NCBI GenBank assembly: GCA_017501255.1
Contig: JAFVXE010000019.1
Span: forward strand, 1-64,000
Reading direction: 5' to 3'
DNA length: 64,000 nt
DNA from: Clostridia bacterium
GTDB taxonomy: Bacteria; Bacillota; Clostridia; Christensenellales; Aristaeellaceae
Shown: positions 1 to 64,000 of the stretch, one piece after another
Numbering within the stretch: the stretch's first letter is position 1
Layout: every line of letters begins with the position of its first letter
The notes under the pieces: model-generated
Seen by the model: only the letters and a program-made list of their open reading frames with translations
What the model was told of the DNA's origin: nothing
Databases searched by the model: none
Translations under genes and position numbers: made by a program

Positions 1-31
1 CCGGCTCCACTTTCCTTCTTGGAAAGCTCAT

Positions 32-116
<85 letters not shown>

Positions 117-148
117 AAGTCCTTCTCACCGCCGAGAAGGCATCACTT

Positions 149-235
149 GCGGGAATGGCGGAATTGGCAGACGCGCATGATTCAGGTTCATGTGTTCTCA
201 CGGACATGCAGGTTCAAGTCCTGTTTCCCGCACCA
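149..235 (+). tRNA. tRNA-Leu (CAG)
   Basis: The acceptor stem GCGGGAA pairs with TTTCCCGC, and CCA is encoded. The anticodon stem is CATGA/TCATG with loop TTCAGGT, giving anticodon CAG, which reads CUG, the main Leu codon of the neighbouring genes. It has a class II long variable arm and lies 32 bp after tRNA-Tyr, so the two are probably co-transcribed. Confidence 0.97.
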
Positions 236-240
236 ACAGC

Positions 241-296
241 AAATAATCCGAACCACTTATTCCTCATCGGAAAAGGGTTCGGATTATTTGTTTTCT
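241..296 (+). terminator. terminator of the tRNA pair
   Basis: A perfect 14-bp stem (AAATAATCCGAACC at 241-254 with GGTTCGGATTATTT at 276-289) is followed by a T-rich tract (GTTTTCTTC), immediately after tRNA-Leu. Confidence 0.9.
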
Positions 297-350
297 TCAC
301 AGAAGATGAGATTAGAGCAATCACACCCAGACGAAGGGGAGAATAACAAA

Positions 351-385
351 AAGCGGGATGCCATCATTACGATGACATCCCGCTT
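351..385. terminator. hairpin next to a mobile-repeat remnant
   Basis: A 10-bp stem AAGCGGGATG/CATCCCGCTT. It is followed directly by the sequence TCAGACTGTC, which is the left end of the terminator-nested repeat described at 24732 and 33964. Confidence 0.65.
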
Positions 386-432
386 CAGACTGTCAAAGAA
401 GCCACTTTGTCGAGTTGCAAAGTGGCTTCTTT
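385..432 (+). repeat. terminator-nested repeat, minimal remnant (copy D)
   Basis: It begins with TCAGACTGTCAAA, identical to the left end of the full copies, and goes straight into a perfect 15-bp hairpin (395-409 with 418-432). That hairpin resembles the last stem of the full element (GTCAAAAAAGCC...). The body of the element is missing. The hairpin probably serves as the terminator of the response-regulator gene on the minus strand, whose stop codon is at 436. Confidence 0.55.
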
Positions 433-435
433 GTT

Positions 436-1068
436 TCATTCCCCCCGGTACTCCCCGATCACCAGCCCGCTTTCCCTGGCACGGACCGCCAGCTCCGTGC
501 GGTTGGCAAACTGGGTCTTTTCCCGGATGCGGAGAATGTGCTGCTTGACCCGGGTAACGGAAAGGCAAAGGGTTTCGGCGATGGCTGCGTCGGTTTTGCC
601 GCTTACCAACTCCCTGAGCACCTCCAGTTCCCGCTCGGTAAAATCATTGCTGAGCGCCGCCCCCAGACGGGTGATGGGTGCGGAATCCGGGTAGATGGAT
701 TCTCCTGCCATGGTTCGATCCATGATCTTGAGCAACGCCTCGGCGGTAGGCTCCTTGTACCAGAAGCTGTCCACCCCGATCTTGCGGGCGTGAGCGATGT
801 AGCTGTACTCCGGCTGACTGGTGATGATGATGATCTTGGTTTGCGGATATAGCTGCTTCAGCTTTTCCGCCACCTCGATGCCATTGGCATCCATGGCGGT
901 GCATACATCCATCAGGATCAGATCCACCCGGTTGGTCATGCAGTAAAGCTCTGCCATGGCTGCACTGTCCAGCGAGGGCAGCAGGTGGTAGCTTTGGCTG
1001 GTGCTGATAAAAATCTCCAGCAGTTTTCTCGCCATAGGGTCATCTTCCACGATCAAAACGTTATACAT
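436..1068 (-). CDS. NarL/FixJ-type response regulator (210 aa)
   Basis: Two-component transcription factor. The receiver domain (about residues 1-120) has the acidic pocket E8-D9-D10, phospho-acceptor D54 (LILMDVC), S84 and K105. A LuxR-type helix-turn-helix follows at about 143-200 (FTERELEVL, then LSVTRVKQHILRIREKT). I chose the ATG at 1068 because it overlaps the stop of the upstream histidine kinase and has GGAG about 9 nt before it, so the pair is translationally coupled and a cognate pair. Its likely target is the palindromic operator at 4083-4138 between its own operon and the divergent secreted-protein genes (inference). Confidence 0.93.
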   Translation of the reverse strand: MYNVLIVEDDPMARKLLEIFISTSQSYHLLPSLDSAAMAELYCMTNRVDLILMDVCTAMDANGIEVAEKLKQLYPQTKIIIITSQPEYSYIAHARKIGVDSFWYKEPTAEALLKIMDRTMAGESIYPDSAPITRLGAALSNDFTERELEVLRELVSGKTDAAIAETLCLSVTRVKQHILRIREKTQFANRTELAVRARESGLVIGEYRGE

Positions 1069-2344
1069 CCATCCCCACTCCTTTCTCAAAGATGATGGTC
1101 AGCGTAAAGCGAGGTTCCGTTTCCATCTTCATCTGCCCGCCTGCGGTTTCAATCTTCCTGCGGGCGGTACTCAGGCCGCCGCCCTCCGTGACGGTTGCAG
1201 TCGGCTCTGTACCATCGTTGGTATAGCGGATGATATAGGCATTCTCCGTTTTCTCCACGTCGATCCACAGCTGTTTTGCCCCTGCATGGCGCACGGCATT
1301 GGTCAGCGTCTCCGCACCGACAGCGGCGATGAGCTTCCGCTGCTGTGCATTTTCCGGCAGCTGCCCATTCACATGCACCTGTATGCCGATGGCTTTCGCA
1401 GCGTTCCGGAGGCTTGCAAGGGAGTCGGCATCCTGCTGAGGTTCTGCTTCCAGCCGCAGCACGTCGATGTTGCGCTGCCAGATATCGATGATTCTGTTTG
1501 CATCGCCGGTCTCATATTGCAGATAATGGCGTGTCATCAGCAAAGCTTGACCGAGGAAGCCGTGCAGATTGACGCGGGTTTCCAGCCGTTCCCGGGCGAT
1601 CACATACTCATCCACCTTGTCGCCATAGGTGCGGATACGGGCATTCATTTCTTCCAGTTCGCTGTGCTTGGAGCGCAGTTCATCCACCAACTGATGTTGC
1701 CTGGTGGTATCTGCGGCGGCGATCTGGATCACGCCGTCAAGCTCTTCCCGGTGAAATGTCCAGATGGTGTCATCCGGCAAGCGGAATTCGGGCCGTTCAC
1801 CGGCGGTGATGCGTACCGCGCCCGCTACCGGCTCCTGACAGACCAACGCCTGCCAGAACAGCTCCGCATTTTGCAAGGCCTTGCCGAACAGGGCATGGCT
1901 CAGTTGGTTCATGCGGTGGTTGGTGAGCAGCACCAGACCGTTGGGCTGGGAGAAGCACAGGCCTGTCTCCAACTGATCCAGACTTTCCTTGATGGAGGAA
2001 GGCGTAATGGCTTTCTTGCGGCGACTTCGTTCCTCCATCATCACCATGCCGAAGAAGGCGGCAATGGCCAGCCATACCAACAGCGAAAAAACCACCGACT
2101 GCTGCGCAAACCACAGGGATATGGTCGGAATATTCGCCGGAGCACGCTCTGCCGGGATGACAGAGGCGTACAACAGCAGCATGGCAGCAATCACCGCCGT
2201 GCACATTGGCAGCAGGAACAGCTTGGCGCCCCCCTGCTTTTTGCCCACAAGAATGCAGGTGCAGAGCCCGGCGATCATGGTCAGAAACAGCAGCGTGGCA
2301 AGGATGGTTTTGCACGCCATGGGGAGGGAGGCATAAGTCAGCAT
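1061..2344 (-). CDS. sensor histidine kinase, HisKA_3-like (427 aa)
   Basis: Inner-membrane kinase for the adjacent response regulator. Three hydrophobic segments (about 13-33, 42-62 and 80-103) are followed by a PAS-like linker (about 115-215), a coiled coil (about 215-260) and a catalytic part. H261 in LHGFLGQALL is the likely phospho-acceptor. The N-box is ETLTNAVRHA (N349) and the G-box EGGGLSTARRKIE (about 387-399). The position is typical of NarX/DegS-type kinases that partner LuxR-type regulators. It overlaps both neighbours by a few bases (ATGCTGA and GATGTATAA), indicating a tight operon. The ligand is unknown. Confidence 0.9.
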   Translation of the reverse strand: MLTYASLPMACKTILATLLFLTMIAGLCTCILVGKKQGGAKLFLLPMCTAVIAAMLLLYASVIPAERAPANIPTISLWFAQQSVVFSLLVWLAIAAFFGMVMMEERSRRKKAITPSSIKESLDQLETGLCFSQPNGLVLLTNHRMNQLSHALFGKALQNAELFWQALVCQEPVAGAVRITAGERPEFRLPDDTIWTFHREELDGVIQIAAADTTRQHQLVDELRSKHSELEEMNARIRTYGDKVDEYVIARERLETRVNLHGFLGQALLMTRHYLQYETGDANRIIDIWQRNIDVLRLEAEPQQDADSLASLRNAAKAIGIQVHVNGQLPENAQQRKLIAAVGAETLTNAVRHAGAKQLWIDVEKTENAYIIRYTNDGTEPTATVTEGGGLSTARRKIETAGGQMKMETEPRFTLTIIFEKGVGMDV

Positions 2345-3996
2345 GCCTTGGCACCTCCCTCCGCCAGCGTTGCTTCGATGATCAGGTCTTCCTCCTGCAC
2401 TTCACAGGCAACCGTGCCGCCCGCCAGTGTAAAGGCCGGCGGATTGTTGACCACCTGCTTGCAACCTGCCTGAATACGCAGCCGCAAAACGCCCCCGGTA
2501 CATTCTGCCGTTACCATCATGGCGCTCAGCTTGCTTTGCAGCGTCTCCGTCACATCCTCAAACCAATCGTACAGGGCAACGATCTGCTCCACAGCAGCCT
2601 GACCGTCGCAGCGGCGATCCAGATAGGTGATCACACCGCACAGGCGCAGATTATCCAAGGATTCCCACAGGCAGGATTCCAGTTCCTTGGCGGACACCGC
2701 TGCCTTTTCCTCTCCCAGCAGGATCAGATTGGCGCGGCGCTTGATATATGCGCTGATGACACACACCTGTGAAAGCAGCTCGTTGGCTTCATTGGGATGC
2801 TTCCGGCTCTGCTTGATCAGCTCATCCACCCGGTTCAGCTGAGGCGCGATTTCCCGGGCAATACGGTCGTACAGACGGCTTTTTTCCTCAGCCCGCAGGC
2901 GGCGTTCCCGCAGATCCACCTCGGCCTTCAGCAGGTCGTAGCGTTCACCCAGACGATCGTTGGTATCCCGCAGATGCTCTGCCAGATCGTTGATGGTCTT
3001 GACATCGTCCTGCCAGTAGATATGCCCGCCGTGGATGGCCTGATGGTGCAGGATGGTATCGCCCAGATCGACAGGCTCATGCCGTGCCTGTTCCATCACC
3101 GCTTGTTCCAGCGGAGCGGCGTTGGCAGAGGTATAGTGGGTCTGCCCGTGCTCGTCCACAATCTGGGCAGCGATGGTGGATCTTTCAAACAGCCCGCGGT
3201 AATTCATGTTGGAGGGGATCAGACCGCTCTGGATGGCTCCCTCCAGCAGCAGGACGATGATCAGGCTGTCGATGGCGGTCAGGTCGCACTCAATGTAGCC
3301 CAAGCTGTAGACGATCCAGAAGCCGATGCCCAAAATGGCGACCACCAGCGGCATGGTTTGAAAGTGCTTGCTGCCGGGCACGCGGCTTTTCACCATCAGC
3401 CCGATGACAAAGAACAGCGCCAGCACGAAAAACCATGCCATCACCGGGATGTACATCAGTCCGTAGCCATAGTCGCTGTTGTAGGCTTCAAAACCGTTTG
3501 GGAAGGTGAACACCAGCTGGTGCAGATCGTTGGTGAACACCGTGCCCAGCAGAAACAGCGCCGGAATGAACAGATAGCGCATCCACACAGGAGAATGGTA
3601 GCCCTCTGGTTTGCCAATGTGATCAACGACGAACACACCGATCAGCGGCACCAGAATCATGGCAATGTAAAAGGCATACCAGCAATAGCGACCAATAGGC
3701 TCTGTAATGATGACATAGTCATATTTGATGATGCGCACAACCTGCCAGAAGAGCAACAGCCCGCCCACCCACAGCAGCATTTTTCGGATGGCAGTATGCA
3801 GGATGCGCCGCCGGATGGAGATGCACCAGAACACCGTCAGCGTCACCTGAATGACCCAGCGCAGGGTCATCATCGCGATGGCAGACAGCGAGTTTTCCGT
3901 CATGGGGTGAAACACAAAGCGCAGCGAATACGCAAACAGCAATGCGGCTGCGATCAGCAGCAAATTGGTAACAGAACGTTTTTTGGAAAGCGGCAT
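2338..3996 (-). CDS. 7TM sensor-like membrane protein without a kinase ATPase (552 aa)
   Basis: First gene of the two-component operon. The N-terminal ~240 residues carry about seven hydrophobic segments, like the histidine-kinase N-terminal 7TM region. A PAS-like part (about 270-340) and a long coiled coil (about 340-420) follow. The C-terminal ~130 residues show no recognisable N-box or G-box, although the layout is that of a kinase. The ATG at 3996 is preferred because AAGGAAG lies 8 nt upstream; the frame extends to a TTG at 4020. Its stop overlaps the kinase start. It may be a co-sensor or a degenerate kinase; the function is inferred from context only. Confidence 0.8.
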   Translation of the reverse strand: MPLSKKRSVTNLLLIAAALLFAYSLRFVFHPMTENSLSAIAMMTLRWVIQVTLTVFWCISIRRRILHTAIRKMLLWVGGLLLFWQVVRIIKYDYVIITEPIGRYCWYAFYIAMILVPLIGVFVVDHIGKPEGYHSPVWMRYLFIPALFLLGTVFTNDLHQLVFTFPNGFEAYNSDYGYGLMYIPVMAWFFVLALFFVIGLMVKSRVPGSKHFQTMPLVVAILGIGFWIVYSLGYIECDLTAIDSLIIVLLLEGAIQSGLIPSNMNYRGLFERSTIAAQIVDEHGQTHYTSANAAPLEQAVMEQARHEPVDLGDTILHHQAIHGGHIYWQDDVKTINDLAEHLRDTNDRLGERYDLLKAEVDLRERRLRAEEKSRLYDRIAREIAPQLNRVDELIKQSRKHPNEANELLSQVCVISAYIKRRANLILLGEEKAAVSAKELESCLWESLDNLRLCGVITYLDRRCDGQAAVEQIVALYDWFEDVTETLQSKLSAMMVTAECTGGVLRLRIQAGCKQVVNNPPAFTLAGGTVACEVQEEDLIIEATLAEGGAKAC

Positions 3997-4054
3997 AGGG
4001 TTTTCTTCCTTACTATGCAATGTCGGTAGTCATTGATGTGCCTTGTCATTTTCG

Positions 4055-4083
4055 ATTATAACAATTCCGTATCTATTTGACCA
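4055..4083 (-). promoter_or_regulatory. promoter of the sensor/kinase/regulator operon
   Basis: On the minus strand, TGGTCA (4083-4078), a 17-bp spacer and TATAAT (4060-4055), about 60 nt before the first gene. The -35 box abuts the left arm of the inverted repeat at 4083-4138. Confidence 0.7.
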
Positions 4084-4138
4084 CTATACAAAAGTACCTT
4101 TTTTCCACTCCATCTGAAAAACAGTACTTTCGTGTAGT
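4083..4138. promoter_or_regulatory. long-spaced inverted repeat, candidate operator
   Basis: The left arm ACTATACAAAAGTAC (4083-4097) and right arm GTACTTTCGTGTAGT (4124-4138) are inverted copies matching at 13 of 15 positions. Their centres are 41 bp apart, about four helical turns. The repeat sits between the divergent regulator operon and the secreted-protein gene at 4247, and its left arm touches the -35 box of the regulator operon. It is probably the site of the adjacent LuxR-type regulator (inference). Confidence 0.6.
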
Positions 4139-4246
4139 TCCGCAAAAACTCCCTGATTGGTACAATAATGCTGAGGAAATATCTGTAGAACGAGACGAAA
4201 ACTGATAACCGGCGTAAACAGTCGAAGGATTAAAAAGGATCAAATC

Positions 4247-6283
4247 ATGAAAGGATCGATCTTAATGAAGAAGTTTCTGAGTTTCCTTTTGGCAGCCCTC
4301 CTGCTGCTGAGCTGCATCCCCGCCATGGCGGAGGAATTCCCCAAGCTGGACAACGGTGCTGCATGGGACTATATTGGCGACTGGTTTGGCGTGTCCGGTA
4401 TGGATGTCATGGGCGACCCGACCACCGATTATCCTGAACTCAAACTGTGCCTGTATCTAAACGGTCTTGGCGACCTCTATCTGGATGGCGGCAAGAAGGA
4501 AGTTGTGGGCTGGTATGTGGAGGAGGGCAATGTATTCCTCGCCCGTACTGTTGACGGTGTTCCCAAGGCTGACGAAATCTTTGCTTACGCCTATAAGGAC
4601 GATACCGGCCGCCTGGTGGTGGATCTGATGACTGTCTCCGTGCGTTGCGAGCAGGAAGGAGAAGAATACACAGACGTGGTATGGCCCGAGTTCAATGCCG
4701 AAGATGCCAAGTACTTCATCGGTACATGGGAGGCTGTCACCTACATCAGCGAGGGCGAGGAAATCCCTGCCGAGCTGATCGGGCCGATGACCTTCGTTCT
4801 GAACGACGATGGCACTGCCCAGTCCATCGAAGGCGAGGAAGAGCCTTACGAACTGCGCTGGTACAGCGATTATTCCGTGGCTTATCTGGGCGAGACCCCC
4901 ACGGAGCTGGTGGAAATCTCCTTTGACGGCAACGGCAACATCTCCGTTAAAATGGATGCCGAAACCACCATCATTATGGCTCCCGTGGCAGAAGTTGTTG
5001 AAACCGGTACCATTCTGGGCACTTGGGAAAGCAGTGACAGAACGGTGGAGATTACCGAGGACGGCAAGCTGAAGCTCATCTACAAGGAAGATGGGTACAC
5101 CAACCACATGGAATGGGAGATTGTGGACGGCATCCCCACCGTTACGCTGGGTACCTGGAAGGATTCCACCATTGAGTTCGTGGATGGCTATCTGATCATC
5201 AACTATTCCGTTCAGCAGAAGCTGACCCGTGTGGGCGCTGTGCCTGAGATTTATGTTGGCCCCGGCGGATTCTCCGTGCCTGCAGGCGACAGCTCTGACT
5301 CCTTCCTCGGCGATTGGGTGGAGGAAAGCGGCCGCGGCGTGCTCACCTTCAACAGAGATTTCACCGCTGTGATGAACTTTACCGATGGCCGTGTGTATGA
5401 CATGAACTGGAAGACCACGGAAGATGGCGCCATGTTCACCAGTGGCAATTGGTTCGATACGCCCATGGTCATCGAAGACGAAAACACCCTGAACATTGGT
5501 GGCGGCTGGATGATCCTCTACCGCGAAGGCGAGGAAGAACCCACCGAAAACACAACGGAACCCGAAGAAGCTCCCGTTGAGCCTGACGCAGCAGAGGGCG
5601 AAACCACGCCCCGGCCCGAGGAGGGCGGCGACCCCTACATCGGCAAAAAGTTTGTGCTGGTGGGTGCTTCCATCAATGGCATCAATCTTTCTGCGGAACA
5701 GCTGAACGCCGCCGGTGACTATGTCATCTTCAATGCGGACGGCAGCGTGGAACTGTTCATGAGTGACCGCATGGTGGAGACCCTCGGCTGGACCCGTGGC
5801 ACTGTAACGGTTGTGGGCGCTGAGCACGACGGCTTCTGCGTGGATTATTACGGCACCTATTACAACTTCGGTATCACCGGCGATGGCCTGATGCTGGATT
5901 ACTTTGGTACGCCCCGTTTCTACGAACCGGAAGTGAAGGAAGAAGCTGCTGTCCCGGCTGCTCCTGATGCAGCAGCTCCTACCCTGCCGGAAGCCGCCGG
6001 TCTGGATACCTGTATGAATAAAAAATATGTGGCAAAAACCTACACTGCCGCCGGATATACCGCCGATGCCTCCATGCTGGGCGCAGAATATGCGCTGACC
6101 CTGAAGCCCGCCGGCACCTGCGAACTGATTTCGGCCGGCTTCCCTGTGCTGCTGAACTGGGCTTCGGAAGAGGATCGGCTGGTCATCGACTACATGGGCG
6201 CTGCCACCTATTATGTAACCCCCACCGCCGACGGCCTGGATCTGGATATGAACGGCATGGTGCTGAACATGGTGGCTGAGTAA
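4247..6283 (+). CDS. secreted acidic multi-repeat protein (678 aa)
   Basis: A signal peptide (KKFLSFLLAALLLLSC...AMAEE, cleavage about residue 28) is followed by about six repeats of roughly 90-110 residues. Each opens with an aromatic G-x-W-like motif (IGDWFG, IGTWEA, LGTWES, LGDWVE, IGKKFV, MNKKYV), as in lipocalin-like beta-barrel domains. A Pro/Glu/Thr-rich linker lies at about residues 425-460. The ATG at 4247 has AAAAAGGAT 7 nt upstream; a second ATG at 4265, also with an AAAGGA, gives a more conventional signal peptide start. It is divergent from the two-component operon and heads the five-gene cassette. No enzymatic motif is visible, and the function is unknown. Confidence 0.85.
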   Translation: MKGSILMKKFLSFLLAALLLLSCIPAMAEEFPKLDNGAAWDYIGDWFGVSGMDVMGDPTTDYPELKLCLYLNGLGDLYLDGGKKEVVGWYVEEGNVFLARTVDGVPKADEIFAYAYKDDTGRLVVDLMTVSVRCEQEGEEYTDVVWPEFNAEDAKYFIGTWEAVTYISEGEEIPAELIGPMTFVLNDDGTAQSIEGEEEPYELRWYSDYSVAYLGETPTELVEISFDGNGNISVKMDAETTIIMAPVAEVVETGTILGTWESSDRTVEITEDGKLKLIYKEDGYTNHMEWEIVDGIPTVTLGTWKDSTIEFVDGYLIINYSVQQKLTRVGAVPEIYVGPGGFSVPAGDSSDSFLGDWVEESGRGVLTFNRDFTAVMNFTDGRVYDMNWKTTEDGAMFTSGNWFDTPMVIEDENTLNIGGGWMILYREGEEEPTENTTEPEEAPVEPDAAEGETTPRPEEGGDPYIGKKFVLVGASINGINLSAEQLNAAGDYVIFNADGSVELFMSDRMVETLGWTRGTVTVVGAEHDGFCVDYYGTYYNFGITGDGLMLDYFGTPRFYEPEVKEEAAVPAAPDAAAPTLPEAAGLDTCMNKKYVAKTYTAAGYTADASMLGAEYALTLKPAGTCELISAGFPVLLNWASEEDRLVIDYMGAATYYVTPTADGLDLDMNGMVLNMVAE

Positions 6284-6295
6284 AGCCGCAACTGC

Positions 6296-6326
6296 CTGCC
6301 GGAGATAGCTCCGGCAGACGTTTTCA
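6296..6326 (+). terminator. terminator after the secreted repeat protein
   Basis: A 9-bp stem CTGCCGGAG/CTCCGGCAG (6296-6304 with 6309-6317) is followed by ACGTTTTC. It is short of T residues, so read-through into the next gene is possible. Confidence 0.65.
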
Positions 6327-6364
6327 AAACAAGCCGCACATTGATGCAAACGGAGATGAGAGAC

Positions 6365-7246
6365 ATGAAAATCGGTAAGATCATCCTCATCGTGCTGGGT
6401 GTTGCCCTGATCGCTTTGGGCGTTAAGGGTCTGATGGACATCCCCGGTCAAAAAGCCCTGCTGGAGAATGCTGTTTATCTGGAAGAACCCATCATCCTGC
6501 CGGAAAACGAAGGCCAGCTGGTGATCATCCACGGCAAGCCAGAAATGACGGCTCCTGCCTGTGACGAGGAACTGGGGCTGACCCTTGACACCATCAAGGC
6601 TTACCGCTACGCTGAGGAGTACAAGCTGATTTCCAGCGAGCAATTGCTGTATAAGTACGGCTGGGTAGCCAAGGGCCAGAAGAGCATCGTGGGCGAGGCC
6701 TCAGTCGGCGAATTTGCTCTGGATGAAAAGACACTGGTGGGTCTCCCTGTCGACAGCGAATACGACGGCTTTGATACTGCGGAGCTCAGTGCCAACGGCT
6801 ATGTATTGGGCCGCGGAAAAACCAAGGAAGGCGCTCCGACGGAACGTTGGTGGGTGATCGCCGGTGGCAAATACTACTACGATGCATTTGAATACAGCGG
6901 AAATACGGATATCCCCCATCTCACCCGCGAGATGAACAAAGAGATCGCCTTGGAGCGAGAGGGCGCAAAGGCTTACGCTTACAAGGTTTATACCGGAGCC
7001 GGTGAGCAGGAAATGACCATCGCCGGCATCCAGCAGGGGAATCTCCTTGTGGCAGACGACACGCTGGGGCCTATTGTGAAAGATGGCGTACTCAGCAAGG
7101 AACAGATCCTGTCTGCCAATCAGAGTGGCATCATGGGCGGTTCCATCGTCTTTATGCTGATTGGCGCTGTGCTGGCGGTTCTGGGTCTGCGCAAGCCCAA
7201 AGTCAAAGCCCATACAACTTATGATAAGGAGCAAGCAAACCAATGA
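6365..7246 (+). CDS. TMEM43-like membrane protein (293 aa)
   Basis: A hydrophobic helix at the N-terminus (about residues 5-22) and another near the C-terminus (about 259-280) flank a ~230-residue soluble domain with an aromatic core (RWWVIAGGKYYYDAFEY). This layout matches the TMEM43 (DUF1625) family of membrane proteins, whose bacterial role is not established. The ATG at 6365 has GGAG 9 nt upstream; earlier in-frame starts lack a Shine-Dalgarno sequence. Its stop overlaps the start of the zinc-ribbon gene (ATGA), so the two are translationally coupled. Confidence 0.75.
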   Translation: MKIGKIILIVLGVALIALGVKGLMDIPGQKALLENAVYLEEPIILPENEGQLVIIHGKPEMTAPACDEELGLTLDTIKAYRYAEEYKLISSEQLLYKYGWVAKGQKSIVGEASVGEFALDEKTLVGLPVDSEYDGFDTAELSANGYVLGRGKTKEGAPTERWWVIAGGKYYYDAFEYSGNTDIPHLTREMNKEIALEREGAKAYAYKVYTGAGEQEMTIAGIQQGNLLVADDTLGPIVKDGVLSKEQILSANQSGIMGGSIVFMLIGAVLAVLGLRKPKVKAHTTYDKEQANQ

Positions 7247-8520
7247 GTACTGTAGCCTACAAATGCCCCAATTGTGCCTCTTCCCTCACCTTTAACGGAG
7301 AAAAAATGGCCTGCGGCGCTTGTGGCAGTCAGTTTGATCTGGCTGCCGTGGAAGCCATGTACGCTGCCCAGACCAGCGGCGGCATCGACTTCGACACCCC
7401 CGACGAGGGCTATGCCGCCTCCGATGTAGCCCAGATGAAGGCATATCGCTGCAAAAGCTGCGGCGCGGAGCTGATCACCGAGGGCACCACCACCGCCACC
7501 GAGTGCCCCTACTGCGGCAGCCCCACCATTCTGCCTGACCGCATCGAGGGCGGCATCCGCCCCGAACTGGTGGTTCCCTTTGCCATCTCCAAGGAAGAAG
7601 CTCAGAAGATGTTTGAGGACTACTTCCAGGGCAAAAAGCTGCTGCCCAACATCTTCAAAAAGGATAATCAGATCGCCGAGATCCGTAAGCTGTATGTGCC
7701 CTACTGGCTGTTCGACTGCGACGCGGATGCCACCATCGTCTACAGCGCGGAAAAACGCCGCACCCAGCGTACTGACGAGTGGGAGATCGAGACCATCGAG
7801 CACTACATCGTCAACCGCAGCGGCACCATGAGCTTTGAGAACATTCCTGTGGACGGCAGCGTGAAGCTGGACAACAAGATCAGCGAATCGCTGGAGCCCT
7901 ACGACCTGACCAAGGCCGTACCCTTCTCCCCCTCCGTGCTGTCCGGCTCGCTGGCAGACCATGCGGACGTGGATGCGGCAGGCTGCGAAAAGCGGGCTGT
8001 GGAGCGGGTGGAAAAAAGCATCACCAATGCCATTCGCAGTACCGTTACCGGCTACACCAGCGTCAGCGAGCGCAGCAAGGGCTTCTCCTCCAAGGGCGGC
8101 AAGGTGACCCCGGTGCTTCTTCCTGTATGGCTCATCACCACCGTGAAGGATGGCAAGACCTACACCTTCGCCATCAATGGTCAGACTGGCAAGCTGACCT
8201 GCGACGTGCCCACCGACAAGGGCAAGGCCTTCCTGTGGGGCGCTGGCGCTTTTGCGGGCGTGATGGGCATCGGCGCGCTGATCCTTCACCTGATCAAGAA
8301 AATGGGCAGCGGCACCATGCTGCTGGTAGGCCTTCTTGGTCTGATCGCCGCCTTTGGCGTGATTGCGACCCTGATCGGGCAGCTGAAGCAGGCTTCCAGC
8401 CAAACCAGCGCATCCGGGTATTCCCGCGAAGGTGGCTTGCAGCTGAGCCTGGAGCAGGATCTGTACCTCTACACCAAAATCAATCGGAAAAAGATTGAGA
8501 AGCAGGAGCAGGCATCATGA
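7243..8520 (+). CDS. membrane protein with two N-terminal zinc ribbons (425 aa)
   Basis: Two CxxC pairs (C8/C11 and C24/C27) and a second set (C70/C73 and C88/C91, the latter as CPYCGSPT) make two zinc ribbons. A ~230-residue soluble region follows, then two transmembrane helices (about 330-348 and 359-378) and a short charged tail. Similar proteins are annotated only as zinc-ribbon-containing. It is coupled by ATGA overlaps to both the TMEM43-like gene before it and the SH3 protein after it, so the three products are probably made in equal amounts and may act together at the membrane. Confidence 0.8.
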   Translation: MSTVAYKCPNCASSLTFNGEKMACGACGSQFDLAAVEAMYAAQTSGGIDFDTPDEGYAASDVAQMKAYRCKSCGAELITEGTTTATECPYCGSPTILPDRIEGGIRPELVVPFAISKEEAQKMFEDYFQGKKLLPNIFKKDNQIAEIRKLYVPYWLFDCDADATIVYSAEKRRTQRTDEWEIETIEHYIVNRSGTMSFENIPVDGSVKLDNKISESLEPYDLTKAVPFSPSVLSGSLADHADVDAAGCEKRAVERVEKSITNAIRSTVTGYTSVSERSKGFSSKGGKVTPVLLPVWLITTVKDGKTYTFAINGQTGKLTCDVPTDKGKAFLWGAGAFAGVMGIGALILHLIKKMGSGTMLLVGLLGLIAAFGVIATLIGQLKQASSQTSASGYSREGGLQLSLEQDLYLYTKINRKKIEKQEQAS

Positions 8521-9473
8521 AAAAGATTCTTTCGGGTATTCTGTCCCTTTTCCTTGCGGCTGGGCTGCTGTGCGGTTGTATTTCTGCCTTCGCCGAGGAG
8601 GGCGACTACATCGGCAACATGCAGGTGGTCAACTGCAACGAGTGGGTCTCCCTCAGGGAGCGGCCCAGCGGTTCTTCCCCGAGGCTGGTAAAGGTCTCGC
8701 TGGGTTCCATCGTCAGCAATTGCCGGTATGATGGCGACGAATGGGTTTACTGTGAGTTTGACGGCTATGCCGGGTACATCATGGCAGAGTATCTGGAGCC
8801 CAGCGACGGCGCTCTTACCTTCAACGCCATGATGGTCACCACGACCCCGGAGGGTGCGCCTTTCTACCCCACCATCGACAGCACCGAGCCCATCGACACC
8901 ATCTGGCCCAATACCGTTGTGCGTAACTGCCATATGATGGATAACGGCAGGGTCTATGTGGAATGGGGTGACCGCTGCGGCTTCATCCAATCGGAGCGTG
9001 CAGAAGTCTATAACGAGATGCTCCACTATCCCCACAAGTTTGTCATGCGGTCCAATCTGTACAGCGGTGCATACGAAGGCCCTGACCCGGTGCTTCAGAT
9101 CGACTATGCAGAGAACTTTCCCCTCTGGCAATACGATTACACAACCCTCACCTACGACCTGACCTACTATGCGGAGCCGGATTATCCCCGGCTGAATTAT
9201 GTGCTGCACTCGGAGGATGTGCTGGGCAAGATCCACCTCTACAGCCTTGAGCTGATGGTCTGGGATGAGGATACCGGCGAAGCGGAATTTGAGTTTACGC
9301 TGGAGGATATGCAGTATGAGCTTGCCCCGGGGCAGGCCATCACCGCCACAGCCGTCATGTTCGGCATGACGCCCAATCTGGCCGTGGGCTATGAAGATGC
9401 GAACGGCATGTACCATTTCGCCTTTATTGAAATGAGCGGCGAGGATGGCTCGCTGTATCTGAGAGAATTCTGA
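8517..9473 (+). CDS. secreted SH3-domain protein (318 aa)
   Basis: A signal sequence (LSLFLAAGLLCGCISAFAEE) is followed by an SH3b-like domain at about residues 33-97 (VSLRERPSGSSPRLVKVSLG ... YAGYIMAEYL). LLCGC could also be a lipobox, which would make it a lipoprotein. The remaining ~200 residues are of unknown fold, rich in Tyr and acidic residues. It starts inside the stop of the zinc-ribbon gene. Bacterial SH3 domains often bind cell-wall peptides, so a wall-facing role is plausible. Confidence 0.8.
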   Translation: MKKILSGILSLFLAAGLLCGCISAFAEEGDYIGNMQVVNCNEWVSLRERPSGSSPRLVKVSLGSIVSNCRYDGDEWVYCEFDGYAGYIMAEYLEPSDGALTFNAMMVTTTPEGAPFYPTIDSTEPIDTIWPNTVVRNCHMMDNGRVYVEWGDRCGFIQSERAEVYNEMLHYPHKFVMRSNLYSGAYEGPDPVLQIDYAENFPLWQYDYTTLTYDLTYYAEPDYPRLNYVLHSEDVLGKIHLYSLELMVWDEDTGEAEFEFTLEDMQYELAPGQAITATAVMFGMTPNLAVGYEDANGMYHFAFIEMSGEDGSLYLREF

Positions 9474-9536
9474 TCCCTGAGAACCCTGCTTTCTTTGTGC
9501 GAAAAGAAAGACAACAATACATGGAGGTATCGTCAT

Positions 9537-10301
9537 ATGGCAAAACACAACTGTGCAATCTGCGGCGCTGAGATCGGCTTGATGAGCGCCCAAAAGCTGG
9601 CGGATGGCAACTACATCTGCCGCAAGGTATGCAGCAAGAAGTGCTTCAAGGTCTTCGACCGTGTAGCCGCCACCCTGACCGACGTGACCGATCACATCGA
9701 ACAGATCGAGTTCGGCACCAAGGTATGGAACCAGATCTTCGTTCCTCTGCAAAAAACCAAGGTGAAGGAAGAAAAGCTCCGTCAGGTGACCGGCCTGAGC
9801 GACCTGATCGTGTACGTTTCCCCCTCCACCGGTCTGATCGCCTTTGTGGAAAACCGCTACAAGTTCATGTTCTTCGGCAAGTCCACCTACGCCTGCGTAT
9901 ACCGTCTGGCTGATCTGGTATCCTACACGCATGAGGAAGAGAAGAAGACCAACAGCGAAGGTCAGGAAGAGATCAAGCACTACATGCGCTTTGGTTTCAA
10001 GGACACCAAGGGCATGAGCAATTTCCGTCTGGGCGTCAGCTCTCTGGGTCAGTTCTCCAACAATGAGCAGTATTTCGACAAGCTGTTCGGCATCGATGCT
10101 TCCATACGCAGCGGTTTCGCCAAGGGTATGCGTCAGGTGGATGCCGCCAAGGCTGCCTTTGCCGCCGTGAAGGCTGCCAAGGATGGCACGCTGGATGAAG
10201 CACAGGCTGCCGAAACCATGCAGACCTTGGAAGCCGTCCAGCTGGGCGACCGCACCGAGTGGATCGCCAAGGCTGATGCCGCGCTGGCTTCTGTAAAGTG
10301 A
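9537..10301 (+). CDS. DUF4428-type zinc-finger protein (254 aa)
   Basis: The N-terminal zinc motif has C6/C9 (CAICGAEIG) and C28/C32/C36 (CRKVCSKKC), as in DUF4428 proteins. A PH-like globular region (about 60-165) and an Ala-rich helical tail (about 200-254) follow. GGAGG lies 9 nt before the ATG at 9537. It has no signal peptide or membrane helix, so it is cytoplasmic. It is the last gene of the cassette and has a strong terminator. The function is unknown. Confidence 0.8.
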   Translation: MAKHNCAICGAEIGLMSAQKLADGNYICRKVCSKKCFKVFDRVAATLTDVTDHIEQIEFGTKVWNQIFVPLQKTKVKEEKLRQVTGLSDLIVYVSPSTGLIAFVENRYKFMFFGKSTYACVYRLADLVSYTHEEEKKTNSEGQEEIKHYMRFGFKDTKGMSNFRLGVSSLGQFSNNEQYFDKLFGIDASIRSGFAKGMRQVDAAKAAFAAVKAAKDGTLDEAQAAETMQTLEAVQLGDRTEWIAKADAALASVK

Positions 10302-10316
10302 TCATCTGAACAAACC

Positions 10317-10353
10317 AAAAGCAACGCCTGTATGTGCGGGCGTTGCTTTTTTA
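10317..10353 (+). terminator. terminator of the 4247-10301 cassette
   Basis: The stem AAAAGCAACGCC/GGGCGTTGCTTTT is followed by TTTTTTATT. Confidence 0.92.
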
Positions 10354-10373
10354 TTGATATGTTTTTCGGTTTG

Positions 10374-10673
10374 TTACTGCATTTCATTTGGCAGCCCATA
10401 CTGCGTCACTGCTTCCAAATACTCCTTCGGATCGCCCTCCATAATCAGCTCCGCATAAGCAGCGGGATCGTTGTAAATCAACCAATCCAGCTCCGAACGT
10501 TGGTACATATTCTCTGCATACGCCGCCTCCGCTTTTGTGCAGTTAATGGAGATGATCCGTCCATCCCGCAGCCAAACGTCTACGCAGCCGGTATCCGACC
10601 TGCAGGCAAGTGTTGAGAAAGAGCAAACCGGTTCGGATATGAAATCGAACGCTGCACCAAACTCCTTCAGCAT
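10374..10673 (-). CDS. small DUF6061-like protein (99 aa)
   Basis: The sequence has the signature of a small clostridial family (VDVWLRDGRIISINC ... YQRSELDWLIYNDPAAYAEL), which I recall as DUF6061, function unknown. The start is uncertain. The ATG at 10673 lies in the loop of a perfect hairpin (10662-10685) and has no Shine-Dalgarno sequence, and the frame is open to a TTG at 10712, also without one. The acidic, Tyr-rich body and lack of any competing gene support a real CDS. It is convergent with the DUF4428 gene. Confidence 0.55.
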   Translation of the reverse strand: MLKEFGAAFDFISEPVCSFSTLACRSDTGCVDVWLRDGRIISINCTKAEAAYAENMYQRSELDWLIYNDPAAYAELIMEGDPKEYLEAVTQYGLPNEMQ

Positions 10674-10691
10674 TTGCTGAAGGAGTTTTTT
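10661..10691 (+). terminator. perfect hairpin with T-tract over the DUF6061 start
   Basis: ACTCCTTCAGCA (10661-10672) pairs perfectly with TGCTGAAGGAGT (10675-10686) and is followed by TTTTTT on the plus strand. No plus-strand gene ends here; on the minus strand the hairpin overlaps the start codon of the small gene. Confidence 0.6.
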
Positions 10692-10723
10692 GTATAGTAT
10701 GATTTCCCCCAAAAAAGATACCG

Positions 10724-10752
10724 TTGACTCCGTGCCAACAACATATTATGAT
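10724..10752 (+). promoter_or_regulatory. promoter of the glycosidase-like gene
   Basis: TTGACT (10724-10729), a 17-bp spacer and TATGAT (10747-10752), about 65 nt upstream of the start codon at 10818. Confidence 0.8.
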
Positions 10753-10817
10753 AGATTCAGCAAAACCGGACGAAAACAATTTGATATGACCAAATGGATG
10801 CGCAGGAGATGAAGGAT

Positions 10818-13007
10818 ATGAAGCTCTTATACGGCAACTACACGATTCTGTTTCAAAATGGCGGGCTGGAGATTCTCCGGGATGGTCAGACGCTGTACCG
10901 CAATGAAAGGCCCCTTTGCATCACCGTGAAAACAGCGTCCACTGCCAATGCTTTCTACGAGGGCCCCTATGAGCAATTCACCGAGGAAAACGGTCAGATC
11001 ATGGCCCGGGGCACGCTGCGGCTGCCGACCGGGTCCTGCTTTGCATTTGCCGACAGCTATGGCATCACGGACAGCGGCCTGTGCTTGCAAAGGAAGGTAA
11101 CGGTGCTGGAAGGCGGCAGTGATCTGGGCTTTTCCAGCAAGTTTTCTGTGTACATGGTTCAGTCGGACCGGCTGGAGGACTACGAGTGCTTTGCCCCGGG
11201 CTGCTGGTACCGGCACAATGAATTTGCGCCCAAGGGCTATATGGGCAAAGATCTGGACTGCGAATATTACTGGAAATATGAGACCCGGTATGCCCTGCCC
11301 GTTTTTGCCATGCGCAACGAAGCCACCGGCGAGGCGGTATCCCTGTCCCGCTGGGCAGCGGATGTGACGCTGAGAAATCTGGATGTGGAACTGTCTGAAA
11401 ACAGCGTGGATCCCACATTCACCATCGGTGCCATCGGTATGAGCCGTCCTTCGGCCCAGACGATCAACTATATGTATTATGGCTTTGAGGTGCGCAGCGA
11501 TCATCCCGTGCCGGTGCAGGGCCTTTCCATCGATTATGTGTACCCCGGTGCGGAAGGCCAGACGGCCATCGTCAACCATTACGGCGGTTTGGATTTCCAC
11601 AACAAGCCCATGAACTTCCAGCGGGTGAATCATCCCGTGACCCCCGGCTTTACGCAGACCTATTCTGTCTGCCTCAGTCTCAGTCATCAGGATTCCTTCC
11701 AGAGTATGATGCGGGAAAGCTGGCGCAATACCTATGCCAGAATGCGGGATCGCCTCTTTGCGGTGGATAATACGAAGCATTTTCATGATTGCATGAAGAT
11801 CTTCATGGCCTACACCCGTCAGTATGGCGATTCCTACGGCCTGCCCTTTGCGGCCCAGCTGCCCCATATGGATGCCAACAATGTTTCCTTCCAGTTTGGT
11901 TTTGTGGGTCAGCAGCCCGGCATCGGTTACCTGCTCATGCGCTACGGCATTCTGGAAGATGTGGCAGAGGCACGGGAGAAGGGCTTTGGCATTCTGGATT
12001 TCTGGGTCAGGGCTGCCGATACGGAAAGCGGCCTGCCGCCCATGTGCTACAACCCCAATCTCAAAGGGTTTGAGCCGTATCCCTACTATATCCGGATGTT
12101 GGCGGACGGTCTGGAAGCGATTCTGGAAGCATGGCGATTCCTGCACAAGCGGGGCATGGAGAAGCCGGAATACCTCCGTTTCTGCCAAAAGGCGGCGGAT
12201 TGGCTCATCTCTGCGCAGAATGCGGATGGCAGCTATTATCGTGCCTACTATGCCGATGGTTCCATCCGGATGGATTCCAAGTCCAATACCCCCAGCGTGA
12301 TCCGTTTTCTGATCCAGATGCACCTGATCACCGGGAAGGAAGCCTACCGCATCGCAGCCGAGAAGGCTGGTGAGTGGTCGTTTGACAACGCCTACCGTCA
12401 GTTGGAGTTCCGGGGCGGCACCTGCGACAACAGCGATATTCAGGACAAGGAAGCAGGCATTTACGGCATCTGGGGCTTCCTGGCACTCTATGACCTGACC
12501 GGCGAGGCACGCTGGCTGGAGGCTGCCATCGGCTCGGCTGACTATACCGAAACCTGGACCTACGCCTGGAGTTTCCCCATTGCCGCCCCCTGGTCCAACC
12601 ACCCCTTCACCCGGAACGGCATCAGCGGTCAAAGCGTGATCACCATCGGCGGCGGTGCAGATGTGTATATGGCTGCCTGTTCCTATACCTATTACCGCCT
12701 GTATCTGATTACCGGCGATACGCATTATCTGGACTTTGCTGAGTTTATCGACTGCAACACCCGCCAGGCCAATGATGTGGACGGTTCCTTCGGCTATGCC
12801 ATGCCGGGGCTGGTGCATGAAAGCGCTGGTTTTGCCTTGCAGAATATGCGCAGCCACTACCACTGGCTGCCCTGGTGCAACTTTGTGCAGGCTGAACCCG
12901 CCGCCCGGATGTACGATACCTTCGGCACCTATGAGGTTTCCGCCGCCAAACAGATGGACTTGGAGGAGCAGAAAGCCCGAAACCAGATCTACCGGGATTA
13001 TGTTTGA
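10818..13007 (+). CDS. six-hairpin-glycosidase-like protein (729 aa)
   Basis: Large cytoplasmic protein with no signal peptide. The N-terminal ~260 residues look like a beta-sandwich. The C-terminal ~430 residues have repeated Trp/Tyr/Gly-rich helical hairpins (GSYYRAYYADGSIRMDSKSN, AGIYGIWGFLALYDLTGEARWLEAA, YRLYLITGDTHYLDFAEF), typical of (alpha/alpha)6-barrel carbohydrate-active enzymes. I cannot assign a glycoside hydrolase family or substrate. The ATG at 10818 has AGGAG 9 nt upstream; an ATG at 10794 would add eight residues. It has its own promoter and terminator and so is monocistronic. Confidence 0.8.
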   Translation: MKLLYGNYTILFQNGGLEILRDGQTLYRNERPLCITVKTASTANAFYEGPYEQFTEENGQIMARGTLRLPTGSCFAFADSYGITDSGLCLQRKVTVLEGGSDLGFSSKFSVYMVQSDRLEDYECFAPGCWYRHNEFAPKGYMGKDLDCEYYWKYETRYALPVFAMRNEATGEAVSLSRWAADVTLRNLDVELSENSVDPTFTIGAIGMSRPSAQTINYMYYGFEVRSDHPVPVQGLSIDYVYPGAEGQTAIVNHYGGLDFHNKPMNFQRVNHPVTPGFTQTYSVCLSLSHQDSFQSMMRESWRNTYARMRDRLFAVDNTKHFHDCMKIFMAYTRQYGDSYGLPFAAQLPHMDANNVSFQFGFVGQQPGIGYLLMRYGILEDVAEAREKGFGILDFWVRAADTESGLPPMCYNPNLKGFEPYPYYIRMLADGLEAILEAWRFLHKRGMEKPEYLRFCQKAADWLISAQNADGSYYRAYYADGSIRMDSKSNTPSVIRFLIQMHLITGKEAYRIAAEKAGEWSFDNAYRQLEFRGGTCDNSDIQDKEAGIYGIWGFLALYDLTGEARWLEAAIGSADYTETWTYAWSFPIAAPWSNHPFTRNGISGQSVITIGGGADVYMAACSYTYYRLYLITGDTHYLDFAEFIDCNTRQANDVDGSFGYAMPGLVHESAGFALQNMRSHYHWLPWCNFVQAEPAARMYDTFGTYEVSAAKQMDLEEQKARNQIYRDYV

Positions 13008-13042
13008 ATTGGTGCGGTTGTGGAAAAGTTGATATGGAAGAT

Positions 13043-13070
13043 GACGCCCTCAGCAGTGGCTGGGGGCGTC
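13043..13070 (+). terminator. terminator hairpin after the glycosidase-like gene
   Basis: GACGCCCTCAGC (13043-13054) pairs with GCTGGGGGCGTC (13059-13070) through one T-G pair. The expected T-tract is absent because a mobile-repeat remnant starts at the foot of the stem. Confidence 0.7.
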
Positions 13071-13155
13071 AGTCTATCAAAGGACCTTTCAGAGGTATCG
13101 GAGGGCCGCAGTCCTCCGATTGCTGTTCCGAAACCAGCGGCGTGCATGGTGAAAG
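13071..13155 (+). repeat. terminator-nested repeat, truncated (copy C)
   Basis: AGTCTATCAAAGGACC is followed by AGAGGTATCGGAGGGCCGCA, a CCTCCGAT stem and TTCCGAAACCAGCGGCGTG. It follows the first ~85 bp of the full copies at 24732 and 33964 almost base for base, then degenerates after CATGGTG. It abuts a terminator hairpin, but no second copy of that hairpin follows, consistent with loss of the right half. The rest of the gap to 13308 holds only a probable promoter. Confidence 0.75.
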
Positions 13156-13227
13156 GATCGTAATGGAAAGTCATAGAACCTGTTTGGTGAGAATTTGTAA
13201 CAACTCATCGGCTGATCCGGAAAAGTC

Positions 13228-13256
13228 TGGGCATTTCCGATGCCAAAAGGTATAAT
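13228..13256 (+). promoter_or_regulatory. probable promoter for the gene at 13309
   Basis: A consensus TATAAT (13251-13256) lies 17 bp after a poor -35 box, TGGGCA (13228-13233). Confidence 0.55.
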
Positions 13257-13308
13257 GAAGTTGTTGTTTCTTCGTTTCATTCAAAGGGAAAGGGGAAGGT
13301 GACCTTCT

Positions 13309-14154
13309 GTGTCCATCGCCAAACGCTGCCTGTTCTGGTTCGTCGGCCTGATTCTGCTGGTTGCGGTTCATCCTGCATTTGCGCAGGCACCCCAGCCTAT
13401 GTATCCGGCGATTCAGGGTCATCTGTGGGGCTATATAGATTCCGATAACCAATGGATAATGCCGCCCAATAATCTTGAACCGTTGCAGCCGGTCCATGAT
13501 AACGAAATTGTGTACAATAATGATACGGACGAATGGCTGTATATCCAGGGCGAAAACCTTACAGAGGGCGGTCATGAACTGCTTTTCCCGGACTGCAATC
13601 TGCGCTGGGCATCACCCTTCTTCGAGGGCAGGGCCTTGATTCAGGTGATGCTGCCGGATTACTCCCTGGCCTATGCCCACATCGACCCGGCGGGAAAGGT
13701 CATCTGGGCGGAGGACGGCGTGGATATCCCTGCGCTGCAAGCCCAGCTGGAACAGGGAATCTGCCCGGATCCCGCCGACATGACGGCAGAGGAAGCGATG
13801 GAAATGCTGGTGGGGGAATGGTCCAACACAGGCGGTGGGGAACATCTGAGCGAGATTCAGAATGCAGATGGCTGGTATACAGTGCCATTGACAATGAATG
13901 GTTCATGGTTGGTGCGGAAAACTGAGCCCGGAGAACGCTTCTACAATGGATATGGTTTTGTTTTCGTTGAAGTTTTTACCGATGAAAATGGCAATGAGGT
14001 AACCTATGAAATGGGCCTGAGTATCCATCATCGGGATGCTTTCGCTCTCAGTCACGGCGATGGCGTCAGCGGCTATACCCGGTACCGGAGCCGGTATGAT
14101 GAGAACTGGCAATATATGCAAATGAGGAAGCAAAGCAATGAGGAAAAGGAATAG
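13309..14154 (+). CDS. secreted WG-motif protein (281 aa)
   Basis: Starts with GTG behind an AAGGGGAAGG. A signal peptide (KRCLFWFVGLILLVAVHPAFA, cleavage about residue 25) is followed by GHLWGYIDSDNQWIMPP, which resembles the WG repeat unit, and a second less clear unit at about 95-115. The C-terminal half (about 160-270) may be a small beta-barrel (VGEWSNTGGGEHLSEI), similar in feel to the G-x-W domains of the protein at 4247. It overlaps the next gene by 17 bp. Function unknown. Confidence 0.75.
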   Translation: MSIAKRCLFWFVGLILLVAVHPAFAQAPQPMYPAIQGHLWGYIDSDNQWIMPPNNLEPLQPVHDNEIVYNNDTDEWLYIQGENLTEGGHELLFPDCNLRWASPFFEGRALIQVMLPDYSLAYAHIDPAGKVIWAEDGVDIPALQAQLEQGICPDPADMTAEEAMEMLVGEWSNTGGGEHLSEIQNADGWYTVPLTMNGSWLVRKTEPGERFYNGYGFVFVEVFTDENGNEVTYEMGLSIHHRDAFALSHGDGVSGYTRYRSRYDENWQYMQMRKQSNEEKE

Positions 14155-14713
14155 CAGGAGTGGTCAAGAGCCGCACTTCCTGAACCAGCCTCTTGGGAAG
14201 CATAAGGGGACTCGCATCGCAGCCTTTGGCCTGTTGCTGGCTTTGATCTCCCTTGTTGTCCTGTGCATTCCCATCCGAAAAGACTATTTCCCGGAACTGA
14301 TAGCCACCTTCCCAATAGAAACCAATTACCAGCAGCGATATCCTGCCGCCTTCGCCCATGACAATCAAGGCCGTCCTGCCAAGCCGGTGTGGCTTTGGTA
14401 CCCTGTATCAGAAAACCCGGATACCGAAGCCGCCGAAGAAACCCTCCGGGAGATCATCGGGGAGGAAACTTCGCTGGACTTTGACCATTACACATACGCC
14501 ATTTCCCTTGGCTGCACCATCCAGCGTATCCGCAAAACCACCTATCTCCTGACGGATATTCACAATGGCTTCCGCTATGGCGGGGCAGAAGCCATACTGT
14601 CACAGAATTGCCCCGGGGATCAGGGCTTTCTCTACCGCATCCCCAAGGACTGGCTTGACATCAAGTACTACGCCGCGTTTGACGAGAATTACCGCTTTGC
14701 AACCGGCAGATGA
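14138..14713 (+). CDS. single-pass membrane protein of unknown function (191 aa)
   Basis: A basic N-terminus (about 25 residues, many Arg/Lys) precedes one transmembrane helix (about 27-46, IAAFGLLLALISLVVLCIP). An extracellular domain of ~145 residues follows. No family is recognised. It starts within the end of the preceding secreted-protein gene, so the two are co-translated and probably work at the same place. No terminator follows before the aspS promoter. Confidence 0.7.
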   Translation: MRKRNSRSGQEPHFLNQPLGKHKGTRIAAFGLLLALISLVVLCIPIRKDYFPELIATFPIETNYQQRYPAAFAHDNQGRPAKPVWLWYPVSENPDTEAAEETLREIIGEETSLDFDHYTYAISLGCTIQRIRKTTYLLTDIHNGFRYGGAEAILSQNCPGDQGFLYRIPKDWLDIKYYAAFDENYRFATGR

Positions 14714-14739
14714 TTTCCGTCTGCAAACACATCTTTTCC

Positions 14740-14768
14740 TTGACATTCTCCCCCAATCGTACTACTCT
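14740..14768 (+). promoter_or_regulatory. aspS promoter
   Basis: TTGACA (14740-14745), a 17-bp spacer and TACTCT (14763-14768). The leader to the ATG is only about 25 nt, too short for a T-box. Confidence 0.75.
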
Positions 14769-14800
14769 AAACTATATCCCCCAAAGCAAAGGAGACTGTT

Positions 14801-16135
14801 ATGGAACGCTTGTACATCAATCAGATCAAGGATCATCTGGATACAGAGATCAAGCTGCAGGGCTTTGTGGAGAACTTCCGCAACGGCAAAGCCATGGCGT
14901 TTATCGTTTTGAAGGACATCACCGGCAAGGTGCAGATCACCATTGAGAAGGAAAAGCACCCCGAGCTGGAGGATGTGCTGGCGCAGACCACCCCCGACTC
15001 CGTCATCACGGTGTACGGCACCGCCGTTGCCAGCGAATATGTGAAGATGGGCGGCATGGAAGTGTTCCCCACCCAGATTGTGCTGGAATCCGCTGCCGAT
15101 GCGCTGCCCATCATCCGGGAAGGCATCCCCGCCACCAAGAAAAAGGCGGCTGTGGAACGCTCTGCCATCGATTCCCGTCTGGATTACCGCTGGATCGACC
15201 TGCGCACCGAACGCAACCAGCTGATCTTCAAGGCTCAGACCGTGCTGGCCAAGGCTCTGCGGGATTTCCTTCTGGAGCGCAACTTCCTGGAGATCCACAC
15301 CCCCAAGCTGATCGGCGCTGCCAGCGAAAGCGGCTCCGATGTGTTTGCCGTCAAGTATTTTGATACCACCGCCTATCTGGCCCAGAGCCCTCAGTTCTAT
15401 AAGCAGATGGCCATGGCCTCCGGCTTTGAGCGCATCTTCGAAGTAGGCCCCGTGTTCCGTGCCGAGAAGAGCTATACCAGCAAGCACACCACCGAGTTCA
15501 CCGGCTTTGACCTGGAGTTCAGCTATATTACCTCCTTCCGTGATGTGATGAAGATGGAAGAGGAACTGCTGGCTTATGCGCTGGGCAAGGTGAAGGAAGA
15601 ACTGGGCGACCAGATTCAGGAACTGTTCGGTCTGGAAGTGATCGTGCCCACCACGCCCTTCCCCGTTGTGACCCTGAAGGAACTCTACGCTGCGCTGGAA
15701 GCTGAATTTGGCTACACCGTGGACGAGTCCGAGAAGGGCGACCTGACCACCGAAGCCGAGCGTCTCAGCTACGACTGGGTGAAGAAGACCTACGGCCACG
15801 AGTTCCTGTTCGTTACCGATTTCGGCGCTGAAAAGCGTGCTTTCTACCATATGCGGGACGAGAACGGCGTGCCTCAGGGCTACGACCTGATCTGGCGCGG
15901 TGTGGAGATCACCACCGGCGCCCAGCGTGAGCATCGCTACGAAGTGCTCAAGCAGCAGGCCGAAGAAAAGGGCCTTGCCGAGGACGTGAAGTTCTACCTT
16001 GAGTTCTTCCGCTACGGCTGCCCGCCCCATGGCGGCTTCGGTCTGGGTATCGACCGTCTGACCATGCTGCTGTGCGGCCTGCACATCAACGAGGCCATGT
16101 TCCTCTTCCGCAGCCCCAAGCGTCTGACTCCGTAA
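14801..16135 (+). CDS. aspS: aspartyl-tRNA synthetase, archaeal/eukaryotic type (444 aa)
   Basis: Class II synthetase that charges tRNA-Asp, and probably tRNA-Asn, with aspartate. The N-terminal OB-fold anticodon-binding domain is at about 1-105 and the catalytic domain at about 120-444. Motif 2 is FEVGPVFRAEKSYTSKHTTEF and motif 3 GFGLGIDRLTMLLCG. At 444 residues it lacks the GAD insertion of ordinary ~590-aa bacterial AspRS. This is the archaeal-type, often non-discriminating form, which would imply a GatCAB amidotransferase elsewhere. AAAGGAG lies 6 nt before the ATG. Confidence 0.95.
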   Translation: MERLYINQIKDHLDTEIKLQGFVENFRNGKAMAFIVLKDITGKVQITIEKEKHPELEDVLAQTTPDSVITVYGTAVASEYVKMGGMEVFPTQIVLESAADALPIIREGIPATKKKAAVERSAIDSRLDYRWIDLRTERNQLIFKAQTVLAKALRDFLLERNFLEIHTPKLIGAASESGSDVFAVKYFDTTAYLAQSPQFYKQMAMASGFERIFEVGPVFRAEKSYTSKHTTEFTGFDLEFSYITSFRDVMKMEEELLAYALGKVKEELGDQIQELFGLEVIVPTTPFPVVTLKELYAALEAEFGYTVDESEKGDLTTEAERLSYDWVKKTYGHEFLFVTDFGAEKRAFYHMRDENGVPQGYDLIWRGVEITTGAQREHRYEVLKQQAEEKGLAEDVKFYLEFFRYGCPPHGGFGLGIDRLTMLLCGLHINEAMFLFRSPKRLTP

Positions 16136-16152
16136 GGGCTGTGGGGTGGTTT

Positions 16153-16228
16153 GTGGGGCACTGCCCCACGCCCCGGCAGGGGGCAAGGCCCCCTGCACCC
16201 GCACATTGGGCTCATTGCATGAGCCCAA
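16153..16228 (+). repeat. three-hairpin repeat R1 (a-b-c, sense to aspS)
   Basis: Hairpin a GTGGGGC-ACT-GCCCCAC (16153-16169), hairpin b GCAGGGGGC-AAG-GCCCCCTGC (16176-16196) and hairpin c TTGGGCTCAT-TGC-ATGAGCCCAA (16206-16228). It starts 17 nt after the aspS stop, where a terminator would be expected. Confidence 0.85.
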
Positions 16229-16309
16229 AAGGGTTGGGTATAGCACAGAACATTGTTTTTCAACCGCCATCTCAGGGTGGCGGTTGGTTCATTTCGAGGA
16301 GGTTCCGCT

Positions 16310-16768
16310 ATGTCCCCTGATAACACCAACTATACCCAGAGCGTGTCCGCTGTCTGCATCCATGAGGGAAAGGTGCTTCTGGCACGGCATACTTATGGCA
16401 GCGGCAAGGGGCTGCTGATTATTCCCGGCGGCTATGTGAACTGTGGCGAAGCCCCGGAAACGGCCGTCCGGCGGGAGTATCTGGAGGAAACCGGCGTTGT
16501 GATTGCGCCGCAGGAACTGGTTGGCGTGCGTTTCAACGACCATGACTGGTATGTGGTGTTCCGGGCGGCTTATGAATCCGGTGAGGCTCGTTCTGACGGG
16601 GAGGAAAACAGCGAAGTGGTCTGGCTGCCTGTGGAGGAAGCCCTGACCCGGGAAGATGTGCCGGAATTAAGCAAGATTATGATCCGGGCGGCAATGCAGC
16701 CGGGCGGGTGGCAGCAGCAGTCCATGACCAGCCGCCGCCCCACTACGCTGTATGTGAACAAAGCTTAA
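16310..16768 (+). CDS. Nudix hydrolase (152 aa)
   Basis: Hydrolyses a nucleoside diphosphate linked to another moiety. The Nudix box follows the GX5EX7REUXEEXGU pattern: GGYVNCGEAPETAVRREYLEETGVV, at about residues 44-68. The substrate is not predictable from sequence. AGGAGG lies 7 nt before the ATG at 16310. It is a single gene between aspS and a terminator shared with the convergent VIT1-type gene. Confidence 0.9.
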   Translation: MSPDNTNYTQSVSAVCIHEGKVLLARHTYGSGKGLLIIPGGYVNCGEAPETAVRREYLEETGVVIAPQELVGVRFNDHDWYVVFRAAYESGEARSDGEENSEVVWLPVEEALTREDVPELSKIMIRAAMQPGGWQQQSMTSRRPTTLYVNKA

Positions 16769-16788
16769 TCAAATACAGCCAAACAAAT

Positions 16789-16824
16789 GAGCGTCGTTCC
16801 CCACATCGGGAACAACGCTCGTTT
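16789..16824. terminator. terminator after the Nudix gene
   Basis: GAGCGTCGTTCCC (16789-16801) pairs with GGGAACAACGCTC (16808-16820) through one mismatch and is followed by GTTTG. The stem lies between convergent genes and may act in both directions. Confidence 0.7.
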
Positions 16825-16850
16825 GCTATGCTTGTAAACAATCATACCCT

Positions 16851-16924
16851 TTTGGTGCACATGAAATGGGCGCAAATCGGAGGTGCAGGCGGCACTGGGG
16901 GTTGTCAGGGGCAGAGCCTCTGAC
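16851..16924 (-). repeat. three-hairpin repeat R2 (degenerate, sense to VIT1 gene)
   Basis: Read on the minus strand: hairpin a GTCAGAGGC-TCT-GCCCCTGAC (16924-16904), a weakened b, then c around TGCGCCCATTTCATGTGCA (16875-16851). It begins 15 nt after the stop of the minus-strand gene. Confidence 0.65.
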
Positions 16925-16939
16925 CATCCACTTCGCCTC

Positions 16940-17821
16940 TTACAGATCCACACCCAGGAACTTCTTGGCCAGAATGCCAACGAAGAAGGACATCACGGCC
17001 ACGCCGATGGAGATCAGCGCCATCTCCCAGAAACGGTTCTTGAAGGACAGATCCTGCGCCACAGAAGTATAGTAGGTGAACACGGCGATGATGAGCACCA
17101 TCACAGCCAGCATACACACCAGCGCAGCGATGTACTGATCCACCGGGAAGAGCAGATAGGGGAGAACCAGGGCCACGACGGTGATCAGATAGGCGATGCC
17201 GGTATAGGAGCAGGATTTCAGGGCATCGGAGCGGCCTTCGCTGCGGGCAGCCAGAAACTCGCTGGATGCCATGGAGAAGGTGGCGGAAATCCCGATGATC
17301 AGGCCGGAGAGGGCAATGAGGCGGGTATTCTGCATGGCAAAGGTGAAGCCCGCCAGGCTGCCGGTCAGCTCCACCAGAGCGTCGTTGAGGCCCAGCACCA
17401 TGCTGCCCACGTATTGCAGGCTTTCTTCATCCAGCATCTGCAGCAGGGCCTGTTCGTGTTCTTGCTCCTGCTCCTTGATCTGTACGCTTTCCGGCACCTC
17501 AGCGGCCAGCAGGGCGTATTCCTCCTGAGAGGCTTCCTCGCCCCGCTCCATCAGCTTGACGGCAAAGGTGAAGCCCAGAAGCCGGGCAATCAGGCTGTAC
17601 CAGAAAATCTTGCCCTTCTGGGGCTTCATGACTTGGCCGGTATACTTGCGCCAGATCTCGTAATGGGCCTGTTCCTCCCGGGAAAGGCGGCGCAGGGTTT
17701 CTTTGTTTTCGTCACCCTTGGCGTGCTTGGCGATCTTCTCGTAAATGACGCTTTCGGTCAGTTCGCTCTGCTGCATTTTCTCAATCAGCTGGAGCGCTTT
17801 GGGGGATAGCTGTTGGCTCAT
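16940..17821 (-). CDS. ferritin-like/VIT1 fusion membrane protein (293 aa)
   Basis: The N-terminal ~130 residues form a rubrerythrin-like four-helix iron domain with ExxH motifs (E50-QA-H53 and E119-QE-H122) plus further Glu residues (E20, E28). The C-terminal part (about 135-293) has four to five membrane helices of the CCC1/VIT1 iron/manganese transporter family (LGLNDALVELTGSLAGFTFA). The fusion matches erythrin-VIT1/MbfA proteins that move iron across the membrane. The ATG at 17821 has AAAGGAG about 7 nt upstream. Its expected role is Fe/Mn detoxification. Confidence 0.88.
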   Translation of the reverse strand: MSQQLSPKALQLIEKMQQSELTESVIYEKIAKHAKGDENKETLRRLSREEQAHYEIWRKYTGQVMKPQKGKIFWYSLIARLLGFTFAVKLMERGEEASQEEYALLAAEVPESVQIKEQEQEHEQALLQMLDEESLQYVGSMVLGLNDALVELTGSLAGFTFAMQNTRLIALSGLIIGISATFSMASSEFLAARSEGRSDALKSCSYTGIAYLITVVALVLPYLLFPVDQYIAALVCMLAVMVLIIAVFTYYTSVAQDLSFKNRFWEMALISIGVAVMSFFVGILAKKFLGVDL

Positions 17822-18001
17822 AAGGGAGCTCCTTTCCTTTGTGCGTGGGTTTGCCATCGGTTGATTCAATGGAAGCGTGGTGCGTCTGAGAGTGGTATAC
17901 CCCATCGACAGGGGCATGAAACCACCCTGAATGTACAGGTACTATTTTATCACTGCGGGGCGCAAATGAAAAGACGGGAAAAACGCCTTCTCAGCGAACG
18001 C

Positions 18002-18030
18002 TTGAGTATTGCCCTAATGAATGGTATAAT
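18002..18030 (+). promoter_or_regulatory. promoter of the GH9-nagA operon
   Basis: TTGAGT (18002-18007), a 17-bp spacer and TATAAT (18025-18030). Confidence 0.8.
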
Positions 18031-18064
18031 ACGCAAAAGCCTTTTGTGAAATGAGGAACGAGCC

Positions 18065-19600
18065 ATGAATATACAGATCAATCAGCTGGGCTATACGCCG
18101 AAAATGAAGAAAACCGCACTGCTCAGAGGCCCTTTGGCGGATGAGATGCAGGTGAAGAATGCAGCCGGAGAAACGGTGTTGACGGTGCCGGTTGACCAGG
18201 GGCGTACGGAATTGTGGGGCGATTCGCTGGCAGCGGTGGATTTTTCGGCGCTTTCGATGGAGGGAACCTATACGCTCCACTGCGGCGATGCCAGCTCTTA
18301 CCCCTTTGTGGTGGCCGAATCGCCTTATCAGGACTGTCTGGCCGCTTTGGTGGATATGCTCTACTACCAGCGCTGCGGATGCGATCTGGGCCCTGAAACG
18401 GGCGTTTTTGCCCATCCCGCCTGCCATACCGGCATGGCCCGGGTCTATGGCACCGAGGAGAAGGTGGAAGTGTCCGGCGGCTGGCATGATGCTGGCGATT
18501 ATGGACGCTACATCGTCCCGGCAGCCAAGACGGTTGCGGATGTGCTGCTGGCATGGCAGTGGAATCCTGCCGCTTTTGTGCAAGGCATCACGCCGGTGCT
18601 GGACGAAGTTCGCTGGGAATTGGAATGGATGCTGAAAATGCAGCGAGCGGATGGTGCGGTGTACCATAAAGTGACCTGTGCTTCCTTCTGCGGCATGGTC
18701 ATGCCTCATGAGGAGACGGAAGCGTTGATCCTCAGCCCGGTTTCCACCACTGCCACGGCGGATTTTGCCGCTGCCATGGCCATGGCCAGCCGGTTTTATC
18801 AGTCCGTTGATGCGGCATTTGCACAGCGGATGAAGGAAGCCGCCCTTCAGGCCTGGGCATTTATCGCTGACAACGACCCCATTCTCTTCCGCAACCCGGA
18901 AGGCATCCGTACCGGTGGCTACGGGGACGGCTACGATGGCGACGAACGCTTGTGGGCAGCCGTGGAACTGGCGCTGACCTGCGGCGGGGATTCCTATCCC
19001 AAAGCTGCCCGGGAATGGCTGGCTGTCATTGACCAGAACAGCGCTCCGCTGGGCTGGGCGGATATGCGGGGCTATGCTGCCATCGAAGGGATGCAGCTTC
19101 CCGGCGAAGCGGGGGAAAGCTGCCGCCGCTGGGTGCGGAAGGAAGCGGATCGTCTGCTGGAGCGTATCAATGCCTATGGTATTACCATGACGGATTATTT
19201 GCCCTGGGGCAGCAACATGGATGTGTGCAACCATGGTATGCTCCTGTTTGCCGCTTACCAGCTGACCCATCAGGAAACCTACCGCCTCGCAGCCGAAAAG
19301 CAGCTCCATTATGTGCTGGGCGTGAATCCGGTCAGCTATTGCTATGTGTCCGGCTTTGGGTCCAGGCCCATGAGCCATCCTCATCACCGGCCCAGCGTGG
19401 CGCAGGGTGTGGCCCAGCCGGGTATGCTGTCCGGCGGCCCCTGCTCAGGCCTTGCGGATGCCTGTGCCAAAGAACGTTTGCAGGGTCAGCCGGCAGGCAA
19501 GTGCTTTGTGGATGATCATGCATCCTATTCCACCAATGAAATCTGCATCTATTGGAATTCCCCGTTGATCGCCCTGATGGCGGGGATCATGGGTGCATAA
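18065..19600 (+). CDS. cytoplasmic glycoside hydrolase family 9 enzyme (511 aa)
   Basis: An N-terminal immunoglobulin-like domain (about 1-85, NQLGYTPKMKKTALL) is followed by the GH9 (alpha/alpha)6 catalytic domain. Catalytic signatures are GGWHDAGDYGRY (D142, D145), the His region RPMSHPHHRPS, and DDHASYSTNEICIYWNSPL with E492 as the likely acid. There is no signal peptide, so it acts inside the cell on imported oligosaccharides. The neighbour is nagA. Some bacterial GH9 enzymes are exo-beta-glucosaminidases, so a chitobiose- or glucosamine-type substrate is plausible, but a cello-oligosaccharidase cannot be excluded. Confidence 0.9.
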   Translation: MNIQINQLGYTPKMKKTALLRGPLADEMQVKNAAGETVLTVPVDQGRTELWGDSLAAVDFSALSMEGTYTLHCGDASSYPFVVAESPYQDCLAALVDMLYYQRCGCDLGPETGVFAHPACHTGMARVYGTEEKVEVSGGWHDAGDYGRYIVPAAKTVADVLLAWQWNPAAFVQGITPVLDEVRWELEWMLKMQRADGAVYHKVTCASFCGMVMPHEETEALILSPVSTTATADFAAAMAMASRFYQSVDAAFAQRMKEAALQAWAFIADNDPILFRNPEGIRTGGYGDGYDGDERLWAAVELALTCGGDSYPKAAREWLAVIDQNSAPLGWADMRGYAAIEGMQLPGEAGESCRRWVRKEADRLLERINAYGITMTDYLPWGSNMDVCNHGMLLFAAYQLTHQETYRLAAEKQLHYVLGVNPVSYCYVSGFGSRPMSHPHHRPSVAQGVAQPGMLSGGPCSGLADACAKERLQGQPAGKCFVDDHASYSTNEICIYWNSPLIALMAGIMGA

Positions 19601-19621
19601 GTGTACCGGGGAGGTCATTTC

Positions 19622-20743
19622 ATGCTGATTATCAATGCCAAAGCCTATCTGGACGGCGCATTTGTCTACCCCACCTGTGTTCGCGTCGCACAGGGCATGG
19701 TGCAGGCTGTTTCTTCCGAGCTGTCTGCCCTGCCCGGCGAGGAAGTGCTGGATCTTGGCGGCGACTATCTGCTGCCGGGTTTTGTGGATGTGCACATTCA
19801 CGGCTACAGGGCCCACGATACGATGGAGGGAGAGGCTTCCATCCGCAGCATGAGCCGGGACTTGTACGAACAGGGCGTGGCGGCTTTTCTGCCCACAACC
19901 ATGAGCGATTCTCCCGCCAATACCCTCCTTGCGGTGGATGGCGCCCGTGAGGTGATGGCAAATCCTGAAACCCGTGGAGCCAAGGTGCTGGGTGTGCATA
20001 TGGAGGCTCCCTTCCTGACCAAGGAAAAAGCGGGTGCCCAGCGGAAACGCTATTTCTGCGATCCTTCCATGGAGCGGATGATGGCTATGTGTGGCGGCAG
20101 ACTGGACGGCGTGAAGATGATCACGCTGGCACCGGAGCGCAAGGGCGCAGAGGAATTCATCCGGGCCATGACGGCGGCGGGCGTGACCGTATCCTTGGGC
20201 CATACCGTGGCGGATGCGGAATTGACCCATCAGGCGGCGGACTGGGGTGCTACCCACGTGACGCATACCTTCAACGCCCAGCAGCCCCTGAACCATCGCA
20301 AGCCCGGTATGCCCGGCGCAGCCCTGACCGATGACCGCCTGTACTGCGAAGTGATCGCCGATGGCGTACACCTGCACCGGGATACGATACGGCTGCTGGT
20401 GCGGGCCAAGGGCGCACAAAAAGCGGTGGCCATCACCGATGCCATGGAGGCGGCAGGAGTGCCCGAAGGCCGGTATGCGCTGGGCGGCTACCGGGTGGAA
20501 GTGAAGAACGGCGAAGCCCGCCTGATGAACGGCACCTTGGCAGGCTCTGTGCTGACTTTGCGCAAAGCCTTGGAAAACCTGATTCATCGTTTTGATATTG
20601 CCCCGGAGGATGCAGTGCGGATGTGCACCCAGACCCCGGCGGAGTCCATCGGGGAACCGCTGGCAGGGCGGATCATCCCCGGCGCACCGCTGCCCCTCAC
20701 CCGCTGGTCAGCCCAGTGGCAAATGAAGGGGATTGTGGAGTAA
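19622..20743 (+). CDS. nagA: N-acetylglucosamine-6-phosphate deacetylase (373 aa)
   Basis: Converts GlcNAc-6-P to GlcN-6-P and acetate. The amidohydrolase motifs are present: H58-I-H60-G, the metal-binding E128 (GVHMEAPFL), H194 (SLGHT), H215 (THTFNAQQPLNH) and the catalytic D273 (AITDAMEA). GGGGAGG lies before the ATG at 19622, 22 bp after the GH9 stop. The two form an operon for intracellular breakdown of amino-sugar oligosaccharides. No nagB or transporter is present in the window. Confidence 0.93.
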   Translation: MLIINAKAYLDGAFVYPTCVRVAQGMVQAVSSELSALPGEEVLDLGGDYLLPGFVDVHIHGYRAHDTMEGEASIRSMSRDLYEQGVAAFLPTTMSDSPANTLLAVDGAREVMANPETRGAKVLGVHMEAPFLTKEKAGAQRKRYFCDPSMERMMAMCGGRLDGVKMITLAPERKGAEEFIRAMTAAGVTVSLGHTVADAELTHQAADWGATHVTHTFNAQQPLNHRKPGMPGAALTDDRLYCEVIADGVHLHRDTIRLLVRAKGAQKAVAITDAMEAAGVPEGRYALGGYRVEVKNGEARLMNGTLAGSVLTLRKALENLIHRFDIAPEDAVRMCTQTPAESIGEPLAGRIIPGAPLPLTRWSAQWQMKGIVE

Positions 20744-20747
20744 CGGC

Positions 20748-21125
20748 ATGGAAGAAAGAATCACCCTTTGCGGGGACGACTGCCTGCAATGCCCACGGTA
20801 CAATGCCCGCACCCCGGAGGAACTAAGCCGGGTGGCGGAATTGTGGTACCGGGTGGGCTGGCGGGACCGGATCATCTCCAACGAGGAAATCGCCTGTACA
20901 GGCTGCTCGTCTCACAAACAATGCACCTATGGACTGGTGGAATGCACCCGTGCCCATCAGGTGGAAAAATGCAGCCAGTGCAGCCGGTTTCCCTGCGGAA
21001 AGACGGATGAGCTGCTGAGCCGTTCGGCTGCCTGGCAGGAAAGATGCAGGCAGGTATGCACCGCTGAGGAATATGCTGTGCTGGAAAAAGCGTTTTTCCA
21101 GAAGGAAAACAATCTGCGGAAATGA
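20748..21125 (+). CDS. DUF3795-type cysteine-rich protein (125 aa)
   Basis: Small protein with paired cysteines (CGDDCLQC, CTGCSSHKQC and CSQCSRFPCGK) in the order typical of DUF3795, a probable zinc- or metal-binding family of unknown function. It begins 5 bp after nagA, with GGAG of the Shine-Dalgarno sequence inside the nagA end, so it is part of the same operon. Confidence 0.82.
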   Translation: MEERITLCGDDCLQCPRYNARTPEELSRVAELWYRVGWRDRIISNEEIACTGCSSHKQCTYGLVECTRAHQVEKCSQCSRFPCGKTDELLSRSAAWQERCRQVCTAEEYAVLEKAFFQKENNLRK

Positions 21126-21174
21126 GATCAGGGTTCCTGTTCCCCCGCTTGATCACATTTGGAAGGAATATTCC

Positions 21175-22575
21175 ATGACAAAGAGAAAAACCAACTGGGG
21201 CATGATCGGCGTGATTTTTGCGCTGGCATGGCCCACCATGCTGGAACAGCTGATGCAGACGGCTGTGCAATACATTGATACGGCCATGGTGGGCTCGCTG
21301 GGCACGGCGGCAACCGCTGCCGTGGGCGCCACCACCACGGTCAACTGGCTCATTGGCAGCACGGTATCCGCCCTGGGCGTGGGCTTTCTGAGCATGATCG
21401 CCAAGGCCTACGGCGCAGGGGACAAGCCGCTGGCAGCCAGAGCCACCGGGCAGGCCACGCTGGCAGTGCTGGCCTCCGGCATTCTGTTTACCGTGTTGAC
21501 GCTGGGGCTCAGCCGTCAGGTGCCCGTATGGATGCAGGTGGATGAAGCCATTCAGGATCTGGCAGCCACCTATTTCTTCATCCTGTATGTACCCATGCTG
21601 CCAAGGGCCGCCAGCATCATTTTCGGTACGGCCCTCCGGGCTGCCGGGGATACCAAGACCCCCATGCGGGTGGGTATCTGGGTGAATATCATCAATGTGG
21701 CGCTGAATTTCCTGCTGATCTATCCCACCCGAACCCTGCGGATTTTGAACCTGTCCTTCCTTATGCCCGGCGCAGGCATGGGCGTGATCGGCGCAGCGGT
21801 TGCCAGTGCCATTGCCTTTACCGTGGGCGGCGTGTGCATCACCGTGGCTTTGTGGCGGCATCCGGTCATCTCCCCCAGGGGCCAGAAGCTGAAGCCGGAT
21901 ATGGCGGTGCTGGGTCCCTGCCTGCGGGTGGCGCTGCCCAATATGCTGCAACGCTTTGGAACCTCGCTGGGGTATGTGGCCTTTGCCGCCATGATCAACT
22001 CCCTGGGTGAGATTTCCACCGCTGCCCATACCATCGCCAACACGGTGGAATCCGCTTTCTATGTGCCCGGTTACGGTATGCAGACCGCCGCCGCCACGTT
22101 GGCCGGCAACGCCTATGGCGCCCGGGACAAACAGCGGATGAAGGAACTGGCCCGTACCATTCTTTTGATTGAAACCCTGCTGATGATCCTTTCCGGCGGC
22201 CTGCTGTTCGCCTTCGCCCCCAACATGATGGGGCTGTTCTCCCGGAATGCGCAGGTGATTCTGCTGGGCGCAACCGTATTGCGCATGGTGGCGGTATCGG
22301 AACCCTTCTACGGCGTATCCATCATCATTGAGGGTATGCTGCAGGGCGTGGGTCGCACGGTAACGCCCTTTGTGTTTGGTATCATCGGTATGTGGGGCGT
22401 GCGCATTGTGGGCACGTTCATCTGCACGCAGCTCTGGGGCATGGGGTTGATTTCCGCCTGGGCGTGCATGATCGCCCATAATCTGCTTTTGTTTGTGCTG
22501 TTCACCATCCACTATCTCAGGGGACGGTGGAATCCGCTGAATGGGGTGGATGCAACGGAGATAACCGCAGAGTGA
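21175..22575 (+). CDS. MATE family multidrug/cation antiporter (466 aa)
   Basis: Twelve hydrophobic segments with the MATE signatures (ALAWPTMLEQLMQTAVQYID near the N-terminus; ALRAAGDTKTPM; the second half repeats the first). It is a Na+- or H+-driven exporter of organic cations; the substrate is not predictable. The start at ATG 21175 has AAGGA 7 nt upstream. It probably reads on from the preceding operon, since only 49 bp separate it from the DUF3795 gene. Confidence 0.92.
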   Translation: MTKRKTNWGMIGVIFALAWPTMLEQLMQTAVQYIDTAMVGSLGTAATAAVGATTTVNWLIGSTVSALGVGFLSMIAKAYGAGDKPLAARATGQATLAVLASGILFTVLTLGLSRQVPVWMQVDEAIQDLAATYFFILYVPMLPRAASIIFGTALRAAGDTKTPMRVGIWVNIINVALNFLLIYPTRTLRILNLSFLMPGAGMGVIGAAVASAIAFTVGGVCITVALWRHPVISPRGQKLKPDMAVLGPCLRVALPNMLQRFGTSLGYVAFAAMINSLGEISTAAHTIANTVESAFYVPGYGMQTAAATLAGNAYGARDKQRMKELARTILLIETLLMILSGGLLFAFAPNMMGLFSRNAQVILLGATVLRMVAVSEPFYGVSIIIEGMLQGVGRTVTPFVFGIIGMWGVRIVGTFICTQLWGMGLISAWACMIAHNLLLFVLFTIHYLRGRWNPLNGVDATEITAE

Positions 22576-22591
22576 CCAACATAAGAAAGAG

Positions 22592-23041
22592 ATGATTTCT
22601 GTGATCCTTCGACCCATTACCGAAGCCGACCTGCCCGCCTGTGCCGACATCCTGATGAGTGTATACAACAACGAACTGTGGCAATGCCGCTGGACGAAGG
22701 AAACCGCCATGGCGTACCTGTCGGATCTTTTTGCCGCCCGGAAGTTTGTGGGCTATGCAGCGCAGGAGGAAGATCGTTTGATCGGAGCCGTTTTTGCACA
22801 TGAGAAGGTCTGGTGGAACAACAGCGAGGTCTATGTAGAGGAAATGTTCGTCCGGCCTGAATGCCAGCGCATGAGCTGCGGCTCCCGGCTGATGGAACAG
22901 GTGGAGGCCTATGTGACCCAAAACGGGCTGGCGGGGATCACTCTGAGTACCAATCGATATGCACCCGCCCCCGAATTCTACCGTAAGCATGGCTTTGCGG
23001 AATGCGGGCACGTGCTGTTTATGGCAAAGGAAATGTCCTGA
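22592..23041 (+). CDS. GNAT family N-acetyltransferase (149 aa)
   Basis: GNAT fold with motif A near residues 88-105 (VRPECQRMSCGSRLMEQ, the acetyl-CoA loop) and the C-terminal YRKHGF motif. It starts 16 bp after the MATE gene. The ATG at 22592 is immediately preceded by AAGAAAGAG, and a GTG at 22601 has better spacing, so the true start may be 9 bp later. The acceptor substrate is unknown. Confidence 0.85.
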   Translation: MISVILRPITEADLPACADILMSVYNNELWQCRWTKETAMAYLSDLFAARKFVGYAAQEEDRLIGAVFAHEKVWWNNSEVYVEEMFVRPECQRMSCGSRLMEQVEAYVTQNGLAGITLSTNRYAPAPEFYRKHGFAECGHVLFMAKEMS

Positions 23042-23059
23042 GGAAACAAACGAATATTC

Positions 23060-23095
23060 AAAAAGGACTGCTGCGTTTTGCAACAGTCCCTTTTT
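23060..23095. terminator. bidirectional terminator
   Basis: AAAAAGGACTG ... CAGTCCCTTTTT, a stem flanked by A and T tracts between convergent genes. Confidence 0.9.
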
Positions 23096-23111
23096 GTGTC
23101 TTGATTGATTC

Positions 23112-24668
23112 TCAGCCCAGCGAGTCCGTCACGTCCGTAACGATTTCCTTATCGTAGCAGGAGAACTTGGCATCCACATCGGCGGGCTTGGTCTTCTGGG
23201 TCAGCAGGCTGACGATGGGCACCAGAATCAGACCGCCCACCATGGCGAACACACCACTGTACAGCGAATTGGTGAAAACAAAGCCCAGAATGCCGCCGGA
23301 GAGCTTGATCCAGCCCACGCTGATGCACAGCTGGATGATCTCCAGTCCGGTGCCGTAAATGAAGCTGACAGCCACGGCAGCCTTGGTGGTTTTCTTCCAG
23401 TAGAGGCCGTAGAGGAAGGGAGCCAGGAAAGCACCGGCCAGTGCACCCCAGCTGACGCCCATCATCTGGGCGATGAACACGCTGTCAGCCCAGATGGAAT
23501 CCTTCAGGATGGCGATCACAGCGGATACGGCAATAAAGAACACGATCAGCCAGCGCATGGTCAGCAGAGTGCTCTTTTCGTCCTGCTCTTTCTTGCGCAG
23601 GGGCTTGATCACATCCAGCGCAAGGGTGGAGGCAGAAGTCAGCACCAGAGAAGACAGGGTGGACATGGAGGCAGCCAGCACCAGCACCACCACCAGCGCA
23701 ACGATCGCCGGCGCCAGATTGCTCAGCATGGCGGGAATGATCCGGTCGTAGCCGGGCAGGTTCTCGGGGGTGAAGTACAACCGGCCGAAGCCGCCCAGGA
23801 AGTAGCAGCCGCCCGCCACGATGATGGCGAACACGGTGGAGATGACGGTGCCCTTCTTGATGGAATCCTCATCCTTGATGGAGTAGAACTTGCCCACCAT
23901 CTGGGGCAGACCCCAGGTGCCAAGGGAGGTGAGCATGACAACGAAGAACAGGAATACCGGCTGCGGGCCAAGGAAGGAGGTATACTTCCAGCCGTCGGTG
24001 CCGGTGGTGGCAATGGTTTCAACGGCCTGCATAAAGCCGCCGTTGCCCTTGAGCACCGCAGCGATGACCAGCACAATGCCGCCCAGCATGATAACGCCCT
24101 GAATAAAGTCGTTGATGGCGGTGGCCATGTAGCCGCCGAAGATCACATACAGGCCGGTCAGGGCAGCCATCATCACCACAACCACCCAGTAAGGCAGCTG
24201 AAACACATTGTTGAACAGGCTGCTCAGACCGTTGTACAGGCTGGCGGTGTAGGGAATCAGGAAGATAAAGACGATTACGGAAGCGGCGATTTTCAGGCCA
24301 TTGGAATTATACCGCTTGGCGAAGAAATCGGGCATGGTTTTGGAGGAAAGATGCTGGGTCATCACACGGGTGCGGCGGCCCAGCACAATCCAGGCCAGCA
24401 GGGAACCGATGAAGGCATTGCCCAGACCAATCCACGTGGAAGCAACGCCGAAGTTCCAGCCGAACTGGCCCGCATAGCCCACAAAGATAACCGCAGAGAA
24501 GTAGGAGGTACCAAAGGCGAACGCCGTCAGCCACGGGCCTACGGAGCGGCCGCCCAGCACAAAGCTGTCCACATTGGTGGCGTGCTTGCGGCAATACAGA
24601 CCCACGCCAATCATCAGAGCAAAGAACAGAATCAGCATGGGGATAGCAATGATTGCAGATGCAGACAT
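23112..24668 (-). CDS. sodium:solute symporter family protein (518 aa)
   Basis: About thirteen membrane segments of the SSS family. Signatures are FVLGGRSVGPWLTAFAFGTSYFSAVIFVGYAG near the N-terminus and GTWGLPQMVGKFYSIKD in the middle. It imports an organic solute with Na+. It lies downstream of the aryl-acid genes on the same strand but is separated by a terminator and the mobile repeat at 24708-24960, so it may have been cut off from them. An aromatic or short-chain carboxylate substrate is only a guess from context. The start ATG 24668 has AAAGGA about 11 nt upstream. Confidence 0.9.
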   Translation of the reverse strand: MSASAIIAIPMLILFFALMIGVGLYCRKHATNVDSFVLGGRSVGPWLTAFAFGTSYFSAVIFVGYAGQFGWNFGVASTWIGLGNAFIGSLLAWIVLGRRTRVMTQHLSSKTMPDFFAKRYNSNGLKIAASVIVFIFLIPYTASLYNGLSSLFNNVFQLPYWVVVVMMAALTGLYVIFGGYMATAINDFIQGVIMLGGIVLVIAAVLKGNGGFMQAVETIATTGTDGWKYTSFLGPQPVFLFFVVMLTSLGTWGLPQMVGKFYSIKDEDSIKKGTVISTVFAIIVAGGCYFLGGFGRLYFTPENLPGYDRIIPAMLSNLAPAIVALVVVLVLAASMSTLSSLVLTSASTLALDVIKPLRKKEQDEKSTLLTMRWLIVFFIAVSAVIAILKDSIWADSVFIAQMMGVSWGALAGAFLAPFLYGLYWKKTTKAAVAVSFIYGTGLEIIQLCISVGWIKLSGGILGFVFTNSLYSGVFAMVGGLILVPIVSLLTQKTKPADVDAKFSCYDKEIVTDVTDSLG

Positions 24669-24707
24669 GGGGGATAACATCCTTTCTTTTGTGATGATCA
24701 AATCCAA

Positions 24708-24731
24708 ACGCCTTCCCAAACGGGAAGGCGC
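24708..24731. repeat. left copy of duplicated terminator hairpin
   Basis: Exactly the same 24 nt as 24937-24960 (stem CGCCTTCCC/GGGAAGGCG). On the minus strand this copy is followed by TTTGGATTT, so it keeps the T-tract of the terminator belonging to the ACT-domain gene. Confidence 0.85.
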
Positions 24732-24936
24732 CAGACTGTTGACAAACCCCAGGAGGTATCGGAGGGGCGCACCCCTCCGATGGTCTTCCGAAACCGGCGG
24801 CGTGTACGGCGGTTTCGGAACCCTTGCGTAGCAAGGGATTCCTATCACCGTTTGCCGCCCGGCGAGCCGCAGGCTCGTAGGCAAACGGTGCAAACTCGTT
24901 GAAAAAGCCGCCGAAGGCGTGTTTTTCAACGATCTG
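24732..24936 (+). mobile_element. terminator-nested element, complete copy A (205 bp, non-coding)
   Basis: Imperfect terminal inverted repeats (CAGACTGTTGACAAAC at the left; the right end reads CAGATCGTTGAAAAAC in reverse). Internal hairpins: ATCGGAGGGG/CCCCTCCGAT; TTCCGAAACCG/CGGTTTCGGAA; CCCTTGC/GCAAGGG; CACCGTTTGCC/GGCAAACGGTG enclosing CGAGCC/GGCTCG; GTTGAAAAA/TTTTTCAAC around GCCGCCGAAGGC. It carries no transposase. It is flanked by an exact 24-nt direct repeat that is the whole terminator stem-loop. Near-identical to 33964-34170 with compensatory stem changes. The 310-bp gap holds nothing else. Confidence 0.85.
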
Positions 24937-24960
24937 ACGCCTTCCCAAACGGGAAGGCGC
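24937..24960 (-). terminator. terminator hairpin of the ACT gene (right copy of the duplication)
   Basis: Same 24 nt as 24708-24731. On the minus strand it is reached first by transcripts of the ACT gene, but it is followed by TCAGATCG instead of a T-tract. Confidence 0.75.
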
Positions 24961-24978
24961 TTGGGTTTGGTATTGAGC

Positions 24979-25410
24979 TTACAGCTTGGCGATATCCGCA
25001 TCGGTGATGATGTGGAAGCCATTCTCCGTCAGCACCGCTTCCGCAGCGGCGTTGTCCGCCACACGGATGACCACATAGGCGTGGCGCTCGGTACGGGTGA
25101 GGAAGGCGTAAAGGTATTCCATGTTGATATCCGCTTTGTCCAGAATATCCAGCGCCTTGGACAGCTTGCCCGGAGCGTCGCCGATCTTCACGCCCACCAC
25201 ATCGATGTTCTTGATGATGTAGCCCAGATCGGTGAGGGCCTTGGTGGCGGCTTCGTTGTTGTTGACGATCAGGCGCAGAATGCCGAACTCCTGGGTATCG
25301 GCGATGGACAGGGCCCGGATGTCCACGTTGGCTTCAGCCAGCGCTTCGGTGATCTTCACCAGAGAGCCCTTCTGGTTTTCCACAAATACAGTCAGCTGAT
25401 TGATTGCCAC
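24979..25410 (-). CDS. tandem ACT-domain protein (143 aa)
   Basis: Two ACT domains (about 4-65, INQLTVFVENQKGSLVKITEALAEANVDIRAL, and 70-140), which bind amino acids. The start is GTG at 25410 with AAAGGA 10 nt upstream. It lies 7 bp after the PaaK-like ligase gene. ACT proteins of this type often accompany aryl-CoA ligase and indolepyruvate oxidoreductase genes and probably sense an aromatic amino acid. No DNA-binding or catalytic domain is attached. Confidence 0.88.
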   Translation of the reverse strand: MAINQLTVFVENQKGSLVKITEALAEANVDIRALSIADTQEFGILRLIVNNNEAATKALTDLGYIIKNIDVVGVKIGDAPGKLSKALDILDKADINMEYLYAFLTRTERHAYVVIRVADNAAAEAVLTENGFHIITDADIAKL

Positions 25411-25417
25411 GGTTCGA

Positions 25418-26746
25418 TCATCCTTTCCACTGGTTTGAGTCGATGAGCTTGCGCTTGTCGATGACACGCACGGCCTTGCCTTCGCTGCGGACGATGCTCT
25501 TGGGGGAGACCAGATGCACCGTGGGATTGATGCCCAGCATGGTCTTCATGGCGGCGGCCAGCGCCTTTTCCTGCTTGGTTACGCCGCCTACGGTATCGCT
25601 GAACTGGTCGGGGTTCAATTCCACATTCACATCGAAGGTGTCGTTGTTGTTGACGCGATCCAGCACGATCTGGTAGTTGGGGCTGTAGCCTTCCTTGAGC
25701 AGCACGGTCTCAATCTGACTGGGGAACACGTTCACGCCACGGATGATAAGCATATCATCACTGCGGCCCATGGGCTTGGACATACGGATATGGGTGCGTC
25801 CGCAGGCGCAGGGCTTGCGGGAGAGCACGCAGATATCCCGGGTACGGTAGCGCAGCAGCGGGAAGGCTTCCTTGTCCAGACTGGTGAACACCAGCTCGCC
25901 CTTGCTGCCCTCGGGCAGCACTTCGCCGGTATCCGGGTCGATGATCTCGGCGTAGAAATGATCCTCGTTGATGTGCATACCATTCTGCTGGCTGCACTCA
26001 AAAGCCACGCCGGGGCCGGAGGTCTCGGTGAGACCGTAGATATCATAGGCCTTGATGCCCAGCGCATCCTGAATGTTCCGGCGCATTTCCTCGGTCCAGG
26101 GTTCCGCACCGAAGATACCGGCTTTCAGCTTGTTGTCCTCGGGCTTGTAGCCCTGCTCCTTCAGGCTTTCGGCAAGGTATGCCGCATAGGAAGGGGTGCA
26201 GCAGAGCAGCGTGGCGTTCAGGTCCATCATGAACTGAATCTGGCGCTCGGTGTTGCCGGAGGACATGGGCAGCGTCAGGCAGCCCACCTTGTGGGAGCCG
26301 CCGTGCAGGCCGGATCCGCCGGTGAACAGGCCGTAGCCGTAGGCCACCTGGCACACATCCTCATTGGAGCACCCGGCAGCCACGATGGCACGGGCGCAGC
26401 AGTCCTCCCACAGATCCACGTCGTGCTGGGTGTAGAAGGCCACCACCCGGCGGCCGGTGGTGCCGGAGGTGGAATGGATGCGGACGCAATCCTTCTGGGG
26501 AACCGCCAAAAGGCCGGTGGGATAGGCTTCCCGCAGATCGGCCTTGGTGAGGAAAGGCAGCTTGTGCAGATCCTCGATGCCCTTGATGTCCGCAGGGGTT
26601 ATGCCCTTTTCGTCCATCAGATTACGGTAGTAGGGCACGTTGTCATATACGTGCTGTACCTGCTTGACCAGCTTTTCGGACTGGAGCTTTTTAAGCTGCT
26701 CCACCGGCATGGTCTCGATTTCCGGTTGGTAGTACCGTTGTTCCAT
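25418..26746 (-). CDS. paaK: phenylacetate-CoA ligase family protein (442 aa)
   Basis: AMP-forming ligase of the PaaK type that joins arylacetate and CoA, or runs in reverse. Motifs are the P-loop-like STSGTTGRRVVAFYT (about 91-105), YGLTETSGPG (adenylate binding) and the MGRSDDMLIIRGVNVFP hinge. AEPWTEEMR is also typical of the family. GAGG lies about 9 nt before the ATG at 26746. Next to iorBA, it fits a role in handling arylacetyl-CoA made from aryl-2-oxo acids. Confidence 0.92.
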   Translation of the reverse strand: MEQRYYQPEIETMPVEQLKKLQSEKLVKQVQHVYDNVPYYRNLMDEKGITPADIKGIEDLHKLPFLTKADLREAYPTGLLAVPQKDCVRIHSTSGTTGRRVVAFYTQHDVDLWEDCCARAIVAAGCSNEDVCQVAYGYGLFTGGSGLHGGSHKVGCLTLPMSSGNTERQIQFMMDLNATLLCCTPSYAAYLAESLKEQGYKPEDNKLKAGIFGAEPWTEEMRRNIQDALGIKAYDIYGLTETSGPGVAFECSQQNGMHINEDHFYAEIIDPDTGEVLPEGSKGELVFTSLDKEAFPLLRYRTRDICVLSRKPCACGRTHIRMSKPMGRSDDMLIIRGVNVFPSQIETVLLKEGYSPNYQIVLDRVNNNDTFDVNVELNPDQFSDTVGGVTKQEKALAAAMKTMLGINPTVHLVSPKSIVRSEGKAVRVIDKRKLIDSNQWKG

Positions 26747-26797
26747 TGGGTTTCGCCTCAAATTCTGTGCAAAATATCCGTGAGAAAGAACCTGCGG

Positions 26798-27370
26798 TCA
26801 GGAATGGTAACCCAATTCAAAAGCACGCTTGTTCATTTCCACAAACTTGGGCTTGACCGCCTTTTCAATGGCAGCGATCCAGCGCTCGTAGGGGATGTTC
26901 ACATACTTGGCGAAGCGGCCCATGAGTACAATGTTCACCGCCTTGGAGGAACCGGCCTCCACAGCGGGGGTCAGGGCGTCGAAATCGTCGATCTTCAGGC
27001 CCTTTGCTTTCAGTTCACCCAGCACATCGGTGGGGTAGGTGGCAGCGCCGATGATGACGGGCATGGGGTCGATTTCCTGGGTGTTGACCACCATCTGTCC
27101 ATCGGTTTTCAGGAAAGCGGCATAGCGGGCCGCTTCCAGCTTTTCAAAGGAAATGATGTAATCCGCTTCGCCCTCGGTGACGATGGGGGAGTACACCTTG
27201 TCGCCGTAGCGCACATAGGTGACCACGGAACCGCCGCGCTGGCTCATGCCGTGCACTTCGCTCACCTTGACATCGTAGCCTTCATCCACCAGCAGCTGGC
27301 CCAGCAGCTTGGAGGCCAGCAGACTGCCCTGTCCGCCAACGCCGACGATCATAATGCTTGTAGTCTTCAT
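26798..27370 (-). CDS. iorB: indolepyruvate ferredoxin oxidoreductase, beta subunit (190 aa)
   Basis: The gamma-type domain of 2-oxoacid:ferredoxin oxidoreductases (IMIVGVGGQGSLLASKLLGQLL at residues 6-27, then VHGMSQRGGSVVTYVRYGD). Together with IorA it oxidatively decarboxylates arylpyruvates to aryl-acetyl-CoA and reduces ferredoxin. GGAGG lies before the ATG, 12 bp after iorA, so the two are in one operon. Confidence 0.94.
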   Translation of the reverse strand: MKTTSIMIVGVGGQGSLLASKLLGQLLVDEGYDVKVSEVHGMSQRGGSVVTYVRYGDKVYSPIVTEGEADYIISFEKLEAARYAAFLKTDGQMVVNTQEIDPMPVIIGAATYPTDVLGELKAKGLKIDDFDALTPAVEAGSSKAVNIVLMGRFAKYVNIPYERWIAAIEKAVKPKFVEMNKRAFELGYHS

Positions 27371-27382
27371 GCTGGTTCCTCC

Positions 27383-29113
27383 TTACTCGTTGATAGCGTC
27401 AAAGGCGCACAGTTGCTTGCAAACACCGCAACCCACGCACAGAGTGGCATCGATGCGGGCCTTGCCGTCGTGCATACTGATGGCGGGGCAGCCAAGGCCC
27501 ATGCAGCGCTTGCAGCTCTTGCACTTGTCGGGGGTGATGACCAGCGCAGGCTTAGCCTTGACGGATTTGAGCAGCACGCAGGGACGGCGTGAGATGATCA
27601 CAGAAGGCTCCTTGGCAGCCAGCTCTTCCTTGATGGCGGTTTCGCAGGCCTTCAGGTCGTAGGGATCCACCACCCGGACACGACCTATGCCCAAAGCACG
27701 GCACAGGGCTTCCAGATCCACCTTGGCGGCGGGGTCGCCCTTGATGTTGTAGCCGGTGGTGGGGTTCTGCTGGTGACCGGTCATGCCGGTGATGGAGTTA
27801 TCCAGAATGATGACGGTGGAGTTGGTGGCGTTGTAAGCCACGTTCACCAGACCCGTCATGCCGGAATGCATGAAGGTGGAGTCGCCGATGACGGCAACGG
27901 TCTTGCCCTCGGCTTCCTCGCCCCGGGCCATGTTGAAGCCGTGCAGGCCGGAAATGGAAGCGCCCATGCACAGGGTGGAATCCAGGGCGCTCAGGGGCGG
28001 CACAGCGCCCAGCGTGTAGCAGCCGATATCGCCCAGAACGGTGATCTTGTTCTTGGCAAGGGTGTAGAACATCCCGCGGTGGGGACAACCGGCGCACATC
28101 ATGGGGGGACGGCCGGGCACAGCGGAATCGGCGCAGATGCTGGCGGGAATCTCCAGACCGAAGGCCTTGGCAATGGTCAGCTGGGAGAACTCGCCGATGG
28201 GGCTGAACAGCTCTTTGCCGGTCACTTGGATGCCCAGAGAGCGCACGTAGTTCTCGATGACGGGGTCCAGCTCTTCGATCACGTAGAGCTTCTTCACCTT
28301 GGTGGCGAAATCCTGGATGAGCTTTTCGGGCAGGGGATGGGGCATACCGATCTTGAGGATGCTGGCCTTGTCGCCCATCACTTCCTTCACGTACAGGTAG
28401 GAGCAGCCGGAGGTGATGATGCCGATTTCGTTGTCCTGCGCCATTTCCACGGTGTTGTACATACAGTTGTTGGCCATTTCAGCCAGAGCGGCAGTGCGGT
28501 CTTCCACCACGGGGTGGCGCTGCTTGGCGTTGCCGGGCATCATGATGTACTTGCCGGGGTTTTTCACATAGTCCTTCACAGGGGCTTCCTCACGCTGGCC
28601 CAGCTCCACGATGGACTGGCTGTGGGCGATGCGGGTGCACATCCGCAGCAGCACGGGGGTATCATACTTTTCGGACAGCTCAAAGGCGCTCTTGGCAAAG
28701 GCATAGGCCTCGGCAGAGTCGGCAGGCTCCAGCATGGGCACCTTGGAGGCGATGGCGTAGTGGCGGCTGTCCTGCTCGTTCTGGGAGGAGTGCATGGCGG
28801 GGTCGTCAGCCACGCAGATCACCAGACCGCCGTTGACGCCGGTATAGCTCAGGGTGAACAGGGGGTCGGCGGCCACGTTGAGGCCCACGTGCTTCATGGC
28901 GCAGGTGGAGCGCATACCGGCCAGAGAGGCGCCGAAAGCCACTTCCATGGCCACCTTTTCGTTGGGTGCCCATTCGGTGTGGATGTCGTCATTCATGGCG
29001 AGGAATTCGGTGATTTCGGTGGAAGGGGTACCGGGATAGCTGGAGGCCAGTCCCAGACCGCCGTGGTACAGGCCCATGGCAACGGCCTGATTGCCGATCA
29101 AGAGTTTTTTCAT
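27383..29113 (-). CDS. iorA: indolepyruvate ferredoxin oxidoreductase, alpha subunit (576 aa)
   Basis: Order: pyruvate-ferredoxin-type N-terminal domain (YPGTPSTEITEFLA), a middle transketolase-C-like part, and a TPP-binding domain (CAGCPHRGMFYTL ... GDIGCYTLG ... GDSTFMHSGMTGLVNVAYN). The C-terminus is a two-cluster ferredoxin (CKSCKRCMGLGCP and CVGCGVCKQLC). The length is as usual for IorA. It degrades Trp, Phe and Tyr through their 2-oxo acids. AAAGGA lies before the ATG at 29113. Confidence 0.95.
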   Translation of the reverse strand: MKKLLIGNQAVAMGLYHGGLGLASSYPGTPSTEITEFLAMNDDIHTEWAPNEKVAMEVAFGASLAGMRSTCAMKHVGLNVAADPLFTLSYTGVNGGLVICVADDPAMHSSQNEQDSRHYAIASKVPMLEPADSAEAYAFAKSAFELSEKYDTPVLLRMCTRIAHSQSIVELGQREEAPVKDYVKNPGKYIMMPGNAKQRHPVVEDRTAALAEMANNCMYNTVEMAQDNEIGIITSGCSYLYVKEVMGDKASILKIGMPHPLPEKLIQDFATKVKKLYVIEELDPVIENYVRSLGIQVTGKELFSPIGEFSQLTIAKAFGLEIPASICADSAVPGRPPMMCAGCPHRGMFYTLAKNKITVLGDIGCYTLGAVPPLSALDSTLCMGASISGLHGFNMARGEEAEGKTVAVIGDSTFMHSGMTGLVNVAYNATNSTVIILDNSITGMTGHQQNPTTGYNIKGDPAAKVDLEALCRALGIGRVRVVDPYDLKACETAIKEELAAKEPSVIISRRPCVLLKSVKAKPALVITPDKCKSCKRCMGLGCPAISMHDGKARIDATLCVGCGVCKQLCAFDAINE

Positions 29114-29149
29114 GGTCAGGATTCCTTTCGGGGGGATTTAGATGAGTGG

Positions 29150-29380
29150 GGTGCAGGGGCGTGAGGCAGAGCCCCACAAACCTGCGCCGCAGCGCAAAAG
29201 CGCAAGCACAGCGAGCGCCGAAGGCGCAAGATGTGCGGCTGCAAGCGCCAGAACGGAAATTGATACAATATCGCTAATGAGGAACACCGACAACAGAAGC
29301 CGCACATCTTGTGCTTGCGCACTCGCTGTGCTCGCTTGAAAACGCTGAGGCGAAAGGTTGCGGGGCTCTGCCCCTGCACC
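29150..29380. repeat. large imperfect inverted repeat (about 83-91-bp arms)
   Basis: The left arm 29150-29240 begins GGTGCAGGGGC and ends AAGATGTGCGGCT. The right arm 29298-29380 begins AGCCGCACATCTT and ends GCCCCTGCACC. The arms match along most of their length with small gaps; the loop is 57 nt. The outer parts are hairpin-a sequence of the three-hairpin repeat family in opposite orientations. It fills most of the 311-bp gap between iorA and the acyl-CoA ligase gene. Confidence 0.75.
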
Positions 29381-29383
29381 CCG

Positions 29384-29404
29384 GCAGGAGGCAGTGCCTC
29401 CTGC
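29384..29404 (+). repeat. three-hairpin repeat R3, b hairpin only
   Basis: GCAGGAGGC-AGT-GCCTCCTGC, preceded by CCCCG and an a-type hairpin (GGGGC-TCT-GCCCC) that is also the end of the large inverted repeat. Hairpin c is lost. Confidence 0.7.
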
Positions 29405-29424
29405 ACCTCCTCATTTTGTCAGCC

Positions 29425-31062
29425 TTACGACTTATTCTGCGATGCCACCAGGCCCTCGCCGCCGTAGATCTTGCGCAGCTTGGGCTTTTCAATCTTGCCG
29501 GTGGGATTTCTGGGCACATCGGCGAAGATGATCTTGCGGGGGCGCTTGTAGCGGGGCAAGGTTTTGCAGAACTCGTTGATTTCTTCCTCGGAGCATTCCA
29601 CATCGGGATGCAGCTGGATAATGGCGGCGGCAATCTCGCCCAGACGGGGATCCGGCAGGCCGATCACGGCAACGTCCCAGATCTTGGGGTTGGAGGCCAG
29701 GAAGTCCTCAATCTGCACCGGGTAGAGGTTTTCACCACCGGTGATGATGACATCCTTCTTGCGGTCCACCAGATAGATGAAGCCGTCTTCATCCTGCATG
29801 GCCATATCGCCGGTGTAGAGCCAGCCGTCCTTGATGGTATCGGCGGTGGCGACGGGATCGTTGTAGTAGCAGGTCATCACGCCGGGGCCCTTGAGAATCA
29901 GCTCGCCCACATCGCCCTGCTGAACTTCCACGCCTTCGGGGGTGACGATCTTCGTCTCCCAGCCGTAGCCGGGAATGCCGATAGCGCCCACCTTGTGCAC
30001 GTTCTCCACGCCCAGGTGCACAGCGCCCGGGCCGATGGATTCGCTCAAGCCGTAGTTGGTGTCGTACTGCTGGTTGGGGAAGTACTCCAGCCAGCGGCGG
30101 ATCAGGCTCTGGGGCACGGGCTGTGCGCCGATGTGCATCAGACGCCACTGGGACAGTTCATAGTCCTCCAGCTTCAGCTCGCCACGGTCCAGAGCAGCCA
30201 GAATATCCTGCGCCCACGGCACCAGCAGCCACACGATGGTGCACTTTTCTTCGCTGGCGGCCTTCAGGATGGTCTCGGGGCGGGTGCCCTTCAAAATGAT
30301 GGCCTTGGAGCCTGCCAGCAGGGAGCCGAACCAGTGCATTTTCGCGCCGGTGTGGTACAGCGGCGGAATGCACAGGAAGCAGTCGTTGCGGGTCTGGCTG
30401 TGATGGGCCTGTTCCACCTTGCAGGAATGCAGAAGGCTGCGGTGCTTGTGCAGAATGGCTTTGGGGAAACCGGTGGTGCCGGAGGAGAAATAGATGGCGG
30501 CGTCATCGTCCTCGATGAGACCGGCGGCGGTGTACACGCCGGAGCATTCGGAGGTCAGGTCGGTGTAGTCATCCGCAAAGGCGGGACAGCCTGCGCCCAG
30601 ATAAATCAGCATCCGGTTCTGACCGATGGCATCAGCAATGGCCTCCACACGGCCGATGAATTCCGGGCCAAAGATCAAAGCATCCGCTTCTGCCAGATTG
30701 AGGCAGTACTCGATTTCGCTGGAAGCGTATCGGAAATTCAGCGGCACAGCCAGGGCACCGGTTTTCAGAATGCCGAAGTAGATGGGCAGCCAGTCGATGC
30801 AATTCATCAACAGAATGGCAACCTTCTTGCCCTTGCCGATGCCGTTCTGCACCAGCATATTGGCGGTGCGGTTGGCTTTTTCATTAAAAACGCCCCAGGT
30901 GATTTCACGGCGGTAGTGGCGTACCTTGGGGGTGGGCTCCACCAGCTCAAACTCGCTCCAGGTGGTGCGGCGGGTTTCAGGCTGGTCGGGGTTGATTTCC
31001 ACCAGTGCGGTTTCGTTGGTGTAGAGGGAGGCATTGCGCTCCAACAGGTCGATGATGGTCAT
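29425..31062 (-). CDS. AMP-forming acyl-CoA ligase (545 aa)
   Basis: ANL superfamily ligase. Motifs: YFSSGTTGFPKAILHKH (P-loop), YGLSESIG, YTGDMAMQDEDGFIYLVDRKKDVIITGGENLYPVQIE (hinge), and the C-terminal catalytic Lys in PRNPTGKIEKPKL. Cytoplasmic. ATG 31062 (AAAGGA 8 nt upstream) is preferred over ATG 31068. It is upstream of iorA on the same strand with its own promoter and probably starts the aryl-acid operon. The substrate (aryl, branched or fatty acid) is uncertain. Confidence 0.9.
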   Translation of the reverse strand: MTIIDLLERNASLYTNETALVEINPDQPETRRTTWSEFELVEPTPKVRHYRREITWGVFNEKANRTANMLVQNGIGKGKKVAILLMNCIDWLPIYFGILKTGALAVPLNFRYASSEIEYCLNLAEADALIFGPEFIGRVEAIADAIGQNRMLIYLGAGCPAFADDYTDLTSECSGVYTAAGLIEDDDAAIYFSSGTTGFPKAILHKHRSLLHSCKVEQAHHSQTRNDCFLCIPPLYHTGAKMHWFGSLLAGSKAIILKGTRPETILKAASEEKCTIVWLLVPWAQDILAALDRGELKLEDYELSQWRLMHIGAQPVPQSLIRRWLEYFPNQQYDTNYGLSESIGPGAVHLGVENVHKVGAIGIPGYGWETKIVTPEGVEVQQGDVGELILKGPGVMTCYYNDPVATADTIKDGWLYTGDMAMQDEDGFIYLVDRKKDVIITGGENLYPVQIEDFLASNPKIWDVAVIGLPDPRLGEIAAAIIQLHPDVECSEEEINEFCKTLPRYKRPRKIIFADVPRNPTGKIEKPKLRKIYGGEGLVASQNKS

Positions 31063-31126
31063 GGTCATGTTCCTTTGCTGTGTTGTTGTGCATACAGGAA
31101 AATATGCACGAAATGTATCAGTTGCA

Positions 31127-31155
31127 ACTTTACTACGCCAGGGCGGGAATGTCAA
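31127..31155 (-). promoter_or_regulatory. promoter of the acyl-CoA ligase/ior operon
   Basis: On the minus strand, TTGACA (31155-31150), a 17-bp spacer and TAAAGT (31132-31127). Confidence 0.82.
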
Positions 31156-31176
31156 TTCATTATAAGGTAGAAACGG

Positions 31177-31190
31177 TTTTGTATACAAAA
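31177..31190. promoter_or_regulatory. perfect 14-bp palindrome, candidate operator
   Basis: TTTTGTATACAAAA, 22 bp upstream of the -35 box of the ligase promoter. The core TTGTATACAA resembles sites of GntR/FadR-type regulators, but no such regulator gene is in the window. Confidence 0.45.
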
Positions 31191-31231
31191 GGAGAACAAC
31201 GCAACCGGATTGCGCACCCCCTTTCCACCTA

Positions 31232-31260
31232 TTGACTTTTCCTGCCCGATGTGTTACAAC
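31232..31260 (+). promoter_or_regulatory. metG promoter
   Basis: TTGACT (31232-31237), a 17-bp spacer and TACAAC (31255-31260), just before the T-box leader. Confidence 0.72.
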
Positions 31261-31285
31261 CACCACAAGCCCTCCTGCAAGAGGG

Positions 31286-31602
31286 TCTTAAAGGCAATGA
31301 AGGGGAAAGTAAGTAGGCGGAGCACCTGACAGAGAGCCCGGAGGGTGGAAACGGGCGGTGGGAACCCTGACGAAAATGGCCCCGGAGCTGCGCACCGAAG
31401 GAGAAAACGCTCCCAAGGCTGCGACGGGTGCGCCCGTGAGAGCGCTATGCTATCGGCAAATCATTTCTTGCCCGTAGCTGATAAGGTCTGCATCGTGAGG
31501 TGCAGGCAAATTTGGGGTGGTAACACGAAGCCAACCGGCGCACAGCCGTATGCTGCTCTCGTCCCCGAAAAAGCAATTTTTCGGAGAGGAGGGCAGTTTT
31601 TT
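31286..31602 (+). promoter_or_regulatory. T-box riboswitch (Met) upstream of metG
   Basis: Stem I start AATGAAGGGGAAAGTAAGTA, an AG-bulge region (GAGAGCCCGGAGGGTGG) and a specifier ATG at 31376-31378 (CGAAAATGGCC). The T-box sequence TTTGGGGTGGTAACACG is at 31511-31527, and its TGGT would pair with the ACCA end of uncharged tRNA-Met. A terminator follows at 31553-31602. Uncharged tRNA-Met would favour the antiterminator and switch on metG. Confidence 0.92.
31553..31602 (+). terminator. T-box terminator
   Basis: CTGC and CTCTC ... GAGAG and GCAG with an inner CCGAAAAA/TTTTTCGG stem, followed by TTTTTT. It is the conditional terminator of the metG leader. Confidence 0.88.
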
Positions 31603-31655
31603 GATACCTGTTTGGCTGTTACTGCAACAAATTTGAAGAAATGAGGGATATCCAT

Positions 31656-33284
31656 ATGAAAATTCTGATCGGGGGCGCATGGCCCTATGCCAATGGTTCG
31701 CTGCACATCGGCCGCCTGGCGGCGCTTTTGCCGGGGGATGTGCTGGCAAGGTATCACCGCCTGAAGGGCGATGAAGTGGTGTTTGTTTCCGGCAGCGATT
31801 GCTACGGTACGCCGGTGGCCTTTCGGGCGCAGCAGGAAGGGGTGCAGCCGGAGGAAATCAGCGGACGGTATCATCAGGAGTTCAGCCGGTGCTTTGAACA
31901 ATCAGGATTCAGCTATGACCGCTATGGTCGCACGGATGAGGAATGTCACCGCCGGTTTGTGGAGGATTTCCACCGGCAGCTTTACGAAAGCCCCTATGTG
32001 CTGGAGAAGGAGGAAGCGGAAGCCTGGTGCCCTGCCTGCGGACGCTTTCTGCCGGACCGCTTTGTCCGGGGCATCTGCCCGGATTGCGGTGCGGAAGCCC
32101 GGGGGGACCAGTGCGACGCCTGCGGGCGGGTGCTGGATGCCCAGAGCCTTGTGGAGCCGGTGTGCAGCCTGTGCGGCGGCAAAGCGGAGTTCCGGGGGAC
32201 AAAACACCTGTTCATTGACCTGCCCGCCCTGCGGCAGCCGCTGGAAAGGTATCTGGCGACCCATCCCGGCTGGCGCAGAAATGCCCAGGCCTTCACCCGC
32301 CGCTATCTGGACGAGGGCCTGCGGGAGCGGGCGCTGACCCGGGATCTGGACTGGGGCGTGCCGGTGCCCAAAGCCGGTTATGAGGATAAACGTATCTATA
32401 TCTGGGCGGAAAATGTGCTGGGTTACCTGAGCCAGAGCGCACAGGTGTGCCGGGATACGGGTATCGACTTTGCGGAGCTGTGGGGCGAAAACGCCAAACA
32501 CTACTACATCCACGGCAAGGACAACATCCCCTTCCATACCATCATCCTGCCTGCGTTGCTGATCGCCCATGGCGGCGGCTGGCACCTGCCGGATGAGATT
32601 GTCTCCTGCGAATACCTGACACTGGAAGGCCGCAAGTTTTCCACCAGCCGGGGCTGGGTCATCAATGTGCTGGATGTGCTTCAGCGCTATCACCCGGATT
32701 CTGTCCGCTACGCCCTCCTCAGCGGCGGCCCGGAGCGCCGGGATGCAGATTTCTCCTGGGATGGCTTCGTGCACAGCCACAACAGTGAATTGGTGGGCAT
32801 CTGGGGCAATTTTGTCAACCGGAATGTGCAGTTTATCGAAAAGTACTTCGGCGGGCTTGTGCCGCAGGGAAGCATTGACCCGGAGGTGTCGGTTGCCATT
32901 GAGAACGCCTATGTCCAAACCGGCGACCTGATTGAAAAGACCCGCTTCCGGGAGGCGCTGGCAGGGGTGATTGAACTGGCGCGGTTCGGCAACCGTTACT
33001 TCGATGCTCAAAAGCCGTGGATCACCCGCAATGCTGACCCCGCTGCCTGTGCGCAGACGCTGCATAACTGTGTGCAGCTGATCGCCAATCTGGCGGTGCT
33101 GCTGACGCCCTTCCTGCCTTTTTCCAGCCACCAGGTACTGGAACGGTTGAACCTGACAGCACAGGTCTGGCAGCCTGCTTGGGTGCCGGCAGGACGGCCC
33201 GTTGCTGCCGACGGCGTGCTGTTTGACCGTCTGCCGCCGGAAACGGCTGCCAGGGAACGTCAGCGGCTTGGGCTGGATGACTGA
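31656..33284 (+). CDS. metG: methionyl-tRNA synthetase (542 aa)
   Basis: Class I synthetase. The HIGH motif is the variant H17-IGR, and the KMSKS motif appears as KFSTS (about residues 326-330). The zinc knuckle has four CxxC sets (CPACG, CPDCG, CDACG, CSLCG), as in two-zinc MetRS. Its length means it lacks the C-terminal tRNA-binding domain found in ~650-aa forms. ATG 31656 is chosen with GAGGGA about 8 nt upstream. The T-box in front controls it by tRNA-Met charging. Confidence 0.95.
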   Translation: MKILIGGAWPYANGSLHIGRLAALLPGDVLARYHRLKGDEVVFVSGSDCYGTPVAFRAQQEGVQPEEISGRYHQEFSRCFEQSGFSYDRYGRTDEECHRRFVEDFHRQLYESPYVLEKEEAEAWCPACGRFLPDRFVRGICPDCGAEARGDQCDACGRVLDAQSLVEPVCSLCGGKAEFRGTKHLFIDLPALRQPLERYLATHPGWRRNAQAFTRRYLDEGLRERALTRDLDWGVPVPKAGYEDKRIYIWAENVLGYLSQSAQVCRDTGIDFAELWGENAKHYYIHGKDNIPFHTIILPALLIAHGGGWHLPDEIVSCEYLTLEGRKFSTSRGWVINVLDVLQRYHPDSVRYALLSGGPERRDADFSWDGFVHSHNSELVGIWGNFVNRNVQFIEKYFGGLVPQGSIDPEVSVAIENAYVQTGDLIEKTRFREALAGVIELARFGNRYFDAQKPWITRNADPAACAQTLHNCVQLIANLAVLLTPFLPFSSHQVLERLNLTAQVWQPAWVPAGRPVAADGVLFDRLPPETAARERQRLGLDD

Positions 33285-33344
33285 GAAAAAGGCATCCGTT
33301 TGCGCCGGTAAATCGGAAAAACACACAAGAAACTTCCATAATGG

Positions 33345-33373
33345 GTGACAGGCAGGCAAATCCGTGCTATAGT
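33345..33373 (+). promoter_or_regulatory. promoter of the small secreted protein
   Basis: GTGACA (33345-33350), a 17-bp spacer and TATAGT (33368-33373). Confidence 0.7.
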
Positions 33374-33432
33374 GGATGACAGGAAGATATGCACGTTTTC
33401 ATATCTGCAATTGGTAAAGGAGGAACCCTGTA

Positions 33433-33930
33433 ATGAAACTGACGACCCGTTTTGCGGCAATGGCACTGGCCATCGCTCTTGTGCTGAGCCTTGGCATGAC
33501 TGCTGCCTGTGCCGATTCCTGCTATGAGATGCTCAAGTATACCTTCAGTGTGGAAGACAACGGCGATTTTGCCTGGCTGGGCCAGGGGATGCTGGTATCG
33601 GGCGAAGAACCTGAAGATCCTGAACAGGATGCGGTTTTCTTTGTGGTGAACTTTGGCACCGGCTATGCCAGCGTGGTGGGCCGCAATAATGAAGGCCTGC
33701 CGGAAAGCTGCCTCTGGATGGAAGCGGAAGATTCCGAGCTGCTGCTGGCCAGTATGCAGGTGGCTGGCAGCTACGATGTGCTGTCTTCCTCGCTGGATCA
33801 GTGCACCGAGCTGATCATGATTCTGGAATCCGGTCAGGAACAGGGTACTGTGTATATCACCAATGCGGAAGAAGCGCAGGCATACCTGACCCAGATGCAG
33901 GAAGCGCTGGAGAACGCTGTGGCGGAATAA
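33433..33930 (+). CDS. small secreted protein of unknown function (165 aa)
   Basis: A signal peptide (FAAMALAIALVLSLGMTAACA, cleavage about residue 27) is followed by an acidic ~135-residue domain without recognised motifs; two Cys near the new N-terminus (ADSC) and one near residue 97 could be paired. AAAGGAGG lies 9 nt before the ATG. Monocistronic, with its own promoter; its terminator has been interrupted by the mobile repeat. Confidence 0.75.
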   Translation: MKLTTRFAAMALAIALVLSLGMTAACADSCYEMLKYTFSVEDNGDFAWLGQGMLVSGEEPEDPEQDAVFFVVNFGTGYASVVGRNNEGLPESCLWMEAEDSELLLASMQVAGSYDVLSSSLDQCTELIMILESGQEQGTVYITNAEEAQAYLTQMQEALENAVAE

Positions 33931-33936
33931 AAAATC

Positions 33937-33963
33937 GAGGCTGTTGCAATCATGCAGCAGCCT
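33937..33963 (+). repeat. left copy of duplicated terminator hairpin
   Basis: 27 nt identical to 34171-34197 (stem GGCTG(T)TGC/GCAGCAGCC). It follows the stop of the secreted-protein gene by 6 nt but is followed by TCAGACTG, not by a T-tract. Confidence 0.85.
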
Positions 33964-34170
33964 TCAGACTGTCAAAAAAGCTCCAGAGGTATCGGAGGGC
34001 CGCAGCCCTCTGATTGTCAATCCGAAACCAGCGGCGTGTACGGTGGTTTCGGAACCCTTGCGTAGCAAGGGATTCCTATCGCCGTTTGCCGCCCGGCGAG
34101 CCGTAGGCTCGTAGGCAAACGGTGCATAACTCGTCAAAAAAGCCGCCGTAGGCGTGTTTTTTGACGACCT
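33964..34170 (+). mobile_element. terminator-nested element, complete copy B (207 bp, non-coding)
   Basis: Terminal inverted repeats TCAGACTGTCAAAAAA (left) and, in reverse, TCAGGTCGTCAAAAAA (right). The same five hairpins as copy A in the same order. Compensatory changes: AAACCA/TGGTTT for AAACCG/CGGTTT, GGGC/GCCC for GGGG/CCCC, and GTCAAAAAA/TTTTTTGAC for GTTGAAAAA/TTTTTCAAC. Flanked by an exact 27-nt direct repeat comprising the terminator stem-loop. It has no credible gene. Confidence 0.87.
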
Positions 34171-34202
34171 GAGGCTGTTGCAATCATGCAGCAGCCTCTT
34201 TT
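34171..34202 (+). terminator. terminator (right copy of the duplicated hairpin)
   Basis: GAGGCTG ... CAGCCTC stem followed by TTTTC. This copy keeps the T-tract, so transcription of the gene at 33433 can still end here, after reading through the element. Confidence 0.8.
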
Positions 34203-34224
34203 CTATACACATTGAAAACTTTGT

Positions 34225-35100
34225 TTACATCCCGGCCAGATTCTCCTGCCACAGCCGCAGCTGCTGGTGCAGGTATCCATGGCTCAGGTCGTAGCCGAAG
34301 GTACTCAGCATGGCGGGGTCATAGCTGACCGTCATGGGCATGAAAAGCAGAGCGCTGGGGGCGTCCCCTACAGGGATCCAGTCCCCCTGACCGTAGGCCG
34401 TTCCCTGGGCGGCATTGCCAAGGGCCGCACATTGGGTGTTCACATAAATGGAAAGGTTGTGGATCTCTGCATTGGCGGAGGGGTTCAGGCTCAGGGTTAC
34501 GCTGATGCGGCCTTCGTGGTAGTAAATGTCTGCCTGACCGATCAGGTAACGGTTGCTGGCGCATACGTCCACCGCCATATAGCCCTGCGCCCGGAGGGCG
34601 TTCAGATCCAGCATGGTGCCCATCAGCCAGTCCTGCCCCAAAGCGGAGGAAAGGTCGTAGAGATGAGCGCCGTAGGTACAGGCGCCGTTAGAATACAGCC
34701 GGGCCTGCAACTGCATGAAGGGCATGGCATAGATCATATCGCCCACGTACAGGGTGACCAGATAAGGAACGGTACCGCCGCCCAGATAGGGCAGATAAAT
34801 GTTTCCGCTGTCGAATGCGCCGCTCTGGTAGCCGTAGTCCTTGTCAAAAACCAGCGTCTTTCCGTTCATTTCCGTTAGTGAAAGGCGTACGGGCTGGGCA
34901 TCTGCACCGGGAATCTGCTTGGTCACCCGAAGCCCCTGCGCCTGCGCAGACAAATAATACTGCACATAGTCGTTCTGGTTCAGGCGGGTCATGTCCAGCG
35001 CATCCACATTCATCAGGAAGCAGCCGTCGTCCGCCAGTCCGCTGATGGGAAAGACCAGCAGGCACAAAAGCAGCCAGAGGGGTAAAATACGTTTCTTCAT
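34225..35100 (-). CDS. secreted protein of unknown function (291 aa)
   Basis: A signal peptide (KKRILPLWLLLCLLVFPISGLA, cleavage about residue 23) and a ~265-residue Tyr-rich exported domain with no recognised family. A few Cys (C27, C141, C181, C224 approximately) may be paired. AAAGGAG lies 9 nt before the ATG. It is convergent with the gene at 33433 and divergent from the peptidoglycan-binding gene at 35377. Confidence 0.75.
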   Translation of the reverse strand: MKKRILPLWLLLCLLVFPISGLADDGCFLMNVDALDMTRLNQNDYVQYYLSAQAQGLRVTKQIPGADAQPVRLSLTEMNGKTLVFDKDYGYQSGAFDSGNIYLPYLGGGTVPYLVTLYVGDMIYAMPFMQLQARLYSNGACTYGAHLYDLSSALGQDWLMGTMLDLNALRAQGYMAVDVCASNRYLIGQADIYYHEGRISVTLSLNPSANAEIHNLSIYVNTQCAALGNAAQGTAYGQGDWIPVGDAPSALLFMPMTVSYDPAMLSTFGYDLSHGYLHQQLRLWQENLAGM

Positions 35101-35228
35101 TAATAGGGTCTCCTTTGCACAGAGAATGCATCCCTGTGCTATGATAACGACTTAGTTTAGCATTTCCATCCCGCTGCTGTAAAGATGAATGACAAGAATG
35201 AAAAACTCGTAACATTTTCGTAATACTA

Positions 35229-35257
35229 TTTACTTGTTGTTCATGTTTTGATATACT
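35229..35257 (+). promoter_or_regulatory. promoter of the peptidoglycan-binding gene
   Basis: TTTACT (35229-35234), a 17-bp spacer and TATACT (35252-35257). Confidence 0.65.
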
Positions 35258-35262
35258 GATAC

Positions 35263-35376
35263 CGCTGAATGAACCGGGCATACAGGCGCTCTGTCAGGGG
35301 GCTTGACAAAAGAGATTCAGCAAATGACAGCTACCTTGTCAGGGACGGCCCGGTAGAAATCAGGAGGATGAAGAAC
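35263..35376 (+). promoter_or_regulatory. structured leader of the peptidoglycan-binding gene
   Basis: About 110 nt between promoter and start. GCTGAAT near 35263 can pair with ATTCAGC near 35313. Between and after them, TGTCA and TGACA occur in alternating pairs (TGTCAGGGGGCTTGACA, TGACAGCTACCTTGTCA), and CTACC can pair with GGTAG close to the Shine-Dalgarno AGGAGG. Competing structures are possible. No known riboswitch class matches by eye. Confidence 0.4.
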
Positions 35377-37119
35377 ATGAAATATTTTTGTCATAAGTTA
35401 AGGTGGGCAGCACTGGTGACGGCGCTGCTGATGCTGATCACCGGCACGGCGCTGGCACGGTACAGCACGCTGGAATTCGGGGACCGGGGCAAGGATGTGC
35501 TCAAGCTGCAAACCACCCTGCTGACCATTGGCTTTGACCCCAACGGCACCGACGGTAAGTTTGGCCGGGGCACCGAGAATGCGGTCAAGCAGTTTCAGGC
35601 CGCCAATGGTCTGGAAGCGGATGGCAAGGCCGGTCACCTGACGCTGAGCCTCCTTTATGAAGGACAGAATGTGGTCACAGGCAGCGGCGTTTCCTCTGGT
35701 TCCACCGATTCTTCCAGTTCCGGCGAAACCACGGATACTGCGCCAACCACCACCAATCCCAACACGCTCAAGTATGGCGACAGTGGCAGCCGGGTCACGG
35801 AGCTGCAATCCAATCTGACCAAGCTGGGCTACAATACCAATGGCGTGGATGGCCGCTTCGGCGCCGGCACCCAGCGGGCAGTGGTCAAGTTTCAGAAGGA
35901 CAACGGCTTGTATGCCGATGGTCTGGCAGGTGCGAAAACACTGGCATTGATCGAGCAGAAGGTGGCTGCGCTGGGGAATGACAGCAGTTCTTCCGGCAAC
36001 AGTTCCTCCGATACTTCCGGTTCTTCCAGTTCTTCCAGTTCTTCCAGTTCTTCCTCCGGCACTGGCGGCTTCACCCGCACCCTGCGCAAGGGCTACACCG
36101 GCGAGGATGTGCGCACGGTGCAGCAGCGGCTGAAGGAACTGGGTTACTATACCGGCTCTGTGGACGGTGTGTATGGCAATGGCAGCATTGCAGCGGTGAA
36201 GGCTTTCCAGAAGAACAACGGCCTTACGGCAGATGGTCTGGCTGGTTCCCGCACCTTCCAGGCGCTGCTGTCCTCTTCCGCCGTTCCCGCTGGCAGCAGT
36301 TCTTCCGGCAACGATTCTTCCAACAGTTCTTCGGAGACTCCCTCCACCGGCGAATCCTCCGGCAGTTCTTCCTCCAACAATACGGAGAGCAACACCGGCT
36401 ATGAAACCCTCCGCTATGGTGATAAGGGCAATGCGGTCAGCCAGCTGCAAAAGGCGCTGAAATCCCTTGGCTACAACGTGACCTCCGACGGCGACTACGG
36501 CGCACTGACCCAGATGGCCGTGAAAGCCTTCCAGAAGTGCAATGGTCTCACTGCGGACGGTGTGGCGGGTTCCTCCACGCTGGAGTTGCTCTACAGCGGC
36601 AATGCCAAGAAGTATGATGCTGAAACCGCCGGTGATACCAACACCCTGCCTGATGGCGTGGGCAGCGCCTCCGGCCCCAGTACCAGCAGCGTCAAACTGC
36701 TGCACTGGTTCAATGATATAAAGCCCACCATCCGTGCAGGACAGACCTGCACCATTTTCGACCCGGCTACCAATCTGCAATGGAAGCTCCGGTTCTACAG
36801 CCTGGGCCGCCATGCGGACAGTGAACCCCTCACTGCCACCGATACCCAGATCATGTTCAAGGCCTTTGGCAACAAGAACACCTGGACGCCCAAGCCGGTT
36901 TATGTGCAGCTGCCCTCCGGCGTGTGGACGCTGGCGACCATGCACAATGTGCCCCATTTGTCCGGTTCCATCAAGGATAACGATTTTGACGGCCATCTGT
37001 GCGTTCACTTCCTGCGCGATATGGACGAATGCTCCAAGAATGACCCGGATTACGGCGTGCAGAACCAGAACGCCATCCGCAAAAAGTGGAAGCAGATGAC
37101 GGGCGAAACTGTGGAATAA
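35377..37119 (+). CDS. secreted protein with four peptidoglycan-binding domains and a C-terminal Cys/His domain (580 aa)
   Basis: A signal peptide (AALVTALLMLITGTALA) and four PG_binding_1 domains at about residues 29-95, 129-195, 232-298 and 341-408 (each with DG-x-FG-x-x-T and AVKxFQ). Ser/Thr-rich linkers separate them. The C-terminal domain (about 433-580) contains HNVPHLSGSIKDNDFDGHLCVHFLRD. Its H and C, ahead of an Arg, recall a circularly related L,D-transpeptidase-like active site, but the canonical SHGCVR motif is absent. Likely a cell-wall enzyme. ATG 35377 has AGGAGG 9 nt upstream. Confidence 0.87.
   Translation: MKYFCHKLRWAALVTALLMLITGTALARYSTLEFGDRGKDVLKLQTTLLTIGFDPNGTDGKFGRGTENAVKQFQAANGLEADGKAGHLTLSLLYEGQNVVTGSGVSSGSTDSSSSGETTDTAPTTTNPNTLKYGDSGSRVTELQSNLTKLGYNTNGVDGRFGAGTQRAVVKFQKDNGLYADGLAGAKTLALIEQKVAALGNDSSSSGNSSSDTSGSSSSSSSSSSSSGTGGFTRTLRKGYTGEDVRTVQQRLKELGYYTGSVDGVYGNGSIAAVKAFQKNNGLTADGLAGSRTFQALLSSSAVPAGSSSSGNDSSNSSSETPSTGESSGSSSSNNTESNTGYETLRYGDKGNAVSQLQKALKSLGYNVTSDGDYGALTQMAVKAFQKCNGLTADGVAGSSTLELLYSGNAKKYDAETAGDTNTLPDGVGSASGPSTSSVKLLHWFNDIKPTIRAGQTCTIFDPATNLQWKLRFYSLGRHADSEPLTATDTQIMFKAFGNKNTWTPKPVYVQLPSGVWTLATMHNVPHLSGSIKDNDFDGHLCVHFLRDMDECSKNDPDYGVQNQNAIRKKWKQMTGETVE
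36018..36057 (+). repeat. 9-bp tandem repeat coding for poly-Ser linker
   Basis: About four and a half copies of TTCTTCCAG in frame. Each encodes Ser-Ser-Ser, inside the linker between the second and third peptidoglycan-binding domains. Confidence 0.85.
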
Positions 37120-37144
37120 GGGACAAGCCCCGATACAGCAATAA

Positions 37145-37189
37145 AGAGCCGCAGCGCTGGCAATTCAGCAGGGCTGCGGCTCTCCTTTT
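37145..37189 (+). terminator. terminator after the peptidoglycan-binding gene
   Basis: AGAGCCGCAGC pairs with GCTGCGGCTCT around a 17-nt loop, then CCTTTTGG. Confidence 0.8.
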
Positions 37190-37203
37190 GGTTCTGGGAA
37201 GGT

Positions 37204-37374
37204 TTACTTGGCGTGATAGCTGGCGCACAGGCTTTCATCGCAATTGCCGTTGTGGCATTCATTGCGGGGCTTCACCTGGATGCTGTCCAGCTCGCACATA
37301 CCGCTCTGGCTGTGATGGCGGCAGCTTTCCACCGAGCAATGGATGCACTGGTTCTTGTTTTCGAAAGACATCAT
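37204..37374 (-). CDS. DUF1540 cysteine-rich small protein (56 aa)
   Basis: Eight Cys in the DUF1540 pattern (CIHCSVESC ... C ... CHNGNCDESLC), a probable metal-binding fold common in Clostridia and of unknown function. GGAGG lies 6 nt before ATG 37374; a second ATG follows directly. It stands alone between two plus-strand genes. Confidence 0.87.
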   Translation of the reverse strand: MMSFENKNQCIHCSVESCRHHSQSGMCELDSIQVKPRNECHNGNCDESLCASYHAK

Positions 37375-37453
37375 TTTCCACCTCCCTTTCCGGTGATGGT
37401 AACAGGATGACCCGGCGGGGCGGTTTCTATACGGCGGTTTTTTGCGGGAGTGC

Positions 37454-37482
37454 TTGCCAAGGGGATGACAAAGTGCTATAAT
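37454..37482 (+). promoter_or_regulatory. queT promoter
   Basis: TTGCCA (37454-37459), a 17-bp spacer and TATAAT (37477-37482). The 55-nt leader shows no recognisable preQ1 aptamer. Confidence 0.85.
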
Positions 37483-37541
37483 CCGCAATTGCTGCAAAAA
37501 ACATTGAATGCAAACCAACACAAAGGAGGCGCAGTACGAAT

Positions 37542-38027
37542 ATGAAACGGTATATTTCCATTAAGAGTCTGACATTGGCGGCGATGGTGGCTTCCCTGTA
37601 TACTGCGCTGACCCTTGTGTTTCAGCCCATCAGTTTTCAGCAGGTGCAGTTCCGCATTTCCGAAGCGCTGACCCTTTTGCCGGTGCTGTTTGTGGAGGCC
37701 GTGCCCGGGCTGGCGGCGGGCTGCCTGATCAGCAATCTGCTGGCGGGCGCCAACCCCTACGATGTGGTGTTTGGCACGCTGGCTACCTTGCTGGCTGCCA
37801 TTCTGAGCCGGAAACTGCGGGGGAATGTGTGGCTGGCTGCGCTTCCGCCGGTTGTCTGCAATGGCGTGATCATTGGTTTGGTGCTGACCTATGCCTATGG
37901 CATCGATCTTCTCTGGCTGAATATGCTGACGGTTTCCCTGGGGCAGGCAGTGGTGTGCTATGCACTGGGGGTGCCTATGGTGAAGGCTCTGGAAAAAATG
38001 GATCTGCCCCTGTGGCATGACAAATAA
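37542..38027 (+). CDS. queT: QueT-type queuosine-precursor transporter (161 aa)
   Basis: Membrane S-component of an ECF transporter, with five to six hydrophobic helices. The family signature is SLYTALTLVFQPISFQQVQFRISEALTLLP (about 18-47) followed by AVPGLAAGCLISNLL and GANPYDVVFGTLATLLAA. It imports a queuosine precursor (queuine or preQ1), and the ECF energising module must be encoded elsewhere. An AAAGGAGG lies about 12 nt before the ATG, a little far. Confidence 0.93.
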   Translation: MKRYISIKSLTLAAMVASLYTALTLVFQPISFQQVQFRISEALTLLPVLFVEAVPGLAAGCLISNLLAGANPYDVVFGTLATLLAAILSRKLRGNVWLAALPPVVCNGVIIGLVLTYAYGIDLLWLNMLTVSLGQAVVCYALGVPMVKALEKMDLPLWHDK

Positions 38028-38051
38028 GGATAAACAGTACAATAGATGAAG

Positions 38052-38090
38052 AAAACAGGGACGTTTGCGCATGGCAAGCGTCCCTGTTTT
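38052..38090. terminator. terminator between queT and the convergent hydrolase gene
   Basis: AAAACAGGGACG ... CGTCCCTGTTTT stem followed by GTGATTTTT, with an A-tract on the other side; usable from both directions. Confidence 0.9.
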
Positions 38091-38108
38091 GTGATTTTTC
38101 AAGATGGT

Positions 38109-39164
38109 TTATTCCCCGACAGCAGCATACACCGCATTGTGCAAAAGCCTGCGCACCCGGTAGATGCCCATGGAATCCCGGGAAGGGCAGATCCGGTTGG
38201 TCAAAAATACCACATACAGGCCGCTTTCCGGCTCCAGAGTGATGCTGGTGCCGGTAAAGCCGGTATGGCCGATGGTGGTGGCAGGGAACAGGTCGCCGGT
38301 GTAGCCGTTATCCAGCTGGGGCAGGTAGAAACCGAGGCCGCGTCCCTGAGGCATATGGGGGGTGTGGTTGCGCATACTCAGCCGCACCGTGGCAGGGGAC
38401 AGGTAGCGGGAACCATCCGGCAGAGCGCCTTCGGCAGCCAGCATCTGCATAAACAGCGCCAGGTCATCCATGGTGGAAAACACGCCTGCGTTGCCGCTGA
38501 CCCCGCCCAGAAAACGGGCGTTTTCATCGTGCACAGCGCCGCACAGGCATTGACCGTCATCCTGCATCTCGGTGGAGGCTATGTTGCCCGGCGCAGGCAG
38601 ATAGCCGGTTTTCTGCATCTTCAGCGGCCAGAAGACCTCCTGCACAGCCAGCTCGCTCAGGGGCATATCGTAGAGGCATTCCAGCAGCTGCCCCAGCAGG
38701 ATGTAGCCAGCGCAGCAGTATTGCTGGGCTGTACCGGGACGGTAGCGCAGCGGTGCCCGCAGCAACAGCTCAGCTGTGCGGGAAGGTTCGCTGCCCAGCT
38801 CCCACAGGTGCAGCCCCGTGGTGAACCCGGCGGTGTGGGTCAGGATCTGCCCGATGGTGATGTTCTGCTTATCCTCCGGTGTATCCAGAAAGGTGCCCAG
38901 CTGATCCCACAGGCACAGCTTGCCAGCTTCCATGGCCCGGAGAGTCAGCATACCAATGACCAGCGGTTTGGTGATGGAAGCCAGATCGTACCGGGTGTGC
39001 TCGGTGGTGAGGGGAGCGTCGTCCTCCATGGACAGGCGACCGTACGCCCGGCGGAACAGCACCCGATCGCCCTTGCCCACCAACAGGTTGGCGGAGGTGA
39101 AGTTTTCTTCTGCCAAGGCCTGACGGATCACCTGATCGGCTTTGGAAAAGTCAGCAGTGCGCAT
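38109..39164 (-). CDS. beta-lactamase-fold serine hydrolase (351 aa)
   Basis: Class C beta-lactamase/esterase family. The SxxK motif is S63-ITK66, the third motif H300-TG (IGHTGFTGTS), and GGVSGNAGVFST is typical of the clade. The second motif, usually YxN, reads Y149-C-C, so the Asn is replaced by Cys. No signal peptide, so it acts in the cytoplasm; such members are often esterases, peptidases or amidases rather than penicillin-hydrolysing enzymes. Its ATG overlaps the stop of the HAD gene (TGATG), so it is translationally coupled. Confidence 0.85.
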   Translation of the reverse strand: MRTADFSKADQVIRQALAEENFTSANLLVGKGDRVLFRRAYGRLSMEDDAPLTTEHTRYDLASITKPLVIGMLTLRAMEAGKLCLWDQLGTFLDTPEDKQNITIGQILTHTAGFTTGLHLWELGSEPSRTAELLLRAPLRYRPGTAQQYCCAGYILLGQLLECLYDMPLSELAVQEVFWPLKMQKTGYLPAPGNIASTEMQDDGQCLCGAVHDENARFLGGVSGNAGVFSTMDDLALFMQMLAAEGALPDGSRYLSPATVRLSMRNHTPHMPQGRGLGFYLPQLDNGYTGDLFPATTIGHTGFTGTSITLEPESGLYVVFLTNRICPSRDSMGIYRVRRLLHNAVYAAVGE

Positions 39165-39859
39165 CAGGCTTCCTCCTTTGCTTTGGGCGGCTTGGTTGAC
39201 CAGTTCACGATGGTCACATTCTCCATCTCATCCAGCGAACGCTTCATTTTTCGGCTGGGATTGACAGCAACTTTGCTTTGGCAAAGTTCCAGCATGGGCA
39301 GATCGCCGGTGGAATTGCCGTAGGCGGTGGAGGTTTCGTAATCCAGCCGGTCGCCCATGGCAGCCAGATATTCAGCCAAACGCAGGGGCTTTTGCAGACC
39401 CCGGCAATTATCCCCTACAAGGCTGGTATACAGACCGTTTTCGTCCACATCCATCCTGGTACCGATCACGTCGGCAACGCCCAGCATATCCTTCAGGGGC
39501 ATCAGGTAAAAGGAAGGGGAAGCGGTGATCAGCAGCACGGTTGCGCCTTCCTGCTGCTGCTTTTGCAGCGTGGCGATGCCTTCCGGGAAAAACCGGGGTG
39601 CCAGTACTTCCAGACAGAACAGCTGGGCAAAGGCGGCCATTTCCATTTCAGAACGGCCTTTCATCCATACCAGTGCCTGCTGCTTGGCCTGCTCAATGGT
39701 CAGCTTGCCCAGCTTGTGGCGGATGGCTGCGCCAATGCCGCCCAGCAGCTGCCTGCGGGTACAAAGCCGCCGCTTCCGGGCGAACTGACAAAGCTGAATG
39801 ATGGAGTCGCCCTTGCAGAGGGTGCCGTCAAAATCAAACAGGGCGTACTTCTTTTGCAT
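39164..39859 (-). CDS. HAD-IB family phosphatase (231 aa)
   Basis: Haloacid dehalogenase-type phosphatase. Motif I is D9-FD11GTLCKGDS, motif II LLITASPS and motif III/IV GNSTGDLPML. The helical cap between motifs I and II fits the SerB/PgpC-like IB subclass. Substrate unknown. AAAGGA lies 9 nt before ATG 39859. It forms a two-gene operon with the hydrolase behind it. Confidence 0.88.
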   Translation of the reverse strand: MQKKYALFDFDGTLCKGDSIIQLCQFARKRRLCTRRQLLGGIGAAIRHKLGKLTIEQAKQQALVWMKGRSEMEMAAFAQLFCLEVLAPRFFPEGIATLQKQQQEGATVLLITASPSFYLMPLKDMLGVADVIGTRMDVDENGLYTSLVGDNCRGLQKPLRLAEYLAAMGDRLDYETSTAYGNSTGDLPMLELCQSKVAVNPSRKMKRSLDEMENVTIVNWSTKPPKAKEEA

Positions 39860-40044
39860 GGGGATTCGTCCTTTCCTGAGGCGGCGGGGGATGAGCCGCC
39901 GCTGAATGATACTGTTGTCAGTATAGCACGAATGATGGCAAAAATACAGCGGATAACGATTCAAACCTTACTTGACGATCTGGCGATTTTGCATCCAAAT
40001 GCGACAAACACCGCGAAATCGTTTGCATCCCGAATGTTCTCAAG

Positions 40045-40073
40045 TTGTCAATTTGGAATGTTCGTGATATACT
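40045..40073 (+). promoter_or_regulatory. promoter of the purine operon
   Basis: TTGTCA (40045-40050), a 17-bp spacer and TATACT (40068-40073). The region 39860-40044 upstream shows no gene. Confidence 0.85.
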
Positions 40074-40080
40074 GAACGAG

Positions 40081-40252
40081 GCGCTGGTTTTGGAATGGCA
40101 AAAGCAGCGCATAACCGATGAAACGGCAACCGAAGGACGAAAAAGCCCCGCTCTGGAGAGAATGTTCGGGTTTTTGCCTCATCTGCCTGCCGTGCAGCAG
40201 CCCTTTGTACGGGTTTATCTGCAAACAAAAGTCATGTCTGGAGGATCTCTTC
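40081..40252 (+). promoter_or_regulatory. structured leader of the purine operon
   Basis: About 170 nt. First hairpin GCGCTGGTTTTG (40081-40092)/CAAAAGCAGCGC (40099-40110), with one G-G mismatch. A small CCG/CGG hairpin lies at 40115-40126. A terminator-like structure AAAAA(g)CCC/GGGTTTTT lies at 40140-40175, enclosing CTCTGGAGAG and ending in T5. This looks like an attenuator. I do not recognise a purine, PRPP, ZTP or glycine riboswitch. Confidence 0.55.
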
Positions 40253-40747
40253 ATGAAAAAAGTCGGCATCGTTATGGGCAGCGACAGCGATCTGCCTATT
40301 GTGGAGAAAGCAGTCAATATGCTGGAAAGCCTGGGTGTTCCCTGCGAAACCCATGTGTATTCCGCTCACCGCACCCCGGAGGAAGCCCGTCAGTTTGCGC
40401 TGAATGCCCGCAAAAACGGTTTCGGCGTTATCATTGCCGCCGCCGGTATGGCAGCCCATCTGGCTGGCGCCATCGCCGCCAACACCACCCTGCCGGTGAT
40501 CGGTATCCCCTGCAAATCCTCTGTGCTGGATGGCATGGATGCCCTGCTTTCCACCGTGATGATGCCTCCCGGAATCCCCGTGGCCACCGTTGCCATTGGC
40601 GGCGGTGCCAATGCGGCGCTGCTGGCTGCCCAGATTATCGCCGTGAGCGATGAGGAACTGGCCCGCAAGCTGGACGAGAAGCGTGCCAGGGATGCTGCCG
40701 TTGTTCTGGAAAAGGATGCGGCCATCTGCGAGAAGTACAGCCGGTAA
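40253..40747 (+). CDS. purE: 5-(carboxyamino)imidazole ribonucleotide mutase, class I (164 aa)
   Basis: Converts N5-CAIR to CAIR. GSDSDLP (residues 8-14), SAHRTPEEA and [17 protein letters not shown] mark class I PurE, which needs PurK; no purK is in the window. GGAGG lies 8 nt before ATG 40253. First gene of the nine-gene purine operon. Confidence 0.96.
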
Positions 40748-40779
40748 GACACTGAACCATCAACAAGGAGCGTGACACT

Positions 40780-42204
<1,425 letters not shown>

Positions 42205-42223
42205 CGGAGGTGGGGGGACGAGA

Positions 42224-42304
42224 GTGGGAGGCGCTGCCTCCCACGCCCACCGGCAGGGGCCTGAGGCCCCTGCACCCCACTCATTGCGCCGTTTCACGGC
42301 GCAA
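42224..42304 (+). repeat. three-hairpin repeat R4 (a-b-c, sense to purF)
   Basis: a GTGGGAGGC-GCT-GCCTCCCAC (42224-42244); b GCAGGGGCC-TGA-GGCCCCTGC (42253-42273); c TTGCGCCGT-TTC-ACGGCGCAA (42284-42304). It starts 19 nt after the purF stop. Confidence 0.9.
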
Positions 42305-42332
42305 AAGAAAACCACGACTGCAACACCCACTC

Positions 42333-42408
42333 TGTGCCCATGAAATGGGCACAGTCCGGAGGTGCAGGAGGCACTGCCTCCTGCCGGGGTTTGGGGCAGC
42401 GCCCCAAA
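42333..42408 (-). repeat. three-hairpin repeat R5 (inverted copy facing R4)
   Basis: On the minus strand: a TTTGGGGC-GCT-GCCCCAAA (42408-42390), b GCAGGAGGC-AGT-GCCTCCTGC (42384-42364), c TGTGCCCAT-TTC-ATGGGCACA (42353-42333). With R4 it forms an inverted pair that fills the 238-bp gap between purF and purM. Confidence 0.9.
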
Positions 42409-42442
42409 TCGTTTCCCCAATACAAAAAGGAGGAACCACACA

Positions 42443-43486
42443 ATGCACAACCAGTCCAAGTCCGACAGCTACGCCGCCGCTGGCGTGGATATTACCGCAG
42501 GCTACAAGGCGGTAGAACTGATGAAAAAGCATATTGCCCGCACCATGACGGCGGGTGTGTGCTCCGATGTGGGCGGCTTCGGCGGCCTGTTTGAGCTGGA
42601 TCTGACCGGCATCACCCAGCCGGTGCTGGTCAGCGGCACCGACGGCTGCGGCACCAAGGTAAAGCTGGCCATGCTCATGGACAAGCACGACACCATCGGC
42701 ATCGATGCCGTTGCCATGTGCGTCAACGACATCATCTGCTGCGGTGCCAAGCCCCTGTTCTTCCTTGACTATATCGCCTGCGGCAAGAACATCCCCGAGA
42801 AGATTGCCCAGATCGTCTCCGGCGTTGCCGAGGGCTGCGTCCAGTCCGGCGCTGCGCTGATCGGCGGCGAAACTGCCGAGCATCCCGGTCTGATGCCCGT
42901 GGACGACTACGATGTGGCTGGCTACTGCACCGGCGTGGTGGACAAAGCCAAGATCATCGACAACAAGGCCATGGAGGCTGGCGATGTGATCATCGCTCTG
43001 CCCTCCACCGGCGTACATTCCAATGGTTTCTCTCTGGTGCGCAAGGTGTTCGACGTGGAGAATGCCGATCTGCAAAGCCCCGTTGCTGAACTGGGCGGCA
43101 AGAGCCTGGGTGAGACCCTGCTGACCCCCACCCGCATCTATGTGAAGCCCGTGCTGGCCCTCAACGAGCAGGTGAAGATCAAGGGCATCAGCCACATCAC
43201 CGGCGGCGGCTTCTACGAGAACATTCCGCGCTCCATTCCCGATGGTCTGGGTGCCAAGATCGACAAGGCTTCCGTCAAGGTGCTGCCCATCTTTGATCTG
43301 ATTGCCAAGACCGGCAACATCAGCGAGCGGGATATGTACAACACCTTCAACATGGGCGTTGGCATGAGCATCGTGGTCGGCAAGGAAGACGCCGACAAGG
43401 CCATCGAAATTCTCAAGGCAAACGGCGAGGATGCTTACCTCATCGGCGAGATTGTGGTTTCCGAGGAGAAGATTACCATTTGCTGA
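42443..43486 (+). CDS. purM: phosphoribosylformylglycinamidine cyclo-ligase (347 aa)
   Basis: AIR synthetase. Motifs: [19 protein letters not shown] (residues 9-27), [32 protein letters not shown] and [18 protein letters not shown] lies 9 nt before ATG 42443. Length is normal. It is separated from purF by the R4/R5 hairpin pair, so its expression relative to purF may be modulated there. Confidence 0.96.
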
Positions 43487-43527
43487 GTTCCCCACTGATT
43501 GTCTACAGAAAGAGAGGGCATCACCCC

Positions 43528-44175
43528 ATGCAAGGCACACAGAAGAACATCGCGGTACTGGTCTCCGGCGGCGGCACCAACCTGCAGGCGCTCATCGACG
43601 CGGAAAAACGCGGCGAGCTGGGCGGCGGCAAGCTGGCGGCAGTCATCTCCTCCAAGGAAGGGGCATACGCGCTGGAAAGAGCCGCCAATGCAGGCATTCC
43701 CGGCTATGTGCTGTCCCGCAAGAGCTTCGCTGACAGCCGCGCCATGACCGTTGCGCTGGTGGACAAGCTCCACGAGCTGAGCATCGATCTGGTGGTGCTG
43801 GCTGGCTGCATGGTCATCTTCACCGAGGAGCTGACCAATGCTTACCCCAACGCCATCATCAACGTGCACCCGGCGCTGATCCCCTCCTTCTGCGGCAAGG
43901 GCTTCTATGGCCTGCATGTGCATGAGGCGGCGCTCAGCTACGGCGTGAAGACATCCGGCGCGACCGTGCACTTTGTCAGCGAGGAATGCGACGCTGGCCC
44001 CATCATCGCCCAGAAAGCCGTGCCCGTGCTGGAAGGCGATACCCCCGAAACGCTGCAAAAACGCATCATGGAAGAAGCGGAATGGAAGCTACTTCCGGAA
44101 GCGGTGAAACTTTTCTGTGAAGGCCGTCTCCATGTGGAGGGCCGCATCGTCAAGATTGAACAGGAGGATGCTTAA
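43528..44175 (+). CDS. purN: phosphoribosylglycinamide formyltransferase (215 aa)
   Basis: Transfers formyl from 10-formyl-THF to GAR. IAVLVSGGGTNLQALID at the N-terminus; catalytic N and H in INVHPALIPSFCGKGFYGLHVHEA; D in EECDAGPIIAQKAVPV. GAGGG lies 9 nt before ATG 43528. Its cofactor can be supplied by Fhs at the end of the same operon. Confidence 0.95.
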   Translation: MQGTQKNIAVLVSGGGTNLQALIDAEKRGELGGGKLAAVISSKEGAYALERAANAGIPGYVLSRKSFADSRAMTVALVDKLHELSIDLVVLAGCMVIFTEELTNAYPNAIINVHPALIPSFCGKGFYGLHVHEAALSYGVKTSGATVHFVSEECDAGPIIAQKAVPVLEGDTPETLQKRIMEEAEWKLLPEAVKLFCEGRLHVEGRIVKIEQEDA

Positions 44176-44176
44176 G

Positions 44177-44896
44177 ATGAACATCTACGAAATCAAGACC
44201 CTGGCTGAGCGCCTGAATGGCAACACCTACCCCGGTCGCGGCATCGTCATCGGCAAGACCGCCGACGGCAAGAAGGCTGCCACCGCTTACTTCATCATGG
44301 GCCGCAGCGCCAACAGCCGCAACCGCGTCTTCACTGAGAAGGACGGCGCCATCTTCACCGAGCCCTTCGACGCTTCCAAGGTGGAGGATCCTTCCCTGAT
44401 CATCTACGCGGCTCTGCGCAACTACGAAAACAAGCTGATCGTCACCAACGGCGACCAGACCGATACCATCTGGGAAGGCCTCAAGTCTGGCAAGAGCTTC
44501 TCCGAAGCCCTGACCACCCGCGAGTTTGAGCCGGACGGCCCCAACTTCACCCCCCGCATCAGCGGCATGATCACCTTCGGCGAAGGCGATTTCACCTACG
44601 AGATGAGCATTTTGAAGTCCGCCGACGCGGAAGGCACCGCCTGCAACCGCTACACCTTCACCTACCCCGCGCTGAATGGTCTGGGCCACTTCATCCACAC
44701 CTACGTGTGCGACGGCAACCCCATCCCCACCTTCCAGGGTGAGCCGGAGCGTGTGGTCATTGATAACGACATCGACGCTTTCACCACCGACCTGTGGAAT
44801 GCGCTGGATGACAACAACAAGATTTCCCTCTATGTGCGCTACACCGACCTTGCCACCGGCGAGTGCGAAAGCCGCATGATCAACAAGAACGCGTAA
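44177..44896 (+). CDS. purO: IMP cyclohydrolase, archaeal PurO type (239 aa)
   Basis: Closes FAICAR to IMP. The sequence is of the PurO family (LNGNTYPGRGIVIGKTADGKKAATAYFIMGRSANSRNRVF at residues 15-54), which shares the Ntn-hydrolase-like fold and is unrelated to the PurH cyclohydrolase domain. AGGAGG lies 9 nt before ATG 44177, which starts just after the purN stop. It pairs with the stand-alone AICAR transformylase that follows, together replacing bifunctional PurH. Confidence 0.93.
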   Translation: MNIYEIKTLAERLNGNTYPGRGIVIGKTADGKKAATAYFIMGRSANSRNRVFTEKDGAIFTEPFDASKVEDPSLIIYAALRNYENKLIVTNGDQTDTIWEGLKSGKSFSEALTTREFEPDGPNFTPRISGMITFGEGDFTYEMSILKSADAEGTACNRYTFTYPALNGLGHFIHTYVCDGNPIPTFQGEPERVVIDNDIDAFTTDLWNALDDNNKISLYVRYTDLATGECESRMINKNA

Positions 44897-44910
44897 GGAG
44901 AGTGCCAACG

Positions 44911-46095
44911 ATGAAAGAGTTTGAACTGAAGTACGGCTGCAACCCCAACCAGAAACCCGCCCGTATCTATATGCATGACGGCTCCGACCTGCCTGTGACC
45001 ATCCTCTCTGGTCGCCCCGGCTTCATCAACTTCCTGGACGCTTTCAACTCCTGGCAGCTGGTCAAGGAGCTGAAGGAAGCGCTGGATCTGCCCGCCGCTG
45101 CTTCCTTCAAGCACGTGAGCCCGACCTCTGCCGCCGTGGGCCTGAAGCTCAGCGACAAGCTGAAGAAGGCCTGCTTCGTGGATGACATTGAGGGTCTGGA
45201 TGATTCTCCTCTGGGCTGCGCCTATGCCCGCGCCCGCGGCACCGACCGTATGTGCTCCTTTGGTGACTGGGTGGCCCTCAGCGACGTGTGCGACGTGACC
45301 ACCGCCACCATGATCAAGCGCGAAGTCTCCGACGGCGTCATCGCCCCCGGCTACGAGCCCGAGGCTCTGGAGATCCTCAAGACCAAGCGCAAGGGCAACT
45401 ACAACATCGTGCAGATCGATGAAGGCTATGTGCCCGATCTGGCGGAGCGCAAGCAGGTGTTCGGCATCACCTTTGAGCAGGGCCGCAACAACTTTGAAAT
45501 CAACCGCGAGCTGCTCCAGAACGTGGTGACCGCCAACAAGGAACTGCCCGAATCCGCTATCCGCGACCTGATCGTGGCTTTGATCACCCTCAAGTACACC
45601 CAGTCCAACTCCGTGTGCTACGCGGTGGATGGTCAGGCCATCGGTGTGGGCGCTGGTCAGCAGAGCCGTATCCACTGCACCCGTCTGGCTGGCGGCAAGG
45701 CCGATACCTGGCAGCTGCGCCAGCATGACAAGGTGCTGAACCTGCCCTTCAAGCCCGAACTGGGCCGCCCCGACCGCGACAACGTGATCGACGGCTACAT
45801 CAACCACAACGAAGAAGATGTATGCGCCGACGGCGTGTGGCAGCGCTACTTCACCGAGCAGCCCGCTCCCTTCACCCGCGAAGAGCAGCGCGCCTATCTG
45901 GATACCATCAGCGGTGTTGCGCTGGGTTCCGATGCCTTCTTCCCCTTCGCCGACAACATCCAGCGTGCCCGCATGAGCGGCGCTACCTACATCGCCGAGC
46001 CCGGCGGCTCCATCCGTGACAATCTGGTCATCGAGGAGTGCGACAAGCTGAACATCGCCATGTGCTTCACCGGCATGCGCCTGTTCCATCATTAA
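44911..46095 (+). CDS. purH: AICAR transformylase, single-domain PurH (394 aa)
   Basis: Formylates AICAR with 10-formyl-THF. It has the transformylase half only: LKYGCNPNQKPARIY at the N-terminus, the KHVSPTSAAVG catalytic Lys-His region, LGCAYARARGTDRMCSFGDWVALSD, and RDNLVIEECDKLNIAMCFTGMRLFHH at the end. The ~200-residue IMP cyclohydrolase domain of ordinary PurH is missing, which PurO supplies. GGAG lies 10 nt before ATG 44911. Confidence 0.93.
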   Translation: MKEFELKYGCNPNQKPARIYMHDGSDLPVTILSGRPGFINFLDAFNSWQLVKELKEALDLPAAASFKHVSPTSAAVGLKLSDKLKKACFVDDIEGLDDSPLGCAYARARGTDRMCSFGDWVALSDVCDVTTATMIKREVSDGVIAPGYEPEALEILKTKRKGNYNIVQIDEGYVPDLAERKQVFGITFEQGRNNFEINRELLQNVVTANKELPESAIRDLIVALITLKYTQSNSVCYAVDGQAIGVGAGQQSRIHCTRLAGGKADTWQLRQHDKVLNLPFKPELGRPDRDNVIDGYINHNEEDVCADGVWQRYFTEQPAPFTREEQRAYLDTISGVALGSDAFFPFADNIQRARMSGATYIAEPGGSIRDNLVIEECDKLNIAMCFTGMRLFHH

Positions 46096-46118
46096 TCTGA
46101 TTGTCAGTGGAGGATCAT

Positions 46119-47393
46119 ATGAAAGTATTGGTCGTAGGCGGCGGCGGACGCGAGCACGCCATTATCCGCAAGATCAAGGAAAACCCCACGGTTGAACAAA
46201 TCTTTGCCCTGCCCGGCAACGGCGGCATCGCTGCCGACGCGACCTGCGTCGGCATTGCCGCCACCGATGTGCCCGCTATCGTGGCCTTTGCTAAGGAGCA
46301 GCAGGTGGACTATGTGGTTGTCGCCCCCGATGATCCGCTGGTGTTGGGCTGCGTGGACGCGCTCTCTGCGGAGGGCTTCCCCTGCTTTGGCCCCAATGCC
46401 GCTGCTGCCGCCATCGAGGGCAGCAAGGTGTTCTCCAAGAACCTGATGAAGAAATACGGCATCCCCACCGCAGCTTACGAGGTGTTCACCGAGGAAGCCG
46501 CCGCTGTGGAGTACCTGAAAACCGCTCCCATGCCCACCGTCATCAAGGCCGACGGCCTTGCGCTGGGCAAGGGCGTCATCATCGCTCAGAACTTTGAGGA
46601 AGCCGCCGAGGCGGTACACTCCATGATGAGCGACAAGGTGTTCGGCAAGAGCGGCGACCAGATCGTCATCGAAGAGTTCCTCACCGGCCCCGAGGTTTCC
46701 GTGCTGGCTTTCACCGATGGCATCACCGTCAAGCCCATGGTGTCCTCCATGGATCACAAGCGCGCTGGCGACAACGATACCGGCCTCAACACCGGCGGCA
46801 TGGGCACGGTTGCCCCCAACCCCTACTACACCGATGCCATTGCCAAGGAGTGCATGGAGACCATCTTCCTGCCCACCATGAACGCCATGAATGCCGAGGG
46901 CCGCACCTTCAAGGGCTGCCTGTATTTCGGCCTGATGCTCACCCCCAATGGCCCCAAGGTGATCGAGTACAACTGCCGCTTCGGCGATCCCGAGACCCAG
47001 GTGGTACTGCCCCTGCTGGAAAGCGACCTGCTGACCATCATGCAGGCGGTCACCAGCCAGACCCTCAGCGAGACCGAAGTGAAGTTTGCAGACAAGCACG
47101 CCTGCTGCGTCATCATGGCTTCCAAGGGCTATCCCACCAAGTACGACAAGGGCTTTGAGATCACCATTCCTGAGGAGATCGCCAAGAACGTGTTTGTGGC
47201 TGGCGCAGCCATCAAGGATGGCAAGCTGGTCACCAGCGGCGGTCGCGTGCTGGGTGCCACCGCTATCGCCGATACCTTGGGCGATGCCATCAAGGACGCT
47301 TATGGTCTGGTAGAGAAAATCCATTTTGACAACGCCTATTACCGCCACGACATCGGCGCGCGCGCCATGCAGGCTGCGGGGGAGGAAAAGTAA
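46119..47393 (+). CDS. purD: phosphoribosylamine-glycine ligase (424 aa)
   Basis: GAR synthetase with an ATP-grasp fold. MKVLVVGGGGREHAI N-terminus; GVKIEGSK-like AIEGSKVFSKNLMKKYGIPTA; ATP-grasp loop GDQIVIEEFLTGPEVSVLAF; TGLNTGGMGTVAPNP; YNCRFGDPETQVVLPLL. GGAGG lies 5 nt before ATG 46119. It overlaps purL by one base (TAATG), indicating coupling. Confidence 0.96.
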   Translation: MKVLVVGGGGREHAIIRKIKENPTVEQIFALPGNGGIAADATCVGIAATDVPAIVAFAKEQQVDYVVVAPDDPLVLGCVDALSAEGFPCFGPNAAAAAIEGSKVFSKNLMKKYGIPTAAYEVFTEEAAAVEYLKTAPMPTVIKADGLALGKGVIIAQNFEEAAEAVHSMMSDKVFGKSGDQIVIEEFLTGPEVSVLAFTDGITVKPMVSSMDHKRAGDNDTGLNTGGMGTVAPNPYYTDAIAKECMETIFLPTMNAMNAEGRTFKGCLYFGLMLTPNGPKVIEYNCRFGDPETQVVLPLLESDLLTIMQAVTSQTLSETEVKFADKHACCVIMASKGYPTKYDKGFEITIPEEIAKNVFVAGAAIKDGKLVTSGGRVLGATAIADTLGDAIKDAYGLVEKIHFDNAYYRHDIGARAMQAAGEEK

Positions 47394-50300
47394 TGGTATA
47401 CCGTATTTACGTGGAGAAGAAACCCGAACTGGCTAATGAGGCCCGCGCCCTTCTGTCCGATGCCAACGCCTTTCTGGGCATCAAGGGTCTGGAGAAGGTT
47501 CGCCTGATCAACCGCTACGATGTGGAAAACATCACCGAAGAATTGTTTGACTATGCTGTGGGTACCGTATTTTCCGAGCCCCAGCTGGACATGACCTCCC
47601 GGGAGCTGGATGTGGACGGCGCTGCCGCCGTGTTCGCAGTGGAATACCTGCCCGGTCAGTTTGACCAGCGGGCCGACTCCGCTGCCCAGTGCATCCAGAT
47701 CATCTCTCAGGGCGAGCGTCCCACCGTGCGCACCGCCCGTGTGTACGCCCTCTACGGCAGCCTCTCCGACGAGCAGATCGCCGAGATCCGCAAGTACGTG
47801 ATCAACCCGGTGGAAGCCCGCGAGGCCACGCTGGACATGCCCGAAACCCTGAAGGTGTCCTACGCCATCCCCACCGAGGTGGAAACCCTCACCGGCTTTA
47901 CCAAGCTGGACCGGGAAGGTCTGGAAGCCTTTGTGAAGAAGTACGGCCTTGCCATGGATGCCGATGATGTGGCCTTCTGCCAGAACTACTTCCTGAGCGA
48001 AGACCGTGATCCCACCATCACCGAGATCCGCATGATCGACACCTACTGGTCCGATCACTGCCGCCACACCACCTTCCTGACCATCATCGACGACGCTCAT
48101 TTCGAGGATGAGCTTTTGCAGAAGGCCTACGAAGAGTACATGCAGACCCGCAAGGATCTGAACCGCACCAAGCCCGTCTGCCTGATGGATCTGGCGACCA
48201 TCGCTGTGCGCTACCTCAAGAAGGAAGGCAAGCTGGATAAGCTGGATGAGTCCGAGGAGATCAACGCCTGCACGGTGAAGATCGATGTGGAAGTGGACGG
48301 CGTGACCGAGCCCTGGCTGCTGCTGTTCAAGAACGAGACCCACAACCATCCCACTGAGATCGAACCTTTCGGCGGCGCTGCCACCTGTATCGGCGGCGCC
48401 ATCCGTGATCCCCTGTCCGGTCGAAGCTATGTGTACGGCGCCATGCGCGTCACCGGCGCTGCCGACCCCACCCGTCCCGTCAGCGAGACCATCAAGGGCA
48501 AGCTGCCCCAGCGCAAGCTGGTCACCACAGCTGCCGCTGGCTATTCCAGCTACGGCAACCAGATTGGCCTTGCCACCGGCATCGTGGATGAGCTGTACCA
48601 CGATGGTTACGCTGCCAAGCGCATGGAGATTGGCGCGGTGATCGCTGCCACGCCCGCGGAGAATGTACGCCGCGAAGTGCCCGCCCCCGGCGATATCGTC
48701 ATTCTGCTGGGCGGCAGCACGGGCCGCGATGGCTGCGGCGGCGCTACCGGCTCCTCCAAGGCCCACACCGAGCAGTCTCTGGAAACCTGCGGCGCAGAGG
48801 TGCAGAAGGGTAACGCTCCTGAGGAGCGCAAGCTCCAGCGCCTGTTCCGCAACGGCGATGCCTGCCGTATGATCAAGCGCTGCAACGACTTTGGCGCTGG
48901 CGGCGTGTCCGTTGCCATCGGTGAGCTGGCGGATGGTCTGGAAATCGACCTGAACGCCGTGCCCAAGAAGTACGATGGTCTGGATGGCACCGAGCTTGCC
49001 ATCTCCGAGTCTCAGGAGCGTATGGCGGTTGTGGTGGAAGCCAAGGATGTGGACGCTTTCCTGGCGCTGGCTGCCAAGGAAAACCTGCAGGCTTGCCCCG
49101 TTGCTGAGGTGAAGGCTGAGCCCCGCCTGCGCATGAACTGGAACGGCAAGACCATCGTGGATCTGAGCCGCGAGTTCCTGAATTCCAACGGCGCTGAAAA
49201 GCACATCTCCATCGATGTGGAGGCTGCCAAGGACTTCCGCAAGGAAGTGAAGGGCTCCTTCACCGAGAACTATACCGCGTTGGCTGGCGATCTGAACATC
49301 TGCTCCAAGCGCGGCCTCAGCGAGCGTTTTGACTCCACCATCGGTGCCGGCACCGTGCTGATGCCCTTTGGAGGCAAGAACCAGCTGACCCCCATTCAGG
49401 CCATGGTGCAGAAGATTTCTGTGGAAAAGAAGCACACCAACGACTGCTCCTTCATGTCCTGGGGCTACAACCCCTTCCTCACCGAAAAGAGCCCCTACCA
49501 CGGCGCGTATCTGGCTGTGGTGGAGAGCGTGTGCAAGCTGATTGCCACCGGCGCTTCCTTTGAGGATGTGTATCTCACCTTCCAGGAGTACTTCCAGCGT
49601 CCCGGCAAGGATTCCACCCGCTGGGGCCAGCCTCTGGCTGCGCTGCTGGGCGCTTTCAAGGCCCAGAAGGAACTGGGCATCGGCTCCATCGGCGGCAAGG
49701 ACTCCATGAGCGGCTCCTTCGAGAGCCTGGATGTGCCTCCCACGCTGGTGTCCTTCGCCGTAACCACCGGCAAGGTGACCGATGTGGTGTCCCCCGAATT
49801 CAAGCAGGCTGGCAACAACGTGGTTGTGCTGAAGCCTGAATACGATGCCGAGGGCCTGCCCACCACCGACAGCCTGCTGAAGCTGTTTGACACCGTGCAC
49901 GGCCTGATGCAGTCCGGCAAGGCTGTTGCCTGCTACACTCCCGGCATGGGCGGCATCGCCGAGGCCGTGATGAAGATGGGCTTCGGCAACGGTCTGGGCT
50001 TCCAGTTTGCCGATGATGTGACCGTGGACGAGCTGTTCGGCTACAGCTACGCTGCCTTCGTTCTGGAAGTGACCGGCGATGTGGACGGCGCCCGCCTGCT
50101 GGGCAGTGTCACCGCCGATGGCAAGCTGACCCTGAAGGGCGAAAGCCTCTCCATGGACGACCTGCTGAATACCTACGAGAACAAGCTGGAAAAGGTCTAC
50201 AGCTGCAACATCCCCGACAGCGGCTCCAAGATGGAGAATTTCTCCCATGTTGCCACCAGCTGGCCCAAGCCCGCTGTGAAAACCGCCCGTCCCAAGGTGC

Positions 50301-51085
50301 TGATTCCCGCTTTCCCCGGCACCAACTGCGAATTTGACAGCGCAAAGGCTGTGGAGGATGCCGGTGCCGAGGCCAAGATCATGGTCATCCGCAACCTGAC
50401 CGCTTCCGCCATCGCCCAGAGCGTGGAGGACTTCGCCAACGAGCTGAAAACCGCTCAGATGGTGTTCATCCCCGGCGGCTTCTCCGGCGGCGACGAGCCC
50501 GACGGCAGCGGTAAGTTCATCACCGCGTTCTTCCGTAACGCTGCTATCCGGGAAGGCGTTACCGACCTGCTGGAAAACCGCGACGGCCTCATGTGCGGTA
50601 TCTGCAACGGCTTCCAGGCGCTGATCAAGCTGGGTCTGGTGCCCTACGGCAAGATCATCGATACCGATGAAAACTGCCCCACCCTGACCTTCAATACCAT
50701 CGCCCGCCACCAGAGCCGCATCGTGCGCACCCGTATCGCTTCCAACAAGTCTCCCTGGCTGAGCCTGATGAATGTGGGCGATGTGGTCAACGTGCCCATC
50801 TCCCACGGCGAAGGCCGCTTCCTTGCCAGTGAAGAGCTGATCCGTCAGCTGGCGCAGAGTGGACAGATCGCCACCCAGTACGTGGATCTCAGCGGCAATG
50901 CCACCGGCGATGTGCACTTCAACCCCAACGATTCCCTGTACGCCATCGAGGGCATCACTTCTCCCGATGGTCGCGTGCTGGGTAAGATGGGCCACAGTGA
51001 GCGCGTGGGCAACGGCCTGTACAAGAACGTGCCCGGCAACTACGACATCCGCATGTTTGAAGCTGCTGTGAAGTACTTCAAGTGA
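47393..51085 (+). CDS. purL: phosphoribosylformylglycinamidine synthase, single chain (1230 aa)
   Basis: FGAM synthase with all parts in one chain: PurS-like N-terminus, two AIRS-type synthetase halves ([55 protein letters not shown]) and a C-terminal class I glutaminase. The glutaminase starts near [14 protein letters not shown], with nucleophile Cys1071 ([11 protein letters not shown]) and His/Glu in SHGEGRF (about 1138/1140). Unlike PurF in this operon, its glutaminase is intact. Confidence 0.96.
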
Positions 51086-51102
51086 TTCTGAGGAGGATCA
51101 AC

Positions 51103-52779
51103 ATGGAATATAAGTCTGATATTCAGATCGCACAGGAGTGCGAAATGCTGCATATTGACGAGATCGCCCGCCGTGCTCATGTGGATGACAAGTACATCGA
51201 GCACTACGGTCGCTACAAGGCCAAGGTGGATCTGAGCCTGCTGAGTGAGACCGACCGTCCCGACGGCAAGCTGATTCTGGTGACCGCCATCACTCCCACC
51301 CCTGCCGGCGAAGGCAAGACCACCACCACCATCGGTCTTGCCGATGGTCTGAAGCGCATCGGCAAGGATGTGGTAGTCGCCCTGCGTGAGCCCTCCCTTG
51401 GTCCGGTTTTCGGCATCAAGGGCGGCGCTGCCGGCGGCGGCTACGCTCAGGTGGTGCCCATGGAGGACATCAACCTGCACTTCACCGGCGACTTCCACGC
51501 CATCGGCGCAGCCAACAACCTGCTGGCTGCCATGCTGGATAATCACATTCAGCAGGGCAACGCGCTGGGCATCGACGTGCGCAAGATCACCTGGAAGCGC
51601 TGCGTGGACATGAACGACCGCCAGTTGCGCAACATCGTGGGCGGTTTGGGCGGTCGCATCAACGGCGTGCCCCGTGAGGATGGCTTCGATATCACCGTTG
51701 CCAGCGAGATCATGGCGGTGCTGTGCCTCTCCAGCTCCATCGCTGATTTGAAGGCCCGCCTGAGCCGCATCATCGTTGGCTATACCGCCGATGATACCCC
51801 CGTCACCTGCGGTCAGCTGAACGCTGCCGGCGCTATGGCTGCGCTTTTGAAAGACGCTCTCAAGCCCAATCTGGTGCAGACGCTGGAAGGCACCCCTGCC
51901 TTTGTGCACGGCGGCCCCTTCGCCAATATCGCCCATGGCTGCAACTCCGTCATGGCGACCCGTCTGGCTCTCAAGATGGGCGACTATACCGTGACCGAGG
52001 CTGGTTTCGGCGCAGATCTGGGCGCTGAGAAGTTCCTGGACATCAAGTGCCGCATGGCAGGCCTGACCCCCGATGCCGTTGTGGTGGTGGCTACCGTCCG
52101 CGCCCTCAAGATGCACGGCGGCCTGCCCAAGACCGCGCTGGCTACCGAGGATCTGGAGGCTCTGGAAAAGGGTATTCCCAACCTGCTGCGCCACGTGAGC
52201 AACATGAAGAACGTGTACAAGCTGCCCTGCGTAGTGGCTGTGAACCGTTTCCCCACCGATACCGATGCGGAAATCGACTTCATCATCCAGAAGTGCCGCG
52301 AGCTGGGCGTGAACACTGTTCTGTCCACTGTGTGGGCTGATGGCGGCAAGGGCGGCGAAGCCCTCGCCAAGGAAGTTGTCCGTCTCTGCGAAGAGGAAAA
52401 GGGCGATTTCACCTTCTCCTACGATCTGGACTGCTCTATCGAAGAGAAGATCGAAGCCGTGGTGAAGAAGGTCTACGGCGGCGACGGTGTGGTGCTCACC
52501 CCCAATGCCAAGAAGCAGGTGGATATGCTCACCAAGCTGGGCTACGACAAGATGCCCATCTGCGTTGCCAAGACCCAGTATTCCTTCTCCGACGATCCCA
52601 CCAAGCTGGGTGCGCCGGAAGGCTTCACCGTGACGGTAAAGAACGTGAAGGTATCCGCTGGCGCTGGCTTCATCGTGGTGCTGACCGGCGATATCATGAC
52701 CATGCCCGGCCTGCCCAAGGTGCCCGCCGCCGAGCGGATTGATGTGGATGACAATGGCGTGATTACCGGGTTGTTCTGA
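51103..52779 (+). CDS. fhs: formate-tetrahydrofolate ligase (558 aa)
   Basis: Makes 10-formyl-THF from formate, THF and ATP. P-loop [20 protein letters not shown] (about 65-84), [36 protein letters not shown], and [21 protein letters not shown] lies before ATG 51103. Last gene of the purine operon, supplying the cofactor used by purN and purH. Confidence 0.97.
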
Positions 52780-52800
52780 TGAATTTCTGAAAACAAATAA

Positions 52801-52838
52801 GCCCCGGTACATCCCTGCTATGGGATGTGCCGGGGTCT
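52801..52838. terminator. terminator of the purine operon
   Basis: GCCCCGG(t)ACATCCC pairs with GGGATGT(g)CCGGGG, then TCTTTATG; between convergent genes. Confidence 0.85.
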
Positions 52839-52855
52839 TTATGTGTTTGATTGGT

Positions 52856-54445
52856 TCAGTTGATGCTCCATTGACCTGTCTGGATATAGCTATTGGCACG
52901 ATTGTGCGCAGCAGCTACGATATCTGCGTCAAATCCGATCAGTTTGAGCAGATCAATCGCATTACGGGTGGTTGCCATACCAGGTTTGATTTGATAGTCA
53001 AACAGCACAGTATCTTCGGTGAGTGTTTCCTGAAAGTGCGCCTGTTCGTATTCTGCATCCACAAGGTTGCACAACTCGGCATCGTGCGTTGCAGCGATGC
53101 ACAGGATGCCTTTGTTGGCAAGGGCTTTCAGCAGCTCCGTGGAGGCCGCAATGCGTTCGATGGTGTTGGTTCCACGCAGAACTTCGTCTATGGCACAGAG
53201 GACAGGAATTCTGGTTCCTGTTTCATCGAGAATTCGTTTGAGAGATTTGATTTCTGCAATATAGTAGCTTTCACCGGAGCGAATGTTATCTGATATAGCC
53301 ATTGAGGTATACAAACGGAAATGACTGGCATGGTAAGTGGCACATGGAGCTGTGCAGATGGTCTGTGCCAGCAGAGCGCATAAGATAGAAGCCTTCAAAT
53401 AGGTGGACTTTCCCGAGGCATTCGCACCGGTAATCAGCAGTGGACGATCCAGCGCAATATCGTTTGGCACTGGGTTGTCAACCAATGGATGAATGACTTG
53501 CTTAGCATGGATAAAGGCTTTGCTTGTTTCAAAATCAATCTGAGGAATGCACCATGAAGCCATACTTTTGCGAAATGAGGCAATGGCAATAGCTGCATCC
53601 ACCTGTCCGACAGCTTCATGGATAACGAAAAAGTCTTTGTGGTGTTTGGCAAGTCGGTTTTTCAGCAGTTCAAAGGTAATGAGATCCAAAAGCAGGGTTG
53701 TCATCATAATGGACATCATATCGTTTTTCGATGTGATGACCACTGGCCCGATATTCAGCACAGAATGCAGTTCGTTCAGATGCAAATAACTGTCTTCCAA
53801 AAGAGGATCAATCAAAGGATGCTGCTTTTTTTGGATTTTACGCAGGGCACAGGCCAGCCCGACACAATAGTTGATGGTTCGAATTTCCAAATCGCATTGA
53901 TGCATACGGACTTCGTGTACAATGCCGTTTACAGTAAGGCAGACAAGCATCATGATTGCTCCGTATACCCCGCAGAAAACAATGAGCAGAATGGATACCG
54001 GTAACATCAGCACAAGTAGAAGGTAAAGGGACAACCAGAAAGGTGAGGTGTGCTGTGTGCGCAATACACCGGTAATATCCACTTTTCGGTAGCTGCCAAC
54101 CTTATAGAGAATGTCTTGCAGCTTCTGTCGGGTATCTGGCTCGTTTTCCACCAAGCTGACGAGCTCGTTTTGCTGCTCAAATTGATGGCGGTTCATGTGA
54201 CGGTGAAGCATATAGTAGAGATATTGCTCACCGGCGGTGGAAAGCCCGGTGTTGATTCGCTGATAGACAGCGTCTATGTTCAGGTCGTTCCATGTTGTTT
54301 CGTCGATATAGAAGTCATCCTGCTGTTCTGCTTTGCATTGTTCGTAGTAGGTGCTGATGTATTCCATATCGCCTGTGAAGTATTCCACATCAGGTACTTT
54401 TCCATATGCTGTTTTGAGATATTCTTTGGTTCTGAGAAAACGCAT
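52856..54445 (-). CDS. membrane-anchored MutS-like ATPase (529 aa)
   Basis: The C-terminal MutS-type ABC ATPase has Walker A GANASGKST (340-348), Walker B VLCAIDE (415-421), RGTNTIERIAAS and the switch His ATHD (H454). The N-terminal mismatch-binding domains of MutS are absent. Two transmembrane helices (about 137-157 and 160-178) split a helical core/lever-like region. Similar short membrane MutS homologues occur in Firmicutes with unknown function. The base composition looks clearly more AT-rich than in the neighbouring pur and pyr genes. Confidence 0.88.
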   Translation of the reverse strand: MRFLRTKEYLKTAYGKVPDVEYFTGDMEYISTYYEQCKAEQQDDFYIDETTWNDLNIDAVYQRINTGLSTAGEQYLYYMLHRHMNRHQFEQQNELVSLVENEPDTRQKLQDILYKVGSYRKVDITGVLRTQHTSPFWLSLYLLLVLMLPVSILLIVFCGVYGAIMMLVCLTVNGIVHEVRMHQCDLEIRTINYCVGLACALRKIQKKQHPLIDPLLEDSYLHLNELHSVLNIGPVVITSKNDMMSIMMTTLLLDLITFELLKNRLAKHHKDFFVIHEAVGQVDAAIAIASFRKSMASWCIPQIDFETSKAFIHAKQVIHPLVDNPVPNDIALDRPLLITGANASGKSTYLKASILCALLAQTICTAPCATYHASHFRLYTSMAISDNIRSGESYYIAEIKSLKRILDETGTRIPVLCAIDEVLRGTNTIERIAASTELLKALANKGILCIAATHDAELCNLVDAEYEQAHFQETLTEDTVLFDYQIKPGMATTRNAIDLLKLIGFDADIVAAAHNRANSYIQTGQWSIN

Positions 54446-54508
54446 TATTTCGTCAGCTCTCCGGTTGTTGATTATTCTGCAATGATGGGAGGATTACAGG
54501 TGATAGGC

Positions 54509-55321
54509 TCAAATGTCCAGCAAAAACCCCAACACCCTTGCGCCAAAATCCTTCCCCTCCTCATACGCCGCATGACCATACTCCGGATACAGATACAGCT
54601 GGCTTCCCGCAATCGCCTGATGCAGCTCCCGGGAGGCCTCGCTGCCCACAATCTGATCCTTCTCGCCGCCAATCACCATCGTAGGGGCGGCAATGCTGCC
54701 AAGGTGCGCAGAAGCATCATGGGTCAGGCAGGCTTCTGCCATGCGCAGAAAACGGGTGAAATCCTTGGGCTTGCCCACCTTGCCAAGCAGGGGCAGAAAC
54801 AGCCTGTTTTTCTTCAGATACCCCTCCGAATAGCTTTTCAAGGCGGTATCCATCATGATGGCGGCATAGTCGTCCTGCCGGGCCATATCCATCCACGCAG
54901 AAACCACTGTCTGCACGGTTTGATTGCTCTTTGGCGCAGTGACGGCCAGCACCAGCCGCCGCACTTTTTCCGGGTGATCGATACTGAGCCACTGGGCGAT
55001 CATGCCGCCCTGAGAAACGCCCAGCACATCCGCCTGGGAGATGCCCAGCAAATCCATACAGGCTGCCAGATCGGCAGCCATATCCCGGGTGGTGCAGCCC
55101 TCCTGCAAAGGCTCCCGACGGCTGATAAGGGTAACGGTATAGCCAGCCTTGGCAAAGGCACGGTACTGATAAGCCACAGGCAAGGCCATACCCTCAGCAG
55201 TTTTCAGGCCGTCGCCAAGGCCGGGAATCATGATCAGGTGGCGGCCGCCCTTGCCAAACTGCAAATAGTGGATGGTGGCACCGTCCAGCGTCAGCTTTCC
55301 GTTGCGGAAATTGTACAGCAT
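54509..55321 (-). CDS. alpha/beta hydrolase (270 aa)
   Basis: Alpha/beta-hydrolase fold with nucleophile S103 (GVSQGG), an acidic residue near 222 (GGEKDQIVG) and the catalytic His near 250 (YPEYGHAAYEE). HLIMIPGLGDGLKTAEG is the oxyanion region. Cytoplasmic. AAAGGA lies 8 nt before the ATG. The substrate is unknown. Confidence 0.88.
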   Translation of the reverse strand: MLYNFRNGKLTLDGATIHYLQFGKGGRHLIMIPGLGDGLKTAEGMALPVAYQYRAFAKAGYTVTLISRREPLQEGCTTRDMAADLAACMDLLGISQADVLGVSQGGMIAQWLSIDHPEKVRRLVLAVTAPKSNQTVQTVVSAWMDMARQDDYAAIMMDTALKSYSEGYLKKNRLFLPLLGKVGKPKDFTRFLRMAEACLTHDASAHLGSIAAPTMVIGGEKDQIVGSEASRELHQAIAGSQLYLYPEYGHAAYEEGKDFGARVLGFLLDI

Positions 55322-55465
55322 GAAATCAATCCTTTCGGGTGGATTGGATACAGTATAGCAAAAGCTGGCAGGCCATACAAGGGCGGCTGGGTCAGGATGT
55401 CATGAAAACTGGCTGAAATGTCGGCTGCCATTGTGGGGTTGATTTCAGCCGATCAGCAGGTATGT

Positions 55466-55494
55466 TTGTCTACGAACCAATTCTGTGATAAGAT
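55466..55494 (+). promoter_or_regulatory. promoter of the acetyltransferase gene
   Basis: TTGTCT (55466-55471), a 17-bp spacer and TAAGAT (55489-55494). Confidence 0.7.
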
Positions 55495-55529
55495 ACGATT
55501 CATAAGAAGAAATACGGGAGGGTTGACAG

Positions 55530-56003
55530 ATGATATTCCGGGAAGCACAGGCGCAGGATTATCCCCAGCTGGCAGAGATGAAGTGGCTGCATTGTCAGGA
55601 GGATGACGCAGACTATGGCGAGAGCAATCTGGCCAATGTGGAGCAGACGGCCTTTTATGAAGTGTTTGAAGCGTTTCTGCAAAAGAACGACACCTACAGG
55701 ATTTATTGCGCCTGTGACGGCGATGTGATCGCATCTGCCATGTTTGCCGCCCTGATTCCCAAGGTGCCCAAGCCCAATGGCACGGCAAAGTATATTGCCT
55801 ACCTGACCAATGTGTATACAAGAAAGGAATACCGCAACCAAAAGATCGGCACGGCGTTGCTGACCCATATTCAGCAGCAGCTGACGGAGGAGAAGTGCGA
55901 GTTGATCTTCGTCTGGCCCAGCGAACGCTCCGTGCCATGGTATGAGCGGAATGGTTTTTTGCAGGAGAATGAAATGATGGAATGTGCGCTGGTGCAGGAG
56001 TAA
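55530..56003 (+). CDS. GNAT family N-acetyltransferase (157 aa)
   Basis: MIFREAQAQDYPQLAEMK N-terminus, the acetyl-CoA loop TRKEYRNQKIGTALLTHI (about 98-115) and the C-terminal WYERNGFLQEN. AGGG lies before the ATG. Its acceptor is unknown. Monocistronic, with its own promoter. Confidence 0.88.
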   Translation: MIFREAQAQDYPQLAEMKWLHCQEDDADYGESNLANVEQTAFYEVFEAFLQKNDTYRIYCACDGDVIASAMFAALIPKVPKPNGTAKYIAYLTNVYTRKEYRNQKIGTALLTHIQQQLTEEKCELIFVWPSERSVPWYERNGFLQENEMMECALVQE

Positions 56004-56112
56004 CAGGCTTCGTCCTGTGTGCCTGTTCACAGAAGCTCCGCTCTGCATTGCAATGAAAAAGGCTGCATGGTAAACTGAACCACCATGAAAGCACTCCGCA
56101 AGGAGGTAATCC

Positions 56113-56739
56113 ATGAACAATCCTTGGGAAACCATCGCCCTGAGCGATTACGAAAATCACATGAGCCTTGAGAGCGTTTCTCAGCTGCAGGTGCTCAACC
56201 GGATGATGGGGGAGCAGCTTGCGGATTACGATGCCGATACGGTGATGATTTTGGGCATTGCCGGTGGCAATGGACTGGAACACATCAATAAAGAGAAAAT
56301 CAGCAGGGTGTACGGTGTCGATGTGAATCCTGCGTACCTTGCCCAGTGCCGCAAACGGTATGCAGCCCTTGGCGATACGCTGGAGACCATCTGTGTCGAT
56401 CTGCTGGATGAGCATTTGCAGCTGCCGCCAGCCAAATTGCTGATGGCAGACCTGCTGGTGGAGTATATTGGCTACGAATGCTTCCGGAAGGTGGTTGGCA
56501 AGGTTGCGCCGCAGGTTGTCTCCTGTATCATCCAGATCAATACGGATGATTCCTTTGTGTCCGATTCGCCGTATCTTCATGCCTTTGACGGCCTGAAGAA
56601 AATCCATCATCAGATGTCGGAAGACGGACTGACGGCCTGTATGACCGGCATCGGATACCGGTTGAGCGGAACCGCTGAACACGGTTTGCCCAATGGTAAG
56701 AAGCTGGTCAGGCTGGATTATATCAGGTATTCAGAGTAG
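56113..56739 (+). CDS. class I SAM-dependent methyltransferase (208 aa)
   Basis: The SAM-binding glycine loop is TVMILGIAGGNGLEHI (about 43-58), then VYGVDVNPAYL (acidic D for the ribose) and MADLLVEYIGYECF (motif IV-like). The substrate cannot be told. AGGAGG lies 6 nt before the ATG. A DUF1801 gene follows 15 bp later. Confidence 0.85.
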   Translation: MNNPWETIALSDYENHMSLESVSQLQVLNRMMGEQLADYDADTVMILGIAGGNGLEHINKEKISRVYGVDVNPAYLAQCRKRYAALGDTLETICVDLLDEHLQLPPAKLLMADLLVEYIGYECFRKVVGKVAPQVVSCIIQINTDDSFVSDSPYLHAFDGLKKIHHQMSEDGLTACMTGIGYRLSGTAEHGLPNGKKLVRLDYIRYSE

Positions 56740-56753
56740 GGAGGGTTTGCCGG

Positions 56754-57086
56754 ATGAACGAGCAGATTGCAGCATATATAGAGAAGTATCCGCCGGAGAT
56801 CGCTGATATGTTCAGAACATTGCGCCAGTTGATCTACGATAGCGTTTCCTGTCCGCTGACAGAAACCATGTGGGCGAAACTGCCCAGCTATTCAGTCGGT
56901 GAAGCTTTCGTAAGGCTTATTCCGTTCAAAGATCATATCAACATCGAAGCGCAGGCCGCCTTGGGTCATAGGGAGGATTTGACCGGCTACAAAATGACCC
57001 CTAAAGGAATGGTGCAGATTTTTTCAAAGCAGGAAATTCCAAAAGAGATTCTGAAACGGATTTTCGCAGAAACCCTCCTGGGATAG
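56754..57086 (+). CDS. DUF1801 family protein (110 aa)
   Basis: Small protein with the pattern of the YdhG/DUF1801 family (IADMFRTLRQLIYDSV ... ETMWAKLPSYSV ... HINIEA ... PKGMVQIFSKQEIPKEILKRI), function unknown. AGGGAGGG lies before the ATG. Likely co-transcribed with the methyltransferase. Confidence 0.82.
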   Translation: MNEQIAAYIEKYPPEIADMFRTLRQLIYDSVSCPLTETMWAKLPSYSVGEAFVRLIPFKDHINIEAQAALGHREDLTGYKMTPKGMVQIFSKQEIPKEILKRIFAETLLG

Positions 57087-57131
57087 CTGACAATCCGGCA
57101 CTGGAAAAACGCTTGGGAAAAGAACAGGACA

Positions 57132-57175
57132 AACAACAGCCGCAGCAGTAAAATGCGCCGCGGCTGTTGTTGTGT
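57132..57175. terminator. hairpin between convergent genes
   Basis: AACAACAGCCGC (57132-57143) pairs perfectly with GCGGCTGTTGTT (57160-57171). The following TGTG is poor in T, so termination is likely but not certain. Confidence 0.6.
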
Positions 57176-57206
57176 TATGGGCAAACGGGTATGGTCAACG
57201 GTCTGC

Positions 57207-57932
57207 TTACCGGCAATACACCTCAATGGCCTTGCTGACAAACTGTGCCGTTCCCTCGCCGCCGGCCTTGTCGATGTTCCGCATGAACCGTTCGTCCGCT
57301 ACATACATCTGCCCAAGCCCACGCAAGGTTTCGTTGTTGCAGGGATAAAAACAGTCGGTGATCAGCTGTTGCAATGCCGCCACCTCCTGCTGCACCTCCG
57401 GGCTGCCTGCGCCCTTCTCCCGCAGTGCGCCGATGGCAGCCAGCTTTGCCATCAGGCGGTTGCCGTCCTGCACCTGTTGCTGATAGGACTGCTTGCCGCT
57501 TTGCTGTTCCCATGCCTGCCAAGTGTCGGTCTGGCCCCATTTGGCCTTGGCTTCTGCCTGTAGTTTTTCTTGTTCGCTCTTGTCAAATACCTGAAAATCC
57601 ATACGTATCTCTCCTTGTTTTTCCATGTCCCGGGCAAAGGCGATGATCCCCGAAAGCCGCTTCTGCTGGCTTTCCAGCAGGGTGATTTGCCGGGATAACG
57701 CTTCCTTGGGATCGTAGCCGGGATCATCCAGAATGGCTTTGATCTCCTTGAGGGGGAAGCCCAGCTCCCGATAGATCAGGATGCTTTGCAGCCGCTGGAG
57801 GGCGGCATCGTCATAGAGGCGGTACCCGGCCTCTGTGACCTGCGTGGGCACGAGCAGCCCCAGCTGATCGTAATGGTGCAGCGTGCGCACGCTGACCCCT
57901 GTGATCTGGCTGATCTGATGAACGGTGTGCAT
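57207..57932 (-). CDS. MerR-family regulator with TipAS domain (241 aa)
   Basis: An N-terminal MerR helix-turn-helix (HTVHQISQITGVSVRTLHHYDQLGLLVP, residues 2-29), a dimerisation coiled coil (about 75-115) and a C-terminal TipAS-like antibiotic-sensing domain (about 120-241, ending AQFVSKAIEVYC). Such proteins activate their own gene on binding thiopeptides or hydrophobic drugs. GGAGG lies 8 nt before ATG 57932. Its promoter at 57962-57992 has the 19-bp spacer and dyad of a MerR target, so autoregulation is expected. Confidence 0.92.
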   Translation of the reverse strand: MHTVHQISQITGVSVRTLHHYDQLGLLVPTQVTEAGYRLYDDAALQRLQSILIYRELGFPLKEIKAILDDPGYDPKEALSRQITLLESQQKRLSGIIAFARDMEKQGEIRMDFQVFDKSEQEKLQAEAKAKWGQTDTWQAWEQQSGKQSYQQQVQDGNRLMAKLAAIGALREKGAGSPEVQQEVAALQQLITDCFYPCNNETLRGLGQMYVADERFMRNIDKAGGEGTAQFVSKAIEVYCR

Positions 57933-57961
57933 GGCGCATTCCTCCTTTGTGGTACAAGCAT

Positions 57962-57992
57962 AGCATAAACTATGACGTAACGTAAGAGTCAA
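57962..57992 (-). promoter_or_regulatory. MerR-type promoter with 19-bp spacer and internal dyad
   Basis: On the minus strand, TTGACT (57992-57987), a 19-bp spacer and TATGCT (57967-57962). The spacer holds the near-palindrome ACTCTTACGTTACGTCATAG, the classic operator for TipA/Mta-type MerR proteins. Confidence 0.88.
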
Positions 57993-58018
57993 TAGTTGAT
58001 CCTGAGATTTTGAAAAAG

Positions 58019-58049
58019 AAAAGCCAGACCGCCTGAGCAGTCTGGTTTT
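58019..58049 (-). terminator. terminator of the 4-TM protein gene
   Basis: On the minus strand, AACCAGAC ... GTCTGGCTT, then TTCTTTTTC. Confidence 0.85.
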
Positions 58050-58065
58050 CACAGATGAAATCGCA

Positions 58066-58527
58066 TTAGGAATTCTTGCTCTGATGCAGCATTTGGTTTT
58101 CCGCCTTGCGCTGACAGAGCAACACACACCCCAGCCCCAGCACAAAAGCCCCCAGCAGGATGAAAAAGCCCCAAATCAAATTCCACCAAGGCGAATGCAC
58201 ATCGAACATCATCGCAAGCAGGTTGCTCCATATCTTTAAATCGATGGCAATGGCAAACAGGTCAAACAGCAAGTAACCGCCACCAAAGAGGTAAATCCAG
58301 CGCCACCAGTAGTTGCTTTTCAGATGCCGGAAGAAGACGACCATGCCGCATACGCACAGCACCGCCAGCAGCCCCATCAGGGCAAAGTAGAGGACGCCTT
58401 TCTCTGCCAGAATGCCCAGCCAGAAATCCGCGTAGCTCTGCCGGTCGATCAGCCCCCAGATCCGGTGTATGTGGAACAGTCCGAAAAATATGAAGAACCA
58501 AGGTTCCCATGCGTAAATCTTTTTCAA
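58066..58527 (-). CDS. four-helix membrane protein of unknown function (153 aa)
   Basis: Four hydrophobic segments (about 8-26, 42-64, 74-95 and 113-137) with many Trp residues. It probably starts at TTG 58527, with GAGAG 9 nt upstream; no in-frame ATG gives full length. No family is recognised. A single gene with its own terminator, divergently arranged with nothing else. Confidence 0.7.
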   Translation of the reverse strand: MKKIYAWEPWFFIFFGLFHIHRIWGLIDRQSYADFWLGILAEKGVLYFALMGLLAVLCVCGMVVFFRHLKSNYWWRWIYLFGGGYLLFDLFAIAIDLKIWSNLLAMMFDVHSPWWNLIWGFFILLGAFVLGLGCVLLCQRKAENQMLHQSKNS

Positions 58528-58615
58528 ATTCTACATCTCTCTTCGTTTGTATTGGTGTTATGCGACCTTGTATACTATACCACACATCCATCATAAAGAC
58601 AAAAACCCCACCCCC

Positions 58616-58721
58616 TGTGCCCATGAAATGGGCACAAAGAGCGGGATTCTTAAGGGCCTCAGGCCCTTAAGCAGGATCCAAGGGCAGCGCCCTTGGCAGG
58701 GTGCAGGGGCAGCGCCCCTGC
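58616..58721 (-). repeat. three-hairpin repeat R6 (sense to pyrI, with an extra hairpin)
   Basis: On the minus strand after the pyrI stop: an extra GCAGGGGC-GCT-GCCCCTGC (58721-58703), a CCAAGGGC-GCT-GCCCTTGG (58696-58678), b CTTAAGGGCC-TGA-GGCCCTTAAG (58671-58649) and c TGTGCCCAT-TTC-ATGGGCACA (58636-58616). It starts 16 nt after the stop, and no ordinary terminator follows the pyr operon. Confidence 0.88.
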
Positions 58722-58737
58722 TCTACCGCCCCTGCCC

Positions 58738-59151
58738 TTACGCCTTGCTCTCGCAATACAAACACCGGTACACGCCCTTCTGGCGGTTGGTGAGCTTGAA
58801 GATATGGGGCAGCTCCTGCTCGATGGTGGTGATGCAGCGGGGGTTTTTGCAGTGAATCACGCCCACCAGCTTTTCGGGCAGCTCGGGGTGGCGTTTTTCC
58901 ACTTCCTCGCCTTCCCGGATGATGTTCACGGTGCAGTCCGGGGCCAGATAGCCCAGCACATCCCAGTTCAGGTCGATGACCTCGTCCAGCTTGATGATGT
59001 CCTTACGGCCCATCTTGCGGCTGGATACATTCTTGAGCAGGGCAACGGAGCATTCCAGCCGGTCCAGCTTCAGGTACTGGTAGAGCAGCATGGCCTTGCC
59101 GGCGGGGATATGGTCAATAACAATGCCGTTTTTGATGGAATCAATGGTCAT
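58738..59151 (-). CDS. pyrI: aspartate carbamoyltransferase regulatory subunit (137 aa)
   Basis: Allosteric subunit of ATCase that binds CTP/ATP. N-terminal nucleotide-binding domain ([22 protein letters not shown]) and a C-terminal zinc domain with C101/C106 and C130/C133. It overlaps the pyrB stop (ATGA). It is the last gene of the pyr operon. Confidence 0.95.
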
Positions 59152-60065
59152 TTGCCCGCCTCCTCCAAGAGTTTCAGAATCAGGGCCATGCGGATGAACT
59201 TGCCGTTGAGGGCTTGACGGAAGTAGCAGGCGCGGGGATCATCGTCCACGGCAACGGCGATTTCGTTCACACGGGGCAGGGGATGCAGGATGCTCAGGGT
59301 ATCCTTGGCGGTTTTCAGCTTCTCGGGGGTGAGGATGTAGCTGTCCTTCAGGCGCAGGTACTCTTCCTCGTTGAAGAAGCGCTCCCGCTGCACACGGGTC
59401 ATGTAGAGAATGTCCAGCTCAGGCATCACGCTGTCCAGGTCGGTGGTCTGCTTGTAGGCAAGGCTCTTTTCCTTGATCATGTCCTTGACGTAACTGGGCA
59501 CCTTCAGCTCCTGCGGGGAGATGAGGATGAATTTCACGTTCTCGTAGCGGGAGAGGGCAGTGATGAGGCTGTGGACGGTGCGGCCGAATTTCAGGTCGCC
59601 GCAGAAGCCCACGGTCAGGCCGTCAAAATGGCCTTTTTCCCGCTTGATGGTCAAAAGGTCGGTGAGGGTCTGGGTGGGATGGTTGTGACCGCCGTCGCCG
59701 GCATTGATGACGGGAATCTCGCTGCGCATGGCGGCCACCAGCGGTGCGCCCTCCTTGAAGTGGCGCATGGCGGCGATATCTGCATAGCAGCCGATCATCT
59801 TGATGGTGTCGGCCACGCTCTCGCCCTTGGCCGAGGAGGAGTTGCCCGCATCGGAAAAGCCGATCACATGGCCGCCCAGCTCGTACATGGCCGCCTCGAA
59901 GCTGAGGCGGGTACGGGTGGAAGGCTCGAAAAACAGCGCAGCCAACTTTTTGCCTTCGCACTTGTGGGCGTAGGCGGCAGGATTGGCGATGATATCGTTG
60001 GCGGTTTCGATCAGTTCATCGATCTCCTGCGTGGTCAAGTCCAGAATGTCGATGAGATGTCTCAT
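59148..60065 (-). CDS. pyrB: aspartate carbamoyltransferase catalytic subunit (305 aa)
   Basis: Carbamoylates aspartate. The carbamoyl-phosphate loop is [13 protein letters not shown] (S49-T-R-T-R53); other motifs are [14 protein letters not shown] and [11 protein letters not shown]. Overlaps pyrE upstream and pyrI downstream by four bases each, so the three are coupled; with PyrI it makes a regulated holoenzyme. Confidence 0.96.
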
Positions 60066-60718
60066 GCCTTTGCTCCGTTCACAGCCAGATAGTTCTTGAT
60101 ACGCTCCACATTCTCGGCGTTCTTGGGATCCTCTTCCAGATATTCGATGATGTCGTACACATCCACCACGGCGTATACCGGGAAGCCGAACTCTTCCGCC
60201 ACTTCGCTCAGGGCGCTCTTGTCGGTCTTGCCCTTTTCCTTGCGGTCCACCATGATGAAGGCAGCGGCGATTTTGGTGCCTTCCAGGGGGCTGAGGATGT
60301 TGACGCTCTCCCGGATGGCGGTACCGGCGGTGATGACGTCCTCGGTGATGACGATTTCTTCACCGGCCTTGGGCACGTAGCCCACGAACACGCCGCCCTC
60401 GCCATGATCCTTGGCTTCCTTGCGGTTGAAGAAGAAGGGTACATCCAGGCCTTCCTTGGAAAGGGCGATGGCAGCGGACACGGAGATGGAAATGCCCTTG
60501 TAGGCGGGGCCGTAGAGCACGGTGCGGCGGTTGCCCACCTTCTCCAGATAGGACTTGGCATAGAATTCGCCCAGCTTGGCGATCTGGTCGCCGGTCTTGA
60601 TGTCGCCGGCGTTGATGAAGTAAGGAATCTTGCGGCCGCTCTTGGCAGTGAAGTCGCCGAACTTCAGCACGCCAGCGCCTTCCAGAAACTGAATAAACTC
60701 TCTCTTGTAAGCTTCCAT
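60062..60718 (-). CDS. pyrE: orotate phosphoribosyltransferase (218 aa)
   Basis: Converts orotate and PRPP to [29 protein letters not shown] near the N-terminus, [22 protein letters not shown] and the PRPP loop [26 protein letters not shown] lies before the ATG. An unrelated small gene and repeat R7 separate it from pyrF. Confidence 0.95.
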
Positions 60719-60762
60719 GGTGATGTGGCTCCTTTCGGTTGTTTATTTCTGCTCCGCAGGGG

Positions 60763-60842
60763 CCCAAGGGCTCTGCCCTTGGGGAACCCGGCAGGGGCCT
60801 GAGGCCCCTGCACCCCGCATTTTGCGCCATTTCATGGCGCAA
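60763..60842 (+). repeat. three-hairpin repeat R7 (a-b-c, antisense to the pyr operon)
   Basis: a CCCAAGGGC-TCT-GCCCTTGGG (60763-60783); b GCAGGGGCC-TGA-GGCCCCTGC (60791-60811); c TTGCGCCAT-TTC-ATGGCGCAA (60822-60842). It lies between pyrE and the GyrI-like gene. Confidence 0.9.
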
Positions 60843-60879
60843 GGAGTGGGATAAGTTGCAAAACAGAATCCGTAAATCG

Positions 60880-61362
60880 TTACAGAATCGAGATACCGTA
60901 GTCCAGAATCACGTTGCCGTTTTCGTCCGGGGTGGTGAACCGGGGGCACTGGCAGCGTTCCAAGCACCAGTTGTCCTCAAAGCGGGTCATGCCTTTGGCT
61001 TGGATGGCTTCCAGACACTGGCTGTGGGTTTCGGGAGTATAGAAGTCGGGGCTGCCTTCTTGGGCCCGCAGGTAACACACCGCATAGTCCACAGGCGGGA
61101 TGTCCACGGCATCAAAGCCGTCCGGCACGGGCGTGCCCTCCGGGAAAAACATACCGATCCAGCGTTCCGCCTTGCCGCTTATGATGCGCACCGCACCGAT
61201 GCAGGCATCCCCGTTGAAGGGCAGGCGGGGATGGGTTTCCAGCTGGTCAAACCAGCCGTTTGCCCACCACTCTCCCCAGTTGGGTGCACCTTCGTAGCGC
61301 TTGCCGATGAGCCGGGCAGCGGGGCAGGGCTCCTTCTTGATTTCCAGAATCTCTGCGGCCAT
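60880..61362 (-). CDS. GyrI-like/effector-binding domain protein (160 aa)
   Basis: A stand-alone SHS2-type effector-binding domain, as in AraC-family C-termini and GyrI. Recognisable parts are CPAARLIGKRYEG at the start, GYAVCYLR-like YAVCYLRAQEGSPDF and the ending CQCPRFTTPDENGNVILDYGISI. No DNA-binding domain. GGGAGG lies before the ATG. Embedded in the pyr operon between pyrF and pyrE, so co-transcribed. A small-molecule-binding role is inferred. Confidence 0.78.
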   Translation of the reverse strand: MAAEILEIKKEPCPAARLIGKRYEGAPNWGEWWANGWFDQLETHPRLPFNGDACIGAVRIISGKAERWIGMFFPEGTPVPDGFDAVDIPPVDYAVCYLRAQEGSPDFYTPETHSQCLEAIQAKGMTRFEDNWCLERCQCPRFTTPDENGNVILDYGISIL

Positions 61363-61396
61363 GATGCAGCCTCCCTTCGGAAAATCTCAGGCAGCC

Positions 61397-62098
61397 TTAT
61401 TCGCCCACGAACTCCCGCACGCAACGCTTATAGGCAGCCACGGGATCCTCGGCGGCGGTGATGGGACGGCCTACCACGATGAAGTCGGAGCCGATTTCCC
61501 GGGCAGCGGCGGGGGTCATGACCCGCTTCTGGTCGCCCACATCGCCATCGGCGAAGCGCACGCCGGGGGTCACGGTCAGGAACTGCTTGCCGCAGCGGTC
61601 GTGCACCTTGCCAGCCTCCAGGGGAGAGCAGACAACGCCGTCCAGACCTGCATTCTTGGCGGTTTCGGCGTAGTGCATCACCACTTCGTCAATGGGCTCC
61701 TTGATGAGCAGATCCCGCTCCATGGCCTCCTGATCGGTGGAGGTGAGCTGGGTGACGGCGATCAGCAGGGGACGGGTGCCATCCTCACGGGTCAGGCCCT
61801 CGATGGCAGCCTGCATCATGGCGGTGGTACCGGCGGCGTGCAGGTTGGTCACGTCCACATCCAGATTGCGCAGCACCGCCATGGCCTTCTTGACGGTGTT
61901 GGGGATGTCGTGCAGCTTCAGATCCAGGAAGATCTTGTGGCCACGGCGCTTGATTTCACGCACGATTTCGGGGCCCTCGGCATAGAACAGCTCCATACCG
62001 ATCTTCACAAAGGGCTTCACATCGGTAAACTTGTCCAGAAAGGCAAGGGTGGCTTCGCGGCTGGCGAAGTCGCAGGCAATGATGACGTCTCTGTTCAT
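61397..62098 (-). CDS. pyrF: orotidine-5'-phosphate decarboxylase (233 aa)
   Basis: Makes UMP from [24 protein letters not shown]-terminus, the catalytic [15 protein letters not shown] (DxKxxDI), [14 protein letters not shown] and VVGRPIT. It overlaps the pyrD stop by four bases. Confidence 0.96.
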
Positions 62099-63009
62099 GC
62101 GTGTGCTCCTCCTATGATGTCAGTCAGGTTGGTGATATGGTATTTCGCCATGACGGCGGGGAGATCGTCGATAATCTGCTTGCAGGCGCAGGGATCGATC
62201 AGGTTGGCGGCGCCCACCTGCACTGCAGTGGCGCCCGCCAGCATCATTTCGATCACATCCTCGGCGGTGGACACGCCGCCCATGCCGATGATGGGAATCT
62301 TGACAGCATCGTACACCTGATACACCATGCGCACCGCCACCGGGAAGATGGCGCTGCCGCTGAAACCGCCCATCTTGTTGGCAATGACGGGCTTTTTGCG
62401 GTTCAGGTCGATACGCATCCCCAACAGGGTATTGATCAGGCTCAGACCGTCTGCACCGGCTTCTTCGCAGGCTTTGGCGATGGACACGATGTCCGTCACG
62501 TTGGGGCTGAGCTTGATGTAGACAGGCTTGTGGCAGACGGCTTTCACTGCCTTGGTCACTTCCGCAGCCGCCTCCGGGGAGGTGCCGAAGCTCATGCCGC
62601 CGCCGTGGACGTTGGGGCAGGACACGTTCACCTCGATGAGGCCCACCTGTTCTTCCTTGTCCAGCTTGCGGGCGCAGTCCACGTATTCTTCCACGGAAAA
62701 GCCGCTGATGTTGGCAATCACCGGCTTGTGGAAGAATTTTTTCAGCTTGGGCAGTTCCTCGGCGATCACCTTGTCCACGCCGGGGTTCTGCAGGCCTACG
62801 GCGTTGATCATGCCAGCGGGGCATTCCGCAATGCGGGGCGTGGGGTTGCCGAAGCGGGGATCCCGGGTGGTCCCCTTGAAGGAGAAGGAACCCAGCACGT
62901 TGATATCGTACCACTCGGTGAACTCGTAGCCGTAGCCAAAGGTGCCGCTGGCGGGGATCACCGGGTTATCCATCTGCATACCGGACAGATTCACAGCGGT
63001 ATTTACCAT
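62095..63009 (-). CDS. pyrD: dihydroorotate dehydrogenase B, catalytic subunit (304 aa)
   Basis: FMN enzyme of class 1B that works with PyrK and NAD+. [16 protein letters not shown] near the N-terminus; catalytic Cys in [59 protein letters not shown] lies before ATG 63009, which lies within the last bases of pyrK. Confidence 0.95.
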
Positions 63010-63725
63010 ACGATCTCCTCCTTTACCAGCACGGGGCCATCCTTGCAGATGCGCTTGTTGCCGTACTTGGTTTTGCAGCTGCACCCCATGCACGCACCGA
63101 AGCCGCAGCCCATGCGCTCCTCAAAGGAGAACTGTCCGCTGGTTTCGGAGGCGTTGTATACAGCCTTCAGCATGGGTTCCGGGCCGCAGGTGTAGATGTG
63201 GGTATAGCCGGGTTTCATGGCATTGGTGACAAAGCCCTTCACGCCGTAGGAACCATCCACGGTGGTGACGGTCACATCGCAGCCCAGGGCGGCGAACTCT
63301 TGCTCGTAGAAGATTTCGTCCTTGGTGTTGAAGCCCAGAATCACGGATACCTGCTTGCCCTCGGCCCGCAGCAGCTTTGCTGCCAGATACAGGGGCGGCA
63401 CGCCCACGCCGCCGCCGATGAGCAGCGGGTGGTCGCCGGAGGTGGTCAGGTCGTAGCCGTTGCCAAGGCCGGTGAGCACATCCAGCGTGCCGCCGGTCAT
63501 CTGGCTCATCTGCTGGGTGCCCTTGCCCACCACTTTGTAGATGAGGGTCAGGGTATCGCCCTCCACATCGCACACGGAGATGGGGCGGCGCAGGAACAGC
63601 CCGTCCAGCTTGATGTTTACAAACTGGCCTGTGCGGATGCCCTCGGTATCGCCGCAAAGCTTCATGCGGTATACGCTTTCGGTGAGGGCGGTGTTTTCAA
63701 TCACTTGGAAAAATGCCTGTTTCAT
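63003..63725 (-). CDS. pyrK: dihydroorotate dehydrogenase electron-transfer subunit (240 aa)
   Basis: FAD/[2Fe-2S] subunit passing electrons from PyrD to NAD+. FLRRPISVCD (FAD), GTQQMSQM, GGGVGVPPLYLAAKLL (NAD) and the cluster-binding CGFGACMGCSCKTKYG plus a later C (KRICKDG). Overlaps pyrD and begins 9 nt after carB. Confidence 0.95.
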   Translation of the reverse strand: MKQAFFQVIENTALTESVYRMKLCGDTEGIRTGQFVNIKLDGLFLRRPISVCDVEGDTLTLIYKVVGKGTQQMSQMTGGTLDVLTGLGNGYDLTTSGDHPLLIGGGVGVPPLYLAAKLLRAEGKQVSVILGFNTKDEIFYEQEFAALGCDVTVTTVDGSYGVKGFVTNAMKPGYTHIYTCGPEPMLKAVYNASETSGQFSFEERMGCGFGACMGCSCKTKYGNKRICKDGPVLVKEEIVW

Positions 63726-63734
63726 AAGCGCTCC

Positions 63735-64000
63735 TTATGCGTCGATGGTGGAGATGCACATGGTGGTCTCTTCCAGCACGTCCAGCAGCACCCGGACGGT
63801 GTCCAAAGCGGTGAACACGCTGACGTTGTTCTCCGTGGCGCAGCAGCGGATCTTATAGCCGTCGCTCATCTGGTCGGCAGAGCCGATATCCCGGGTGTTG
63901 AGCACGTAGGCCAAGTGACCCTGACGGATGGCATCCAGAATCTCTTCGCTGCCGTCACGGAGCTTCTTGCGCTCGTGGGTGCGGATGCCGTTCTGCTTGA
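63735..64000 (-). CDS. carB: carbamoyl-phosphate synthase large subunit, C-terminal end (partial, 88 aa)
   Basis: Only the last 88 codons are in the window; the gene continues beyond 64000. The sequence (RQGHLAYVLNTRD ... DGYKIRCCATENNVSVFTALDT) is the MGS-like allosteric domain at the end of CarB, where UMP or IMP binds. It is on the same strand as, and 9 nt before, pyrK, fitting a car-pyr operon. Confidence 0.88.
   Translation of the reverse strand, partial: KQNGIRTHERKKLRDGSEEILDAIRQGHLAYVLNTRDIGSADQMSDGYKIRCCATENNVSVFTALDTVRVLLDVLEETTMCISTIDA

What the first reader, a model, noticed from the sequence alone, without database searches (positions are those of the whole stretch)
24708..24960. 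Non-coding mobile element inserted in a terminator with duplication of the whole terminator hairpin
A 205-bp element with imperfect terminal inverted repeats (CAGACTGTTGACAAAC) is flanked by two exact 24-nt copies of the ACT-gene terminator stem-loop. The original site can be rebuilt: lower-stem bases CCAA lie left of the left copy and TTGG right of the right copy. So the duplicated unit is the hairpin cut at the foot of its stem, an unusually long target duplication. The element has five hairpins and no transposase. The insertion leaves one hairpin copy beside the T-tract. It may be a MITE-like passenger of a transposase that recognises terminator hairpins.
Basis: partly seen in the sequence, partly recalled or inferred. 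Interest (0 to 1): 0.82.

Follow-up and report, generated by a model that had tools for sequence, protein, structure and literature searches.

The report
Terminator-duplicating mini-transposon of IS1182 type
A 205-base non-coding mobile element, present about 40 times in this bacterium's genome, jumps into the hairpins that end gene transcripts and copies the whole hairpin on both sides, so that it probably spreads without destroying the stop signal; full-size relatives (IS1182-family insertion sequences) in many other bacteria do the same.

Summary
The 205-bp element (24732-24936) has ~40 copies in its genome and occurs in 12 of 17 genomes of its genus. Of 62 copies with both ends, 47 are flanked by long direct repeats (permuted flanks: mean 0.02). 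The repeats differ in sequence and length (15-47 bp) between copies, and 42 of 48 fold as one hairpin filling the repeat. Two relatives keep the empty site: the same two genes with a single hairpin. The likely autonomous partner is an IS1182-family insertion sequence: same terminal repeat (CAGACTGTCAAAGAA, 15/15), remnants in this genome and window, intact copies in other Clostridia, Bacilli and Fusobacteriota, 30 of 45 with the same whole-hairpin duplication. Cuts fall at the hairpin's foot (AA^A-hairpin-T^TT). DDE target duplications normally have fixed length; here length follows the hairpin, suggesting that the extruded hairpin itself is recognised (inferred). Known: staphylococcal IS1272, same family, targets terminator hairpins but deletes them; its discoverers drew whole-hairpin duplication as a theoretical pathway. 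I found no published example, but ISfinder and the main IS reviews were unavailable. New variant of a known kind.

The parts
24732..24936 (+). 205-bp non-autonomous element (MITE), no transposase-like frame, five internal hairpins
24732..24747 (+). left terminal inverted repeat CAGACTGTTGACAAAC
   Evidence: first 20 bases match the end of a Christensenellaceae IS1182 element at 19 of 20 positions (L217)
24921..24936 (-). right terminal inverted repeat CAGATCGTTGAAAAAC, 13/16 to the left one; also the arm of a terminal hairpin 24896-24932
24708..24731 (.). left copy of the duplicated terminator hairpin (target-site duplication, 24 bp)
   Evidence: single in relatives
24937..24960 (.). right copy of the duplicated terminator hairpin
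   Evidence: called as terminator-like on the + strand
24704..24707 (.). CCAA, lower-stem bases left of the left copy
24961..24964 (.). TTGG, lower-stem bases right of the right copy
24979..25416 (-). ACT-domain gene whose terminator was hit
   Evidence: orthologues
23112..24670 (-). sodium:solute symporter-like gene downstream (start MSASAII...)
   Evidence: synteny with G005 and G007
33965..34171 (+). second full copy of the element family in the window
33938..33964 (.). left hairpin copy of the second element (AGGCTGTTGCAATCATGCAGCAGCCTT)
34172..34198 (.). right hairpin copy of the second element (26 of 27 identical)
386..430 (-). solo terminal remnant of the presumed autonomous IS1182 element (96% over 45 bases to the G006 IS), abutting hairpin 351-385
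13092..13144 (+). fragment of the element's left half

Best explanation
The element is a MITE (a short, non-coding, multi-copy transposon) moved in trans by an IS1182-family DDE transposase that inserts into the stem-loops of intrinsic transcription terminators. The transposase joins the element's 3' ends to opposite strands at the two feet of the hairpin, within the A-tract and the T-tract; gap repair then makes a copy of the whole hairpin on each side. One copy keeps the T-tract, so the host gene probably keeps a terminator. Shown here: copy number, spread, sequence-independent hairpin duplication, empty site, end positions, and the matching ends and habit of IS1182 elements. Inferred: mobilisation in trans by that transposase, recognition of the extruded hairpin or four-way junction rather than of linear DNA, and preserved termination.
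For: About 40 loci in the own genome; 12 of 17 genomes of the genus; 52 of 300 genomes and 13 of 50 genera of the family. 47 of 62 two-ended copies carry long direct repeats against 0.02 (maximum 1) for permuted flanks. 42 of 48 repeats fold as one hairpin reaching within 2 nt of both repeat ends, lengths 15-47, mean z -6.4. Empty site with an identical hairpin core in G005 and a single hairpin in G007. IS1182 partner: NCBIfam NF033551 above cut-off in intact copies; TIR CAGACTGTCAAAGAA identical over 15 nt to copies of this MITE family; three remnants in this genome; 30 of 45 two-ended IS copies with whole-hairpin duplication against 0.07 for permuted flanks, including nearly all copies in the complete Chakrabartyella piscis genome; further cases in Sutcliffiella, Acetoanaerobium and Cetobacterium. 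Edge consensus AA^A...T^TT; last base of the repeat is T in 27 of 27 exact IS1182 cases.
Against: No intact IS1182 transposase was found in this genome, so present mobility is unproven; the assembly is in 61 contigs, several ending inside copies. About a quarter of the MITE copies and a third of the IS copies have no matching repeats; several of these sit between two different hairpins, which I read as recombination between copies. The MITE shares only its ends, not its interior, with the IS1182 elements. No experiment shows structure recognition.
Confidence: 0.86

Rival explanations
1. The hairpins belong to the element itself (each element is bounded by its own terminators) and are not target duplications.
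For: Both ends carry the same hairpin in this copy.
Against: Copies have different hairpins and the hairpin stands alone at the empty site in relatives.
Confidence: 0.01
2. The transposase recognises linear terminator sequence (A-tract, spacer, T-tract) and makes cuts 15-47 bp apart; the hairpin is incidental.
For: Cut sites lie in A and T runs with a clear edge consensus.
Against: The repeat length follows the hairpin and the repeats are mostly centred on its dyad (equal offsets on both sides in 37 of 48). A fixed protein complex on linear DNA would be expected to give a fixed spacing. Staphylococcal IS1272 of the same family is reported to recognise stem-loops rather than sequence (PMC5678879, PMC4923244).
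Confidence: 0.15
3. The partner is the ISL3-type transposase found at C13:5783-6493 in the same genome, inside an element with similar ends.
For: A 1067-bp element with CAGACCGTTGACAAA/CAGACTGTCAAAGAA ends carries a PF01610 domain and abuts terminator hairpins.
Against: It is the only ISL3 match in 17 genomes of the genus, while the MITE is in 12 of them. It carries an in-frame stop. One end is the IS1182 end (26 of 26 bases), so it looks like a foreign gene caught in a recombined IS1182 remnant.
Confidence: 0.04
4. The copies spread by recombination or replication slippage between hairpins rather than by a transposase.
For: Some copies join two different hairpins, as recombination would give.
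Against: Precise ends at CAG...CTG, precise hairpin repeats at unrelated sites, a clean empty site, and autonomous relatives with intact transposases behaving the same way.
Confidence: 0.03

Closest known systems
IS1272 / TnSha1 of staphylococci (IS1182 family; PMC5678879, PMC4923244)
   Same: Same transposase family; targets stem-loops, many of them terminators, with no sequence consensus; terminal repeats of about 16 bp.
   Different: IS1272 removes the target hairpin (no target duplication); here the whole hairpin is duplicated. This is 'pathway b' drawn as a possibility in Fig. 13 of PMC5678879.
Other IS1182-family elements with reported direct repeats (ISPse1, PMC3281130; ISCaa15, PMC3196728)
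   Same: Same family and size class.
   Different: Those are listed with 4-bp direct repeats; here repeats are 15-47 bp, of variable length, and palindromic.
MITEs derived from IS1182 elements (ISMac2 derivatives in Methanosarcina, PMC3852290)
   Same: Short non-coding derivatives of IS1182 elements, multi-copy.
   Different: Direct repeats of 4 or 0 bp as I read the table; terminator targeting is not mentioned in the passage read.
BOX, RUP and SPRITE elements of pneumococcus; REP/BIME
   Same: High-copy structured intergenic repeats.
   Different: Whole-hairpin target duplication is not among the features I read about (PMC10969869). Their ends and partner enzymes were not compared here.

Membership tests
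MITE | short, non-coding, with terminal inverted repeats | tested here: met
   205 bp, 13/16 TIR match, no transposase-like frame
MITE | multiple dispersed copies with target-site duplications | tested here: met
   about 40 loci in the genome; 47 of 62 copies with duplications
MITE | ends shared with an autonomous element | tested here: met
   15/15 with the G006 IS1182 end; 18/20 with Chakrabartyella IS and 19/20 with a Christensenellaceae IS
MITE | mobilised in trans by that element's transposase | not testable with these tools
   needs an experiment; two copies in different hairpins are 204/205 identical, which suggests recent movement
IS1182 family (partner) | transposase matches the IS1182 model above its cut-off | tested here: met
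   NF033551 at 375-462 bits against cut-off 270 in four intact copies; DUF772 and DDE_Tnp_1_6 domains; invariant D145, D273 and nearly invariant E400
IS1182 family (partner) | short direct repeats of about 4 bp | tested here: not met
   direct repeats are whole hairpins of 20-39 bp in 30 of 45 copies; the family is described as heterogeneous (PMC5678879), so this does not exclude membership
IS1272 mode of insertion | insertion at a stem-loop | tested here: met
IS1272 mode of insertion | target stem-loop replaced, no duplication | tested here: not met
   both copies of the hairpin are present and the empty site has one
ISL3 family | partner transposase with PF01610 present where the MITE is | tested here: not met
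   one decayed copy in 17 genomes

The most novel reading that the evidence does not exclude
A clade of DDE transposases chooses its target by DNA shape: it binds the four-way junction of an extruded terminator hairpin and joins its ends to the two feet, so that the target duplication has whatever length the hairpin has. MITEs exploiting it have multiplied terminators across a whole genus of Clostridia.
Probability: 0.5. Interest if true: 0.78.

Novelty: new variant of a known kind. Interest (0 to 1): 0.63.

Why it matters
Target duplications of DDE transposons are normally of fixed length because the enzyme complex sets the distance between the two cuts. Here the hairpin appears to set it, over a range of at least 15-47 bp, which gives a natural test of structure-guided transposition, with dozens of intact elements to choose from. 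It also shows how a high-copy element can live almost harmlessly: it enters a terminator and leaves a terminator. For genome annotation it explains a class of long palindromic direct repeats around IS1182 elements, and paired terminators around structured intergenic repeats. The contrast with IS1272, which deletes the hairpin, offers a comparison between related enzymes that appear to join on opposite sides of the same structure.

Tried and rejected
No Rfam family matches the region, and the element is not in the phage collection. PF13751 finds no IS1182 catalytic domain in the own genome. ISL3 as partner was followed and dropped. A crude reading-frame analysis of gene context around the copies gave muddled results because of spurious open frames, and is not used. 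De novo end-finding failed for five of the eight plasmid IS1182 copies; these are not counted either way. An AlphaFold2 model of the transposase (mean pLDDT 78) matched only generic DDE/RNase-H folds with no match below E 0.001, so it says nothing about hairpin recognition. Full-text searches for a published description of whole-hairpin duplication found none beyond the model in PMC5678879; the main IS reviews are not held. From memory, ISfinder lists a wide range of direct-repeat lengths for IS1182, so curators may have seen such repeats.

Full report
Observation. The 24-nt repeats, the terminal repeats and the rebuilt lower stem are exactly as described. The insertion lies between an ACT-domain gene (24979-25416, minus strand) and a sodium:solute symporter-like gene (start near 24670, minus strand).

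The element is a repeat family. The 205 bp find 55 matches, falling into about 40 loci, in the window's own 2.89-Mb genome. One other copy (L002) is 204/205 identical but sits in an unrelated hairpin, so movement is recent on an evolutionary scale. A second full copy lies in the same window at 33965-34171. In the genus, 12 of 17 genomes carry the family, some with several dozen to about a hundred candidate copies; in the family, 52 of 300 genomes and 13 of 50 genera. There are two length forms, about 205 and about 302-305 bp, the longer with extra sequence at the second internal hairpin.

The flanking repeats are whole hairpins. For 62 copies with both ends readable, 47 have long direct repeats immediately outside CAG...CTG; with left and right flanks permuted among copies the mean is 0.02 and the maximum 1. 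Of these, 42 fold as a single hairpin reaching within 2 nt of both ends of the repeat; mean folding z is -6.4 against shuffles of the same bases; and 37 of 48 have equal offsets at the two ends, so the duplicated unit is centred on the dyad. Two further copies counted as negative (L120, L133) have visible hairpin repeats with small differences. The hairpin sequences are unrelated from copy to copy.

Empty site. The ACT-gene orthologue search gave syntenic loci in G005 and G007. Both have the ACT gene and the symporter gene with a single hairpin between them and no element. In G005 the hairpin core is identical to the window's (CGCCTTCCCAAACGGGAAGGCG). This indicates that the second hairpin copy arose with the insertion.

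The partner. Scanning for the terminal repeats found an element in relative G006 (L113, about 1.49 kb) with ends CAGTCTGTCAAAAAAGG and CAGACTGTCAAAGAAGCC, carrying a damaged transposase of the IS1182 family. Its 15-base end CAGACTGTCAAAGAA is identical to that of many copies of the MITE. This genome holds three remnants of that IS: the first 200 bp at C46 (91%), the last 45 bp in the window itself at 385-429 (96%) next to a terminator hairpin, and the last 26 bp at C13 (100%). A scan of genome contigs gave 80 loci with relatives. Intact copies score above the NCBIfam IS1182 cut-off. Of 45 copies with both ends, 30 have exact or near-exact hairpin repeats of 20-39 bp (permuted flanks 0.07), including nearly all copies in the complete genome of Chakrabartyella piscis. 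Plasmid copies in Sutcliffiella (30 bp), Acetoanaerobium (24 bp) and Cetobacterium (22 bp) do the same, so the habit reaches Bacilli and Fusobacteriota.

Where the cuts fall. Among exact duplications of the IS1182 set, the last base of the repeat is T in 27 of 27 and the next base T in 25 of 27; the first base is A in 22 of 27 and the base before it A in 23 of 27. Pairing inside the repeat is 89-100% and falls off outside it. The target therefore looks like an intrinsic terminator cut inside its A-tract and T-tract, at the foot of the stem.

Mechanism. The end positions fit the model of PMC5678879: a DDE transposase that joins the 3' ends of the element to the target at the 5' feet of a stem-loop leaves two single-stranded copies of the hairpin, and repair yields a whole-hairpin duplication (their pathway b). 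In an extruded cruciform the two feet meet at the four-way junction whatever the length of the hairpin, which would explain why the duplication length varies. That step is inference. A linear-DNA alternative cannot be excluded by sequence alone, but it needs an explanation for the variable spacing.

Copies without repeats. Several such copies lie between two different hairpins. The right hairpin of L129 is the left hairpin of L138, and the elements at C13 and C46 have the same two hairpins in exchanged positions. This is what homologous recombination between copies would give.

Internal structure. Across 53 aligned copies the consensus structure has 56 pairs with 99.1% of cells paired; 20 pairs show changes on both sides against 8.5 (maximum 13) in shuffles, and 4-10 when one side is slid by 1-3 bases. 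The internal hairpins are thus maintained; whether as RNA or as DNA cannot be told.

Comparison with what is known. IS1272 and TnSha1 target stem-loops, many of them verified terminators, without sequence consensus, and delete them without target duplication. PMC4923244 cites a review saying that some IS1182 members target palindromes. Other IS1182 elements are listed with 4-bp repeats. IS1182-derived MITEs with 4-bp or no repeats are listed for Methanosarcina. The element here is a MITE of IS1182 type with a target outcome opposite to that of IS1272. I found no earlier description in the papers available; the main reviews and ISfinder could not be read.

Noticed in passing
window 351-430: Solo 3' end of an IS1182 element (CAGACTGTCAAAGAAGCCACTTTG...GTGGCTTC) directly beside a terminator hairpin (351-385): the autonomous element was once here and left its terminal hairpin.
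   Followed up: yes
L067 1501-2567 (G000:C13) and L076 1501-1835 (G000:C46): Two elements bounded by IS1182/MITE-type ends carry an ISL3-like transposase gene with one stop and an IS1182 N-terminal fragment; each sits between the same two different hairpins, in exchanged positions.
   Followed up: partly
L129 and L138 (G005): The right hairpin of one MITE copy is the left hairpin of another: a trace of recombination between copies, hence of genome rearrangement.
   Followed up: partly
copies in L051, L054, L066, L069, L078: Longer form of the MITE (302-305 bp) with about 97 extra bases at the second internal hairpin; origin of the extra sequence unknown.
   Followed up: no
element, window about 24819-24892: The right half of the element (CCCTTGCGTAGCAAGGG and the ACCGTTTGCC stem) is more conserved than the left and keeps its pairing; it might be a functional RNA or a protein binding site.
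   Followed up: partly
transposase of L181, residues 322, 348, 351, 357: Four invariant cysteines in the insertion between the second and third catalytic residues, like a zinc-binding knuckle; a candidate for target recognition.
   Followed up: no
G000 contigs C2, C11, C16, C19, C33, C38, C40, C54, C57, C61: Many contigs end in or very near copies of this family, so it breaks the assembly and the true copy number is probably higher.
   Followed up: no
window 13072-13150: A truncated left half of the MITE, close to a hairpin (GACGCC...GGGCGTC).
   Followed up: no
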